Positions 1-41,782 of a stretch of DNA of 41,782 nt are shown here, piece by piece; within the stretch, counting starts at the first letter, position 1, and each line of letters begins with the position of its first letter. The position numbers were made by a program, and so were the translations under genes. Where the stretch lies: contig JAILZQ010000007.1 of NCBI GenBank assembly GCA_023512415.1, positions 1-41,782 on the forward strand, written 5' to 3'. Source of the stretch: Geminicoccaceae bacterium (GTDB taxonomy: Bacteria > Pseudomonadota > Alphaproteobacteria > Geminicoccales > Geminicoccaceae). The notes under the pieces are model-generated. The model did no database searches and was not told the origin of the DNA. It saw only the letters and a program-made list of their open reading frames with translations.

Positions 1-1
1 C

Positions 2-75
2 CAGCACGCCATGAGCAAGCTGGGCGCGGCCACCCGCGCCGAGCTGGCCGCCGCGGCGACCCGCGGGGGGGGGGT
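2..75 (+). CDS. C-terminal fragment of a LuxR-type HTH regulator (5' end outside window)
   Basis: The first bases read in frame as a short peptide containing SKLGAATRAELAAAA. This matches the end of the LuxR/GerE helix-turn-helix, where a lysine-leucine-glycine turn is followed by an alanine-rich last helix. The gene would be a transcription regulator running toward the molybdoenzyme operon, which lies on the opposite strand. No reliable stop is visible: the frame enters a run of G residues where an indel would change the reading. If one base is miscounted, a TAG at 139-141 would end the gene. The call rests on about 22 residues, so family membership is plausible but not secure. Confidence 0.45.
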
Positions 76-126
76 TTGTGGGCCCGGGGCGGGGGGGCGG
101 CCGGCCGCCGCGGCCGGCCGCCCGAT
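64..126. repeat. Poly-G and GC-palindromic low-complexity tract
   Basis: Runs of eleven and seven consecutive G lie within 35 bases and are followed by GGCC/CCGG palindromic sequence. Nothing comparable occurs elsewhere in the window. It sits between the LuxR-like fragment and the 3' end of the NrfD gene. A sequencing or assembly edge artefact is as likely as real biology. Confidence 0.6.
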
Positions 127-152
127 CGTCGACGAGCGTAGGCGCGATGCTC

Positions 153-1298
153 TCATGCCTCCTTGGTCGAGGACCAGCTCTCGAGCGCGGCGTAGATCGT
201 GTTGGCGAGCAACACCCCGACGATCAACAGCATCCATTCGAGCTGGGAGGGAACGTACTCCAGCGGACTTTCCGCCCAGCTGCCCTTGAACGGCGGGAGG
301 AGCTGCCCGTTGATGACGAACTCGTAGCGGCTCGCGAACAGACCCGCCGCGACCAACAGCGAGCCCACGATTTGCAGCCGGGGCTGCGCACGCAGCGCCG
401 GCACGGCGAAGATCACGAGCGGCACGAGCCCGCCGCCGATCAGAGCGGCCCAGTAGAGGGGTTGATCGACGGTGTACTGCCAGACCTGGAGCCCTTCGCC
501 GTAACTCCACAGGCCCGCCACGGTCCGCGCGACGACGAACAGCACGTGGAGGAAGATGCCCGCCGCCACGAGTGCCCCGAGCGCCCCCCCGAGAAGCTCG
601 CGGGTCGGCTGCGCAACCCGGTCCGGCGAGAGTCCATGGATCAGGTAGGTGAAGAAGACGAAGAAGACGATGCCGCCCATGAAGGCTTCGATGAGGAACG
701 CCACCGGCAACTCCCCGCCGTACCAGAACGGGCGGAACACGATCATGCCGTAGACCGAGCCGGCGATCAGCGTGATCGCGAGCGCGAGCAGCGTGGCGAG
801 CACGGCCAGTCCCCGCGGGATGTCGGCCGGCGCGGCGCCCCTCGCGAAGGCGAGCCCCATCAGCACGAGGACGATCGTGTACGCGCCCACACACAAGATC
901 TTCCAAAACAGCGGCGAAGCGGTCTGGAAGTTGAGCGGAGCCGCCCAGAGAGCCCGGATCGGATGGGCGAGCTCCAAGAACAGGATCGAGACCCCGCCGA
1001 CCAGGGCCGCGAGCGCCAGCCAGATGCACCGCTTCGCGATCGGATCGAACTGCCGCAGGCCGAGGGTCAGCGGCAGCGAGGCGAGCAAGGTCAAGCCCGT
1101 GGACGTCAACAGGAAATAATCGTAGGCGACGATCGGAAGGCCCCAGAAAACGCCGTAATTGGTCGTGTTGAAGCCGTGGTGACCGAGCGTCACTTCGAGA
1201 TAGATCGTGTACAGGAGCGCCACCAGGAACAGAGCTCCGGCACCGACGAGGTAAGGCGAAGGCTTGAAGCCGAGCTTCGGAAGCGTAGCGGTCGCCAT
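153..1298 (-). CDS. NrfD/PsrC-type membrane anchor subunit of a molybdoenzyme
   Basis: A 381-residue, very hydrophobic protein with about nine to ten predicted membrane helices and short polar loops, the usual size and shape of NrfD/PsrC quinone-reactive anchors. This family exchanges electrons between the quinone pool and a periplasmic Fe-S subunit. Conserved-looking features include LELAHPIRAL after the third helix and a tryptophan/tyrosine-rich stretch near residues 265-285. The ATG start is 17 bases after the Fe-S subunit stop, so it is the last gene of the four-gene operon. It gives no substrate information. By position it corresponds to PsrC, SoeC or ArxC. Confidence 0.88.
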   Translation of the reverse strand: MATATLPKLGFKPSPYLVGAGALFLVALLYTIYLEVTLGHHGFNTTNYGVFWGLPIVAYDYFLLTSTGLTLLASLPLTLGLRQFDPIAKRCIWLALAALVGGVSILFLELAHPIRALWAAPLNFQTASPLFWKILCVGAYTIVLVLMGLAFARGAAPADIPRGLAVLATLLALAITLIAGSVYGMIVFRPFWYGGELPVAFLIEAFMGGIVFFVFFTYLIHGLSPDRVAQPTRELLGGALGALVAAGIFLHVLFVVARTVAGLWSYGEGLQVWQYTVDQPLYWAALIGGGLVPLVIFAVPALRAQPRLQIVGSLLVAAGLFASRYEFVINGQLLPPFKGSWAESPLEYVPSQLEWMLLIVGVLLANTIYAALESWSSTKEA

Positions 1299-1315
1299 CT
1301 CCGTCTTCCCCTTGG

Positions 1316-2074
1316 TCAGCCGCGCCGCTGCGAGCGCTCGCCGGGCACGACCGGCGCGCCGCCACCCGAGAGATAGTAGACTTGCGGCTTGTTGCCGGTT
1401 TCCTCCTTGAGCCGGACGCCGCGCTTGTCGGCGATCAGCTGGTTCACCTTGCTGTCGGGGTTGTCGAGGTCACCGAAATACCGCGCCTTCGGCGGGCAGA
1501 CCCGTACGCAGGCGGGTGTATACTCGCGGGTCTCCGGATTGTCCTCGTCGAGGTCGGCGACACCTTTCGGCGCCTTGGAGATCTTGTGGTAGCAGAACGT
1601 GCATTTCGACACGACGCCGGCCGGCTGGATCCCGATGCCCTTCTTCCGGTCCTCGAGATGATCGGGCATCTTGTAGGGCGGGTTCCAGATCCGGTCGCCG
1701 TCGCCGGGATAAACCTCCCGGACGTCGGGCTGCACGACCGGCTTCTCGTCCATGTAGAAGCGCACGCCGTACGGACAGGCGATCATGCAATACTTGCAGC
1801 CGATGCACTTGTCCCAATCGACGAGCACCACCCCGTCCTCGGTTTTCCAGGTCGCCTTGGTCGGGCAGACGGCCACGCAGGACGGGTTCTCGCACTGCAT
1901 GCACGGCCGCGGCAGCCAGGACAGCTTGACGTTGGGATAAGTGCCTTCGTGGTAGAACAGCACGTCCTGCCACGACTCACCCGGCAGACGCGAGTTTTCC
2001 ATCGCACACGCGGTCGTGCAGGCTTGGCAGCCGGTGCACTTGTCGAGGTCGATGACCATGCCCCACTTCGTCAT
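1316..2074 (-). CDS. Four-cluster ferredoxin-type electron-transfer subunit of the molybdoenzyme
   Basis: A 252-residue Fe-S subunit of the DmsB/PsrB/ArxB type. From the ATG at 2074, sixteen cysteines fall in four groups: C13/16/19/23, C58/61/66/70, C90/93/96/100 and C158/161/189/193. That is enough for four [4Fe-4S] clusters forming a wire between the catalytic subunit and the NrfD anchor. There is no signal peptide, as expected for a protein exported together with its Tat-dependent partner. A GTG at 2080 is also in frame, but it lies only two bases after GGAG, whereas the ATG at 2074 has normal spacing. It starts 18 bases after the catalytic gene stop. Confidence 0.9.
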   Translation of the reverse strand: MTKWGMVIDLDKCTGCQACTTACAMENSRLPGESWQDVLFYHEGTYPNVKLSWLPRPCMQCENPSCVAVCPTKATWKTEDGVVLVDWDKCIGCKYCMIACPYGVRFYMDEKPVVQPDVREVYPGDGDRIWNPPYKMPDHLEDRKKGIGIQPAGVVSKCTFCYHKISKAPKGVADLDEDNPETREYTPACVRVCPPKARYFGDLDNPDSKVNQLIADKRGVRLKEETGNKPQVYYLSGGGAPVVPGERSQRRG

Positions 2075-2092
2075 CTTCACGTCTCCTCGGCT

Positions 2093-4570
2093 TCAGGCCC
2101 GCTCGACTGTGACCTTGGTCGTATAGTAGTTGCATTGGCCGGTGATGCGGTCGGATTGGTTCACCGTGCACTCGCCGGAATGGCCACCAGGAACGGCCAT
2201 CGACCAGCGCCCTGCCCGCCAGTGTCCCCACTCCATGGGCAGGACGATGGTGTCCGGCCGCGTACCCTCGAACAGCCGGCAGCGGACGCGGATCTCGCCC
2301 ACCGAGGAGCGGATCTTCACCCAGTCCTTGTCCTTGATGCCGCGCTGCCGCGCGGTTTCGGGATGGATCTCGACGAAGGCCTCGCCGCGGCCACCGACGA
2401 CGGGTTGCAGGTGGGCGATCACCATGGGGATGTTGTGACCGCGGCCCTCGGCGTGCAGGGCCTGTTTCGGTGTCACGAGATAGAGGTCGCCACCGCCCGG
2501 GTGCTTCGGCTCCTCCCAGATCGGGAACATGAGCTTCGCCTTGTCGCGCCCGGTCTTCGCGGCGATCCAATCCGCGTTCGCCTCGAGGAGCCCCGAGCGA
2601 ATTTCGAACTTGCCCGATGGCGTTTTGAGGAGCTTCGCCTTCACCTCCTCCGCGGTCATGGGCTTGTTGTAGCCCTTACCGTCCCACTCGAAGAACTCGC
2701 CGCGCACCTGGCGCCAGAGATAGGGCTTCTTGTACCAAACGCCTTTCTCGACCCACTTCTCGAAGCTGTCGACGCCGTTGTCGCCCGGATTCTTCTCGAA
2801 GCCCTTGGCGAGATGCCGGATGACGTTTTCGGCACTTTCGAGCTTCTTGTAATATTCGCCCATCGGACCTTTCATACGTTTGCCGATCTCGATGAGCGTA
2901 TCCCCGAAGTACTTCGTGTCGTACAAGGGTTTGACCGCCGGCACGCGCAGTTGAGTGAGCGGGTAACCCTCGAAGGGGTAGGTGGGCGCGTCCTGCATCC
3001 GCTCCAGATAAGTGTGGTCGGGCAAGATCAGATCCGCGAAATGGCCGGTCTCGGAGGGGAAGGGCGAGGTGTCGATCACGAACACGTCCTGAAGCGCCTG
3101 TTCCCAGACCTGACCGTTCGGTGCGGTCCAAATCGGGTTGGTTTGATAGAACATGACCGTGTCGAGTTTGTAGGGCTTACCGGCCAGATGGTTCGGCCCG
3201 ACCTCCTGCATCATGTTGTTGGCGAGGAGATAGCCGTCCTCGTGGCCCTTGAGATCGATCCGTGGGTACTGCTTCCACGGCCCGTTCTTCGCGTAATCGT
3301 CCATGTAATCGTCGGCTTTGGCCGGGAGCGCGCCGTAGGGTGGCGAGATCTGGTACATCATGCCGCCTTCAGCGAACAGCGAACCCACGAGCGCGTTGAG
3401 CGTGTGGATCGCCATGGCGTTGTAGATGCCGTTCGAGTGCGCGTGCGCGCCGCGCTCCATGATCGCCATGGCCGGGCGGGTCGTGCCGAACTCGCGCGCG
3501 GTGGCGAGAATGTCGCGCTCCCGCAGCGTCGTGACCTTGGCCGCCCAGGCGGGCGTGCGGTCCTTGAGCTCGACGTTCCACCATTCGACGAGGCCTTTGA
3601 CCCACTTCTCTTCGAAGGTCGCGGGATCGACGGCCTGGCCGGCTTTGAAGCGGTTCACACCGTCCGTGAAGTCGCCGACGAACGACCGCTCCCACAGCCC
3701 CTCGGTAAGGATCACGTGGGCGATCGCGAGCGCCAGCGCGCCGTCGGTGCCCGGCTTGATCAGCAATCCGCGGTCAGCGGCGGCGAGGGTGGTGTTGACG
3801 TGCACGTCGACCGCGGTGACGCGGGTCTTGGGAGTCTTCTCGCCGCGGATGTATCCCCAGATTTGCATATTGTTGTTGTACGGTCGGAAGGCGTCCAGGA
3901 AGCCACAACCGAACATCAAAATGTAGTTCGTGTGCCGATAATCGTGGGCATTGTACCCGCCGTTACCGTCCGTCGCCTTCTTGGCGATGATCGAACCGTC
4001 GGAGCACATCGAGGAATGCCCGATCGGGATGTTCGGCGAGCCGTAGAGGCTGCCGAACGTCCCCAGGAGACCGGCGCACGACGCGCCCCACCCGCGGCCG
4101 TAGAGGATGGCGAAGCGGTGACTCTCCCCCTTCTCGCGGAGCGCATTGAGCCGGTCGGCGACCGTCTTGAGGGCTTCGTCCCAGCTGATCGGCACGAACT
4201 TGGGGTCTTCGTTGCGGCCTTTCTTGGGGTTGGTCCGCTTCATCGGACCCTTCCAGCGATCCGGATCGTACAGCACGTAGATCCCGAGGGGGCCTTTCGG
4301 ACAGAGCTTACCGTTCGAGATCGGGTGGTCGGGCGTGCCGTAGATCGCGTGGACCCGGCCGTTGGTCACGTAGACGTCGATGCCGCAGCGGGCCGGGCAT
4401 TGATGGCAAATGTTCTTGACGATCTTCGTGGCGGCGGCCGGTTGCGCCTGCACCGCGCCACCCCCGGCCTCGCCGGGTAGAAGGCTCGGCCCGCCCAGGG
4501 CGAGCGCGGAGCCCGCGCCCGTGGCCTGCAGGAACCGCCGTCGGCTCGCCGCCGGAACCGTTCGCTCCAT
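2093..4570 (-). CDS. Tat-exported molybdopterin oxidoreductase catalytic subunit (ArxA/PsrA-like)
   Basis: An 825-residue DMSO-reductase-family catalytic subunit. The N-terminus carries a Tat signal (SRRRFLQ at residues 9-15, then a hydrophobic stretch). Cysteines 55, 58, 62 and 90 fit the N-terminal [4Fe-4S] site (CX2CX3CX27C). C189 in GHSSMCSDG is the probable molybdenum ligand. Residues 158-162 read GRGWG, which I recall as the signature separating ArxA (anaerobic arsenite oxidase) from ArrA, which has RGRY. The gene order polyferredoxin, A, B, C also resembles arxB'-arxA-arxB-arxC. No arsenic-resistance or arx regulatory gene is present, so a polysulfide-, tetrathionate- or sulfite-type substrate remains possible. 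The ATG at 4570 has a good GGGAGGT site; the reading frame open upstream to 5650 is not coding. Confidence 0.85.
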   Translation of the reverse strand: MERTVPAASRRRFLQATGAGSALALGGPSLLPGEAGGGAVQAQPAAATKIVKNICHQCPARCGIDVYVTNGRVHAIYGTPDHPISNGKLCPKGPLGIYVLYDPDRWKGPMKRTNPKKGRNEDPKFVPISWDEALKTVADRLNALREKGESHRFAILYGRGWGASCAGLLGTFGSLYGSPNIPIGHSSMCSDGSIIAKKATDGNGGYNAHDYRHTNYILMFGCGFLDAFRPYNNNMQIWGYIRGEKTPKTRVTAVDVHVNTTLAAADRGLLIKPGTDGALALAIAHVILTEGLWERSFVGDFTDGVNRFKAGQAVDPATFEEKWVKGLVEWWNVELKDRTPAWAAKVTTLRERDILATAREFGTTRPAMAIMERGAHAHSNGIYNAMAIHTLNALVGSLFAEGGMMYQISPPYGALPAKADDYMDDYAKNGPWKQYPRIDLKGHEDGYLLANNMMQEVGPNHLAGKPYKLDTVMFYQTNPIWTAPNGQVWEQALQDVFVIDTSPFPSETGHFADLILPDHTYLERMQDAPTYPFEGYPLTQLRVPAVKPLYDTKYFGDTLIEIGKRMKGPMGEYYKKLESAENVIRHLAKGFEKNPGDNGVDSFEKWVEKGVWYKKPYLWRQVRGEFFEWDGKGYNKPMTAEEVKAKLLKTPSGKFEIRSGLLEANADWIAAKTGRDKAKLMFPIWEEPKHPGGGDLYLVTPKQALHAEGRGHNIPMVIAHLQPVVGGRGEAFVEIHPETARQRGIKDKDWVKIRSSVGEIRVRCRLFEGTRPDTIVLPMEWGHWRAGRWSMAVPGGHSGECTVNQSDRITGQCNYYTTKVTVERA

Positions 4571-4607
4571 CACCTCGACCTCCCAGCTTACCCCGTCTCG
4601 GAGTTCT

Positions 4608-5768
4608 TCATGCGTCCGCCGGCCGCCGCGGTTCGCCGGAACCGCGCACCCAACGGTGAACGAACCGCAGCAGATCCCGATCCTTCTCACAGGCCGCACA
4701 GCGGCCGCTCGCCGTGGGCGGCCCGTAGGTGGCCCCGCACTCGTTGCACCGGGCGAGCGCGCGCCGCCGCAGCACGCGGCACCCGACCGACCCTTCCTCG
4801 CCCGCCGGCAAGAGCGCGAGCGAGCCCGTGGGGCAGACCTCGATACAGGCTCGGCAGCCCGTACAGACCGTCGGATCGAAGGCGAGGACGCTCGACTCCT
4901 CGCCGAGCTCGAGGTGCAGAGCGCCCGACGGACAGCTCGCGGCGCACAGCCGGCGGTCACAACAGCTGTCGGCGATCGCGAGATCGGGAAACAGAGCGGC
5001 GGGCGGATGTTCGCGGCCGGCGATCCGGGCCAGCGCGGCTGCGCGCTCGCGCAAAGCCGCCGGGTCGATCCCTCGGGGCCGCCCCTCGCCGCGAGCGACG
5101 AGCCGCTGCGGCCCGAGCCGCCCGCGGATCTCGGGAGCGCCTCGGAAGAAGGCGCGCCGGGCGAGCGGGACCCCCGTCGGTCGCGGCGGCGCCGGCGGCG
5201 GCCCGGCGAGCGCGGCGGGCACGGGTTCCCGCGCGACCTCGACGCGGCGCGGCACCCCGAGACGCTCCAGCTCGTCTGCGATGCGGGTGACGGCCGCACC
5301 CCACGGCTCTGGCCCGCCGCCGGCCGGACAGTCGGCGCACCAGCCCCGGTCGACCAGGGCGAGGGCCTCGATTCCGGTGCGCGCGAGCCAGCTCCGCAGA
5401 AGCGAGGGACCCACCCCGCCGAGGCAGGGGACGACCGCGGTACCGCGAGCCCGAAGCTCGACCGGAACCCGGCTGCATTCGAGGCGCACGGTATCGCCCG
5501 GAAGCTGCCCGAACCCTTCGACGACCAGTGCCTCGGTCGGGCAGGCCGCGGCACAGCGGCCGCAGCGCAGGCAGCGATCGAGGGCGATCGCGAGCGATCG
5601 CTCGGCCAGGCTCGGCGCCCCGGTCGGGCATGCGCGGGCGCACGCATCACAAGGCACGCCCGGCCGCGTGACGGTCAGGCAACGATCGGCGCGGACCACC
5701 AACCCTGCGCTCGGCACGTCCGGCGGGCGAGGACGATTTCGGCCGACGGCGACCGGACTCGCGGTCAA
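4608..5768 (-). CDS. Polyferredoxin with four cysteine clusters and a C-terminal zinc-ribbon-like motif
   Basis: First gene of the molybdoenzyme operon, 386 residues from a TTG start at 5768 preceded by GGGAGG nine bases upstream. In-frame alternatives are GTG 5801 and TTG 5840. Ferredoxin-like cysteine groups occur at C30/40/43/47, C66/69/72/76, C269 or C270/275/279 and C302/305/308/312, each ending in a CP pair. A four-cysteine knuckle (C341/344/357/360) near the end looks like a small zinc ribbon. The middle holds further cysteines (C98, C115, C144, C147). There is no signal peptide, so it probably works in the cytoplasm, in electron transfer or enzyme maturation. By position it resembles ArxB'. 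The exact family is not recognised. Confidence 0.75.
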   Translation of the reverse strand: MTASPVAVGRNRPRPPDVPSAGLVVRADRCLTVTRPGVPCDACARACPTGAPSLAERSLAIALDRCLRCGRCAAACPTEALVVEGFGQLPGDTVRLECSRVPVELRARGTAVVPCLGGVGPSLLRSWLARTGIEALALVDRGWCADCPAGGGPEPWGAAVTRIADELERLGVPRRVEVAREPVPAALAGPPPAPPRPTGVPLARRAFFRGAPEIRGRLGPQRLVARGEGRPRGIDPAALRERAAALARIAGREHPPAALFPDLAIADSCCDRRLCAASCPSGALHLELGEESSVLAFDPTVCTGCRACIEVCPTGSLALLPAGEEGSVGCRVLRRRALARCNECGATYGPPTASGRCAACEKDRDLLRFVHRWVRGSGEPRRPADA

Positions 5769-5918
5769 GCCAGGGCGCCTCCCGTTCTGCAATTCGCTCA
5801 CTTCGAAATTACCGGAAGGGTACCCATGCGCAAGCCGCAAAAGGGCCTTGCGGCGAGGCTGCGGCAGGCCGCCGCACGCTCTTGTCGAGCAGCGCTCGGC
5901 AGGAGCGAGGGCGCCGCG

Positions 5919-7823
5919 TCAGCCCGCCCCGGTGCGCGGGTAGCCGAGCTTGGCGAGCGCCTGGGCGATCTCGTCGAGGATCGCCGGATCGTCGATCGTC
6001 GCCGGCATGGTCCAAGGCTGGCCGTCGGCGATCTTCTTCATCGTGCCGCGCAGGATCTTGCCCGAGCGGGTCTTGGGCAGACGCTTGACCACGGTGACGA
6101 GTTTGAACGCGGCGACGGGTCCGATCTCGTCGCGCACCTTTTGGACGAGCTCGCGCTCGATATCGGCGTGCGGTCGGTCCACCCCGGCCTTGAGCACGAC
6201 CAGCCCGAGAGGCAGCTCGCCCTTGAGCTCGTCGGCCACGCCGATCACCGCGCATTCGGCGACGGCGGGGTGCGAGGCCAGCACCTCTTCCATCGCCCCC
6301 GTGGAGAGCCGATGGCCGGCGACGTTGATGACGTCGTCGATTCGGCTCATGATGAAAAGATAACCATCCTCGTCCTTGAACCCTGCGTCACCCGTCAAGT
6401 AATAGCCGGGGTACCGCGAGAGATAGGATTGAACGAAACGCTGGTCCGCGTTCCACAGCGTCGGCAGGCAGGACGGTGGCAAGGGCAGCTTGATGCAGAT
6501 CGCGCCGAGCTTGCCCGGCGGGACCTCGTGACCGTCCTCGTCGAGCACGCGGACGTCGTAGCCGGGCATCGGCAGGGTGGGCGAGCCGGGCTTGACCGGC
6601 AGCTTCTCGATGCCGAGCGGGTTGGCGCAGATCGCCCAGCCGGTCTCGGTCTGCCACCAATGGTCGATCACCGGCACCCCGAGCTGGGCTTCCGCCCACA
6701 ACAGCGTGTCGGGATCGCAGCGTTCCCCGGCGAGGAACAGGGCCCGGAAATGCGAGAGGTCGTAGCGCTTCAAATGCGCGCCCTCCGGGTCCTCCTTGCG
6801 GATGGCGCGGAACGCCGTGGGTGCGGTGAAGAGCACCTTCACGCCCTGCTGCGCGATCACCCGCCAGAAGGCGCCCGGGTCCGGGGTGCCGACGGGCTTG
6901 CCTTCGTAGACGATGGTGGTGTTGCCGTTCAAAAGCGGCCCGTAGCAGATGTAGCTGTGCCCGACGACCCAGCCGACGTCGGACGCCGCCCAGTAGACCT
7001 CACCCGGCTGGACGCCATAGATGTTCCGCATGCTCCACAGCAGCGCCACGGCGTGACCGCCCTGGTCGCGCACGATTCCCTTCGGCTGCCCGGTGGTCCC
7101 CGAGGTGTAGAGAATGTAGAGCGGATCGGTGGCGGCCACCGGCACGCAGTCGACAGCGTGCGCGTCGGCCATCGCTTCCTCCCAGTCGAGGTCGCGGCCG
7201 CGCACGAGTTCGGCGCGCAACTGTGGCCGCTGCAGGACGATACAGTGGCGGGGCTTGTGGTTGCATTGTTCGATCGCCGCATCGAGCAACGGCTTGTAGG
7301 GGACGACCCGGCCCGGCTCGATGCCGCAGGAGGCGGACACCACGAGGACGGGCTTGGCATCCTCGATCCGCTTGGCGAGTTCGTGGCTCGCGAAGCCGCC
7401 GAACACCACCGAGTGGATGGCACCGATCCGCGCGCAAGCGAGCATCGCCACGATCGCCTCCGGCACCATCGGCATGTAGACGACGACCCGATCGCCCTTG
7501 CGCGCGCCGAGGCGAACGAGAGCACCGGCGAAGCGCGCCACGTCCTGCTGCAGCTCGGCGTAGGTGAGGGTCCGAACGGTGCCGGTGACCGGGCTGTCGT
7601 GGATCAGCGCGGCCTGTCCGCCGCGACCCGCGGCGACGTGCCGGTCGACGGCGTTGTAACAAGTGTTGAGCAGGCCGCCTGCGAACCAGCGGTAGAAGGG
7701 CGGGCGGGACGCGTCGAGCACCCGGTCCCAGCGGCGGTCCCAGTGCAGCGCCTCGGCCGCCTCGCCCCAGAAACCCTCGGGATCGCGCAGACTACGTTCC
7801 CAGATCGCCCGGTACACGCTCAT
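5919..7823 (-). CDS. prpE: Propionate--CoA ligase (AMP-forming)
   Basis: A 634-residue acyl-CoA synthetase of the acetyl/propionyl-CoA branch, making propionyl-CoA (or acetyl-CoA) from the acid, ATP and CoA. The P-loop-like motif YTSGTTGQPKG is at 239-249, the WWQTETGW core follows, and the regulatory lysine is K589 in RSGKILRG. The stretches GHSYICYGPLL and LPKTRSGKILRGTMKK are typical of PrpE rather than Acs. The ATG has a GGGAGGACC site upstream. It lies on the same strand as the molybdoenzyme operon, about 150 bases before it, but nothing links the two functionally. No prpBCD genes are in the window. Confidence 0.88.
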   Translation of the reverse strand: MSVYRAIWERSLRDPEGFWGEAAEALHWDRRWDRVLDASRPPFYRWFAGGLLNTCYNAVDRHVAAGRGGQAALIHDSPVTGTVRTLTYAELQQDVARFAGALVRLGARKGDRVVVYMPMVPEAIVAMLACARIGAIHSVVFGGFASHELAKRIEDAKPVLVVSASCGIEPGRVVPYKPLLDAAIEQCNHKPRHCIVLQRPQLRAELVRGRDLDWEEAMADAHAVDCVPVAATDPLYILYTSGTTGQPKGIVRDQGGHAVALLWSMRNIYGVQPGEVYWAASDVGWVVGHSYICYGPLLNGNTTIVYEGKPVGTPDPGAFWRVIAQQGVKVLFTAPTAFRAIRKEDPEGAHLKRYDLSHFRALFLAGERCDPDTLLWAEAQLGVPVIDHWWQTETGWAICANPLGIEKLPVKPGSPTLPMPGYDVRVLDEDGHEVPPGKLGAICIKLPLPPSCLPTLWNADQRFVQSYLSRYPGYYLTGDAGFKDEDGYLFIMSRIDDVINVAGHRLSTGAMEEVLASHPAVAECAVIGVADELKGELPLGLVVLKAGVDRPHADIERELVQKVRDEIGPVAAFKLVTVVKRLPKTRSGKILRGTMKKIADGQPWTMPATIDDPAILDEIAQALAKLGYPRTGAG

Positions 7824-7933
7824 GGCCGGTCCTCCCTCACCGCGGACCGGATCACGATAGGCGCCTTCGAGGGTACCGCAACGCCGCGCGATGACCGGAG
7901 CCGGCGCGACCGCCGGCCCCGGTCCGGGCGGCG

Positions 7934-8479
7934 TCAGTCGCGACCCGGTCCGCGCTCGCGGCCGTGCTCCCGCATCCGCTCGCGCATGCGCTCGCGCTCG
8001 GCGGCACTCATGGGCGTCAGATAGCCGTCGCCGTCACGGTCCATCCGCATGAACATCCGATCGCTCGGCCGTTGGACCTCGACCGCCCCGACCACGCCGT
8101 CACCGTCGGCGTCGAGGAACTGGAACGCCCGGATCCGCATCGGCCGGGTCACCTCGAGCCAGAAGGTCTCGAATTCCTGCGGGTCGAGCCGCCCGTCGCC
8201 GTTCCTGTCGGCCGAGCGCAGCCGCTCGGCCCGGTACGTCTCCATCTCGGCGCGCGAGACCCGTCCGTCGCCGTCGGCGTCGAGCTGGTCGAACATCATC
8301 GCGCCGATGCCGGCGGGTCCCCAGCCCATCGGGCCCATGCCACGGCCGTGCCAAGCGTCGGCCCAGCTCGGACCGGCCCAGCCGACGGCACCGAGGGCCA
8401 GCACGCCGGCGCCCAGGATCAGAAGCGTGCGGACACGCCGCCGACCGGGTTCGGCCTCGATCCGATCGTCCTTCGTCAT
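7934..8479 (-). CDS. Exported or membrane-anchored EF-hand calcium-binding protein
   Basis: A 181-residue protein with one N-terminal hydrophobic segment (about residues 18-40, ending PSWADAW), suggesting a signal peptide or anchor. Four EF-hand loops follow: DADGDGRVSRAE, DRNGDGRLDPQE, DADGDGVVGAVE and DRDGDGYLTP. The Asp/Asn spacing of the loops is intact, so Ca2+ binding is likely. The C-terminus is an arginine/glutamate-rich helix. The ATG at 8479 has a GGAGGAG site. An open frame continues upstream to 9325, but that part lies antisense to the response regulator and is not coding. The gene diverges from a two-component system across about 170 bases, suggesting that system may control it. 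Confidence 0.85.
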   Translation of the reverse strand: MTKDDRIEAEPGRRRVRTLLILGAGVLALGAVGWAGPSWADAWHGRGMGPMGWGPAGIGAMMFDQLDADGDGRVSRAEMETYRAERLRSADRNGDGRLDPQEFETFWLEVTRPMRIRAFQFLDADGDGVVGAVEVQRPSDRMFMRMDRDGDGYLTPMSAAERERMRERMREHGRERGPGRD

Positions 8480-8650
8480 CGCGATGCTCCTCCGCTCGCT
8501 GCGAACGTCCACCTTGCACCATCCTCCTGTCGCGGCGGAATGTCGAGCAGCCACCGGGTCGGTCGCCACATCTGGCGCGCCGCTGCAGCCGCGACGGTCC
8601 GTTACAGTCGAACGGCTGCCGGCGGACCGGCGATTTGGCAGGATCGGGTC

Positions 8651-9370
8651 ATGGAAAACGCGCCGCACCTCCTCGTCGTCGACGATCATCGCGACATCCG
8701 CGAGCCCCTGGCACGCTACCTGGCCAAGCACGGCTTCAGGGTGAGCACCGCCGAGAACGCCGCAGCCGCCCGCAAGATTTTGCAGGGCTCGGCGATCGAT
8801 CTGCTCGTGCTCGACATCATGATGCCCGGCGAAGACGGCCTCGCCCTCTGCCGCCAACTGCGCGCCCAGGGCGACCTGCCGATCGTGCTGCTGACGGCTC
8901 TCGGCGAGGAGACCGACCGGATCGTCGGTCTCGAGATGGGTGCCGACGACTATGTGGCGAAGCCGTTCAACCCGCGTGAGCTGCTCGCCCGGATCAAAGC
9001 GGTGCTGCGGCGGGCCGAGGCCCTGCCTCGACGGCGTGGTCGACCGAACGCCGAGCGGCTCCGCTTCGGCCGTTGGGTCCTCGACGTCGGTCGGCGCGAG
9101 CTCACCCGCGAGGATGGCGTCGCGGTGCCGCTCAGCACGGGCGAGTTCCTGTTGCTCACCGCCTTCCTCGAGCACCCCAAGATGGTGCTCTCGCGCGATC
9201 AGCTGCTCGACCTCACCCGAGGTCGCGAAGCCGCCCCCTTCGACCGGGCGATCGACAACCAGGTCCTCCGGCTGCGCCGCAAGATCGAGCGGGACCCCAA
9301 GAAACCCGAGCTCATCCGCACCCATTGGGGCGGCGGCTACAGCTTCGAGGCCGAGGTGGAACGGGCGTGA
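8651..9370 (+). CDS. OmpR/PhoB-family response regulator
   Basis: 239 residues with an N-terminal receiver domain (acidic pair D11/D12, phosphoacceptor D55 in LVLDIMMPG, T82, K104 in YVAKPFNP) and a C-terminal winged-helix domain (about 140-236) ending with the usual RTHWGGGYSF. All phosphorylation residues are present, so it should be a working DNA-binding regulator. The ATG follows an AGGA site. Its TGA overlaps the GTG of the histidine kinase gene by four bases, so the two are translationally coupled. The divergent EF-hand gene is the most obvious candidate target. Confidence 0.95.
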   Translation: MENAPHLLVVDDHRDIREPLARYLAKHGFRVSTAENAAAARKILQGSAIDLLVLDIMMPGEDGLALCRQLRAQGDLPIVLLTALGEETDRIVGLEMGADDYVAKPFNPRELLARIKAVLRRAEALPRRRGRPNAERLRFGRWVLDVGRRELTREDGVAVPLSTGEFLLLTAFLEHPKMVLSRDQLLDLTRGREAAPFDRAIDNQVLRLRRKIERDPKKPELIRTHWGGGYSFEAEVERA

Positions 9371-10752
9371 TCCGGCTCTGGCCGCGCACGCTCGCCGGAC
9401 GGCTCGTGGCCCTGGCGCTGCTCGCGGTGGCGACGGCCCAGCTCGTGGTCTGGTGGGTCTTCGTCGACGAGCGGCACTGGGCGCTCGCTCGGTTGGGACG
9501 GGAGCGGATCGTCGAGCAGCTCGTCCCGGCCGTGCGCCTGCTGGCGGCCACGCGGCCCGACGAGCACGAAGCGGTGATCCGGGCTCTCGCCACCCCGTCG
9601 CTCGTGCTCGCCATCGATCGCCAACCGATCGTCACCGAAGAGGCGAACGTGCGCCACCCGCTGGCGCGGCGTCTGGCCCGTGAGCTCGGCACCCAGCCGC
9701 GCGGGGTCCGCATCGAGCTCGCCACGCCCGAAGGCCGGTTTGCTGGCGAGGACGAAGAGGACGAAGGCAAGCCCTGGCGCCGTCCGCGCGTGATCGCCGC
9801 CGTCTCGATCGCGCTTCCGGACGGCCGCTGGTTGAACGCGCGGAGCGTCCCGACCGCGCCCGTGCCGGCTCTCGCCCGCCCCTATGTGGCGATGCTCGCG
9901 ATCCTCGCGGCCCTCCTGGTCGCTGCGGTGTCGCTCGGCACCCGGCGGGCGATCCGGCCGCTCGCCGGGCTCGCCGAGGCGGCCGAACGGCTCGGCCGCG
10001 GGGAGCCGGTCGCACCCCTGCCCGAGACCGGACCGGAGGAGGTTCGCCGCGCGGTCGCGGCCTTCAACCGCATGCAAGAGCGGCTTTCCCGGTTCATCGC
10101 CGATCGCACGCGCCTCCTCGCGGCCCTGGGCCACGATCTGCGAACGCCGATCACGAGCCTGCGCTTGCGCGCCGAGCTGCTCGACGACGAGGAAGCGAAG
10201 CAGCGGATCGTCGAGACGCTCGACGAGATGCAGCGGATGGTCGAAAGCACGCTCGCCTTCGCGCGCGAGGAGGCGCAGGCCGAACCGGTGCGTGAAACCG
10301 ACCTCGCCGCATTGGTCGAAGGCACGGTCGAGGACTTGAGCGAGCTGGGCCTCGACGTCCGGCTCGTGGCGAGCGAACCGGTGGTGGCTCGGATCCGGAG
10401 CGCCGCGATTCGACGCGCACTGAGGAACCTGATCGAGAACGCGGTCCGCTACGGAAAGCGGGCGCGGGTCGGCCTGGTACGGGAGGCGGAGGAGGCCGTG
10501 GTGCGGGTCGACGACGACGGACCCGGAATCCCGCCGGACAAGCTCGAGGAGGTCTTCGAGCCGTTCGTGCGCCTCGACCCGTCGCGCTCGACCGAGACCG
10601 GGGGCGTCGGGCTCGGTCTGGCGATCGCCCGGGGCATCGCTCGGTCGCACGGTGGCGAGGTGAGCCTTCTCAACCGCCCCGAAGGCGGGCTGCGCGCCTG
10701 CTTGCGACTCCCGCTTGCCACGCCGAACCGCCCGGGTTCCGCGCGAACCTGA
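9367..10752 (+). CDS. Membrane sensor histidine kinase
   Basis: 461 residues from a GTG overlapping the regulator's stop. There are two membrane helices (about 12-32 and 172-192) enclosing a periplasmic sensor of about 140 residues, then HAMP, HisKA (H256 in ALGHDLRTP) and HATPase_c (NLIENAVRYG, DDDGPGIP, GVGLGLAIARG). All catalytic motifs are intact. The sensor domain contains an acidic cluster EDEEDE at 128-133. Acidic patches in PhoQ-type sensors bind divalent cations, and the neighbouring EF-hand gene fits a cation signal, but that ligand is my inference. A terminator follows directly. Confidence 0.94.
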   Translation: MIRLWPRTLAGRLVALALLAVATAQLVVWWVFVDERHWALARLGRERIVEQLVPAVRLLAATRPDEHEAVIRALATPSLVLAIDRQPIVTEEANVRHPLARRLARELGTQPRGVRIELATPEGRFAGEDEEDEGKPWRRPRVIAAVSIALPDGRWLNARSVPTAPVPALARPYVAMLAILAALLVAAVSLGTRRAIRPLAGLAEAAERLGRGEPVAPLPETGPEEVRRAVAAFNRMQERLSRFIADRTRLLAALGHDLRTPITSLRLRAELLDDEEAKQRIVETLDEMQRMVESTLAFAREEAQAEPVRETDLAALVEGTVEDLSELGLDVRLVASEPVVARIRSAAIRRALRNLIENAVRYGKRARVGLVREAEEAVVRVDDDGPGIPPDKLEEVFEPFVRLDPSRSTETGGVGLGLAIARGIARSHGGEVSLLNRPEGGLRACLRLPLATPNRPGSART

Positions 10753-10753
10753 A

Positions 10754-10777
10754 GCCCGCCCTTCGGTCGGGCCTTTT
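10754..10777 (+). terminator. Rho-independent terminator after the two-component system
   Basis: A GCCCG...CGGGC hairpin with a UUCG-containing loop is followed by C and four T. It begins two bases after the kinase stop codon and separates it from the ABC-like operon. Confidence 0.7.
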
Positions 10778-10832
10778 GCGTCGGCTGCGGGCTTCCTCTA
10801 AGCTCCGCCGCACGATCGGCCCGGCGGACGGC

Positions 10833-13475
10833 ATGGAACCCTCGATCTTCGCCTTCATTCGCAAGTACAGCTGGAAGCAGCAGCTTCTGATCTTGGCGCT
10901 CACCTTCCTGTCGTTTCCGCCGCTTTATTATTCACTGGAGCTTCCCAAGATCATCATCAATCGGGCACTCGGGGATCCGGACGGCCCGTGGATGCTGTTC
11001 GGTTACGATCTCGAACGCACGACCTATCTGTTCGGGCTTTGCGGCCTGTTCTTGTTACTCGTCCTGATCGGCGGCGGGCTCAAATATGTTCTGAACGTCT
11101 ATGCCGGCATCGTCGCCGAGCGGATGCTCCGCCGACTGCGATACCAACTTTACGAACACGTGCTGCGCTTCCCGCTACCGCATTTCCGGAAGGTGAGCCA
11201 AGGCGAGCTCGTGCAAATGATCAACGCCGAGACCGAAGCGCTCGGCGGCTTCGTCGGCGACGCGTTCGCCGTGCCGGCGTTCCAGGGTGGGACACTGCTC
11301 ACGATCCTCACCTTCATGTTCATGCAGGACCCGATTCTGGGTGTCGCGGCGATCGCTCTCTACCCCTTGCAGATCTGGCTGATCCCGCGCTTGCAACGCC
11401 AAGTGAACGAGCTCGCCAAGAGGAGGGTCCGCCAGGTCCGCCGCAACGCCGAGCGGATCAGCGAGACCTGCGCCACGATCCGGGAGATCCACGCCCACGG
11501 GACGGCCCGCTACGAGCTCGCCCGCTTCAGCGAGCAGCTGGGAGCCGTGTTCTGGATCCGCTTCGCGATTTACAAGAAGAAGTTCTTGATCAAATTTCTC
11601 AACAATTTCCTCGCCCAGCTCGGTCCGTTTTTTTTCTTTTCGATCGGCGGCTGGCTCGTGATCCACGGCGACATCACCCTCGGCGCGCTGGTGGCCGTGG
11701 TCGGCGCCCACAAGGACCTTTCCTCGCCTTGGAAGGAGCTGCTGACCTATTACCAAACGCTTTACGACGTCCGGATCAAATACGAGCAAACCGTGGCCCA
11801 ATTCGCCCCGCCCGGTCTCGAGCCGGCGGAGCTCTTGACCGGGGAGCCGAGCCGCGAACCGTCCTTCACCGGCACGAGCTTGCGGCTGACCGGCGTGACG
11901 TTGCTCGACGACGGCGGCGAGCCGGTTCTCGACGGCGTGGAGCTCCAACTCGACCTGCCCTGTCGGGTCGCCCTGATCGGCCCTGCCGGGGGCGGTCGTG
12001 AGGAGTTGACCCTGGTCCTCGCCGGACTCCTCGTGCCCGATTCGGGGCGTGTGCTGATCGACGGCCTCGTCCTCCACGAGCTCCCGGAACCGCTGCTCGG
12101 TCGCAAGATCGCCTACATCGGGAGTCAACCCGCGCTGATCGCCGGAACGATCGAGGACAACCTCCTCTACGGCCTGAAGCAGCGGCCGCGTCGGCTGGTC
12201 GAGCCGACGGGCGCCGACCGAGCGCGGCGCGCCCGAGACCGCCACGAGGCCCTGGCCTCGGGCAACTCGGTCGATCCCCTCGATGCCGATTGGGTCGACT
12301 GGGAAGCGGCCGGGGTCCGCGACCCGGCCGAGCGGCTTCCGGCGATGCTCGCGGCCTTGGCCGTCGCCAGGCTCAGCGACGACGTCTACACGTTCGGGCT
12401 GCGAGGGCCGCTGCCGGCCGACCGACCCGAGCTCGCCGGGCGGGTGCTCGAGGCGCGCCGGTCGATGCGCGCCCGATTGGCCGGGGACGAACGATTGGCG
12501 CGGCTGGTCGAGCCGTTCGATCCGGAACGCTACAACAGCAACGCGACGCTCGCCGAGAACCTCCTCTTCGGCATGCCCGTGGGAAACGTGTTCGACCTCG
12601 AGCACCTCGCGAGCCATCCTTACGTGCGCTCGATCCTCGAAGAGACGGACCTCGTCGACGAGCTGCAGCGGGTCGGCTATCGGTTGGCACAGACCATGGT
12701 CGAGCTGTTCGCCGATCTGCCAGCGGATCACGAATATTACCGACAATTCAGCTTCATCGCCCCGGAGGACCTACCTGAGTTCAAGGCGATCCTGGGAAAA
12801 GCCACCATCGAGCGGTTGAATCGCCTGTCCGCCGCCGAGCGCGACCGCCTGTTGGACCTTCCCTTCAAACTCGTGGTCGCCCGGCACCGCTTGGGGCTGA
12901 TCGACGAGGCGCTCCAGCAGCGCCTGCTCGAAGCGCGCAAGCGCTTCCGGGCAAGGCTCCCGGCTGGCCTCTTGGGCGCGGTGGCGTTCTTCGATCCCGA
13001 CCACGTGAACCCGGCGGCTTCGGTTCAGGAGAACATCCTGTTCGGCAAGATCGCGCACGGCCAAGCGCATGCCGCCACGCGGGTCGCCGTGTTGCTCGCC
13101 GAGGTGATCGATGCGCACGGTCTGCGCGACGCCGTGATCGAGGTGGGCCTCCGGACCGAGTGCGGCATCGGCGGTGCCCGGCTGAGCCTCGCCCAGCGGC
13201 AAAAGCTCGCGATCGCCCGTGAGGTGCTGCGGCGGCCCGAGCTCGTCCTGCTGCACGAGCCCACCTTGGCCCTCGACGCAGCGGACCAGCCGCTCGTGCG
13301 TGACGCGCTGCTCGAGGCATTTCGCGACCGCTCGATCGTCTGGTCGCTGCAGGACCAGGAATGGGCCAGTCGCTTCGAGCGGGTTATCGTGTTGGAGCGC
13401 GGCCGGGTGGTCGCCCAGGGCAGCTTCGCCCAGATCTCTGGGCCGCAGCTCGAACCCGTCGATGCGCCCGGCTGA
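10833..13475 (+). CDS. ABC-exporter-like protein with degraded ATPase motifs and a large insertion in its nucleotide-binding domain
   Basis: 880 residues. Residues 1-320 form a six-helix type IV ABC exporter membrane domain; 345-870 form a nucleotide-binding-like domain. Its motifs are altered: Walker A reads GPAGGGREE (383-391; no Lys-Ser/Thr), the signature reads LSLAQ (784-788), Walker B reads LVLLHE (Asp replaced by His, Glu kept) and the switch-histidine region reads WSLQDQ. The Q-loop (Q432) looks normal. About 290 extra residues separate the Q-loop segment from the signature. The segment after the Q-loop, GTIEDNLLYG (438-447), recurs as ATLAENLLFG (571-580) and ASVQENILFG (729-738). 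It probably dimerises but may not hydrolyse ATP normally. It heads an operon with cyclic-nucleotide genes. The ATG at 10833 begins the membrane domain; its ribosome site is weak. Confidence 0.85.
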   Translation: MEPSIFAFIRKYSWKQQLLILALTFLSFPPLYYSLELPKIIINRALGDPDGPWMLFGYDLERTTYLFGLCGLFLLLVLIGGGLKYVLNVYAGIVAERMLRRLRYQLYEHVLRFPLPHFRKVSQGELVQMINAETEALGGFVGDAFAVPAFQGGTLLTILTFMFMQDPILGVAAIALYPLQIWLIPRLQRQVNELAKRRVRQVRRNAERISETCATIREIHAHGTARYELARFSEQLGAVFWIRFAIYKKKFLIKFLNNFLAQLGPFFFFSIGGWLVIHGDITLGALVAVVGAHKDLSSPWKELLTYYQTLYDVRIKYEQTVAQFAPPGLEPAELLTGEPSREPSFTGTSLRLTGVTLLDDGGEPVLDGVELQLDLPCRVALIGPAGGGREELTLVLAGLLVPDSGRVLIDGLVLHELPEPLLGRKIAYIGSQPALIAGTIEDNLLYGLKQRPRRLVEPTGADRARRARDRHEALASGNSVDPLDADWVDWEAAGVRDPAERLPAMLAALAVARLSDDVYTFGLRGPLPADRPELAGRVLEARRSMRARLAGDERLARLVEPFDPERYNSNATLAENLLFGMPVGNVFDLEHLASHPYVRSILEETDLVDELQRVGYRLAQTMVELFADLPADHEYYRQFSFIAPEDLPEFKAILGKATIERLNRLSAAERDRLLDLPFKLVVARHRLGLIDEALQQRLLEARKRFRARLPAGLLGAVAFFDPDHVNPAASVQENILFGKIAHGQAHAATRVAVLLAEVIDAHGLRDAVIEVGLRTECGIGGARLSLAQRQKLAIAREVLRRPELVLLHEPTLALDAADQPLVRDALLEAFRDRSIVWSLQDQEWASRFERVIVLERGRVVAQGSFAQISGPQLEPVDAPG

Positions 13476-13492
13476 GCAGCGGAGGAGGTGGT

Positions 13493-13966
13493 ATGAGCCT
13501 GCAACGCGACGTCGACGCGCTCCGGGCGATCCCGTTGTTCGCCAAGGTCGAACCGTCGCGACTCAAGCTCCTCGCCTTCACCTCCGAGCACCTCGATTTC
13601 GAGCCGGGGGAGATACTCTGCCGCCAAGGCGAGCCCGGCGACGCCGCCTTCATCCTCCTCGAGGGCACCGCGGACGTGTTCGTGGACACCCCGCGGGGCC
13701 GAGTGAAGGTCGCGACGCTCGGAAAGAACGACATCGTCGGCGAAATCGCGATCCTGTGCGACGTGCCGCGGACCGCGACGGTCGTGGCCGCCACCCGGCT
13801 TCACACACTCAAAATCGGCAAGGACGGGTTCTTCAACCTCGTCACCCAGTTCCCGGAGGTGGGTGTGGAGATCATGCACGAGCTCGCGGCTCGGTTGCAC
13901 CACACGACCCAGAGGTTGACCAACGTCTCGCTCCGCTTGGCCGAGCTGGAGGCGAGCAAAGCGTGA
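13493..13966 (+). CDS. Stand-alone cyclic-nucleotide-binding domain protein
   Basis: A 157-residue protein made of one CAP_ED cyclic-nucleotide-binding domain (about 15-130) plus a C-terminal helix. The phosphate-binding cassette reads VGEIAILCDVPRTATV, with the Gly-Glu and Arg-Thr/Ala positions that contact cAMP or cGMP. There is no helix-turn-helix after the domain, so it is not a Crp-type transcription factor. It more likely acts as a regulatory subunit that binds a partner, perhaps the ABC-like protein encoded 17 bases upstream. It has a strong GGAGGAGG site. Its TGA overlaps the GTG of the cyclase gene, so sensor and cyclase are coupled. Confidence 0.9.
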   Translation: MSLQRDVDALRAIPLFAKVEPSRLKLLAFTSEHLDFEPGEILCRQGEPGDAAFILLEGTADVFVDTPRGRVKVATLGKNDIVGEIAILCDVPRTATVVAATRLHTLKIGKDGFFNLVTQFPEVGVEIMHELAARLHHTTQRLTNVSLRLAELEASKA

Positions 13967-15159
13967 GCCGTGCCGCGGGACATTGGCCCGAGCGCCGCCT
14001 GATCGCGCTCGACTGGCTGATCCTCGAGAGCGGTCGCGAGCGCTTCGTCGAGCGCCTGTTCGCAGGGCTTTGCGTCCGGTTGCTCGAGGACGGCCTGCCG
14101 ATCGCCCGCTCCACCCTCCACGTCCGCACGCTCCATCCGCAGTTCTTCGGCGCCCGTCTGCTCTGGCGACCGGGCATGGAGGAGGCCGAGATCACCTTCC
14201 TCGACCACGACTCGATCACCGATCGGCGCTTTCTCGACAGCCCGGTCCGCGCGCTCTACGAAGGCGCCGAGGCGATCCATCAGCGTCTCGACCTGGCGAC
14301 CCCGGTGCCCCGCGAATATCCCGTCTACGCCGAGCTGCGGGCCGAGGGTATGACCGATTACGTGGCCATGCCGATGGCCTTCACCGACGGCACGCGCCAC
14401 GCCTGCACTTGGGCGACCGACCGACCCGGTGGGTTCCGAGCCGGCGACCTCGCCGCACTCGGGGACCTGCTGCCGGCTCTGGCCATGGCAACCGAGATCC
14501 GGCTCAGCCGGCGGATCGCCCGCAATCTTCTCGACGCGTATGTCGGACGGCATGCCGGGGCCCGCATCCTCGCGGGCGAGATCCGCCGCGGCAGTGGGGC
14601 CACCGTTCGGGCGGCCATTTGGCAGTGCGACCTTCGCGACTTCACCACGATCGTCGAATGCCTGCCGCGCGACGAGGTGATCGCCTGCCTCAACGGCTTC
14701 TTCGAGGTGATGGGTGCGCCGGTCGAGGCGCAAGGTGGCGAGATCTTGAAGTTCATCGGCGACGGGATGCTCGCGATCTTCCCGCTCGAAGGCGAGGCAG
14801 CGTGCCATCGGGCGCTGCGCGCGGCTGTCGAAGCGCGGCAGGGTCTCGCCCGGCTCAACGAAAAGCGGCAGGGGCGCGTGGGGCCGCTGCGCTTCGCTCT
14901 GGCGCTGCACGTGGGCGACGTGATGTACGGGAACATCGGCACGCCCAGCCGGCTCGACTTCACGGTGATCGGCCCGGCGGTCAACGTGGCCGCTCGCCTG
15001 CAGCAGCTCGCCAAGGATCTCGACCGGGACGTGCTGCTCTCCGGGCCGTTCGCCGCGATGTGCACCTGCGACGGCGAGTTCCTCGAGCCGCTCGGCCGCT
15101 TTCCGCTGCGCGGCGTGCCCGAGCCCCTCGAGGTTCTGGCGTTGGCCCACCGGTCTTGA
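13963..15159 (+). CDS. Class III adenylate cyclase with an N-terminal sensor-like region
   Basis: 398 residues. The C-terminal catalytic domain (about 215-395) has both metal aspartates (D223 in CDLRDFT, D267 in FIGDGML), the purine-selecting lysine K263 and threonine T334 expected for adenine, and the transition-state pair N341/R345 in NVAARL. It is therefore predicted to be an active ATP-to-cAMP cyclase. The N-terminal 200 residues have no membrane helix and look like a soluble input domain; I do not recognise the ligand. The GTG start overlaps the upstream stop (GTGA), and the gene's own stop overlaps the FkbM gene (TTGA). Confidence 0.92.
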   Translation: MSRAAGHWPERRLIALDWLILESGRERFVERLFAGLCVRLLEDGLPIARSTLHVRTLHPQFFGARLLWRPGMEEAEITFLDHDSITDRRFLDSPVRALYEGAEAIHQRLDLATPVPREYPVYAELRAEGMTDYVAMPMAFTDGTRHACTWATDRPGGFRAGDLAALGDLLPALAMATEIRLSRRIARNLLDAYVGRHAGARILAGEIRRGSGATVRAAIWQCDLRDFTTIVECLPRDEVIACLNGFFEVMGAPVEAQGGEILKFIGDGMLAIFPLEGEAACHRALRAAVEARQGLARLNEKRQGRVGPLRFALALHVGDVMYGNIGTPSRLDFTVIGPAVNVAARLQQLAKDLDRDVLLSGPFAAMCTCDGEFLEPLGRFPLRGVPEPLEVLALAHRS

Positions 15160-15914
15160 GACTTTTTCGCCGGCTCGCCCGCGCCGCCGGTTTCGAGCTC
15201 CTGCCTCTGCGCAAAGCACGTGAGCCGGCGCGCCGTCTGGTCAACCTCCTCGAGCGGTCGCGCGTCGACCTCTTGGTCGACGGCGGAGCCAATCGAGGCC
15301 AATATGCGGCGCTCCTGCGCGAGGTCGGCTGGCGGGGGCCGATCCTGTCGATCGAGCCGATCCCCGAGCTCCGGGCCGAGCTCGTGCACCGCGCGGCCGG
15401 CGACCCCGGTTGGCGGGTCGCAGCGCCCGTGGCGCTGGGTGCCGCGCCCGGCCGGGCGACCCTCGAGGTCGCCGCCGAGAGCGACATGAGCTCCCTCCTG
15501 CCGCGCACGTCGCGGCTCGAGCGGCTCTCGCCCAGCTCGCGGCCGGTCCGTCGGATCGAGGTGCCGGTCGTCCGGCTCGACGCGTTGCCGGAGCTCGTCG
15601 CGAGCCCAGCCGAGCGGATCTTCCTCAAGCTCGACTTGCAGGGCTTCGAGGGCCCGGCGCTCGAGGGCGCACGAGGCCTCTTGCCGCGGATCGTCGGGCT
15701 GCAGCTCGAGCTCGCCCTCGTGACACTTTACGAAGGTGAGCTCGGCTGGCGGGCCATGATCGATCGGGTCGAGGCGCTCGGCTATGTTCCCTGGCTCTTC
15801 CTGCCGGGCTATGTCGAACCGCGCAGCGGCCGTGAGCTGCAGATGGACGGCGTGTTCCTGCGCGCCGATGCGGTGGGGACGGATGAGCTGGGCCGAGAGA
15901 GCGACGACCGGTGA
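15156..15914 (+). CDS. FkbM-family SAM-dependent methyltransferase
   Basis: 252 residues. The SAM-binding motif DGGANRGQYA lies near residue 45, a second motif (SIEPIPELRAEL) follows, and the family core FLKLDLQGFEGPALEGA is near 160-175. FkbM enzymes methylate hydroxyl groups of sugars, polyketides and lipid-linked glycans; the substrate here is unknown. The start is a TTG overlapping the cyclase stop by four bases, so it is translated with the signalling genes. The phospholipid genes follow only seven bases downstream, making a lipid- or envelope-related acceptor an attractive but unproven idea. Confidence 0.88.
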   Translation: MRLFRRLARAAGFELLPLRKAREPARRLVNLLERSRVDLLVDGGANRGQYAALLREVGWRGPILSIEPIPELRAELVHRAAGDPGWRVAAPVALGAAPGRATLEVAAESDMSSLLPRTSRLERLSPSSRPVRRIEVPVVRLDALPELVASPAERIFLKLDLQGFEGPALEGARGLLPRIVGLQLELALVTLYEGELGWRAMIDRVEALGYVPWLFLPGYVEPRSGRELQMDGVFLRADAVGTDELGRESDDR

Positions 15915-15921
15915 CGAGACG

Positions 15922-16605
15922 ATGCCCGGGCTCTTGGCCCCGATCCACCGGGACGGCTGGAAGTTCGTCGCGGCGTTCCTCCTCCTCTCCCTTGTTTTCG
16001 GCCTCCTCTGGCCGCCTCTGGCGTGGGTCGGGGTCGCCCTCACCGGCTGGTGCGCTTGGTTCTTCCGTGACCCCGCGCGCGTCACACCGGACGAGCCCGA
16101 CCTCGTGGTCAGTCCGGCCGACGGGCGGATCGTCGCGGTCGGCTCGCGCCGGCCACCACCCGAGCTCGGCCTCGGTCCCGAGCCGTTGCCCTGCATCGGG
16201 ATCTTCATGAACGTTTTCGACGTGCACGTGAACCGCACCCCGATCGCCGGGCGAGTGGCCTTGCGGCTGCACCATCCCGGCCGTTTCCTCAACGCATCGT
16301 TCGACAAGGCCTCGGAGGAGAACGAGCGACTGTCTTGGTTGATCGAAACGGCCGACGGGCGGCGGGTGGGACTCGTCCAGATCGCCGGGCTCGTGGCGCG
16401 GCGGATCGTGCCGTTCGTCGAACCGGGAACGCTGCTCGGCGCCGGCGATCGCGTGGGCTTGATTCGCTTCGGCAGCCGCTGCGATGTGTACCTGCCGGCG
16501 GGGACGGTACCGCTGGTCCTCTTGGGTCAGCGAGCGATCGCCGGTGAGACCGTGCTGGCCCAGCTCGACGGGGCTCGGGCCCCGAGGCGGAGACGGATGA
16601 CATGA
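15922..16605 (+). CDS. psd: Phosphatidylserine decarboxylase proenzyme (short form)
   Basis: A 227-residue membrane-associated decarboxylase that converts phosphatidylserine to phosphatidylethanolamine. Two hydrophobic stretches near residues 15-48 anchor it. The conserved SPADGRIV box is at 64-71, the GIFMNVFDVHVNR box is at 93-105, and the self-cleavage site is at G184-S185 in RFGSRCDVYLP. Cleavage there creates the pyruvoyl group. Most short-form enzymes have GSRV; here it is GSRC. The ATG at 15922 is seven bases after the FkbM stop with a weak ribosome site. The stop overlaps the pssA start (ATGA), the usual psd-pssA arrangement in alphaproteobacteria. Confidence 0.94.
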   Translation: MPGLLAPIHRDGWKFVAAFLLLSLVFGLLWPPLAWVGVALTGWCAWFFRDPARVTPDEPDLVVSPADGRIVAVGSRRPPPELGLGPEPLPCIGIFMNVFDVHVNRTPIAGRVALRLHHPGRFLNASFDKASEENERLSWLIETADGRRVGLVQIAGLVARRIVPFVEPGTLLGAGDRVGLIRFGSRCDVYLPAGTVPLVLLGQRAIAGETVLAQLDGARAPRRRRMT

Positions 16606-17483
16606 TGCTGCGTGGCCGGCGCCGGCAGCGCCAGCGGATGCGCCGTCCGCTGTTGCACATGGTGCCGAACCTCTTCACGATCCTCGGCTTGTGCGCCGGC
16701 CTCACCGGCCTGCGCTACGGGCTCGACGGTCGGTACGACTTGGCGGTCGCGCTGATCGTCGCAGCTGCCGTGCTCGACGGGCTCGACGGTCGAGCGGCGC
16801 GGCTCTTGAAAATCCAGAGCAAGCTCGGCGCCGAGCTCGACAGTCTGGCCGACTTCTTCAATTTCGGCGTGGCACCGGCTGTTTTGGTATATCTCTGGGC
16901 GCTGCAACCGGTGCGGGGCGTGGGTTGGGCGATCGCTCTTCTGTTCGCGGTCTGTTGCGCGCTGCGGCTCGCTCGCTTCAACACCGAGGTGGACGATCCC
17001 CAGCGTCCGCGTTGGACGCAACATTTCTTCACCGGCGTGCCGGCACCCGCCGCGGCCGGGCTGGCGCTCACGCCCATGATCGCCTGGTTCGCCTTCGGCC
17101 AAGAGCTGTGGCAGAGCTGGGCGATGAACGCCGCGACCTTGACCGTCGTGGCGATCCTCATGGTCAGCCGGGTGCCGACGCTCTCGCTGAAACGGCTCCG
17201 GTTGCGCCCCGATCAAATCGTCCCGACGCTCGCGGTAGCCGGCCTCGCGATGGCGCTCCTCGTGACCGAGCCCTGGCTCAGCCTCTCGATCCTCGCGCTG
17301 CTCTACGTAGCCTCGATCCCCGTGACCGTGCTCCTCGCCGTGCGGATGCGGCGCGAGGAGGCCGTCACGGTAGCGGTGACGGGCACGCCTCCGACCAGCG
17401 AGACGCCGGCGGCCATGGCCGCTGCCGCCGGCTCGGACAAGGATCGGATCGTGCCCTTCGAGCCGCGCCAAGGCCGTCCCTGA
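16602..17483 (+). CDS. pssA: CDP-diacylglycerol--serine O-phosphatidyltransferase
   Basis: 293 residues, multi-pass membrane enzyme making phosphatidylserine from CDP-diacylglycerol and serine, the step before Psd. The CDP-alcohol phosphatidyltransferase motif is complete: D59-GLDG-R64-AAR, G76, D80 and D84 (DGX2ARX8GX3DX3D). About seven to eight helices follow the positively charged N-terminus. The last 40 residues are a low-complexity alanine/threonine tail. It overlaps psd by four bases. Confidence 0.93.
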   Translation: MMLRGRRRQRQRMRRPLLHMVPNLFTILGLCAGLTGLRYGLDGRYDLAVALIVAAAVLDGLDGRAARLLKIQSKLGAELDSLADFFNFGVAPAVLVYLWALQPVRGVGWAIALLFAVCCALRLARFNTEVDDPQRPRWTQHFFTGVPAPAAAGLALTPMIAWFAFGQELWQSWAMNAATLTVVAILMVSRVPTLSLKRLRLRPDQIVPTLAVAGLAMALLVTEPWLSLSILALLYVASIPVTVLLAVRMRREEAVTVAVTGTPPTSETPAAMAAAAGSDKDRIVPFEPRQGRP

Positions 17484-17510
17484 GCAGCGCGAACGAGTGC
17501 CGGCCGTCGC

Positions 17511-18116
17511 ATGCTCGATGCCGCAGCGCGCCGGCTCGTCGATCCGCCGCTCGCCCGGATCGGACGACGGATGGCAGCCCTGGGAATCGGGGCCGACGCC
17601 GTGAGCGTCGCGGGGTTCCTCTTCGGGGTTTCGGCGGCAATCCTCGTCGCCATCGGCCGGCCCGGCTGGGGTCTCGTGCTCTTTCTCGTCAACCGACTGG
17701 CCGACGGGCTGGACGGTGCCGTCGCCCGCCACAACGGCATCACCGACCGTGGCGGGTTTTTGGACATCGTCTTCGACTTCATCGTCTATGCCGCAATGGC
17801 GTGCGCCTTCGCCTTCATGGACCCGGCGGCCAACGCCCTGCCGGCGGCGTTCCTCTTGCTGGCCTTCATGGGGACCGGCAGCTCCTTCCTCGCCTTCGCG
17901 GTCATGGCCGGTCGACGCGGCCTCGTGAGCGAGGCGCGCGGCAAGAAGTCGCTCTATTACCTGGGCGGTCTCACCGAAGGGAGCGAGACGATCGCCTTCT
18001 TCGTGCTCGCCTGCCTCTGGCCCGCGTGGTTCCCGGTCCTCGCTCTGGTCTTCGCGGCCATGTGCTGGCTCACGACCGCCGGCCGTATCGCTGCCGGCTG
18101 GCGGCTGCTACGGTGA
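17511..18116 (+). CDS. CDP-alcohol phosphatidyltransferase family membrane protein
   Basis: 201 residues with five to six membrane helices and the full family motif at 65-89 (DGLDGAVAR, then G82, D85 and D89). The catalytic aspartates are intact, so it should transfer a phosphatidyl group from a CDP-alcohol to an acceptor alcohol. It is shorter than PssA and not closely similar to it outside the motif. It resembles the YnjF-type branch, whose substrate is not established. It lies 27 bases after pssA on the same strand and is probably co-transcribed. The ATG at 17511 has no clear ribosome site. Confidence 0.85.
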   Translation: MLDAAARRLVDPPLARIGRRMAALGIGADAVSVAGFLFGVSAAILVAIGRPGWGLVLFLVNRLADGLDGAVARHNGITDRGGFLDIVFDFIVYAAMACAFAFMDPAANALPAAFLLLAFMGTGSSFLAFAVMAGRRGLVSEARGKKSLYYLGGLTEGSETIAFFVLACLWPAWFPVLALVFAAMCWLTTAGRIAAGWRLLR

Positions 18117-18161
18117 GGTCGCGACGGTTAGGCCCCTGCAGCGAGGAGGATGCGGCAGCCC

Positions 18162-18980
18162 ATGACCTACCGGACCATCTTGCTCCAGCTCACCGACGAC
18201 GCCGGCAACGAGGCGCGCCTGCGCGCGGCGTTGGAGCTCGCGCGACGGTTCGGTGCCCGGCTCGTGGCCCTTCACGTGACACCGCCGCCGATCGTCCCCG
18301 TCGGGTACGGCGAGGGGGCCGCCTATGTCGGCCCCGAAATCGTCGAGACCCAGCGGGAGGCTGCGAAAGCCGTGGCCGAACGGCTCGAAGCGACCTTCCG
18401 ACGCGTCTGCGGGTCGACTTCGGAGGCCTCCTGGCGGCATCTCGAGGGAGATCCGGGCGAGCGCCTCGCGCAACTCGCGCGCACCGCCGATCTGACGATC
18501 GGGCCGCGCTTCGAGGCCCGTGGAATCGACGCCCTCACACTCCAGCCGATCGAACAGGCGGCACTCGGCGCCGGCGGCCCGGTCCTCCTGGTCCCCGCCG
18601 AGGGCTTTTCCACCGACCTCGGCCGCCGCGTCCTGGTCGGCTGGAACGGTCGCAAGGAAGCGGCCCGGGCGCTCAAAGACGCCCTTCCGTTCCTCCGCTC
18701 GGCGCAGCTCGTCGAGGTCGTGACCGTGGGCGAGCAGGGAACGGAGAGCCTGGACGACGCGCTCGCCCTGCTCGAGCGGCACGGTGTGGCGGCCGCCGGG
18801 CGCCGCCTGCCGGAATCGGCGAACGCCGGAGCCGATCTGCTCGCGCGCATGGCCGAGGTGGCAGCCGATCTTCTGGTCATGGGCGCGTACAGCCACTCGC
18901 GGTGGCGTCAGCTGGTCTTGGGCGGTGCCACCCGACACGTGCTCCAGCACGCCACGGGTGCGACACTGTTCAGCTGCTGA
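18162..18980 (+). CDS. Tandem-domain universal stress protein (UspA family)
   Basis: 272 residues from the ATG at 18162. Two Usp folds are joined: the first begins MTYRTILLQLTDD, and the second begins near residue 155 (RRVLVGWNGRKEAARAL) and ends with the nucleotide-loop signature MGAYSHSRWRQLVLGGATRHVLQ. The intact G-rich ATP loop is only in the second half, the common arrangement in tandem Usp proteins. An in-frame ATG at 18150 lies immediately against the GAGGAGG site and is too close to be used well. The 3' end overlaps the convergent dsbB gene by 11 bases. Confidence 0.88.
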   Translation: MTYRTILLQLTDDAGNEARLRAALELARRFGARLVALHVTPPPIVPVGYGEGAAYVGPEIVETQREAAKAVAERLEATFRRVCGSTSEASWRHLEGDPGERLAQLARTADLTIGPRFEARGIDALTLQPIEQAALGAGGPVLLVPAEGFSTDLGRRVLVGWNGRKEAARALKDALPFLRSAQLVEVVTVGEQGTESLDDALALLERHGVAAAGRRLPESANAGADLLARMAEVAADLLVMGAYSHSRWRQLVLGGATRHVLQHATGATLFSC

Positions 18981-19479
18981 CACGACGCGCCCGCGCCGAT
19001 ACCGCGGTCGCCGCCGCTGCGACGGCAGCCGCGGCGAGCCCGTTCCAAGCGGCGAGCGAGAGGCCGAGCACGCGCAGCGCCACCCGATCGCAGGTCGGTC
19101 GCGCGGCCGCGAGTTGGGCGCGCAGTTCCTCGATGGTCGCGGCGCTGCCCCCGGCGGCGCAGGTGCTCGGCAAGGCGAACCAGCCGGCCTCGACGCCCAC
19201 GTGATAGGCCGAGAGCAGGGCGTTGCCGGCGAGCGCGAGCGCCACGATCGTCAGTGCCGGCCGCGGCCGGCCGAAGGCGAGGCCCGCGAGGGCTGCAGCC
19301 AACGCCACCGCCCAGGGCCAGCGCTCGAGGATGCAGAGCGAGCACGGTGCCCACCCGCCCAAATGTTCGAGACCGAAGGCCGTGGCGAGCGCGGTCGCCG
19401 CGGCGAGCGCGACGGCCCAGGAGAAGAGCCGTTCCGAGAACGGGAGGAGGTGCCCGATGGTCGTTCCGCCGGCCTGCAC
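18970..19479 (-). CDS. dsbB: Disulfide bond formation protein DsbB
   Basis: A 169-residue inner-membrane quinone reductase with four helices. The first periplasmic CXXC is C46-SL-C49 (APCSLCILERWPW, a family hallmark). The second pair is C107 and C130 on the large periplasmic loop after YHVGVEAGWFALP. It passes electrons from DsbA to the quinone pool. No dsbA is in the window. The start is a GTG with GGAGGG about eleven bases upstream. Confidence 0.92.
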   Translation of the reverse strand: MQAGGTTIGHLLPFSERLFSWAVALAAATALATAFGLEHLGGWAPCSLCILERWPWAVALAAALAGLAFGRPRPALTIVALALAGNALLSAYHVGVEAGWFALPSTCAAGGSAATIEELRAQLAAARPTCDRVALRVLGLSLAAWNGLAAAAVAAAATAVSARARRVSS

Positions 19480-19512
19480 GGTGACGCTTTCCCTCCGCTG
19501 CCGCGTGTCGGG

Positions 19513-20091
19513 TCAAAGATAGCGCAGCGCCAAGAAGCCGAGGACCAGGAGGAGCGCGAAAACGCCGGTCACGAGCCCGAGCCGGGCCTCGATGAACCGG
19601 CGGATCGCCGAACCGAACAAGCGGAGGAGGACGGCTACGAGCAGGAAGCGCGCGCCGCGGGAGACGATCGAGGCCAGGGTGAAAACCACCGGATCGAAGG
19701 CAGCAGCGCCGCTCGCGATCGTGATCACCTTGTAGGGCAGAGGGCTGAAGCCGGCGACGAGGACGATCAACAGCCCCCAATCCTCGTAGCCGCGGCGGAA
19801 GGCCTCCGCTTTCTCGGCGAGCCCGTAGAGCTCGATGACCCAGAGCCCGACGGTTTCGTAAAGGAAATAGCCGATCAAATAGCCGGCGATGCCGCCGAGA
19901 ACCGAGGCCACCGTGGCGATCGCGACGATCCGCCAGGCGCGTTCGGGACGCGCGAGCACCATCGGGATCAACATGACGTCGGGAGGGATCGGGAACACCG
20001 AGCTCTCGACGAAGGAAACGAGAGCGAGAGCCCGCTCCGCCCCGGGGCTCGACGCCTGGCGCATCATCCAATCGTAACTGGCGCGCAGCAC
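19513..20091 (-). CDS. YqaA/DedA-like membrane protein (SNARE-associated VTT fold)
   Basis: 192 residues from a GTG at 20091 with GGGAGAG upstream. The family core is present: FVESSVFPIPPDVMLIPMV near 30-48, GGIAGYLIGYFLYE near 72-85 and the second half-repeat AGFSPLPYKVITIASG near 120-135. Related proteins are scramblase- or transporter-like envelope factors, but the function of the YqaA branch is not established. It is on the same strand as dsbB, 33 bases upstream of it, so the two may be co-transcribed. The reading frame continues upstream to 20214 without family similarity. Confidence 0.85.
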   Translation of the reverse strand: MLRASYDWMMRQASSPGAERALALVSFVESSVFPIPPDVMLIPMVLARPERAWRIVAIATVASVLGGIAGYLIGYFLYETVGLWVIELYGLAEKAEAFRRGYEDWGLLIVLVAGFSPLPYKVITIASGAAAFDPVVFTLASIVSRGARFLLVAVLLRLFGSAIRRFIEARLGLVTGVFALLLVLGFLALRYL

Positions 20092-20195
20092 GCCGCTCTC
20101 CCGACACGCGGTCCGGTCTGCGCTTAGGCGAGGAGCGCGGCGACGGCAAGCCGGTCGCATCCGGCGGGAACGTCGAAGACTCGTCGACCTCCGGC

Positions 20196-20432
20196 GTGCG
20201 ATCGTTCTCCCCATCGGCTCGCCGCACGGTCGAGACCCCGGTCGCGCCGGTCGCCTCGCTCCCGCTCGTTTTGCTCGGCGTCGTGCCGGTTCTGGCCCTC
20301 ATGGGCGCACGCCCGGTGCCGCAGGACTACGCGTGCACGGTCGAGCGGCTCGGCCGTCACGTCCGCGCGCTCGGGCTCGGCCTCCACCTGATCGTCCCGT
20401 TCGTCGGGCGGATCGGCACCGCGCTCGGCATG
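20196..20432 (+). pseudogene. Truncated N-terminus of an SPFH/stomatin (QmcA-like) gene
   Basis: An in-frame hydrophobic segment is followed by VPQDYACTVERLGRHV and GLHLIVPFVGRIGTALGM. This is the start of QmcA/paraslipin proteins (usual pattern VPQGY.WTVERFGRY...PGL.FIVPFIDRIG). The roughly 240 residues of SPFH domain that should follow are absent: after about residue 80 the sequence becomes low-complexity, and the frame runs through the tRNA-Leu gene. Two conserved positions have also drifted (PQG to PQD, PGL to LGL). It is best read as a decayed remnant. The flanks (20092-20195 and 20433-20522) hold nothing I recognise. Confidence 0.6.
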
Positions 20433-20522
20433 ACGAGGCCGAGGTGGGCGACACCGGTCGGCCCCTCGGGGCGGCGGGGAGCGCGGCCGGGCGTTCTCGG
20501 TCGAGCCCGACCAGGAGCCGCC

Positions 20523-20550
20523 TTGACCCGATCCGGCCCGAGCCTTAGAG
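20523..20550 (+). promoter_or_regulatory. Sigma-70-like promoter for tRNA-Leu
   Basis: TTGACC (20523-20528) and TTAGAG (20545-20550) are separated by 16 bases and lie 12 bases before the mature tRNA 5' end. Spacing and position fit a stable-RNA promoter. Confidence 0.5.
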
Positions 20551-20561
20551 CCCGCGAGCGT

Positions 20562-20648
20562 GCCCCAGTGGCGGAACCGGTAGACGCGGCAGACTCAAAA
20601 TCTGCTGCCCGCAAGGGCGTGGGGGTTCGAGTCCCTCCTGGGGCACCA
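20562..20648 (+). tRNA. tRNA-Leu(CAA)
   Basis: An 87-base tRNA with encoded CCA. The acceptor stem GCCCCAG pairs with CTGGGGC (20638-20644), the discriminator is A, and CCA is at 20646-20648. The anticodon stem GCAGA/TCTGC encloses loop CTCAAAA, giving anticodon CAA (reads UUG). The long variable arm (GCCCGCAAGGGCG region) and GGTTCGAGTCC T-arm are typical of class II tRNA-Leu. Confidence 0.96.
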
Positions 20649-20829
20649 ACCATCGCCGCGGCGGCTCCCGATCGACCATGCGGCCGCACTCCCCTTGCGT
20701 CCTCTGCTTCGGGTGGGACGCGGTGCCAGTGACGGGCCTCGCACGCGTAGCGGTGGCACTCCCCGCCGGCCCGGCCGGCTCCGCGCGAAGCTTCCGACCC
20801 GAGGCCCGAACCGGGCACGTCTCGTTCTG

Positions 20830-21870
20830 ATGCGCAGCGCCTTCGAGCTCACGCTCGTCAACGGGCCGGACGGCGATCCGGCCCTCGTGGCCGATCTCGT
20901 GGGTGCGGGTCGCGCCGTTTTGTGCGATCTCGGCACCCTAGCCGGTCTGTCGCCTCGCAAGCTCCTCCGGGTGGGCGACGTTCTGCTGAGCCACGCTCAT
21001 CTCGACCACTTCTGCGGCTTCGAACATCTTTTGCGCGTGGTCCTCGGGCGAGCGCGCACCGTTCGCCTGGTCGGCCCCGAGGGCACGATCGAGCGGCTCG
21101 AGCACCGTCTCGCCTCCTACAGCTGGAACCTGGCCGGGAGCTACCGCGAAGGCGTGATCTTCTCGGTCGTCGAGGTGCTCGAGAGCGGTGGCCGCAGGCG
21201 CGCGAGTCTTGCCCTCGCGGATCGCTTCCGCTGCGGACAGATCGAGACGTACGCGGTCGATTCCGACCATGTACTCGACGAGCCTCGCCTGTCGATCCGC
21301 GCCGTCCCGCTCGACCACGAGATCCCCTGCCTCGCCTTCGCCCTCGCCGAACCGAAACACGTCCAGATCTGGCGGAATCGGCTCGACGCCATGGGCCTCG
21401 GCACGGGGCCTTGGCTTCGTAGCCTCAAGGACGCGGTGCTCGCCGACGCGCCGGATGTGACGTCGATCGTCGCCCGTTGGCACACGCCGCACGGTTCGGT
21501 CGAGCGGATCCTCCCGCTCGGCCTACTGCGCCGCAAGGTGCTCGAGGTCGTGCCGGGCCAAAGGGTGGTGTACGTGACCGACTGCGCGTGGACGCGTCGC
21601 AACGTCGAGCGCATCCTCGACCTCGCCCGCGGCGCCGACACGCTCGTCATCGAAGCGCCGTTCCTCGACGCCGACCGTGCGCAGGCACGCTCCCGCCGCC
21701 ACCTCACGGCCCGCGAGGCGGGCACGCTCGGCCGCTGGGCCGCCGTGAGGCGCGTGATCCCGTTCCATTTTTCGCCGCGTTACGCCGGTCGATACGACCT
21801 GCTCGAAGAGGAGGTGCGTGCCGCCTTCGAAGGCCGCCTCGCCCCCGCCGAGCCGCCCCGGGACCCTTGA
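20830..21870 (+). CDS. Metallo-beta-lactamase-fold hydrolase, RNase Z-like
   Basis: 346 residues from the ATG at 20830. The zinc motif HAHLDH follows a glycine-rich first strand, and later metal ligands appear as VDSDH, DCAW (aspartate of motif III) and the C-terminal HFSPRY. This set matches RNase Z/ElaC-type members, which cut tRNA 3' trailers, though some relatives are sulfatases or phosphodiesterases. It lies 180 bases after a tRNA gene that already encodes CCA, so a role on that tRNA is not required. Sequence 20649-20829 shows no gene. The frame is open upstream to 20695 but has no family similarity. Confidence 0.78.
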   Translation: MRSAFELTLVNGPDGDPALVADLVGAGRAVLCDLGTLAGLSPRKLLRVGDVLLSHAHLDHFCGFEHLLRVVLGRARTVRLVGPEGTIERLEHRLASYSWNLAGSYREGVIFSVVEVLESGGRRRASLALADRFRCGQIETYAVDSDHVLDEPRLSIRAVPLDHEIPCLAFALAEPKHVQIWRNRLDAMGLGTGPWLRSLKDAVLADAPDVTSIVARWHTPHGSVERILPLGLLRRKVLEVVPGQRVVYVTDCAWTRRNVERILDLARGADTLVIEAPFLDADRAQARSRRHLTAREAGTLGRWAAVRRVIPFHFSPRYAGRYDLLEEEVRAAFEGRLAPAEPPRDP

Positions 21871-21971
21871 CCCCGCATCGGGGCCGACACACCGAAAAAA
21901 ACCGTTCGCCCTTAACGATTTCTTCAGGGTCCGGCGTGTAGAACGCGGACGTGACGCGGTAGCGACCGTGT

Positions 21972-22070
21972 CCGGGCGAGCGCCCGGTCCCGGCCCTCCC
22001 GGGTCACTGTCCTCCCTGACGTTGTGATGCCTCCCCTTTCACTCGGCCGCCTCCGGGCGGCCTTTTTTTT
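21972..22070 (+). ncRNA. Candidate small RNA with C-rich anti-Shine-Dalgarno loops
   Basis: The intergenic stretch can fold into consecutive small hairpins: CCGGGC-GAGC-GCCCGG (21972-21987), CCCGG-CCCTC-CCGGG (21989-22003), GTCA-loop-TGAC (22003-22020) with CCTCCC in the loop, and GTGA-loop-TCAC (22024-22042) with CCTCCCC in the loop. A near-perfect Rho-independent terminator ends it. Repeated CCUCC-type loops followed by a terminator are the hallmark of the alphaproteobacterial cuckoo/CcsR/alpha-r14 RNAs, which present an anti-Shine-Dalgarno sequence. The 5' end and promoter are not clear, and the short stems (4-6 pairs) keep confidence moderate. An alternative is a structured 3' UTR of the upstream hydrolase gene. 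Confidence 0.5.
22045..22070 (+). terminator. Strong Rho-independent terminator
   Basis: GGCCGCC (22045-22051), loop TCCG and GGCGGCC (22056-22062) form a perfect 7-bp stem followed by eight T. A second, mutually exclusive hairpin can form between 22054-22062 and 22072-22080 (CGGGCGGCC/GGCCGCCCG). It ends either the candidate small RNA or the hydrolase transcript. Confidence 0.88.
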
Positions 22071-22102
22071 CGGCCGCCCGCGGCGAGTTCGCCGGCAGCT
22101 CC

Positions 22103-23182
22103 TCAGGCCGTCACGCCGGGAACGTACCAATCCATCTTGTGGAGCTCCTCGTCGGTCGCATGGCGGCCGGCCGGGATGCGCTCGACACCCTTCTGGTCCT
22201 TGATCGGCCCGGTGAACGGGTGGAGGGTACCGGCGACGATTCCGTCCTTGACCGCGTCGGCGGCCTTGCGGACTGCCTCGGGTACCTTGGGTCCGTAAGG
22301 CGCGATCTCGACCGCTCCGTCCTTGATGCCCATCCAGACGGCGTGGCTCTTCCAGGTCCCGTCGAGCACCGCCTGCGCGCGGCTCACATAGTAAGCGTCC
22401 CAATTGTCGACGATCGCGGTGAGCTGGGCGTTGGGGCCGAAGCGGCGCATGTCGGAGGCTTGGCCGAACGCCATGAGGCCGCGCTCCTCGGCGACCTGGA
22501 CGGCGGCCGGGCTGTCGGTGTGCTGGACGATGATGTCGGCCCCCTGATCGATGTGTGCCTTGGCCGCGTCGGCCTCCTTGCCCGGATCGTACCAGCTGTT
22601 CACCCAGATCACGCGGACCTGGATCGAGGGGTCGATCTTGTGGGCCGCCAGGGTGAAGGCGTTGATGCCCATCACGACCTCGGGGATCGGGAAGCTGCCG
22701 ATGTAGCCGATCTTCTTGGTCTGGCTCAAATAGCCGGTGATGGTGCCGATCACCGCTCGCCCCTCGTAGAAGCGCGCATCGTAGGTGGCGAGGTTCTCGA
22801 GCCGTTTGTAGCCGGTCGCGTGCTCGAATTTCACCTTCGGGAAAGCGCGTGCGACCTTTTCCGTAGCGTTCATGAAGCCGAAGGAGGTCGTGAAGATCAG
22901 GCCGTGGCCGGTGCTCGCGAGCTGGCGGATGACCCGTTCGGCGTCCGGCCCCTCGGAGACGTTCTCGACGTAGCTCGTGCGGACCCTCTCCCCCAAAGCC
23001 TTTTCGATCGCCTGACGGCCGAGATCGTGCCGGTAGGTCCAGCCGTGGTCACCGATCGGCCCGACATAAACGAAGCCGACCTTGAGCGGATCGGCGGCAT
23101 CCAGCCGTCCACCGAGTACGCCGGCGCCGAGCGTGGCACCGCCCAGGGCGAGCAAGTGACGGCGGGTCGCGGTCCAAAACAT
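22103..23182 (-). CDS. BMP-family ABC transporter substrate-binding lipoprotein-like protein
   Basis: 359 residues with an N-terminal export signal (TRRHLLALGGATLGAG, twin arginine), then the Bmp/PnrA fold from VGFVYVGPIGDHGWTYRHD. The conserved middle segments GLIFTTSFGFM and IGYIGSFPIPEVVMGINAF are clear. Such proteins bind nucleosides, purines or related small molecules outside the membrane and pass them to an ABC importer. No permease or ATPase gene is in the window, so partners must be elsewhere. The ATG has GGAGGACC upstream. It diverges from the SDR/dehydrogenase operon, hinting that the imported compound may be that operon's substrate. Confidence 0.9.
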   Translation of the reverse strand: MFWTATRRHLLALGGATLGAGVLGGRLDAADPLKVGFVYVGPIGDHGWTYRHDLGRQAIEKALGERVRTSYVENVSEGPDAERVIRQLASTGHGLIFTTSFGFMNATEKVARAFPKVKFEHATGYKRLENLATYDARFYEGRAVIGTITGYLSQTKKIGYIGSFPIPEVVMGINAFTLAAHKIDPSIQVRVIWVNSWYDPGKEADAAKAHIDQGADIIVQHTDSPAAVQVAEERGLMAFGQASDMRRFGPNAQLTAIVDNWDAYYVSRAQAVLDGTWKSHAVWMGIKDGAVEIAPYGPKVPEAVRKAADAVKDGIVAGTLHPFTGPIKDQKGVERIPAGRHATDEELHKMDWYVPGVTA

Positions 23183-23252
23183 GGTCGGTCCTCCGGCTTC
23201 TCGGCGCCGCGCTGCGGGGAGAGGCAGCGCCCGCGCCACCTCGATGGTGCCC

Positions 23253-23296
23253 GCCGGCGGCGGCACGGGCAAGCCCGTGCTGCCTCCGCCGCCGGC
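23253..23296. promoter_or_regulatory. Large GC hairpin in the divergent BMP/SDR intergenic region
   Basis: GCCGGCGGCG (23253-23262) pairs with CGCCGCCGGC (23287-23296), and inside it GCACGGGC (23263-23270) pairs with GCCCGTGC (23273-23280) around a two-base loop. A six-base bulge lies on one side only. The 18 paired positions are perfect. It has no T-tract, so it is not an ordinary terminator. It could shape the leader of either divergent transcript. Confidence 0.5.
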
Positions 23297-23387
23297 TGCA
23301 GCGCTGCTCTGCGGAACACGGAGCGCGCGCGACTTGACGCCCGATCGGCCGGCGAAGACGCTCGCCTCGACCCGCCGGGGAGGCACC

Positions 23388-24203
23388 ATGGCAGGAACGC
23401 TCGCCGGGCGCGTGGCGCTCGTGACCGGTGCGGCTTCGGGCATCGGCCTGGTCACCGCTCGCGCCCTCGGGCGGATGGGTGCAGCTTTGGCTCTGGTCGA
23501 TCTCGACTCGGATCGCATCACCGCAACCGCGAAGCAGATCGAGGCGGAGCTCGGCGTGCGCTGCGTCGGCGAGGGCTGCGACGTGGCCGATCCCGAGGCC
23601 TGCGCGAAGGCCCATGCTGCGCTCACCGACGCGCTCGGTCCGATCGCCGTGCTCGTGAGCTGCGCGGGCATCAACGCCCAGCGGATCGAGCCGCTGCACG
23701 AACAGCCGTTCGACCTCTTCGAGCGCATGATCGCGATCCACGTGCACGGCTCGGCACGGATGGCGGCCCTTTGCGTGCCGGCGATGCGGGGCCAACGCTT
23801 CGGCCGCATCGTGCACATCAGCTCGATCCTCGGCCTCATGGCGCTGCCCTGGCGGGCCGGCTACACGACCGCCAAGCACGCGCTCGTGGGGCTCACGCGT
23901 GCCCTCGCCCTCGAGAACGCCCGCTACGGGATCACCGTCAATGCCGTGGCCCCGGGCTACGTCCTCACGCCCGTGCTCGAGGAGCGGATCCGCCGCGGGA
24001 TCCTCGATTACGAGCGCTACGCCGAGCGGACGCCCGTCGGCCGCTGGGGGCGGCCGGAGGAGGTGGCCCGCGTGATCGCGTTCCTGTGCGAGCCGGCCTC
24101 GGGCTTCATCACGGGTGCCGTCTGGCCGGTCGACGGCGGTTGGACCATGCGAGGCGATCCGGGCGACGATCTCGGGCCGCGGCCCGAGCGAGACGGAGGC
24201 TGA
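23388..24203 (+). CDS. Short-chain dehydrogenase/reductase (SDR)
   Basis: A 271-residue classical SDR. The cofactor motif is TGAASGIG near residues 13-20; NAG is replaced by CAGIN. The active site has serine in ISSILG (near 144) and the YTTAK pair (Y-x3-K near 160). An aspartate-containing LVDLD after the second strand suggests NAD preference. The C-terminus has the usual GAVWPVDGGWTM. A GGGGAGG site precedes the ATG. It is the first gene of a four-gene operon with an E1 dehydrogenase. In comparable clusters the SDR prepares a hydroxy- or diketone substrate, but the substrate here is unknown. Confidence 0.9.
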   Translation: MAGTLAGRVALVTGAASGIGLVTARALGRMGAALALVDLDSDRITATAKQIEAELGVRCVGEGCDVADPEACAKAHAALTDALGPIAVLVSCAGINAQRIEPLHEQPFDLFERMIAIHVHGSARMAALCVPAMRGQRFGRIVHISSILGLMALPWRAGYTTAKHALVGLTRALALENARYGITVNAVAPGYVLTPVLEERIRRGILDYERYAERTPVGRWGRPEEVARVIAFLCEPASGFITGAVWPVDGGWTMRGDPGDDLGPRPERDGG

Positions 24204-24207
24204 GCCG

Positions 24208-25200
24208 ATGGCAGCGGGCGGCAGCAATCTCCCGCGTGAGGAGCTCTTGGAGATGTACCGCCGGATGGTGTTGATCCGCCGGATCGAGGAACAGCTCGCG
24301 CGCGACTGTGCCGCCGGCAAGCTGCCGGGTCCGGTCCATCTCTACATCGGCGAGGAGGCGGTCGCGGTCGGCGTCTGCCGGCACCTTTCCGAGCGCGACT
24401 GGATCACGAGCACGCATCGCGGCCACGGCCATTTCCTCGCCAAAGGTGGTGATCCGGCCCGCATGATGGCCGAGATCTACGGTCGCGCGGACGGGATCTG
24501 CGGTGGCTTCGGCGGCTCGATGCACGTGGCCGATTTCTCGAAGGGCATCATCGGTGCGAACGGGATCGTGGGCGGTGGGATCGCGCTCGCCACCGGCGCC
24601 GCGCTCGCAGCGCAGCTCGACGGCGACGGTCGGATCGCCGTGGCGTTTTTCGGCGACGGGGCCGCGAACCAAGGCGTCCTCATGGAGGCGCTCAACGTCG
24701 CCTCGCTCTGGAAGCTGCCGCTCATCCTAGTGTGCGAGAACAACGGCTTTTCCGAATTCTCGCCGACCGCGACCGTGACCTCGGGCTCGATCGCCGAGCG
24801 GGCCCGGCCGTTCGGCGTACCGTTCCGAGAGATCGACGGCAACGACGTGATCGCGGTTTGGCAGGCGGCCGACGTCGCGGTGCGGCGCGCCCGCGAGGGC
24901 CGGGGACCGAGCCTGATCGAAGCTCGGACCTACCGCACGCGAGGGCACGTCGAGTACGAGGTGACGTTCATCACCGAGCCCTATCGCGACGAGGCCGAAG
25001 TCGACGCTTGGCGGGCGCGCGATCCGATCGACCGGTTCGCGCGCCGGCTGCGCGAAGAGGATCCGGGGGTCGCGGACGAGCTGGCGGCGATCGACGCGGC
25101 CGTCGAGGAGACGGTGCGGGCCGCCGTCCGGTTCGCCGAGAGCTCACCCGAACCGGACCCCGCCTCGGCCCGCGGACACATGTTCGCGACCGCACCCTGA
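24208..25200 (+). CDS. Thiamine-diphosphate-dependent dehydrogenase E1 component, alpha subunit
   Basis: A 330-residue E1-alpha of the acetoin/2-oxoacid dehydrogenase type. The TPP motif runs from GDGAANQGVLMEALN to CENNGFSE. The substrate/TPP contact region HRGHGHFLAKG and GGFGGSMHV are present. It acts with the next gene as an alpha2beta2 enzyme that decarboxylates or cleaves a 2-oxo compound. The acetoin dehydrogenase branch (AcoA) looks closest, judging from its length and the GSMH region. The start ATG at 24208 is four bases after the SDR stop with GGAGG upstream. Confidence 0.9.
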   Translation: MAAGGSNLPREELLEMYRRMVLIRRIEEQLARDCAAGKLPGPVHLYIGEEAVAVGVCRHLSERDWITSTHRGHGHFLAKGGDPARMMAEIYGRADGICGGFGGSMHVADFSKGIIGANGIVGGGIALATGAALAAQLDGDGRIAVAFFGDGAANQGVLMEALNVASLWKLPLILVCENNGFSEFSPTATVTSGSIAERARPFGVPFREIDGNDVIAVWQAADVAVRRAREGRGPSLIEARTYRTRGHVEYEVTFITEPYRDEAEVDAWRARDPIDRFARRLREEDPGVADELAAIDAAVEETVRAAVRFAESSPEPDPASARGHMFATAP

Positions 25201-25210
25201 GGAGCCGGCG

Positions 25211-26194
25211 ATGGCCAGGAAGCGGATGATCCAGGCGATGAACGAGGCGCTCCTCGAAGAAATGGAGCGCGATCCCTCGATCGTGCTGTTCGGCGAGGAC
25301 GTCAAAGCGAGCCTGTTCGGCGACACCAAGGGCCTGTGGAAACGGTTTGGCGCCGATCGCGTCCGCGACACCCCGATCTGCGAGGCGCTCATCTCGGGAA
25401 TGGCGGTGGGCGCTGCAGCAGCCGGTCGGCGTGTGATCTGTCACATGATGTTCGGCAACTTCGTCTACACGGGCATGGACGCGATCGCCAACCAAGCTGC
25501 CAAACTGCGCTACATGACCAACGGCCAGATCAAGTTGCCGATCACCTATCTCGCGGTCTCGGGTGGCGGGCGCTCCGCCGCGGCGCAACATTCCGATGCG
25601 ATCCACCCGGTGCTCGCCAATCTCGGCGGGGTGAAGGTCGTGATGCCGGGCTCCCCGGCCGACGCCAAGGGTCTCTTGAAGTCGGCGATCCGCGACGACG
25701 ACCCGGTCTTCTTCCTGCAGGCGGCGGGCCGCGGCGGCGAACCCGGCGAGGTTCCGGAGGACGAATACCTCATCCCGCTCGGTCGCGCGGCGATCCGGCG
25801 GCCGGGGCGCGATCTGAGCCTGGTTGCCATCGGCGCGATGGTTCGCCCCGCACTCAAGGCCGCCGAGGCGCTTTCCGGGGAGGGGATCGAGGTCGAGGTG
25901 GTCGACCCGCGGACCGTCGTACCCCTCGATCTCGAGACGATCTTCGCCTCGGTGCGGCGCACGGGTCGGCTCGTGGTGGTCGACGAGGCCCGCGACACTT
26001 GCTCGGTAGCGAGCCACTTGGCCGCGCTGGTGGCGGAGCGGGCGTTCGATGCGCTCCTCGCCCCGATCCGCCGGGTCACGGTGCCCGACTGCTGCATTCC
26101 TTACGCGCCGGTGCTCGAACGTGCGATCCTGCCGAACGTCGAGGCGATCGAACGCGCGGTGCGCGAGACCCTCGCCTGGCGGAGGCCGGCGTGA
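25211..26194 (+). CDS. Thiamine-diphosphate-dependent dehydrogenase E1 component, beta subunit
   Basis: A 327-residue E1-beta with the transketolase pyrimidine-binding domain (about 5-180) and the C-terminal transketolase domain (about 200-320). The TPP-activating glutamate region reads CEALISGMAVGAAAAGRR. The motif NQAAKLRYMTNGQ and the later AAQHSDA are typical of acetoin/pyruvate E1-beta. It lies ten bases after E1-alpha, and its stop overlaps the lipoyl-domain gene (GTGA). Confidence 0.92.
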   Translation: MARKRMIQAMNEALLEEMERDPSIVLFGEDVKASLFGDTKGLWKRFGADRVRDTPICEALISGMAVGAAAAGRRVICHMMFGNFVYTGMDAIANQAAKLRYMTNGQIKLPITYLAVSGGGRSAAAQHSDAIHPVLANLGGVKVVMPGSPADAKGLLKSAIRDDDPVFFLQAAGRGGEPGEVPEDEYLIPLGRAAIRRPGRDLSLVAIGAMVRPALKAAEALSGEGIEVEVVDPRTVVPLDLETIFASVRRTGRLVVVDEARDTCSVASHLAALVAERAFDALLAPIRRVTVPDCCIPYAPVLERAILPNVEAIERAVRETLAWRRPA

Positions 26195-26433
26195 AGGTCG
26201 TCCTCAAGCTGCCGCGGATCTCCATGAACATGCAGGAAGGCACGATCGTCGCGTGGCGGGTGGCGCCAGGCACGGCCTTCGCGGCGGGTGACGTCCTCTA
26301 CGAGGTCGAGACCGAGAAGGTGACGAGCGAGGTCACCGCCCCTTGCAACGGGGTGCTGATCGAGATCTTGGCCGAAGCGGGCACGGACCTCGAGGTCGGC
26401 GACCCGGTCTGCCGGATCGAGCAGCGCGGCTGA
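26191..26433 (+). CDS. Stand-alone lipoyl-domain protein
   Basis: An 80-residue protein that is only one biotinyl/lipoyl attachment domain. The modified lysine is K43 in ETEKVTSE, flanked by the usual beta-sandwich strands (EGTIVAWRV, GVLIEILAEAGT). It would shuttle acyl or reducing equivalents from the E1 heterotetramer. The peripheral-binding and catalytic acyltransferase domains of a normal E2 are absent, and no E2 or E3 gene follows: the next gene is convergent uppP six bases away. It therefore needs partners from elsewhere or works differently. The GTG start overlaps the E1-beta stop. Confidence 0.88.
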   Translation: MKVVLKLPRISMNMQEGTIVAWRVAPGTAFAAGDVLYEVETEKVTSEVTAPCNGVLIEILAEAGTDLEVGDPVCRIEQRG

Positions 26434-26438
26434 CCCGC

Positions 26439-27245
26439 TCAGCCGGACAAGGCGAGCACCCCGGCCATCACGAGCCCGACGACGATCCGGTACCAGCCGA
26501 AGACTTCGAACGTGTGCCGCTGGAGCCAGCGGAGCAGGCCTTCGACGACGAGCATCGCCGTGACCAGAGCGGCGAGGAAGCCCACGGCGATGGTCAAGAG
26601 GTCGTCGCCGGCCAACAGGGCGCGGTTCTTGTAGAGATCGTAAACCGTCGCGGCGAGCATCGTCGGGATCGCGAGGAAGAAGGAGAACTCGGCGGCCGCC
26701 CTGCGCTCGAGGCCGAGAAGCACGCCGCCCAGGATCGTGGCTCCGGAGCGCGAGACGCCCGGAACCATGGCGAGCGCCTGGCAGAACCCCACCGCGAGCG
26801 CCGTGGTCGGTGGGGTGTCCTCGGCACGCTCGATCCGGACGGTCGGGCGCAGACGCTCGATCAGAAGGATGGCCACGCCGCCGAGCACGAGGGTCGTGAC
26901 GACCACCCAAGGCGAAAAGAGCACGCCCTTGATGAAGGAGTGGAAGAGCGCACCGAGCACCATGGCCGGCAGGAAACCGAGGAGTAGGGCGAGCACGAAG
27001 CGTCGGGCGGCTGCGCTCGTCGGCAAGGCTGCCGCCACCCGCCAGAGACGGCGGAAGTAGAGGATGCACACGGCGACGATGGCGCCGAGCTGGATCGCGA
27101 CTTCGAACACCTTGCCGGGCGGCCCGGAGAAACCGAGGAGCCAGCCGGCGAGGATCAAATGGCCCGTCGAAGAAATCGGAAGAAACTCTGTCAAGCCCTC
27201 GACCACACCGAGGACGAGGGCGTGGATCAGCGTCGATTCGGCCAT
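26439..27245 (-). CDS. uppP: Undecaprenyl-diphosphatase
   Basis: A 268-residue multi-pass membrane enzyme that recycles the undecaprenyl carrier for peptidoglycan and polysaccharide synthesis by removing one phosphate. Both family signatures are present: EGLTEFLPISSTGHL at 16-30 and PGVSRSGATI in the second half, each holding catalytic Glu/Ser/Arg residues. The ATG has GGGAGGGTCG upstream. It converges on the lipoyl-domain gene. Confidence 0.95.
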   Translation of the reverse strand: MAESTLIHALVLGVVEGLTEFLPISSTGHLILAGWLLGFSGPPGKVFEVAIQLGAIVAVCILYFRRLWRVAAALPTSAAARRFVLALLLGFLPAMVLGALFHSFIKGVLFSPWVVVTTLVLGGVAILLIERLRPTVRIERAEDTPPTTALAVGFCQALAMVPGVSRSGATILGGVLLGLERRAAAEFSFFLAIPTMLAATVYDLYKNRALLAGDDLLTIAVGFLAALVTAMLVVEGLLRWLQRHTFEVFGWYRIVVGLVMAGVLALSG

Positions 27246-27362
27246 CGACCCTCCCGGCGGGCGGCGACACGCGGCGCCGGCAGGAGCCGGCAGGTCGCGG
27301 GCGTGATCGGGCCTGGAGCCGCCCCGGTCAAGAGGAGAGCGACACGGCCGCGTAGCGGCCGC

Positions 27363-27998
27363 TCAGATCCGCAGCAACGGATTGAGAAGTCGGCCGATCG
27401 GGCCGGTGAGCTTCAACGGGGCGTCGGTCACGGCGAGGCAAAGACAATCCTCGTCGGCGACCGGACTGTGGTCGACGGTCGCATCGGCGACCACGAGATC
27501 GCCGCGGCGATGCACGCCCTGCACGTCGCGGAACGATCCCTCGATCACGACGGTGATCTCGTGACCCTTGTGCGTGTGACGGGGGATGCTCTTGCCGCCT
27601 TTCAGCTGGATCAGGCGCGCCCGATATCCGGGTGTTCCGATCGGCAGTTCGACTTCCGATGCCGGGCCGAGGTTCCGCCAGGGCAAGCGCTCGTATCCTT
27701 CCGGCACGTAGGGCCGCAACGGTGGAGGCACGCGCGGATCCCCGACCGATACCGGCGGCACGCGGATCGGCTCGACACGATCGATCGCCCGATCCAAGCG
27801 CTCCCATGCTCCCGGGCGCATCGCCACGGGCTCCAGTGTCTCGAGCAGGGCGCCGGCGAGGGCCCGATAGAGCCGGTAACGACGGCGCCCGTCGGGCGAG
27901 AGAGCCAGATGGGTGCGCACGACGAGGTCGAGCGGCTCCGGCAAGCTGCCGGCCGCGTGACCGAGCAGCAGTTCGTCCAGGGTGAGGGCGTCGGTCAC
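27363..27998 (-). CDS. ChrR-like cupin anti-sigma factor lacking the usual CXXC
   Basis: 211 residues. The N-terminal 90 residues align with the ChrR anti-sigma domain (HAAGSLPEPLDLVVRTHLALSP), and residues about 95-205 form a cupin with the metal-binding pattern HTHKGHE and a later histidine in DHSP. ChrR proteins hold the partner ECF sigma factor and release it on singlet oxygen. In the type protein the N-terminal zinc is bound by two His and a CXXC; here the CXXC position reads SPDG, so that site is missing two ligands. The GTG start overlaps the sigma gene's stop (GTGA). After its stop, 27246-27362 shows a GC hairpin (CGGCCG...CGGCCG) but no gene. Confidence 0.85.
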   Translation of the reverse strand: MTDALTLDELLLGHAAGSLPEPLDLVVRTHLALSPDGRRRYRLYRALAGALLETLEPVAMRPGAWERLDRAIDRVEPIRVPPVSVGDPRVPPPLRPYVPEGYERLPWRNLGPASEVELPIGTPGYRARLIQLKGGKSIPRHTHKGHEITVVIEGSFRDVQGVHRRGDLVVADATVDHSPVADEDCLCLAVTDAPLKLTGPIGRLLNPLLRI

Positions 27999-28663
27999 GT
28001 CTGCTCCTCGCCGAGCAGGGCTCGCAGCTTCGCGAGCGCGAGCCGCAGCCGCGATTTCACGGTGCCGAGGGGGAGACCCAGCTCCTGCGCGATCGCGCTG
28101 TGCGGCTTTTCCTCGAAGTAGAAAATCTTGAGCAACTTCTTCTGTTCCTCGGGCAGCGTCTCGACCGCTCGCATCACCAGAGCGCTCATCTGAGCGAGTT
28201 CGGCCACGGCGTCACCACGCGGCGCCGGGTCGATCTCCAGCTCCGGATCGTCGGCCTCTTGCGTCGGGGCGCGATCGCGGCGAAGCGCATCGATCCGCTT
28301 GTTCCGGGCGATCGTGAAGACCAAGGTGCCCACGGAGGCTTTGGCCGGGTCGAACTGCTCGGCACGCCGCCAGATCGAGACGAATACCTCCTGGGTGAGG
28401 TCTTCGGCCGTGTCCTCGTCGGTTCCGAGCCGACGCAGATAGGCTTTGACCCGCGGCCCGTAATGATCGAACAGCCGCCGAAACGCGGCGCGGTCACGGG
28501 TCGTCGCGACCAACTGCAAGTCGCGGATCCGCTCTCGCTCCGCGGTCTCGGCCGACTCCGTTTCGCGCGCGTTGCCCGGCATGCGCGCAATGAACCCGGC
28601 CGTCGGCAGCGTTGCAAGCCTGCCGCCACGGGATGCGACGTCGAGCGCGTGGATTGCCACCAT
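27995..28663 (-). CDS. ECF sigma factor paired with the ChrR-like anti-sigma
   Basis: 222 residues from an ATG at 28663, which has GGGAG six bases upstream. An internal ATG at 28582 gives a 195-residue protein of more usual length but has no ribosome site. Region 2 (FDHYGPRVKAYLRRLG through DLTQEVFVSIWRRA) and region 4 (LPEEQKKLLKIFYFEEKPHSAIAQE, then GTVKSRLRLALAKLR) are complete. It matches the group partnered with ChrR-type anti-sigmas (photooxidative or membrane stress). A TGATCC-type promoter upstream suggests autoregulation. Confidence 0.92.
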   Translation of the reverse strand: MVAIHALDVASRGGRLATLPTAGFIARMPGNARETESAETAERERIRDLQLVATTRDRAAFRRLFDHYGPRVKAYLRRLGTDEDTAEDLTQEVFVSIWRRAEQFDPAKASVGTLVFTIARNKRIDALRRDRAPTQEADDPELEIDPAPRGDAVAELAQMSALVMRAVETLPEEQKKLLKIFYFEEKPHSAIAQELGLPLGTVKSRLRLALAKLRALLGEEQT

Positions 28664-28681
28664 CGATCACTCCCACGCCCG

Positions 28682-28711
28682 CCTCTACGCCGGTGCGAGA
28701 ACGTCGGATCA
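28682..28711 (-). promoter_or_regulatory. Candidate ECF (RpoE/ChrR-type) autoregulated promoter
   Basis: Reading on the minus strand, TGATCC (28711-28706) is followed after 18 bases by TAGAGG (28687-28682). TGATCC is the -35 element I recall for Rhodobacter RpoE-type sigma factors. Transcription would begin about 12 bases before the ATG at 28663. Confidence 0.5.
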
Positions 28712-28734
28712 ACGGCGGGCGGTTGCCACCGAGG

Positions 28735-29370
28735 TCACTTGGAGCTGCCTCCTTTGAGCAGGGCGACGAACCCCGCACCCAGCGCGAGCAAAAAGGCCGA
28801 GGCGATCCCGGTCGCGAGGGCCGCCACGAACTTGGCCTTGGCCGCCTCCCAGGCGCGTGCGAGCCGCACCGCGAGCCGCACCCCTTCGGCATCTTCGAGC
28901 CCCAGGCGTACCATGAGCCGCTCGACCGCGCGGGACACCGCGGCTTCGGCGGCCGCCGTGGCGATCCGCTCGAGCTCGGCGACGAGCTGCGTGCGGCTGG
29001 CGGCGATCGTCTGGTGCACCAGCTGTTGCTGCTGGATCACGGCGCGCAGCAGGGTCAGCGGATCGTTCTCCCCGCGCAGCCCGCCGCCGATGGCCTCCAC
29101 CTGCCGGCGCAGGTTCTCGACCGACACCCCGCTGCTCGAAAGGATCGGGATGGCCCCCGCAACCGCAGCGAGGCGCTGCAGCGCCGCGCCCCCGCTTCCG
29201 TCCGGCAGCTCGCTCGAGGCCACGATGACGTCCGGTCGCCATTCCGGACGCTGCAGCTCGCGCTCCGCCTCGGCCACCGTGGCGACCACCCGAAGCTCGA
29301 CCCGTGCGCCGAGCGCCCGCTCGAGAGCCAGCACCTTGACGGCGTCGACGTCGCAGACGAGCAGGCGCAA
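28735..29370 (-). CDS. Membrane-anchored pseudo-receiver protein
   Basis: 211 residues from a TTG at 29370 (AGGGG about ten bases upstream). Residues 1-100 resemble a response-regulator receiver: LLVCDVD for the acidic pocket and PDVIVASSELPDGSG where the phosphoacceptor should be. The aspartate there is serine (S52) and the conserved lysine is missing, so it should not be phosphorylated in the normal way. Residues about 105-175 are a long charged helix rich in alanine and glutamine, and residues about 185-206 form one membrane helix, leaving the protein tail-anchored. I do not recognise the family. It lies 71 bases upstream of the ECF sigma gene on the same strand. Confidence 0.65.
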   Translation of the reverse strand: MRLLVCDVDAVKVLALERALGARVELRVVATVAEAERELQRPEWRPDVIVASSELPDGSGGAALQRLAAVAGAIPILSSSGVSVENLRRQVEAIGGGLRGENDPLTLLRAVIQQQQLVHQTIAASRTQLVAELERIATAAAEAAVSRAVERLMVRLGLEDAEGVRLAVRLARAWEAAKAKFVAALATGIASAFLLALGAGFVALLKGGSSK

Positions 29371-29421
29371 ATCGGGCGTTCCCCTCGGGCTGCCGGTCCG
29401 CCCCCGTAGCGGCGTGACGGC

Positions 29422-29450
29422 ACCTTAGGAGGAACAAAGGCCTTTGTAAA
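29422..29450 (-). promoter_or_regulatory. Sigma-70-like promoter of the pseudo-receiver gene
   Basis: On the minus strand TTTACA (29450-29445) and TAAGGT (29427-29422) are separated by exactly 17 bases, about 50 bases before the TTG start. A perfect palindrome overlaps the -35 element and spacer. Confidence 0.5.
29434..29447. promoter_or_regulatory. Perfect 14-bp palindrome, possible operator
   Basis: ACAAAGGCCTTTGT is fully self-complementary in an otherwise GC-rich region. Its position over the promoter's -35/spacer is where a repressor dimer would bind. Being a perfect palindrome without a loop, and lacking a T-run, it makes a poor terminator for ilvA. Confidence 0.45.
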
Positions 29451-29463
29451 GGAAGAATTGCAA

Positions 29464-30720
29464 CTAGGGATGGCCGGGCGGTAAGCGCTCCACGGGCAGC
29501 CCCGCTTCGGCCAATCGCCGCTCGATTTCCCGGGCGTGGGCGCCGTTGCGGGTCTCGATCGTGAAGTCCACGTCCGCCTGGCGCACCGATCGGCGCGAGA
29601 AGGCGCGCTGGTGCACGACGTCGACGATGTTGCCGCGCGCCTCCGCCACGAGCGCGGTCGCCTTCGCGAGCCCGCCGGGGCTGTCCGGTAGGGCAACGCG
29701 GAGCCGTACCATCCGCTCGGAGCGGACGAGACCGCGGAGGATCACGCCGGACAACAGCCGGCCGTCGATGTTGCCCCCGGAAAGGACCACGCCGACCCGG
29801 CGGCCGGCGAAATGTTCGCGCAGCCCCTCGAGGGCCGCGATCCCGACCGCACCCGCGCCTTCGGCGACCGTTTTCTCGATCTCCAAAAGGAGGACCACCG
29901 CCCGCTCGATGGCCGGCTCGTCGACCAAGGCGATGGCGTCGACGCGGCTCACGATCGCCGCGAGGGTGAGCGAACCCGGCGCCTTGACCGCGATCCCGTC
30001 GGCGATCGTGGGATCACCCGGGATCGAAGGCGCGGCGCCGAGCCGCGCGAGTACGCCCGGATGGCTCGTCGCTTGAACCCCGACCACCTGGATCCCGGGT
30101 CGGAGCGCCTTGGCGGCGAGCGCGATCCCGGAGACGAGCCCACCGCCGCCGACCGGCACCACCAACACCTCGAGATCGGGCACGGCCTCGAGCATCTCGA
30201 GGGCGATCGTACCCTGGCCGGCGATCACCGCCGGGTCGTCGTAAGGATGGACGAAGCTGCGCCCGAGGCGCGCGCACAGCGCCTGCGCCTCTTGCGCCGC
30301 CTCCTCGACCGAGGCACCGGCCAAGATGACCTCGGCACCGAGCTTCTCCGTGTTGTCGATTTTCACGAAGGGAGTGGCGAGAGGCATCACGATGGTGACC
30401 GGGATACCCAGGCGACGCGCGTGGTAGGCCACCCCTTGGGCATGATTACCGGCCGACATCGCGACGACCCCGGCCGCGGCGCGATCCGGCGGCAGGAGCA
30501 GGAGATGGTTGAGGGCACCACGTTCCTTGAACGAGGCGGTGTATTGCAGGTTTTCGAACTTGAGCCAGATACGGCAGCCGAAAATGTCGCCCAGGGTCCG
30601 GCTCTCCAAGCACGGCGTCTCGACGACCTGGCCGGCGATCCGCCGCGCCGCCGCCCGTATCTCGTCCAGACCCGGGAGTTGCGCGGGCGCAACCGCCGGG
30701 GCCAGCCGCGCGAGTGGCAC
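29464..30720 (-). CDS. ilvA: Threonine ammonia-lyase (threonine dehydratase) with ACT domain
   Basis: 418 residues from a GTG at 30720. It deaminates threonine to 2-oxobutyrate, using PLP bound to K65 in YTASFKERGA. The phosphate-binding loop VPVGGGGLVSG and the serine/asparagine core SAGNHAQGVAYHA are intact. The last 80 residues (from about 335) form one ACT domain (RLRVALPDSPGGLAKATALVAE), as in the short allosteric or catabolic-type enzymes. No Shine-Dalgarno is evident before the GTG; upstream in-frame codons to 30912 run over the divergent purD gene. The 91-base gap to purD would hold both promoters. Confidence 0.92.
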   Translation of the reverse strand: MPLARLAPAVAPAQLPGLDEIRAAARRIAGQVVETPCLESRTLGDIFGCRIWLKFENLQYTASFKERGALNHLLLLPPDRAAAGVVAMSAGNHAQGVAYHARRLGIPVTIVMPLATPFVKIDNTEKLGAEVILAGASVEEAAQEAQALCARLGRSFVHPYDDPAVIAGQGTIALEMLEAVPDLEVLVVPVGGGGLVSGIALAAKALRPGIQVVGVQATSHPGVLARLGAAPSIPGDPTIADGIAVKAPGSLTLAAIVSRVDAIALVDEPAIERAVVLLLEIEKTVAEGAGAVGIAALEGLREHFAGRRVGVVLSGGNIDGRLLSGVILRGLVRSERMVRLRVALPDSPGGLAKATALVAEARGNIVDVVHQRAFSRRSVRQADVDFTIETRNGAHAREIERRLAEAGLPVERLPPGHP

Positions 30721-30811
30721 GAACCGGGCGGCTGCCGTAGTCTCGCCGGTTGCCCACGAGGCCTCCGCGGGCCTATCTGACCGCGTCGTCTCCAAGGGCC
30801 GAGGTCCGGGC

Positions 30812-32110
30812 ATGCGGGTCCTCGTCGTGGGCTCGGGTGCGCGCGAGCACGCACTGTGCTGGTCGCTCGCCGCGTCACCGCTCGTCAAGACCGTGCGCTG
30901 CGCGCCCGGCAATGCCGGGATCGCCCGCGATGCCGAAGTCGTGCCGATCGCCGCCGAGGCGATCGACGAGCTGGTCGGCTATGCACGCGCCGAGCGGGTG
31001 GATCTCGTCGTCGTCGGGCCCGAGCGGCCGCTCGTGCTCGGCCTCGTCGACCGGCTCGTCGAAGTCGGTGTCCGAGCGGTCGGGCCGTCCGCCGCGGCGG
31101 CGCGCCTCGAGGGCTCGAAGGCCTTCGCCAAGGCCCTCTGCGCGCGGTACGGGATACCCACGGCGGCGTTCCGCGTCTTCGAAGCGAGCCAGCAGGCCGC
31201 GGCCCGGGCTTTCATCGAGGAGCACGGGGCCCCCATCGTGGTGAAAGCGGACGGGCTCGCCGCCGGCAAAGGCGTGACGGTCGCCGGGACCGTCGAGGAA
31301 GCGGTCGCCGCCCTCGAGGCAGCCTTCGGAGGCGCTTTCGGCGAAGCGGGCGCGCGGGTCGTGATCGAGGAGTTCCTCGAAGGCGAGGAGGCGAGTTTGT
31401 TCGCCCTTTGCGACGGCCGGGACGCGCTCGTCATCGGCACCGCGCAAGACCACAAGCGTGCCTTCGACGGAGATCGTGGCCCGAACACCGGCGGGATGGG
31501 TGCCTGCTCGCCGGCCCCGCCCCTCACTCCCGCGATGGTCGAGCGGGTCATGGCCGAGATCGTCCGTCCGACCCTCGCCGCCATGGCGGCCGAGGGAACA
31601 CCTTTTCGTGGGATCCTCTATGCCGGCCTGATGCTCGGTGCGGCCGGTCCGAAGCTCGTCGAGTTCAACGTCCGCATGGGCGATCCCGAGTGTCAGGTCG
31701 TGCTGCCCCGGCTGATGACCGATCTGGGCCAGCTCCTGCTCGGCGCCGCCGACGGGATGTTGGGACGGATGAGCGCCCGGCTCTATCCGACGCACGCCCT
31801 GGGCGTGGTCCTCGCGACCCGCGGCTACCCGGGACCGGTCGAGCGTGGCAGCGAGCTCCGCGGGCTCGAAGCCGCCGAGGCGACCGAGGGCGTCCTCCTC
31901 TTCCACGCCGCCACCCGGCGGGAGGGCGGGCGGTGGCTCGCGGATGGCGGCCGGGTCCTCACGGTGGTGGGAACCGGTGCCTCGCTCGCCGAGGCCCGGC
32001 AGCGTGCCTATGCGGCGGTCGATCGGATCGACTGGCCCCAGGGCTACTGCCGGCGCGACATCGGCGCGCGGACACTCGCGGCTGCGAGCGAGCCCATGGC
32101 GAGCGGATGA
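30812..32110 (+). CDS. purD: Phosphoribosylamine--glycine ligase
   Basis: A 432-residue ATP-grasp enzyme of purine synthesis, joining phosphoribosylamine and glycine to GAR. The N-terminal fold begins MRVLVVGSGAREHAL. The ATP-grasp region VVKADGLAAGKGV, the signature DHKRAFDGDRGPNTGGMG and the C-terminal metal site FNVRMGDPECQ are all intact, and the length is normal. The stop overlaps the next gene's start (ATGA). Confidence 0.97.
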   Translation: MRVLVVGSGAREHALCWSLAASPLVKTVRCAPGNAGIARDAEVVPIAAEAIDELVGYARAERVDLVVVGPERPLVLGLVDRLVEVGVRAVGPSAAAARLEGSKAFAKALCARYGIPTAAFRVFEASQQAAARAFIEEHGAPIVVKADGLAAGKGVTVAGTVEEAVAALEAAFGGAFGEAGARVVIEEFLEGEEASLFALCDGRDALVIGTAQDHKRAFDGDRGPNTGGMGACSPAPPLTPAMVERVMAEIVRPTLAAMAAEGTPFRGILYAGLMLGAAGPKLVEFNVRMGDPECQVVLPRLMTDLGQLLLGAADGMLGRMSARLYPTHALGVVLATRGYPGPVERGSELRGLEAAEATEGVLLFHAATRREGGRWLADGGRVLTVVGTGASLAEARQRAYAAVDRIDWPQGYCRRDIGARTLAAASEPMASG

Positions 32111-33090
32111 GCCGAGCACGCATCCTCCCCGCCGAGCCGCGCGCCGTGGCCGAAGCGGCGGACGCGTTGCGCGCCGGCAGGCTCGTCGCCTTCCCGACGG
32201 AGACGGTCTACGGCCTCGGGGCGGACGCGACGAGCGATGCCGCGGTCGCCGCACTCTACGCCGCCAAGCGGCGGCCCGCGCACAACCCTTTGATCGTGCA
32301 CGTGGCGGGGCGAGCTTCCCTCGAGCCGCTCGCATCTCTGGATGCCAAGGCCGAGCGGCTCGCGGCACGTTTCTGGCCGGGACCGCTCACCCTCGTCCTA
32401 CCGCGGCGGCCCGCTGCGCCGATCTCGGCGCTCGCCACGGCCGGGCTCGCGACGGTGGCAGCGCGGGTACCCGCCCACCCGGTGGCGCTGTCACTCCTGG
32501 AGGCGGCGCGCCTGCCCGTCGTCGCACCCTCGGCCAACCGATCGGGTCGGGTGAGTCCGACGAGTGCCGAGGACGTCGCGCTCGAGCTCGCGGAGGCGAT
32601 CGATTTGATCCTCGATGGCGGTCCCTGCCCGATCGGGGTCGAGAGCACGGTGGTGGACCTGAGCGAGCCGGATCGACCCGTCCTCCTGCGGCCGGGTGGA
32701 GTGCCGCGCGCGGTGCTGGAGGAAATTCTGGGACCGCTCGCCGAACGTCCCGGTGGCGAGGCGCAGCCGCGCGCGCCCGGGCGGCTCGCGAGCCATTATG
32801 CACCGAGCCTCCCGCTTCGCCTCGACGCCCTCGAGGTCGAGCCGGACGAGGCCTTGCTGGCCTTCGGGTCTTGCGTCCCGCCCGGTGCACTCGCGACGTT
32901 CAACCTGAGCCCGCGCGGCGACACGGCGGAGGCTGCCCGCCGGCTCTACGCCCTCCTGCGCGCCGCCGACCGGAGCGGCGCGCGGCGGATCGCCGTCGTG
33001 CCGATCCCGGCCGGGGGGCTGGGCGAGGCGATCCGCGACCGGCTGCGCCGTGCTGCTGCGCCCCGCCCCGACGACGAGCGCTCCGGCTGA
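32107..33090 (+). CDS. sua5: L-threonylcarbamoyladenylate synthase (Sua5 type)
   Basis: 327 residues. It makes threonylcarbamoyl-AMP from threonine, bicarbonate and ATP for the t6A37 modification of ANN-decoding tRNAs. The YrdC domain (about 10-195) has the motifs PTETVYGLGADA, KRRPAHNPLIVHV and SANRSGRVSPT. About 130 further residues form a Sua5 C-terminal domain, which makes it the long type rather than TsaC/YrdC alone. The ATG overlaps the purD stop, so the two are translated together. It ends two bases before the convergent transporter gene. Confidence 0.93.
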   Translation: MSRARILPAEPRAVAEAADALRAGRLVAFPTETVYGLGADATSDAAVAALYAAKRRPAHNPLIVHVAGRASLEPLASLDAKAERLAARFWPGPLTLVLPRRPAAPISALATAGLATVAARVPAHPVALSLLEAARLPVVAPSANRSGRVSPTSAEDVALELAEAIDLILDGGPCPIGVESTVVDLSEPDRPVLLRPGGVPRAVLEEILGPLAERPGGEAQPRAPGRLASHYAPSLPLRLDALEVEPDEALLAFGSCVPPGALATFNLSPRGDTAEAARRLYALLRAADRSGARRIAVVPIPAGGLGEAIRDRLRRAAAPRPDDERSG

Positions 33091-33092
33091 GG

Positions 33093-34016
33093 TCAGGCGG
33101 GGCGTGCGGACCGCAGGCCGGTCACCGTCGCGAGCATGCCGGCCGTGACCAGAGCGAGGCCCGAGATCGCCTCGAGGGTCAACGGCTCGCCCAGGATCGG
33201 CACGGCGAGGAGGGCGCCGAGCCCGGGAACGAGGGCCGTCAGCATGGTGGTGGGTCCGGGACCGAGAGCCGCTACGCAGCGGGTGTAGGCCACGAAAGCC
33301 ACGAGAAAGGCCAGCAGGCCGTGGTAGATGCCGTGAAAGGCCAACTCGGCCCAAGGCGTGGCGGCGATCCCTTTCGGGAGGAAGAGCAGCCAGACCGGCA
33401 GGTAAACGAGCCCGGCCCCGATGCCGACGACACCCGCCGCGGCGAGCGGTGCCACCTTCCAGGCGCGCGCTGCGATCGTGAAGATCGCCCAGGACAGGGA
33501 TGCGGCCGCGAACAAGAGGTCGCCGCGCCAAGACCCCGCCGGCGCCTCGTCGAGCCCCGAGGCGAGTGCTGCGATGCCGGCGAGGATGAGAGCGAGGCTC
33601 ACCAGGCGTCGACCGCGCAGGGGCTCGCCCAGGACGAAGCGCGCCAAGAGCGCGGTCCAGAGGGGCAGGGTGCTCGTCATCATGATCGAGGCGTGCGCCG
33701 CCGGTGCGAAGGCGAAGCCCCAATAGGCGAGCAGCGGGAAGCCGAGCCCGGCGGTCGCTGTCACGACCGCGGCTTGGTACGGACGCAGACCGGCGAGCCC
33801 GAACCGCCAGGCGATCGGCGCCGCGGCGACGAACGCCACGCTCATGCGCAGGCCCGCGATGTCGGTCGGCAGGAGCGGGCCGACGGCCCCGGCCCGCGAG
33901 ACGAGCAAAAAGGCGGTCCAGATCGCGACCACCACACCCCCCGCGGCGAGCCCGACGGCGAGGTCGCGCGGCGCGATCCGGACGGCCCCGGTGGTGGCGC
34001 TCGAGGCGGTCTTCAT
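33093..34016 (-). CDS. EamA/DMT-family transporter
   Basis: 307 residues with ten predicted membrane helices arranged as two EamA repeats (about 15-145 and 160-300). The first repeat ends with PLWTALLARFVLGEPLRGRR and the second with LVPGLGALLAVPILGEPLTLEA, the usual GE(P) marks of the drug/metabolite transporter superfamily. Such proteins export amino acids, nucleosides or other metabolites; the substrate cannot be read from sequence. It follows phaC on the same strand but is separated from it by a hairpin terminator. Confidence 0.9.
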   Translation of the reverse strand: MKTASSATTGAVRIAPRDLAVGLAAGGVVVAIWTAFLLVSRAGAVGPLLPTDIAGLRMSVAFVAAAPIAWRFGLAGLRPYQAAVVTATAGLGFPLLAYWGFAFAPAAHASIMMTSTLPLWTALLARFVLGEPLRGRRLVSLALILAGIAALASGLDEAPAGSWRGDLLFAAASLSWAIFTIAARAWKVAPLAAAGVVGIGAGLVYLPVWLLFLPKGIAATPWAELAFHGIYHGLLAFLVAFVAYTRCVAALGPGPTTMLTALVPGLGALLAVPILGEPLTLEAISGLALVTAGMLATVTGLRSARPA

Positions 34017-34060
34017 GACGCGGCCGTCTGCCGGCCCGCGCCCGAACGAACAAGCCGGGA

Positions 34061-34085
34061 CCGACGCAGGGCCGCCCTGCGTCGG
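34061..34085 (-). terminator. Hairpin terminator after phaC
   Basis: CCGACGCAGGG (34061-34071) pairs perfectly with CCCTGCGTCGG (34075-34085) around a three-base loop, starting five bases after the phaC stop on the minus strand. The T-tract is poor on that strand (TCCCGGCTTG), so termination may be partial or factor-assisted. Confidence 0.55.
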
Positions 34086-34089
34086 GCTT

Positions 34090-35925
34090 TCAGGGCTGCA
34101 GCACGTAGCACCCCGGGGCCGGGAGCAGCGGCGGGTAGCCTTTCTCGGGGGCCCCCATGGGCGGCGGCGGCACCGGCGCGCCGCTCCGCTCGGCGAGCCA
34201 CGCCTGCCAAGCCGGCCACCAGGAGCCTTGCCGGACCGGGGCCTGGACGGCCCAGAGATCGGGCGGTGTGTACGGCTCGTCGGCAGCCATGGTCATGATG
34301 CGGTGGCGGCGGTCGGTTCGCGTGGGCGGGCTCGCGATGCCGGCGTTGTGGCCGCCGCTCGTGAGCACGAAGGTGACCTCGGTATCGGTCAACAGGCGGA
34401 TCTTGTAGACCGATTGCCAGGGCGCGATGTGGTCGGTTTCGGTGCCGACCGCGAAGATCGGGCAACGGATGTCGGTGAGGGCCACCGGCCGTCCCTCGAC
34501 GGCGTAGCGGCCGCGGCTCAATCGGTTGTCGAGGAAGAGATCGCGCAGATATTGGCTGTGCATCCGGGCCGGCATGCGCGTGCCGTCGGCGTTCCAGGCC
34601 ATGAGATCGGTCATCGGCTCGCGCTCGCCCAAGAGATACTGGCGGACCATGCGCGACCAGATCAGATCGGCCGAGCGCAGCATCTGGAACGCGCCCGCCA
34701 TTTGGCTGGTGTCGAGATATCCCTGATCCCACATCATGTCCTCGAGATAGGCGAGCTCGTTCTCGTCGATGAACAGCATGAGCTCGCCGGCTTCCGAGAA
34801 GTCGGTCTGGGCGGCCAAGAGCGTCATACTGGCGATCCGGTCGTCGCCGTCGCGAGCGAGCTTGGCGACCGCGATCGCCAACAGCGTGCCGCCCAAGCAG
34901 TAGCCGCAGGCGTGCACCCTCCGCTGGCCGGTGACCGCGCCGATGACCTCGAGCGCCTTTTCGACGCCCAGGCGGCGGTAATCGTCGAGGCTGGTCTCGC
35001 GATCTTTGGCCTCGGGGTTCTTCCACGATATGCAGAAGACTGTGTGGCCTTGGTCGACGAGATATTTGACGAGCGAATTTTCCGGCCTGAGGTCGAGCAC
35101 GTAGTATTTCATGATCCACGCCGGCACGATCAGGATCGGCTCGGGTCGGACGCGGTCGGTCGAGGGCGCATACTGGATGAGCTCCATGAGCTCGTTGCGG
35201 TGGATCACTTGGCCGGGCGTGATCGCCAAGTTCTCGCCGACCCGCCAAGCTTCGCTCCCGACCGGCGGCTGGCCGGCGATGCGCCGCTCGAAGTCTTCGA
35301 CCAGATAGGTGAGGCCCCGAACCAGGTTCTGCCCCTGCTCGGCGATGGTCCGTTCGATAACCTCCGGGTTCGTCCAGGGAAAGTTCGAAGGGGCCAGCGT
35401 GTCGAGGAGCTGCCGTCGCATGAACGCCATCTGGCGCGTGTGCTGGCGGGTCGGGCCGCGCAGGGCATGCGTTGCGGTGTCCCACCAGTTCTGGACGGCC
35501 AGAAAGCTCTCGGCCATGACGTTGAAAGGGAAGGTTCGCCACTGTGGCGCCGCGAACCGTCGGTCGTGATTGCCCGACAGCGCGAACGGCTCGCCGTCCC
35601 GGCCCGTCGCTGCGCGGAGCGCGTAGAGGCCGAGGCGGAACGCGTCGACCGCCGCCTTTTGGGCGAGCGACAGCTGAAGGCCCGGAGCATTGAGGAAATG
35701 GGCCCACCAGTCCATCCGCGCGGCCTGGACGGCAGCCGGGGAGATGCTGGCCGTCAGTCGGGCCTGGAACGCGTGCAACAAACGGTCGAAATTGTCCAAA
35801 CGGTGGACGAACTCCTCGCCGCGATCCCGGGGCACGGGCGGCGTCGCGCGATTCGCCTCGGCCTTACGCGGCTCCCCCTCCGTGGCACGGGGCGCGTCGT
35901 CGAGACGGCGTGCGGGCGCGGCCAT
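34090..35925 (-). CDS. phaC: Class I poly(3-hydroxyalkanoate) synthase
   Basis: 611 residues from the ATG at 35925 (AGGACGAGG upstream). It polymerises 3-hydroxyacyl-CoA into storage polyester on granules. The lipase-like box GYCLGG (341-346) carries nucleophile C343; the other catalytic residues are D498 (ETDHIAPW) and H526 (GGHNAGI). The N-terminal domain (about 60-230) has the usual tryptophan-rich stretch NWWDTATHALRG. The length fits class I, which needs no PhaE/PhaR partner. No phaA, phaB or phasin is nearby. The divergent neighbour is a 29-residue membrane peptide gene. Confidence 0.95.
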   Translation of the reverse strand: MAAPARRLDDAPRATEGEPRKAEANRATPPVPRDRGEEFVHRLDNFDRLLHAFQARLTASISPAAVQAARMDWWAHFLNAPGLQLSLAQKAAVDAFRLGLYALRAATGRDGEPFALSGNHDRRFAAPQWRTFPFNVMAESFLAVQNWWDTATHALRGPTRQHTRQMAFMRRQLLDTLAPSNFPWTNPEVIERTIAEQGQNLVRGLTYLVEDFERRIAGQPPVGSEAWRVGENLAITPGQVIHRNELMELIQYAPSTDRVRPEPILIVPAWIMKYYVLDLRPENSLVKYLVDQGHTVFCISWKNPEAKDRETSLDDYRRLGVEKALEVIGAVTGQRRVHACGYCLGGTLLAIAVAKLARDGDDRIASMTLLAAQTDFSEAGELMLFIDENELAYLEDMMWDQGYLDTSQMAGAFQMLRSADLIWSRMVRQYLLGEREPMTDLMAWNADGTRMPARMHSQYLRDLFLDNRLSRGRYAVEGRPVALTDIRCPIFAVGTETDHIAPWQSVYKIRLLTDTEVTFVLTSGGHNAGIASPPTRTDRRHRIMTMAADEPYTPPDLWAVQAPVRQGSWWPAWQAWLAERSGAPVPPPPMGAPEKGYPPLLPAPGCYVLQP

Positions 35926-36067
35926 GGTCCTCGTCCTCCCGAAGGTCCTCCCTGCAGATATGCGCTGCCTCTGTGACCACCAAGGAACAGGGAAGGTCAC
36001 GAGGTCGCAGACCGCTGGCCGCGCGCCGGCGGAGAGTATAAGGGCGAGGTGCTGGGGAGACTCGCCG

Positions 36068-36157
36068 ATGAAGCTCTACGATGTCGGGATCGTGATCGTG
36101 GTCGCAGCCCTTGCCGCCGTGGTGGCCATGCTCGTCGCGAGTCAGATGGTCCGGTGA
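36068..36157 (+). CDS. 29-residue single-helix membrane microprotein
   Basis: The short frame from the ATG at 36068 encodes MKLYDVGIVIVVAALAAVVA followed by MLVASQMVR. That is a six-residue polar start, one membrane helix of about twenty residues and a short positively charged tail. A GGGGAGA site lies seven bases upstream, and a TATAAG (36037-36042) could be a -10 element. Good ribosome site, clean hydrophobic helix and a gap otherwise free of genes support it. No family is recognised. It diverges from phaC. Sequence 35926-36067 holds no other gene. Confidence 0.6.
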   Translation: MKLYDVGIVIVVAALAAVVAMLVASQMVR

Positions 36158-36242
36158 CCGGACCGGGACCGACCTGCGGCCACGCCGTCGCGACGCGAGC
36201 GCCCATGGCGATCGCTCGGCCGGCCTGCACCGATAGTCGGCG

Positions 36243-37454
36243 ATGATCGCGGTCGAGCTTCTCACCGCGGCCGCGTCGCTGCGCGGGCTGGTGGACGCTT
36301 GGCTTCTCCTCGCGAGCGCCGCCCTCGAGCCCAACCCGTTCTTCCATCCGGGCTTTTTCTTGCCGCTCGTGGAAGAGCTCGGCTGGCCGACGGGCGCGGC
36401 TGTCATCGTCGCCCGCGAACGCGACGGCACGCTTCTCGCCCTGCTGCCGGTGGTGGCCGGGCGGGGCGGTCCCGGCCGGATCGTTCCCGTTCTTCGAAGT
36501 GCTTACAACCCGACACCGGTCCACGGCCTGCTCGCAACCCCGCTCCTCGATCGCGCGAGGGCGCCCGAGGCGGTGGACGCGATCCTCGATGCACTGGATC
36601 GGCGCATCCTGCCCGGAGTCTTGCTCGAACTGGTCGGCCACGCCATCGACGGGCCGTTCGGCCGCCTTTTGGAGGCTCGACTCGCCGAACGGGGCCAACC
36701 GTCGCTCGTCCTTCCGGGCTTGAGCCGACCCCTCCTTCGCCCGAGGGGGTCGGGCGCGGCCTATCTGGACGTGGCTCTCGGCGGGCGGCACCGACGCGAG
36801 CTCGCTCGCCAACGTCGCCACCTCGAACGTCAGGGTGCGTTGCGGCTCGTGGCCAACGGCCCGGGCGAGCCGGTCGGCCTCTGGAGCGAGCGCTTCCTGG
36901 CGCTCGAGGCGGCAGGCTGGAAGGGCAACGCCGGAACGGCGCTCGCCAACGATCCTCGCGACCGCCGGTTCTTCGAGCGCGCATGCCGGGAGCTCGCGCC
37001 CCACGGCGCGCTCTCGTTCGTCGCCCTGGAGCTCGATGGGCGTCCGATCGCCATGGCCTGCCTGCTGCGCGAGGCGGCGTCCGGCGGCGGCGCCTTCGTG
37101 TTCAAGATCGCCTACGACGAGACCTTCCGCCGGCAGAGTCCGGGAATGCAGCTCCTCCTCGAGCAGCTTCGCGAGATCCACGAGCCCCCCTCGCCGATCG
37201 GTTGGGTCGATTCCTGCGCGTCGCCCCGCGACACGCTCTATTCCCAACTCTGGCTCGACCGTCGGCATCTCGGGCACCTGCTCGTGGGACCGCGCTCGTT
37301 CGCTGGCCGGGTGCTCGTCATGGCCGCGCGCGGGGTCGATCGCCTGCGGCGGCGTGCGCGTCGACGCCCCGACCTCGATCCCACGGCCTCGAGCGGCCCC
37401 GTCCGAAGCGGAAGAGGGAAGACGTCGCCGGCGCTCCCGCCGCAAGCGCACTGA
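36243..37454 (+). CDS. GNAT/CelD-like acyltransferase, first of two tandem paralogues
   Basis: A 403-residue soluble protein resembling the CelD/BcsL and FemAB-like GNAT group. The N-terminal part contains ALEPNPFFHPGFFLPLVEELGW and the C-terminal acetyltransferase half contains LERFLALEAAGWKGN-like and FVFKIAYDETFRRQSPGMQLL segments. The group transfers acyl groups to polysaccharides, lipids or amino acids; the substrate is unknown. The last 45 residues are arginine-rich and unlike the paralogue. The next gene encodes a clear relative (shared ALEPNPF, GWKG, FVFKI, DSC and LGH motifs), so the pair arose by duplication. Confidence 0.75.
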   Translation: MIAVELLTAAASLRGLVDAWLLLASAALEPNPFFHPGFFLPLVEELGWPTGAAVIVARERDGTLLALLPVVAGRGGPGRIVPVLRSAYNPTPVHGLLATPLLDRARAPEAVDAILDALDRRILPGVLLELVGHAIDGPFGRLLEARLAERGQPSLVLPGLSRPLLRPRGSGAAYLDVALGGRHRRELARQRRHLERQGALRLVANGPGEPVGLWSERFLALEAAGWKGNAGTALANDPRDRRFFERACRELAPHGALSFVALELDGRPIAMACLLREAASGGGAFVFKIAYDETFRRQSPGMQLLLEQLREIHEPPSPIGWVDSCASPRDTLYSQLWLDRRHLGHLLVGPRSFAGRVLVMAARGVDRLRRRARRRPDLDPTASSGPVRSGRGKTSPALPPQAH

Positions 37455-37462
37455 CCGGATCG

Positions 37463-37491
37463 CCTCGACCGTCACGCGAACCCATTATAAA
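37463..37491 (+). promoter_or_regulatory. Possible promoter between the GNAT paralogues
   Basis: TATAAA (37486-37491) sits in an AT-rich island that stands out in this GC-rich sequence. A weak CTCGAC (37464-37469) lies 16 bases upstream. It would drive the second paralogue and perhaps the ROK and MATE genes. Confidence 0.35.
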
Positions 37492-37552
37492 TTAGCCGGG
37501 GCGGCGAATCGGGTTCGGCTCCGGTCGACGTTTCGGCTTGTCGGGAGCGAGT

Positions 37553-38737
37553 GTGCCCCCTCTCGGTTCGGTACATGTGCGGGTCCTGGAGGCGATCGAG
37601 GAGCTCCACGCCCTACGCCCGCAGTGGATCGACCTCGCGCAACGCGCCCTCGAGCCGAACCCCTTCTACGAGGAGAGCTTTCTTCTCCCCCTCTTGGAGC
37701 ACCGAGGCTGGATCCCGGGCCTGCGCGTCGCGATCCTCGAGCAAGGCGAGCGCCTCGTCGGCCTGCTGCCGCTCGTTCGACGTCGACCGACACCGACCGA
37801 TCCGATCGCACGGCAGCGCGCAGCGTTCGCACCGGATCAGCCCTACGGATTTCTCGGCACACCGCTGCTCGACAGCCGACGGGCGCGGGGAGCACTGGAC
37901 GCGCTGCTGGACGCGCTCGACGACGGGGCGCTCGGCGGCAGCCTGCTCGAGCTCGTGGGCTACGGGGCCGATGGCCCTTTTTCGCAACTCTTGACCGAGG
38001 CTCTCGCCGTCCGCCGCCAACCGTCGCTCGAGCTGGACAGCTGGCGCCGCGGTTCGTTCAGGTTGCGACCGTGCTTCGAAACCTACCTCCGGGACTGCCT
38101 GGAACCGCGCCGGATCCGCGAGCTGCGGCGGCAGCGGCGCCGGCTTCAAGGATCGGGTGCGCTCGGTTTCGAGCGGGCCGTTTGCGACGCATCGGTGCGC
38201 CGGCTGTGCGAGCAGTTCCTGCTCGTCGAGCGGGCGGGCTGGAAGGGCCGGCTCGGCACGGCGATCGGCTCGCGTCCGGAGGATGCGGAATTTTTCCGTG
38301 CCATGTGTGTCGGGCGAGCCCGGGAGGGCACGCTGTTGTTCGAGGCGCTGGCGCTCGACGGGCAGCCCATCGCGCTCAGCGTCGCCCTGCTGGCCAGCGG
38401 CGATCCGAGCGCCGGGTTCGTGTTCAAGATCACCCACGACGAGAAGGCCAGAGCTTTCGGCCCCGGGGTGTTGCTGGAGTACACCCAGTTCGAGGGGTAC
38501 CATGCCGAGCGAGGCCCGGTCCGCTGGATGGATTCCTGCACGGGGCGAGGACGCGAGCACCTCGATCGGCTGTGGGCCGACCGACGCGTGCTGGGCCACT
38601 GCCTGATCGCGCCGCGCAGTCTCCCCGGTGCCGCGATCGTCTCCGCGCTCCGTGCCGCGCGCGAGCTGCGCCGGATCGCGCGCCGAGCGGCCGGACCGGC
38701 TTCCTCTTCGCTTGCGAGGTCCCGCGGCCGCGCGTAG
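37553..38737 (+). CDS. GNAT/CelD-like acyltransferase, second tandem paralogue
   Basis: 394 residues from a GTG at 37553, with GGGAG about six bases upstream; a TTG at 37538 is also in frame but has no ribosome site. It aligns along its whole length with the preceding protein: ALEPNPFYEESFLLPLLEHRGW near residue 32, ERAGWKGRLGTA in the middle and FVFKITHDEKARAFGPG, MDSC and LGHCLIAPRS toward the end. Divergence between the copies is considerable, so the duplication is not recent and their substrates may differ. The function is otherwise unassigned. Confidence 0.75.
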   Translation: MPPLGSVHVRVLEAIEELHALRPQWIDLAQRALEPNPFYEESFLLPLLEHRGWIPGLRVAILEQGERLVGLLPLVRRRPTPTDPIARQRAAFAPDQPYGFLGTPLLDSRRARGALDALLDALDDGALGGSLLELVGYGADGPFSQLLTEALAVRRQPSLELDSWRRGSFRLRPCFETYLRDCLEPRRIRELRRQRRRLQGSGALGFERAVCDASVRRLCEQFLLVERAGWKGRLGTAIGSRPEDAEFFRAMCVGRAREGTLLFEALALDGQPIALSVALLASGDPSAGFVFKITHDEKARAFGPGVLLEYTQFEGYHAERGPVRWMDSCTGRGREHLDRLWADRRVLGHCLIAPRSLPGAAIVSALRAARELRRIARRAAGPASSSLARSRGRA

Positions 38738-38772
38738 AGGGCGCGGGGCGCGCGACGGACGGAGCCGGGGCC

Positions 38773-39438
38773 TTGCGCATCCTGATCGTCGATGTCGGCG
38801 GCACCAACATCAAGCTCCGCCTCGGGGACGGCGAAGAGGTCCGGCGCGTCCCCTCCGGACCGGATCTGCGACCCGGTACGATGGTCGAGCGGGTCCGAGC
38901 CGCCGCCGCCGATTGGACGTTCGATCACGTGAGCATCGGCGTGCCGGGTCCCGTCAAAGACGGGCGGCTGATCGACGAACCCGTGAACCTGGGCGGTGGC
39001 TGGGTCGATTTCGACCTCGCGCACGCGTTCGGCGCACCGACCCGGGTCGTGAACGATGCCGCGATGCAGGCCTTGGGATCCTGGGAAAGCGGCAAGATGT
39101 TGTTCTTGGGGCTCGGCACCGGTCTCGGCTCGGCCCTCGTCGTCGACGGCCTCGTCCTCTCGCTCGAGCTCGCGCACCTGCCCTACCGCCGCAAGCGGAC
39201 GTTCGAGGATTGGCTCGGCACCCGCGGCCTCGAGCGGCTCGGCAAGAAGCGCTGGCGCGCCGCGGTCGCCGACGTCGTGGCCAAGCTCAAGGCCGCGATG
39301 GTCTGCGACGAAGTCGTGTTGGGTGGCGGCAACGTCCGCAAACTCGACACCCTCCCTCCGGGTTGTCGGCGTGGCGACAATGCGCGGGCCTTCCTGGGCG
39401 GCGTACGCTTGTGGGACCCCGCCTGGCGGGTGATTTGA
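38773..39438 (+). CDS. ROK-family protein, polyphosphate-glucokinase-like
   Basis: 221 residues from a TTG at 38773 with GGAG eight bases upstream. The ASKHA phosphate motif DVGGTNIKL is at residues 7-15, VVNDAAMQALG carries the catalytic aspartate, and LGLGTGLGSALVVDG is the second phosphate loop. It lacks the zinc-binding cysteine motif of classical ROK repressors and has no DNA-binding domain. Short members of this type include polyphosphate/ATP glucokinases, but substrate choice cannot be read here. The stop overlaps the MATE gene start (TTGA). Confidence 0.8.
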   Translation: MRILIVDVGGTNIKLRLGDGEEVRRVPSGPDLRPGTMVERVRAAAADWTFDHVSIGVPGPVKDGRLIDEPVNLGGGWVDFDLAHAFGAPTRVVNDAAMQALGSWESGKMLFLGLGTGLGSALVVDGLVLSLELAHLPYRRKRTFEDWLGTRGLERLGKKRWRAAVADVVAKLKAAMVCDEVVLGGGNVRKLDTLPPGCRRGDNARAFLGGVRLWDPAWRVI

Positions 39439-40850
39439 CCCGGCCGGATCGGACCGGGCTCCCGATCACGAGCGGCCCGATCCCGCTCCTGGTACGCCGC
39501 ATCGCGCTGCCGAGTGCGACCGCGATGGCGGCGCAAACCGTCTTCAACCTGACCAACAGCTACTGGGCCGGGACGTGGTCCACGGAGGCTCTCGCGGCCC
39601 TGGCGACGGCCTTCCCGGTCTTTTTCACGATCATCGCCGCGACTTTCGGCTTTTCCCAAGGAACGGCCGCGCTGGTCTCCCACGAACTCGGCGCCGGCCG
39701 GCCCGAGGAAGCCCGCCGTGTGTGGGCGCACGCGATCGGCCTCGCCCTGCTCGCCGGCCTCGTGATCGCCGGCGCCGGCGCGGCCGCGGCACCGGCCCTC
39801 TCGGCGCTGCTCGGCGCCCGCGGCGTGGTTCTCGACCTCACGCTCGTGTACCTCGTTCCGCTGCTGGCGTCGGCCCCCCTGTTCCTGCTCGCAGCCGTGG
39901 CCAATGCGGCCCTCACCGCGACCGCCGACACCCGGAGCCTACGCGACGCGGTCCTCACGACCACGGCCGCCAATGTCGGCCTCGTGCCGTTGCTGATGTA
40001 CGGGATCGGGGGCGTCCCGCCACTGGGCGTGACCGGGATCGCAGCCTCCCATGTCGTCGTGCAGATCGCCCAGTTCGCATGGCTCGCGGGTCGGGCCTCT
40101 CGTATCCCGTTCGTCGCGGGCCTCGACCGTGCCCTGCGCGAACCCGATCTCCGGCTCGCGGGCCGCGTGCTCGCTCAAGTCGTGCCGAACACGCTCACGC
40201 TGATGACGACCGGGGTGGGGCTCGCGATCGTGACCGGGTTCGTCGGACGATACGGACCCGCGGCTGTGGCAGCTTACGGTGTGGCGCTGCGGATCGAACA
40301 ACTGGTTTTGTTGCCGGCGCTCGGTCTCAATGCCGCGACCGTGGCGCTCGTCGGCCAGAATCTGGGGGCCGGCCGCCTCGATCGGGTTCGTCGCGCTGCG
40401 GCGACGACACTGGGCAGCGGCGTCGCCGTGATGGTCTTGGGCGCTCTTCTCGTCTTCCTTTCACGCGAACCCCTCCTCGCCCTCTTCAGCGACGACCGAG
40501 CGGTGTTGTCGCTCGGCGCCCTCTACCTGGAGTTCGCCGTGCTGGCGTTTCCGGCTTATGCGGTCGTCGTTCTCGGGGCGGGTGTCCTCCAGGGATTGCG
40601 ACGGCCCGTGCCCGCGCTCTTGGTCGGCATCGGCCGTCACCTCGTCGCACCGCCGCTCGTCTTGTGGTTCTTCGATGTCGGCCTGGGCCTCGGCTTCGCA
40701 GGGATCGCCCTCGCCGTTCCCACGGTCGCTTGGGCCGGTGCGGCGGCGAGTGGGATCCTGGTCGTCAGGTTGTTGCCGCGCACGGCGGATCAGGCTGCGG
40801 CCCGTCGACCCTCGCGGCGGACCCGTTCGGCCTCGGGATGGGAAGCGTGA
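39435..40850 (+). CDS. MATE-family multidrug/metabolite exporter
   Basis: 471 residues with twelve predicted helices in two related halves (about 15-225 and 240-455). The family features are the N-terminal PLLVRRIALPSATAMAAQTVFNL and the equivalent second-half segment VPNTLTLMTTGVGLAIVTGFV, plus LVGQNLGAGR after helix seven. MATE proteins export cationic compounds using H+ or Na+. The TTG start overlaps the ROK gene stop, so the two are coupled. Its last 61 bases overlap the convergent zinc-finger gene. Confidence 0.92.
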   Translation: MTRPDRTGLPITSGPIPLLVRRIALPSATAMAAQTVFNLTNSYWAGTWSTEALAALATAFPVFFTIIAATFGFSQGTAALVSHELGAGRPEEARRVWAHAIGLALLAGLVIAGAGAAAAPALSALLGARGVVLDLTLVYLVPLLASAPLFLLAAVANAALTATADTRSLRDAVLTTTAANVGLVPLLMYGIGGVPPLGVTGIAASHVVVQIAQFAWLAGRASRIPFVAGLDRALREPDLRLAGRVLAQVVPNTLTLMTTGVGLAIVTGFVGRYGPAAVAAYGVALRIEQLVLLPALGLNAATVALVGQNLGAGRLDRVRRAAATTLGSGVAVMVLGALLVFLSREPLLALFSDDRAVLSLGALYLEFAVLAFPAYAVVVLGAGVLQGLRRPVPALLVGIGRHLVAPPLVLWFFDVGLGLGFAGIALAVPTVAWAGAAASGILVVRLLPRTADQAAARRPSRRTRSASGWEA

Positions 40851-41011
40851 ACGAACCGGCGGCCGCAATATTTGCAGACGGCGGTGCCCGCCGGCGCCAA
40901 GGTGATGTATTCGACCGGGTGACCGAGCAACCCATTGCCGTCGCAACGAACGGCCCATGCCCGGGTGATCACGATTTCCCGATCGTTCACGAAGTAGGTC
41001 TCGTCGGCCAT
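40790..41011 (-). CDS. CHCC zinc-finger domain protein
   Basis: 73 residues from the ATG at 41011 with GGAGA upstream. The zinc ligands are a cysteine and histidine in CDGNGLLGHPVEYITL and two cysteines in CKYCGRRF, the zf-CHCC pattern shared with the NDUFS6/complex I accessory subunit. Such small proteins are widespread in alphaproteobacteria; their role there is not firmly known. The frame is open upstream to 41131 without family similarity. Confidence 0.88.
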   Translation of the reverse strand: MADETYFVNDREIVITRAWAVRCDGNGLLGHPVEYITLAPAGTAVCKYCGRRFVHASHPEAERVRREGRRAAA

Positions 41012-41095
41012 GCGGGCGTCTCCGCGTTCGCACCCCGCTCGCTGCCAGTCGCGGGCGCTCCGCGCAAGGGGCGCAGCGGCAACGTTCCTGGGCTC

Positions 41096-41125
41096 TTGGC
41101 GAACGCGCCAGCGGCTCGCTATATA
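41096..41125 (+). promoter_or_regulatory. Sigma-70-like promoter for tRNA-Arg
   Basis: TTGGCG (41096-41101) and TATATA (41120-41125) are separated by 18 bases, and the tRNA begins nine bases downstream. Confidence 0.6.
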
Positions 41126-41133
41126 CCGCACGG

Positions 41134-41210
41134 GCGCCCGTAGCTCAGCTGGATAGAGCGTTAGCCTCCGGAGCTAAAGGTCAGAGGTTCGAGTCCTCTC
41201 GGGCGCGCCA
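41134..41210 (+). tRNA. tRNA-Arg(CCG)
   Basis: A 77-base tRNA with encoded CCA. The acceptor stem GCGCCCG pairs with CGGGCGC (41200-41206), with discriminator G. The anticodon stem TTAGC/GCTAA encloses loop CTCCGGA, giving anticodon CCG (reads CGG). The D-arm TAGCTCAGCTGGATAGAGC and T-arm GAGGTTCGAGTCCTC are canonical. Confidence 0.97.
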
Positions 41211-41260
41211 GTCTCCTGCCGGCGCCGCGGACCCGCGGCCCAGGTGAGCAATCGGGCCGC

Positions 41261-41705
41261 GTGAGCGTTTGCGCCGCCGATCATCCGATCCTCGGAGCCC
41301 TCCTGGGCGACCCCGAACTTTCGTGTTTTTTCGCACTCGAGGGCGAACTCGAGGCGATGTTGCGTTTCGAGCGCGCCCTGGCCGAGGCGGAAGCCGCCTC
41401 GGGTGTGATCCCGTCCGAGGCTTCGCAGGCCATCGCCTCGACCTGCGCCCGTTTCCGCCCCGATCTCGACGCCCTTCGGGAGGGAGCCCTTCGCGACGGT
41501 GTCGTCGTTCCCGAACTCGTGCGTCAACTTCGTGCCGCGATCGGTGAGCCGTACGCCCGCTACGTGCACTTCGGTGCCACGAGCCAAGACGTGATCGACA
41601 CCGGCCTGCTGGTTCGCCTGCAGGGGGTGCTCGCGATCCTCGACCAGCGGCTCGACGATCTGATCGGCAGCCTCCGCCGGCTGGAGGCGGCCTGGTCCCG
41701 GTATC
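41261..41705 (+). CDS. pcaB: 3-carboxy-cis,cis-muconate cycloisomerase-like protein, 5' part only
   Basis: About 148 residues from a GTG at 41261 look like the N-terminal third of a PcaB/adenylosuccinate-lyase-family enzyme. The region LEAMLRFERALAEAEAASG is the usual first helical segment, and VHFGATSQDVIDTGLL is the conserved catalytic loop (H..GATSQD..DT). PcaB acts in protocatechuate degradation; an adenylosuccinate-lyase-like relative is possible. Similarity stops near 41,705 just before the expected arginine/threonine segment (RDTPM..RT), and another gene's sequence takes over. A neighbouring GTG at 41244 is out of frame. Confidence 0.75.
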
Positions 41706-41782
41706 ACTGCTCGGCTGGCGGTGCCTGTACGTTCCGGACGCGGTCGGTTATCATGTGCGGCGCGTGGTTCCGAACCGGCGGC
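41704..41782 (+). CDS. Fragment of a family 2 glycosyltransferase, out of frame with pcaB
   Basis: In the frame starting at 41701 the last bases read SLLGWRCLYVPDAVGYHVRR and then VVPNR. This matches the stretch after the DxDL box in GT2 rhamnosyltransferase-like enzymes (LxGWRcxYxPdAvxyHxRR..P..R). It is joined directly to the pcaB-like sequence without a stop or ribosome site, so it is probably a chimeric contig end rather than a natural fusion. Confidence 0.55.

Follow-up and report, generated by a model that had tools for sequence, protein, structure and literature searches.

The window analyzed here, a 41,782-nucleotide stretch of DNA, carries on its forward strand an open reading frame (positions 10833 to 13475; 880 amino acids plus stop, with no internal stop in frame) whose product resembles an ABC exporter. 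Pfam matches and a structural model indicate a type IV (MsbA-like) exporter fold, with a PF00664 transmembrane domain (TMD) and an ABC nucleotide-binding domain (NBD) in one chain; ABC_membrane matches residues 69 to 289 (E = 5.9e-22), and the ABC_tran match is split into two stretches. The TMD (residues 1 to 325; 10833 to 11807, + strand) is the best-conserved part of the family as judged by identity and dN/dS, and many of its charged and polar residues are invariant. An AlphaFold2 model of the protein, built with 18 sequences, has an ABC exporter fold with a mean pLDDT of 84.5; most ten-residue blocks of the NBD and its insert have pLDDT values of at least 85, and the membrane domain is less certain, with residues 143 to 165 and 295 to 300 below 50. 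In searches that also included Foldseek, the best match among solved structures is Sav1866 (2hyd_A; Z 27.0 over 420 of 880 residues, 3.4 Å), with the alignment falling inside model residues 1 to 873. Among the best 25 of 162 NCBIfam matches to this protein, no model scores above its cut-off, and the same is true of the best 25 of 26 matches to a related fused protein from Azospirillum.

The ATPase motifs of this protein, to which we refer as pseudo-ABC, are substantially altered. The degenerate Walker A motif, GPAGGGREE (residues 383 to 391; 11979 to 12005, + strand), has R389 in place of Lys and E390 in place of Ser/Thr, and the degenerate signature LSLAQRQK (residues 784 to 791, with LSLAQ at 784 to 788; 13182 to 13205, + strand) lacks its glycines. 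The degenerate Walker B motif, LVLLHE (residues 804 to 809; 13242 to 13259, + strand), has H808 in place of Asp and retains the catalytic Glu, E809, and in the degenerate switch region, WSLQDQ (residues 837 to 842; 13341 to 13358, + strand), the switch His is replaced by Q840; W837 of this region is conserved in 105 of 130 homologues. Scored on seven canonical residues, the protein does not classify as a functional ABC ATPase, with two of the seven being present, the Q-loop Gln (Q432) and E809. An initial sequence-only reading had described these four altered motifs together with a sound Q-loop and catalytic Glu, and each is confirmed in the open reading frame.

Two genes follow closely on the same strand. 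The first (13493 to 13966, + strand) begins 17 bases past the ABC stop codon and codes for a cyclic-nucleotide-binding (CNB) domain protein (Pfam cNMP_binding, E = 2.3e-21) with an intact phosphate-binding cassette (VGEIAILCDVPRTATVVA); the second (13963 to 15159, + strand), with a GTG start that overlaps the CNB stop codon, codes for an adenylate/guanylate cyclase-domain protein (Pfam Guanylate_cyc, E = 1.9e-7). The ABC gene would lead a putative transcription unit. A hairpin followed by TTTT lies past the stop codon of a histidine kinase gene, but shuffled sequences do as well (z-score, -0.04), and the scan reported neither a terminator nor a promoter there. Downstream of the cyclase are genes for an FkbM methyltransferase, a phosphatidylserine decarboxylase, and two CDP-alcohol phosphatidyltransferases, and several of the genes in this downstream region recur within the window's family.

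Erosion of catalytic residues across the family

Homologues were collected from 176 loci, in which 172 open reading frame matches comprise 163 full-length, six TMD-only, and three partial proteins; the full-length members reduce to 130 distinct sequences, which were aligned. These counts exclude loci L208 to L223 (among them the divergent L208 to L211) and represent only in part the 149 positive alphaproteobacterial genomes described below. The Walker A Lys is present in 68/130 and the Ser/Thr after it in 9/130, the Q-loop Gln in 14/130, the second signature Gly in 10/130, the Walker B Asp in 20/130, the catalytic Glu in 68/130, and the switch His in 38/130. None of the seven residues is kept in 25 homologues, one in 28, two in 44, three in 23, four in eight, and five in two, with no homologue among the 130 having six or seven; one member combines Lys, Ser/Thr, Asp, Glu, and His. 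The sequence-only reading had named homologues with canonical motifs as the case that would speak against it, and none of the 130 is fully canonical, with two holding five of the seven residues. Its proposed alignment and motif scoring, carried out on the 130, instead identifies the erosion as a family trait. In a canonical control, one exporter family drawn from the same relatives, all scored positions are intact in 29/29. From the contrast between the 130-homologue counts and these intact controls, the erosion is old and shared, with uneven later decay. Within the window's own family (24 sequences, grouped approximately by locus number), Lys is present in 7/24 and Ser/Thr in 2/24.

The loss of the catalytic motifs from the window protein could in principle reflect a decaying gene or a local sequence error, which we regard as very improbable. 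A similar state is seen in 130 distinct homologues, dN/dS is well below 1 everywhere, and the frame is without stops; homologues at 88 to 89% identity have Walker A letters identical to those of the window protein, and together with the 130 homologues and dN/dS this rules out sequencing error or a pseudogene as the source of the altered motifs.

With Lys and Glu each in 68/130, and one member with five residues, residual ATP binding or hydrolysis is possible in some family members. A related explanation is that the NBD is an ATP-sensing pseudo-ATPase that binds ATP without hydrolysis and, together with the CNB domain, signals to the membrane domain which nucleotide state prevails. The Lys in 68/130, the Q-loop Gln and Glu retained in the window protein, the intact NBD fold of the model, and the persisting selection on the NBD all favor it, but the window protein is without both Walker A residues, its own family has few of either (Lys in seven and Ser/Thr in two of the 24), and the switch His is present in 38/130 only; we consider this explanation unlikely. 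The role of nucleotide sensor proposed from sequence alone is best assigned to the CNB partner, and an ATP-sensing NBD is weakened by the loss of Lys and Ser/Thr, although 68/130 keep Lys.

A repeated segment inserted in the NBD

In all 130 full-length members the NBD is divided between the Q-loop and the signature by an insert of 252 to 319 amino acids (median, 265), corresponding to residues 451 to 714 of the window protein (12183 to 12974, + strand). The insert and its flanks contain three versions of a Q-loop/helical segment: copy A (residues 420 to 560; 12090 to 12512, + strand), with Q432 and the motif TIEDNLLYG; copy B (residues 556 to 718; 12498 to 12986, + strand; FDPERYNSNATLAENLLFG); and copy C (residues 712 to 820; 12966 to 13292, + strand; FDPDHVNPAASVQENILFG), which includes the signature and Walker B. 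Profile comparisons relate B to C with a probability of 97.9 (p = 4.2e-13), A to B with 86.4 (p = 4.6e-6), and A to C with 62.7 (p = 7.2e-5), and three comparisons with membrane-domain segments have probabilities no greater than 0.22. Every copy has a Q-loop-like stretch with a variant of ATxxENLLFG at its end, followed by helices. These profile repeats mean that each NBD has three Q-loop/helical segments rather than one, and from the sequence profiles the insert of about 265 amino acids is two extra copies of the NBD's own segment.

The repeats bear on a further explanation, that the pseudo-ABC protein is the degenerate half of a heterodimeric exporter, with a canonical half-transporter encoded elsewhere giving the single active ATP site, where the partner's Walker A would meet the LSxAQ-like signature that pseudo-ABC supplies. 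Exporters with one degenerate site are well known, as described in the available part of a review (PMC7756269), the window's genome has other ABC exporters, and the QRQK after the signature is strongly kept across the family alignment. However, the degenerate ABC proteins described in that part of the review have one consensus site and still bind ATP at the other (PMC7756269), whereas here Ser/Thr is present in 9/130 and Lys in 68/130. Further, no ABC exporter is among the recurring neighbors in the seed families where these were looked for, and a partner would leave both the TMD-only relatives and the repeated segment unexplained. We also note that the matches listed at E<=1e-3 include no second ABC gene in the 41.8-kb window, with 150 of 173 candidates scored. 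A heterodimer of this type, whose partner gene could lie unlinked to pseudo-ABC, seems improbable to us.

Reversed conservation of the two domains

The NBD is normally the most conserved part of ABC exporters, according to the available part of the same review (PMC7756269). In the canonical control (29 sequences from the same relatives), mean pairwise identity is 0.661 for the TMD and 0.714 for the NBD, whereas 29 pseudo-ABC sequences have values of 0.612 for the TMD, 0.439 for the NBD core, and 0.471 for the insert. Comparison of the window gene with four relatives gives dN/dS values of 0.04 to 0.09 (TMD), 0.13 to 0.32 (NBD core), and 0.13 to 0.25 (insert), these being four pairs only, with dS up to 1.5 such that saturation is a concern. 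The usual order of conservation between TMD and NBD is reversed, although purifying selection continues to act on the NBD. One divergent lineage that falls outside the 130 (f64; L208 to L211) has retained the NBD and insert, and its membrane domain has diverged.

A conserved cyclic-nucleotide-binding partner

The CNB gene is a persistent companion of pseudo-ABC. It is downstream and on the same strand in 105/130 homologues (adjacency being defined as a CNB end no more than 1.5 kb from the ABC end), and in 12/130 the CNB domain is fused to the ABC C-terminus, 10 of these being identified by phmmer and two, from Azospirillum ramasamyi and Sulfitobacter, by Pfam. No CNB was found for 12/130 homologues, six of which are at loci of Marinobacterium and other Oceanospirillaceae, and one further homologue of this group without a CNB stops at a contig edge; seven of these 13 thus come from Marinobacterium and other Oceanospirillaceae (L046 to L051, with two L051 copies counted apart), which are Gammaproteobacteria. 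Among 115 CNB sequences, selected from anywhere in the loci by similarity to the window's CNB protein (E<=1e-9), the phosphate-binding Arg is present in 115/115 and the Glu in 111/115.

The cyclase is a steady neighbor in the window's own family, and elsewhere cyclases are seen in rhizobial clusters. In an alignment of 50 cyclase rows the first metal Asp is present in 48 and the Lys of LKFIGDG in 43; roughly half of the rows are gapped at the C-terminal motif, and for this reason the cyclase is called by its Pfam domain alone. The sensor-and-cyclase context noted from sequence alone holds best for the sensor: CNB is the steadier partner, through adjacency in 105/130 and fusion in 12/130, but a neighboring cyclase is for the most part a feature of the window's family. 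The CNB neighbor could regulate another target. The idea of a pseudo-ATPase with a regulatory scaffold gains support from the residue decay, the purifying selection, and the conserved or fused CNB. The insert, the inverted conservation, the intact CNB Arg and the CNB fusion, and the glycosyltransferase co-occurrence described below are absent from the sequence-only reading.

Association with glycosyltransferases

Among the seed families looked for, CNB and glycosyltransferases recur next to relatives, and in some cases an oligopeptide-type importer does so too. Glycosyltransferase genes lie within about 8 kb in 42/60 loci (L117 to L176), all of them outside the window's family, and in the other 18/60 no glycosyltransferase is nearby. 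Outside the window's family the ABC gene is often divergent to a run of glycosyltransferase genes, a histidine phosphatase gene, and a gene annotated as a polysaccharide deacetylase, whose product matches nothing in Pfam. The window's own genome has two such transferases (60% and 54% identity), located together on a separate contig (C21), away from the window. Across 387 genomes, with cut-offs of E<=1e-60 for the first transferase and E<=1e-30 for the ABC protein, both are found in 144, ABC only in five, the transferase only in none, and neither in 238; presence or absence thus agrees in 382/387 genomes (phi, 0.97, uncorrected for relatedness). The co-occurrence holds where the genes are unlinked, with the window's own genome being among these.

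Distribution and TMD-only relatives

Relatives are present in 33/60 genomes at E<=1e-50, in 149/387 sampled alphaproteobacterial genomes at E<=1e-30, and in 40/397 genomes of the phylum at E<=1e-30, with the window's own genome included in each count. Two of the 40 phylum positives are outside the class, one being a TMD-only protein (L213) and the other an ordinary exporter (L212), from which it follows that the E<=1e-30 cut-off can admit a canonical exporter. The latter, a 583-amino acid match (G516), was considered as a missing link with canonical motifs and was set aside as, by eye, an ordinary MsbA-like exporter. Among 72,556 plasmid records, 333 match at E<=1e-40, of which 261 have at least 80% query coverage; 144 are from Rhizobium and 80 from Sinorhizobium. 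Family members include those of Thalassobaculum, Marinobacterium, an Osedax symbiont, Rhizobium etli p42e, and Sinorhizobium meliloti pSymB, and the rhizobial members carry 'ABC transporter ATP-binding protein' as their sole annotation.

The six TMD-only relatives in the 176 loci are without an NBD. They form one clade (support 100/100) in a tree whose other members are 55 of the 130 distinct full-length sequences and four outgroup sequences; with outgroup branches 6.6 to 10 long, the tree is compatible with both a nested and a sister position of this clade. A model of a TMD-only protein has a mean pLDDT of 66.6 and was set aside. The existence of such relatives, together with the invariance of many charged and polar positions in the membrane domain, raises the question as to whether pseudo-ABC is a secondary transporter of the SbmA type, with a proton-driven, ABC-derived membrane domain and a purely regulatory NBD and CNB. 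SbmA itself has an ABC-type membrane domain energized by protons, as stated in the available portion of one report (PMC13316013). However, the Pfam matches listed for pseudo-ABC at E<=10 include no SbmA-type profile, and proton coupling would be hypothetical. The SbmA (SLiPT) profile is PF05992, which we presume to be present in the Pfam library. We doubt that pseudo-ABC is a transporter of this type.

A proposed mechanism

We propose, as the simplest account of these findings, that pseudo-ABC is a homodimeric exporter that is set by the binding of a cyclic nucleotide rather than by ATP hydrolysis and that acts in a surface-glycan pathway, a reading to which we assign a probability of roughly one in two; we infer the absence of hydrolysis, the homodimer, the gating, the ligand, and the substrate. 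The observations behind it are the residue losses, the repeats, the strong constraint on the TMD, the linkage or fusion to CNB, the transferase co-occurrence, and the TMD-only relatives. The NBD and the helical segments stacked within it would form a scaffold, no longer hydrolyzing ATP, through which the CNB domain acts on the membrane helices, and cyclic-nucleotide binding to CNB would open, close, or bias the membrane domain. The neighboring cyclase would make the cyclic nucleotide in the window's family. The membrane domain would then let a glycan-pathway product through or flip it, either downhill or on another gradient, or alternatively could be a membrane switch for that pathway.

Several observations count against this account: the f64 lineage, which keeps the NBD and insert rather than the membrane domain; the Lys and Glu each kept in 68/130, with one member holding five residues; the 12/130 members for which no CNB was found; the 18/60 loci without a nearby glycosyltransferase; and, as to the ligand, the CNB domain of HetC, which binds ppGpp and not cAMP (PMC10986499).

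A more far-reaching and more tentative version is that the power source has been exchanged, with both ATP sites dead, a triplicated Q-loop/helical scaffold, and a CNB-gated channel or flippase that would serve an alphaproteobacterial glycan pathway, together with an NBD-less sister or daughter branch in copper-resistance gene sets.

Comparison with known systems

ATP hydrolysis is a defining trait of ABC exporters, and an ATPase-less ABC exporter tied to a cyclic nucleotide, if true, would be an unusual way to drive such a transporter. The family would be a natural experiment in the capacities of an ABC membrane domain that ATP no longer drives. For plant-associated bacteria, S. meliloti and R. 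etli among them, it points to a surface-glycan system under the control of signaling. A literature search, with most subscription journals outside its scope, returned no description of the pseudo-ABC family.

Pseudo-ABC shares the PF00664 membrane domain and the overall model fold with type IV exporters such as MsbA and Sav1866, but differs from them in its eroded catalytic residues, its repeat insert of about 265 amino acids, its CNB partner, and its inverted conservation. Like CFTR, TAP, and TM287/288, it has lost consensus ATPase residues and retained the scaffold; in degenerate-site proteins each dimer still has one canonical site, as described in the available part of the review (PMC7756269), whereas the pseudo-ABC gene seems to give two dead sites. 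HetC, a peptidase-type ABC exporter of Nostoc, likewise combines an exporter with a CNB domain. However, in the available part of its description HetC has a C39 peptidase, an N-terminal CNB domain that binds ppGpp and not cAMP, and a required catalytic Glu (PMC10986499), whereas the pseudo-ABC CNB is separate or C-terminal, the ATPase residues are lost, and the Pfam matches listed for pseudo-ABC include no peptidase. SbmA (SLiPT) is alike in that an ABC-type membrane domain functions without an ATPase, as reported in the accessible portion of that work (PMC13316013), and unlike in that full-length pseudo-ABC members keep the NBD and match PF00664, with no SLiPT Pfam match. MsbA-type exporters, degenerate ABC proteins, HetC, and SbmA each resemble pseudo-ABC in these particular respects, and none of them unites all of its features.

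Divergent and TMD-only relatives of the pseudo-ABC exporter

Several relatives of the pseudo-ABC family consist of the transmembrane domain (TMD) without a nucleotide-binding domain (NBD). ABC_membrane is the sole Pfam domain in the six that were scanned, and the six TMD-only relatives placed in the tree form a single clade. They are approximately 400 to 500 aa long and include the genes at L087 7773-9266, L088 7665-8903, L091 7773-9077, and L216 6531-7730 (coordinates are those of each locus), with further examples in L052, L053, L214, and L217. Copper-resistance gene sets enclose these relatives, at four loci by annotation or Pfam and at four others by eye; no recognised copper gene was found at the TMD-only loci L054 and L213. 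TMD-only proteins of smaller size (314 to 348 aa; L215, L218, and L219) have weaker similarity to the pseudo-ABC family, and the copper context is absent.

An Osedax symbiont has two tandem copies of the pseudo-ABC gene (L051 3935-6517 and 7530-10124), for which we looked for a cyclic-nucleotide-binding partner and found none. The glycosyltransferase cluster is repeatedly adjoined by an oligopeptide-type ABC importer, as seen in Rhizobium, Azospirillum, and Sinorhizobium (L084 143-6113, L085 15358-21499, and L090 3382-9344).

Members of the divergent lineage f64, which constitute one family (L208 7473-10025, L209 8698-11298, L210 8453-11296, and L211 6635-9589), retain the NBD and its insert, with a membrane domain that is hardly detectable. 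For the members in L175, L176, L220, and L221, the alignment is interrupted near query residues 455-490, the start of the insert, which suggests that these proteins have an extra insertion or divergence at this position.
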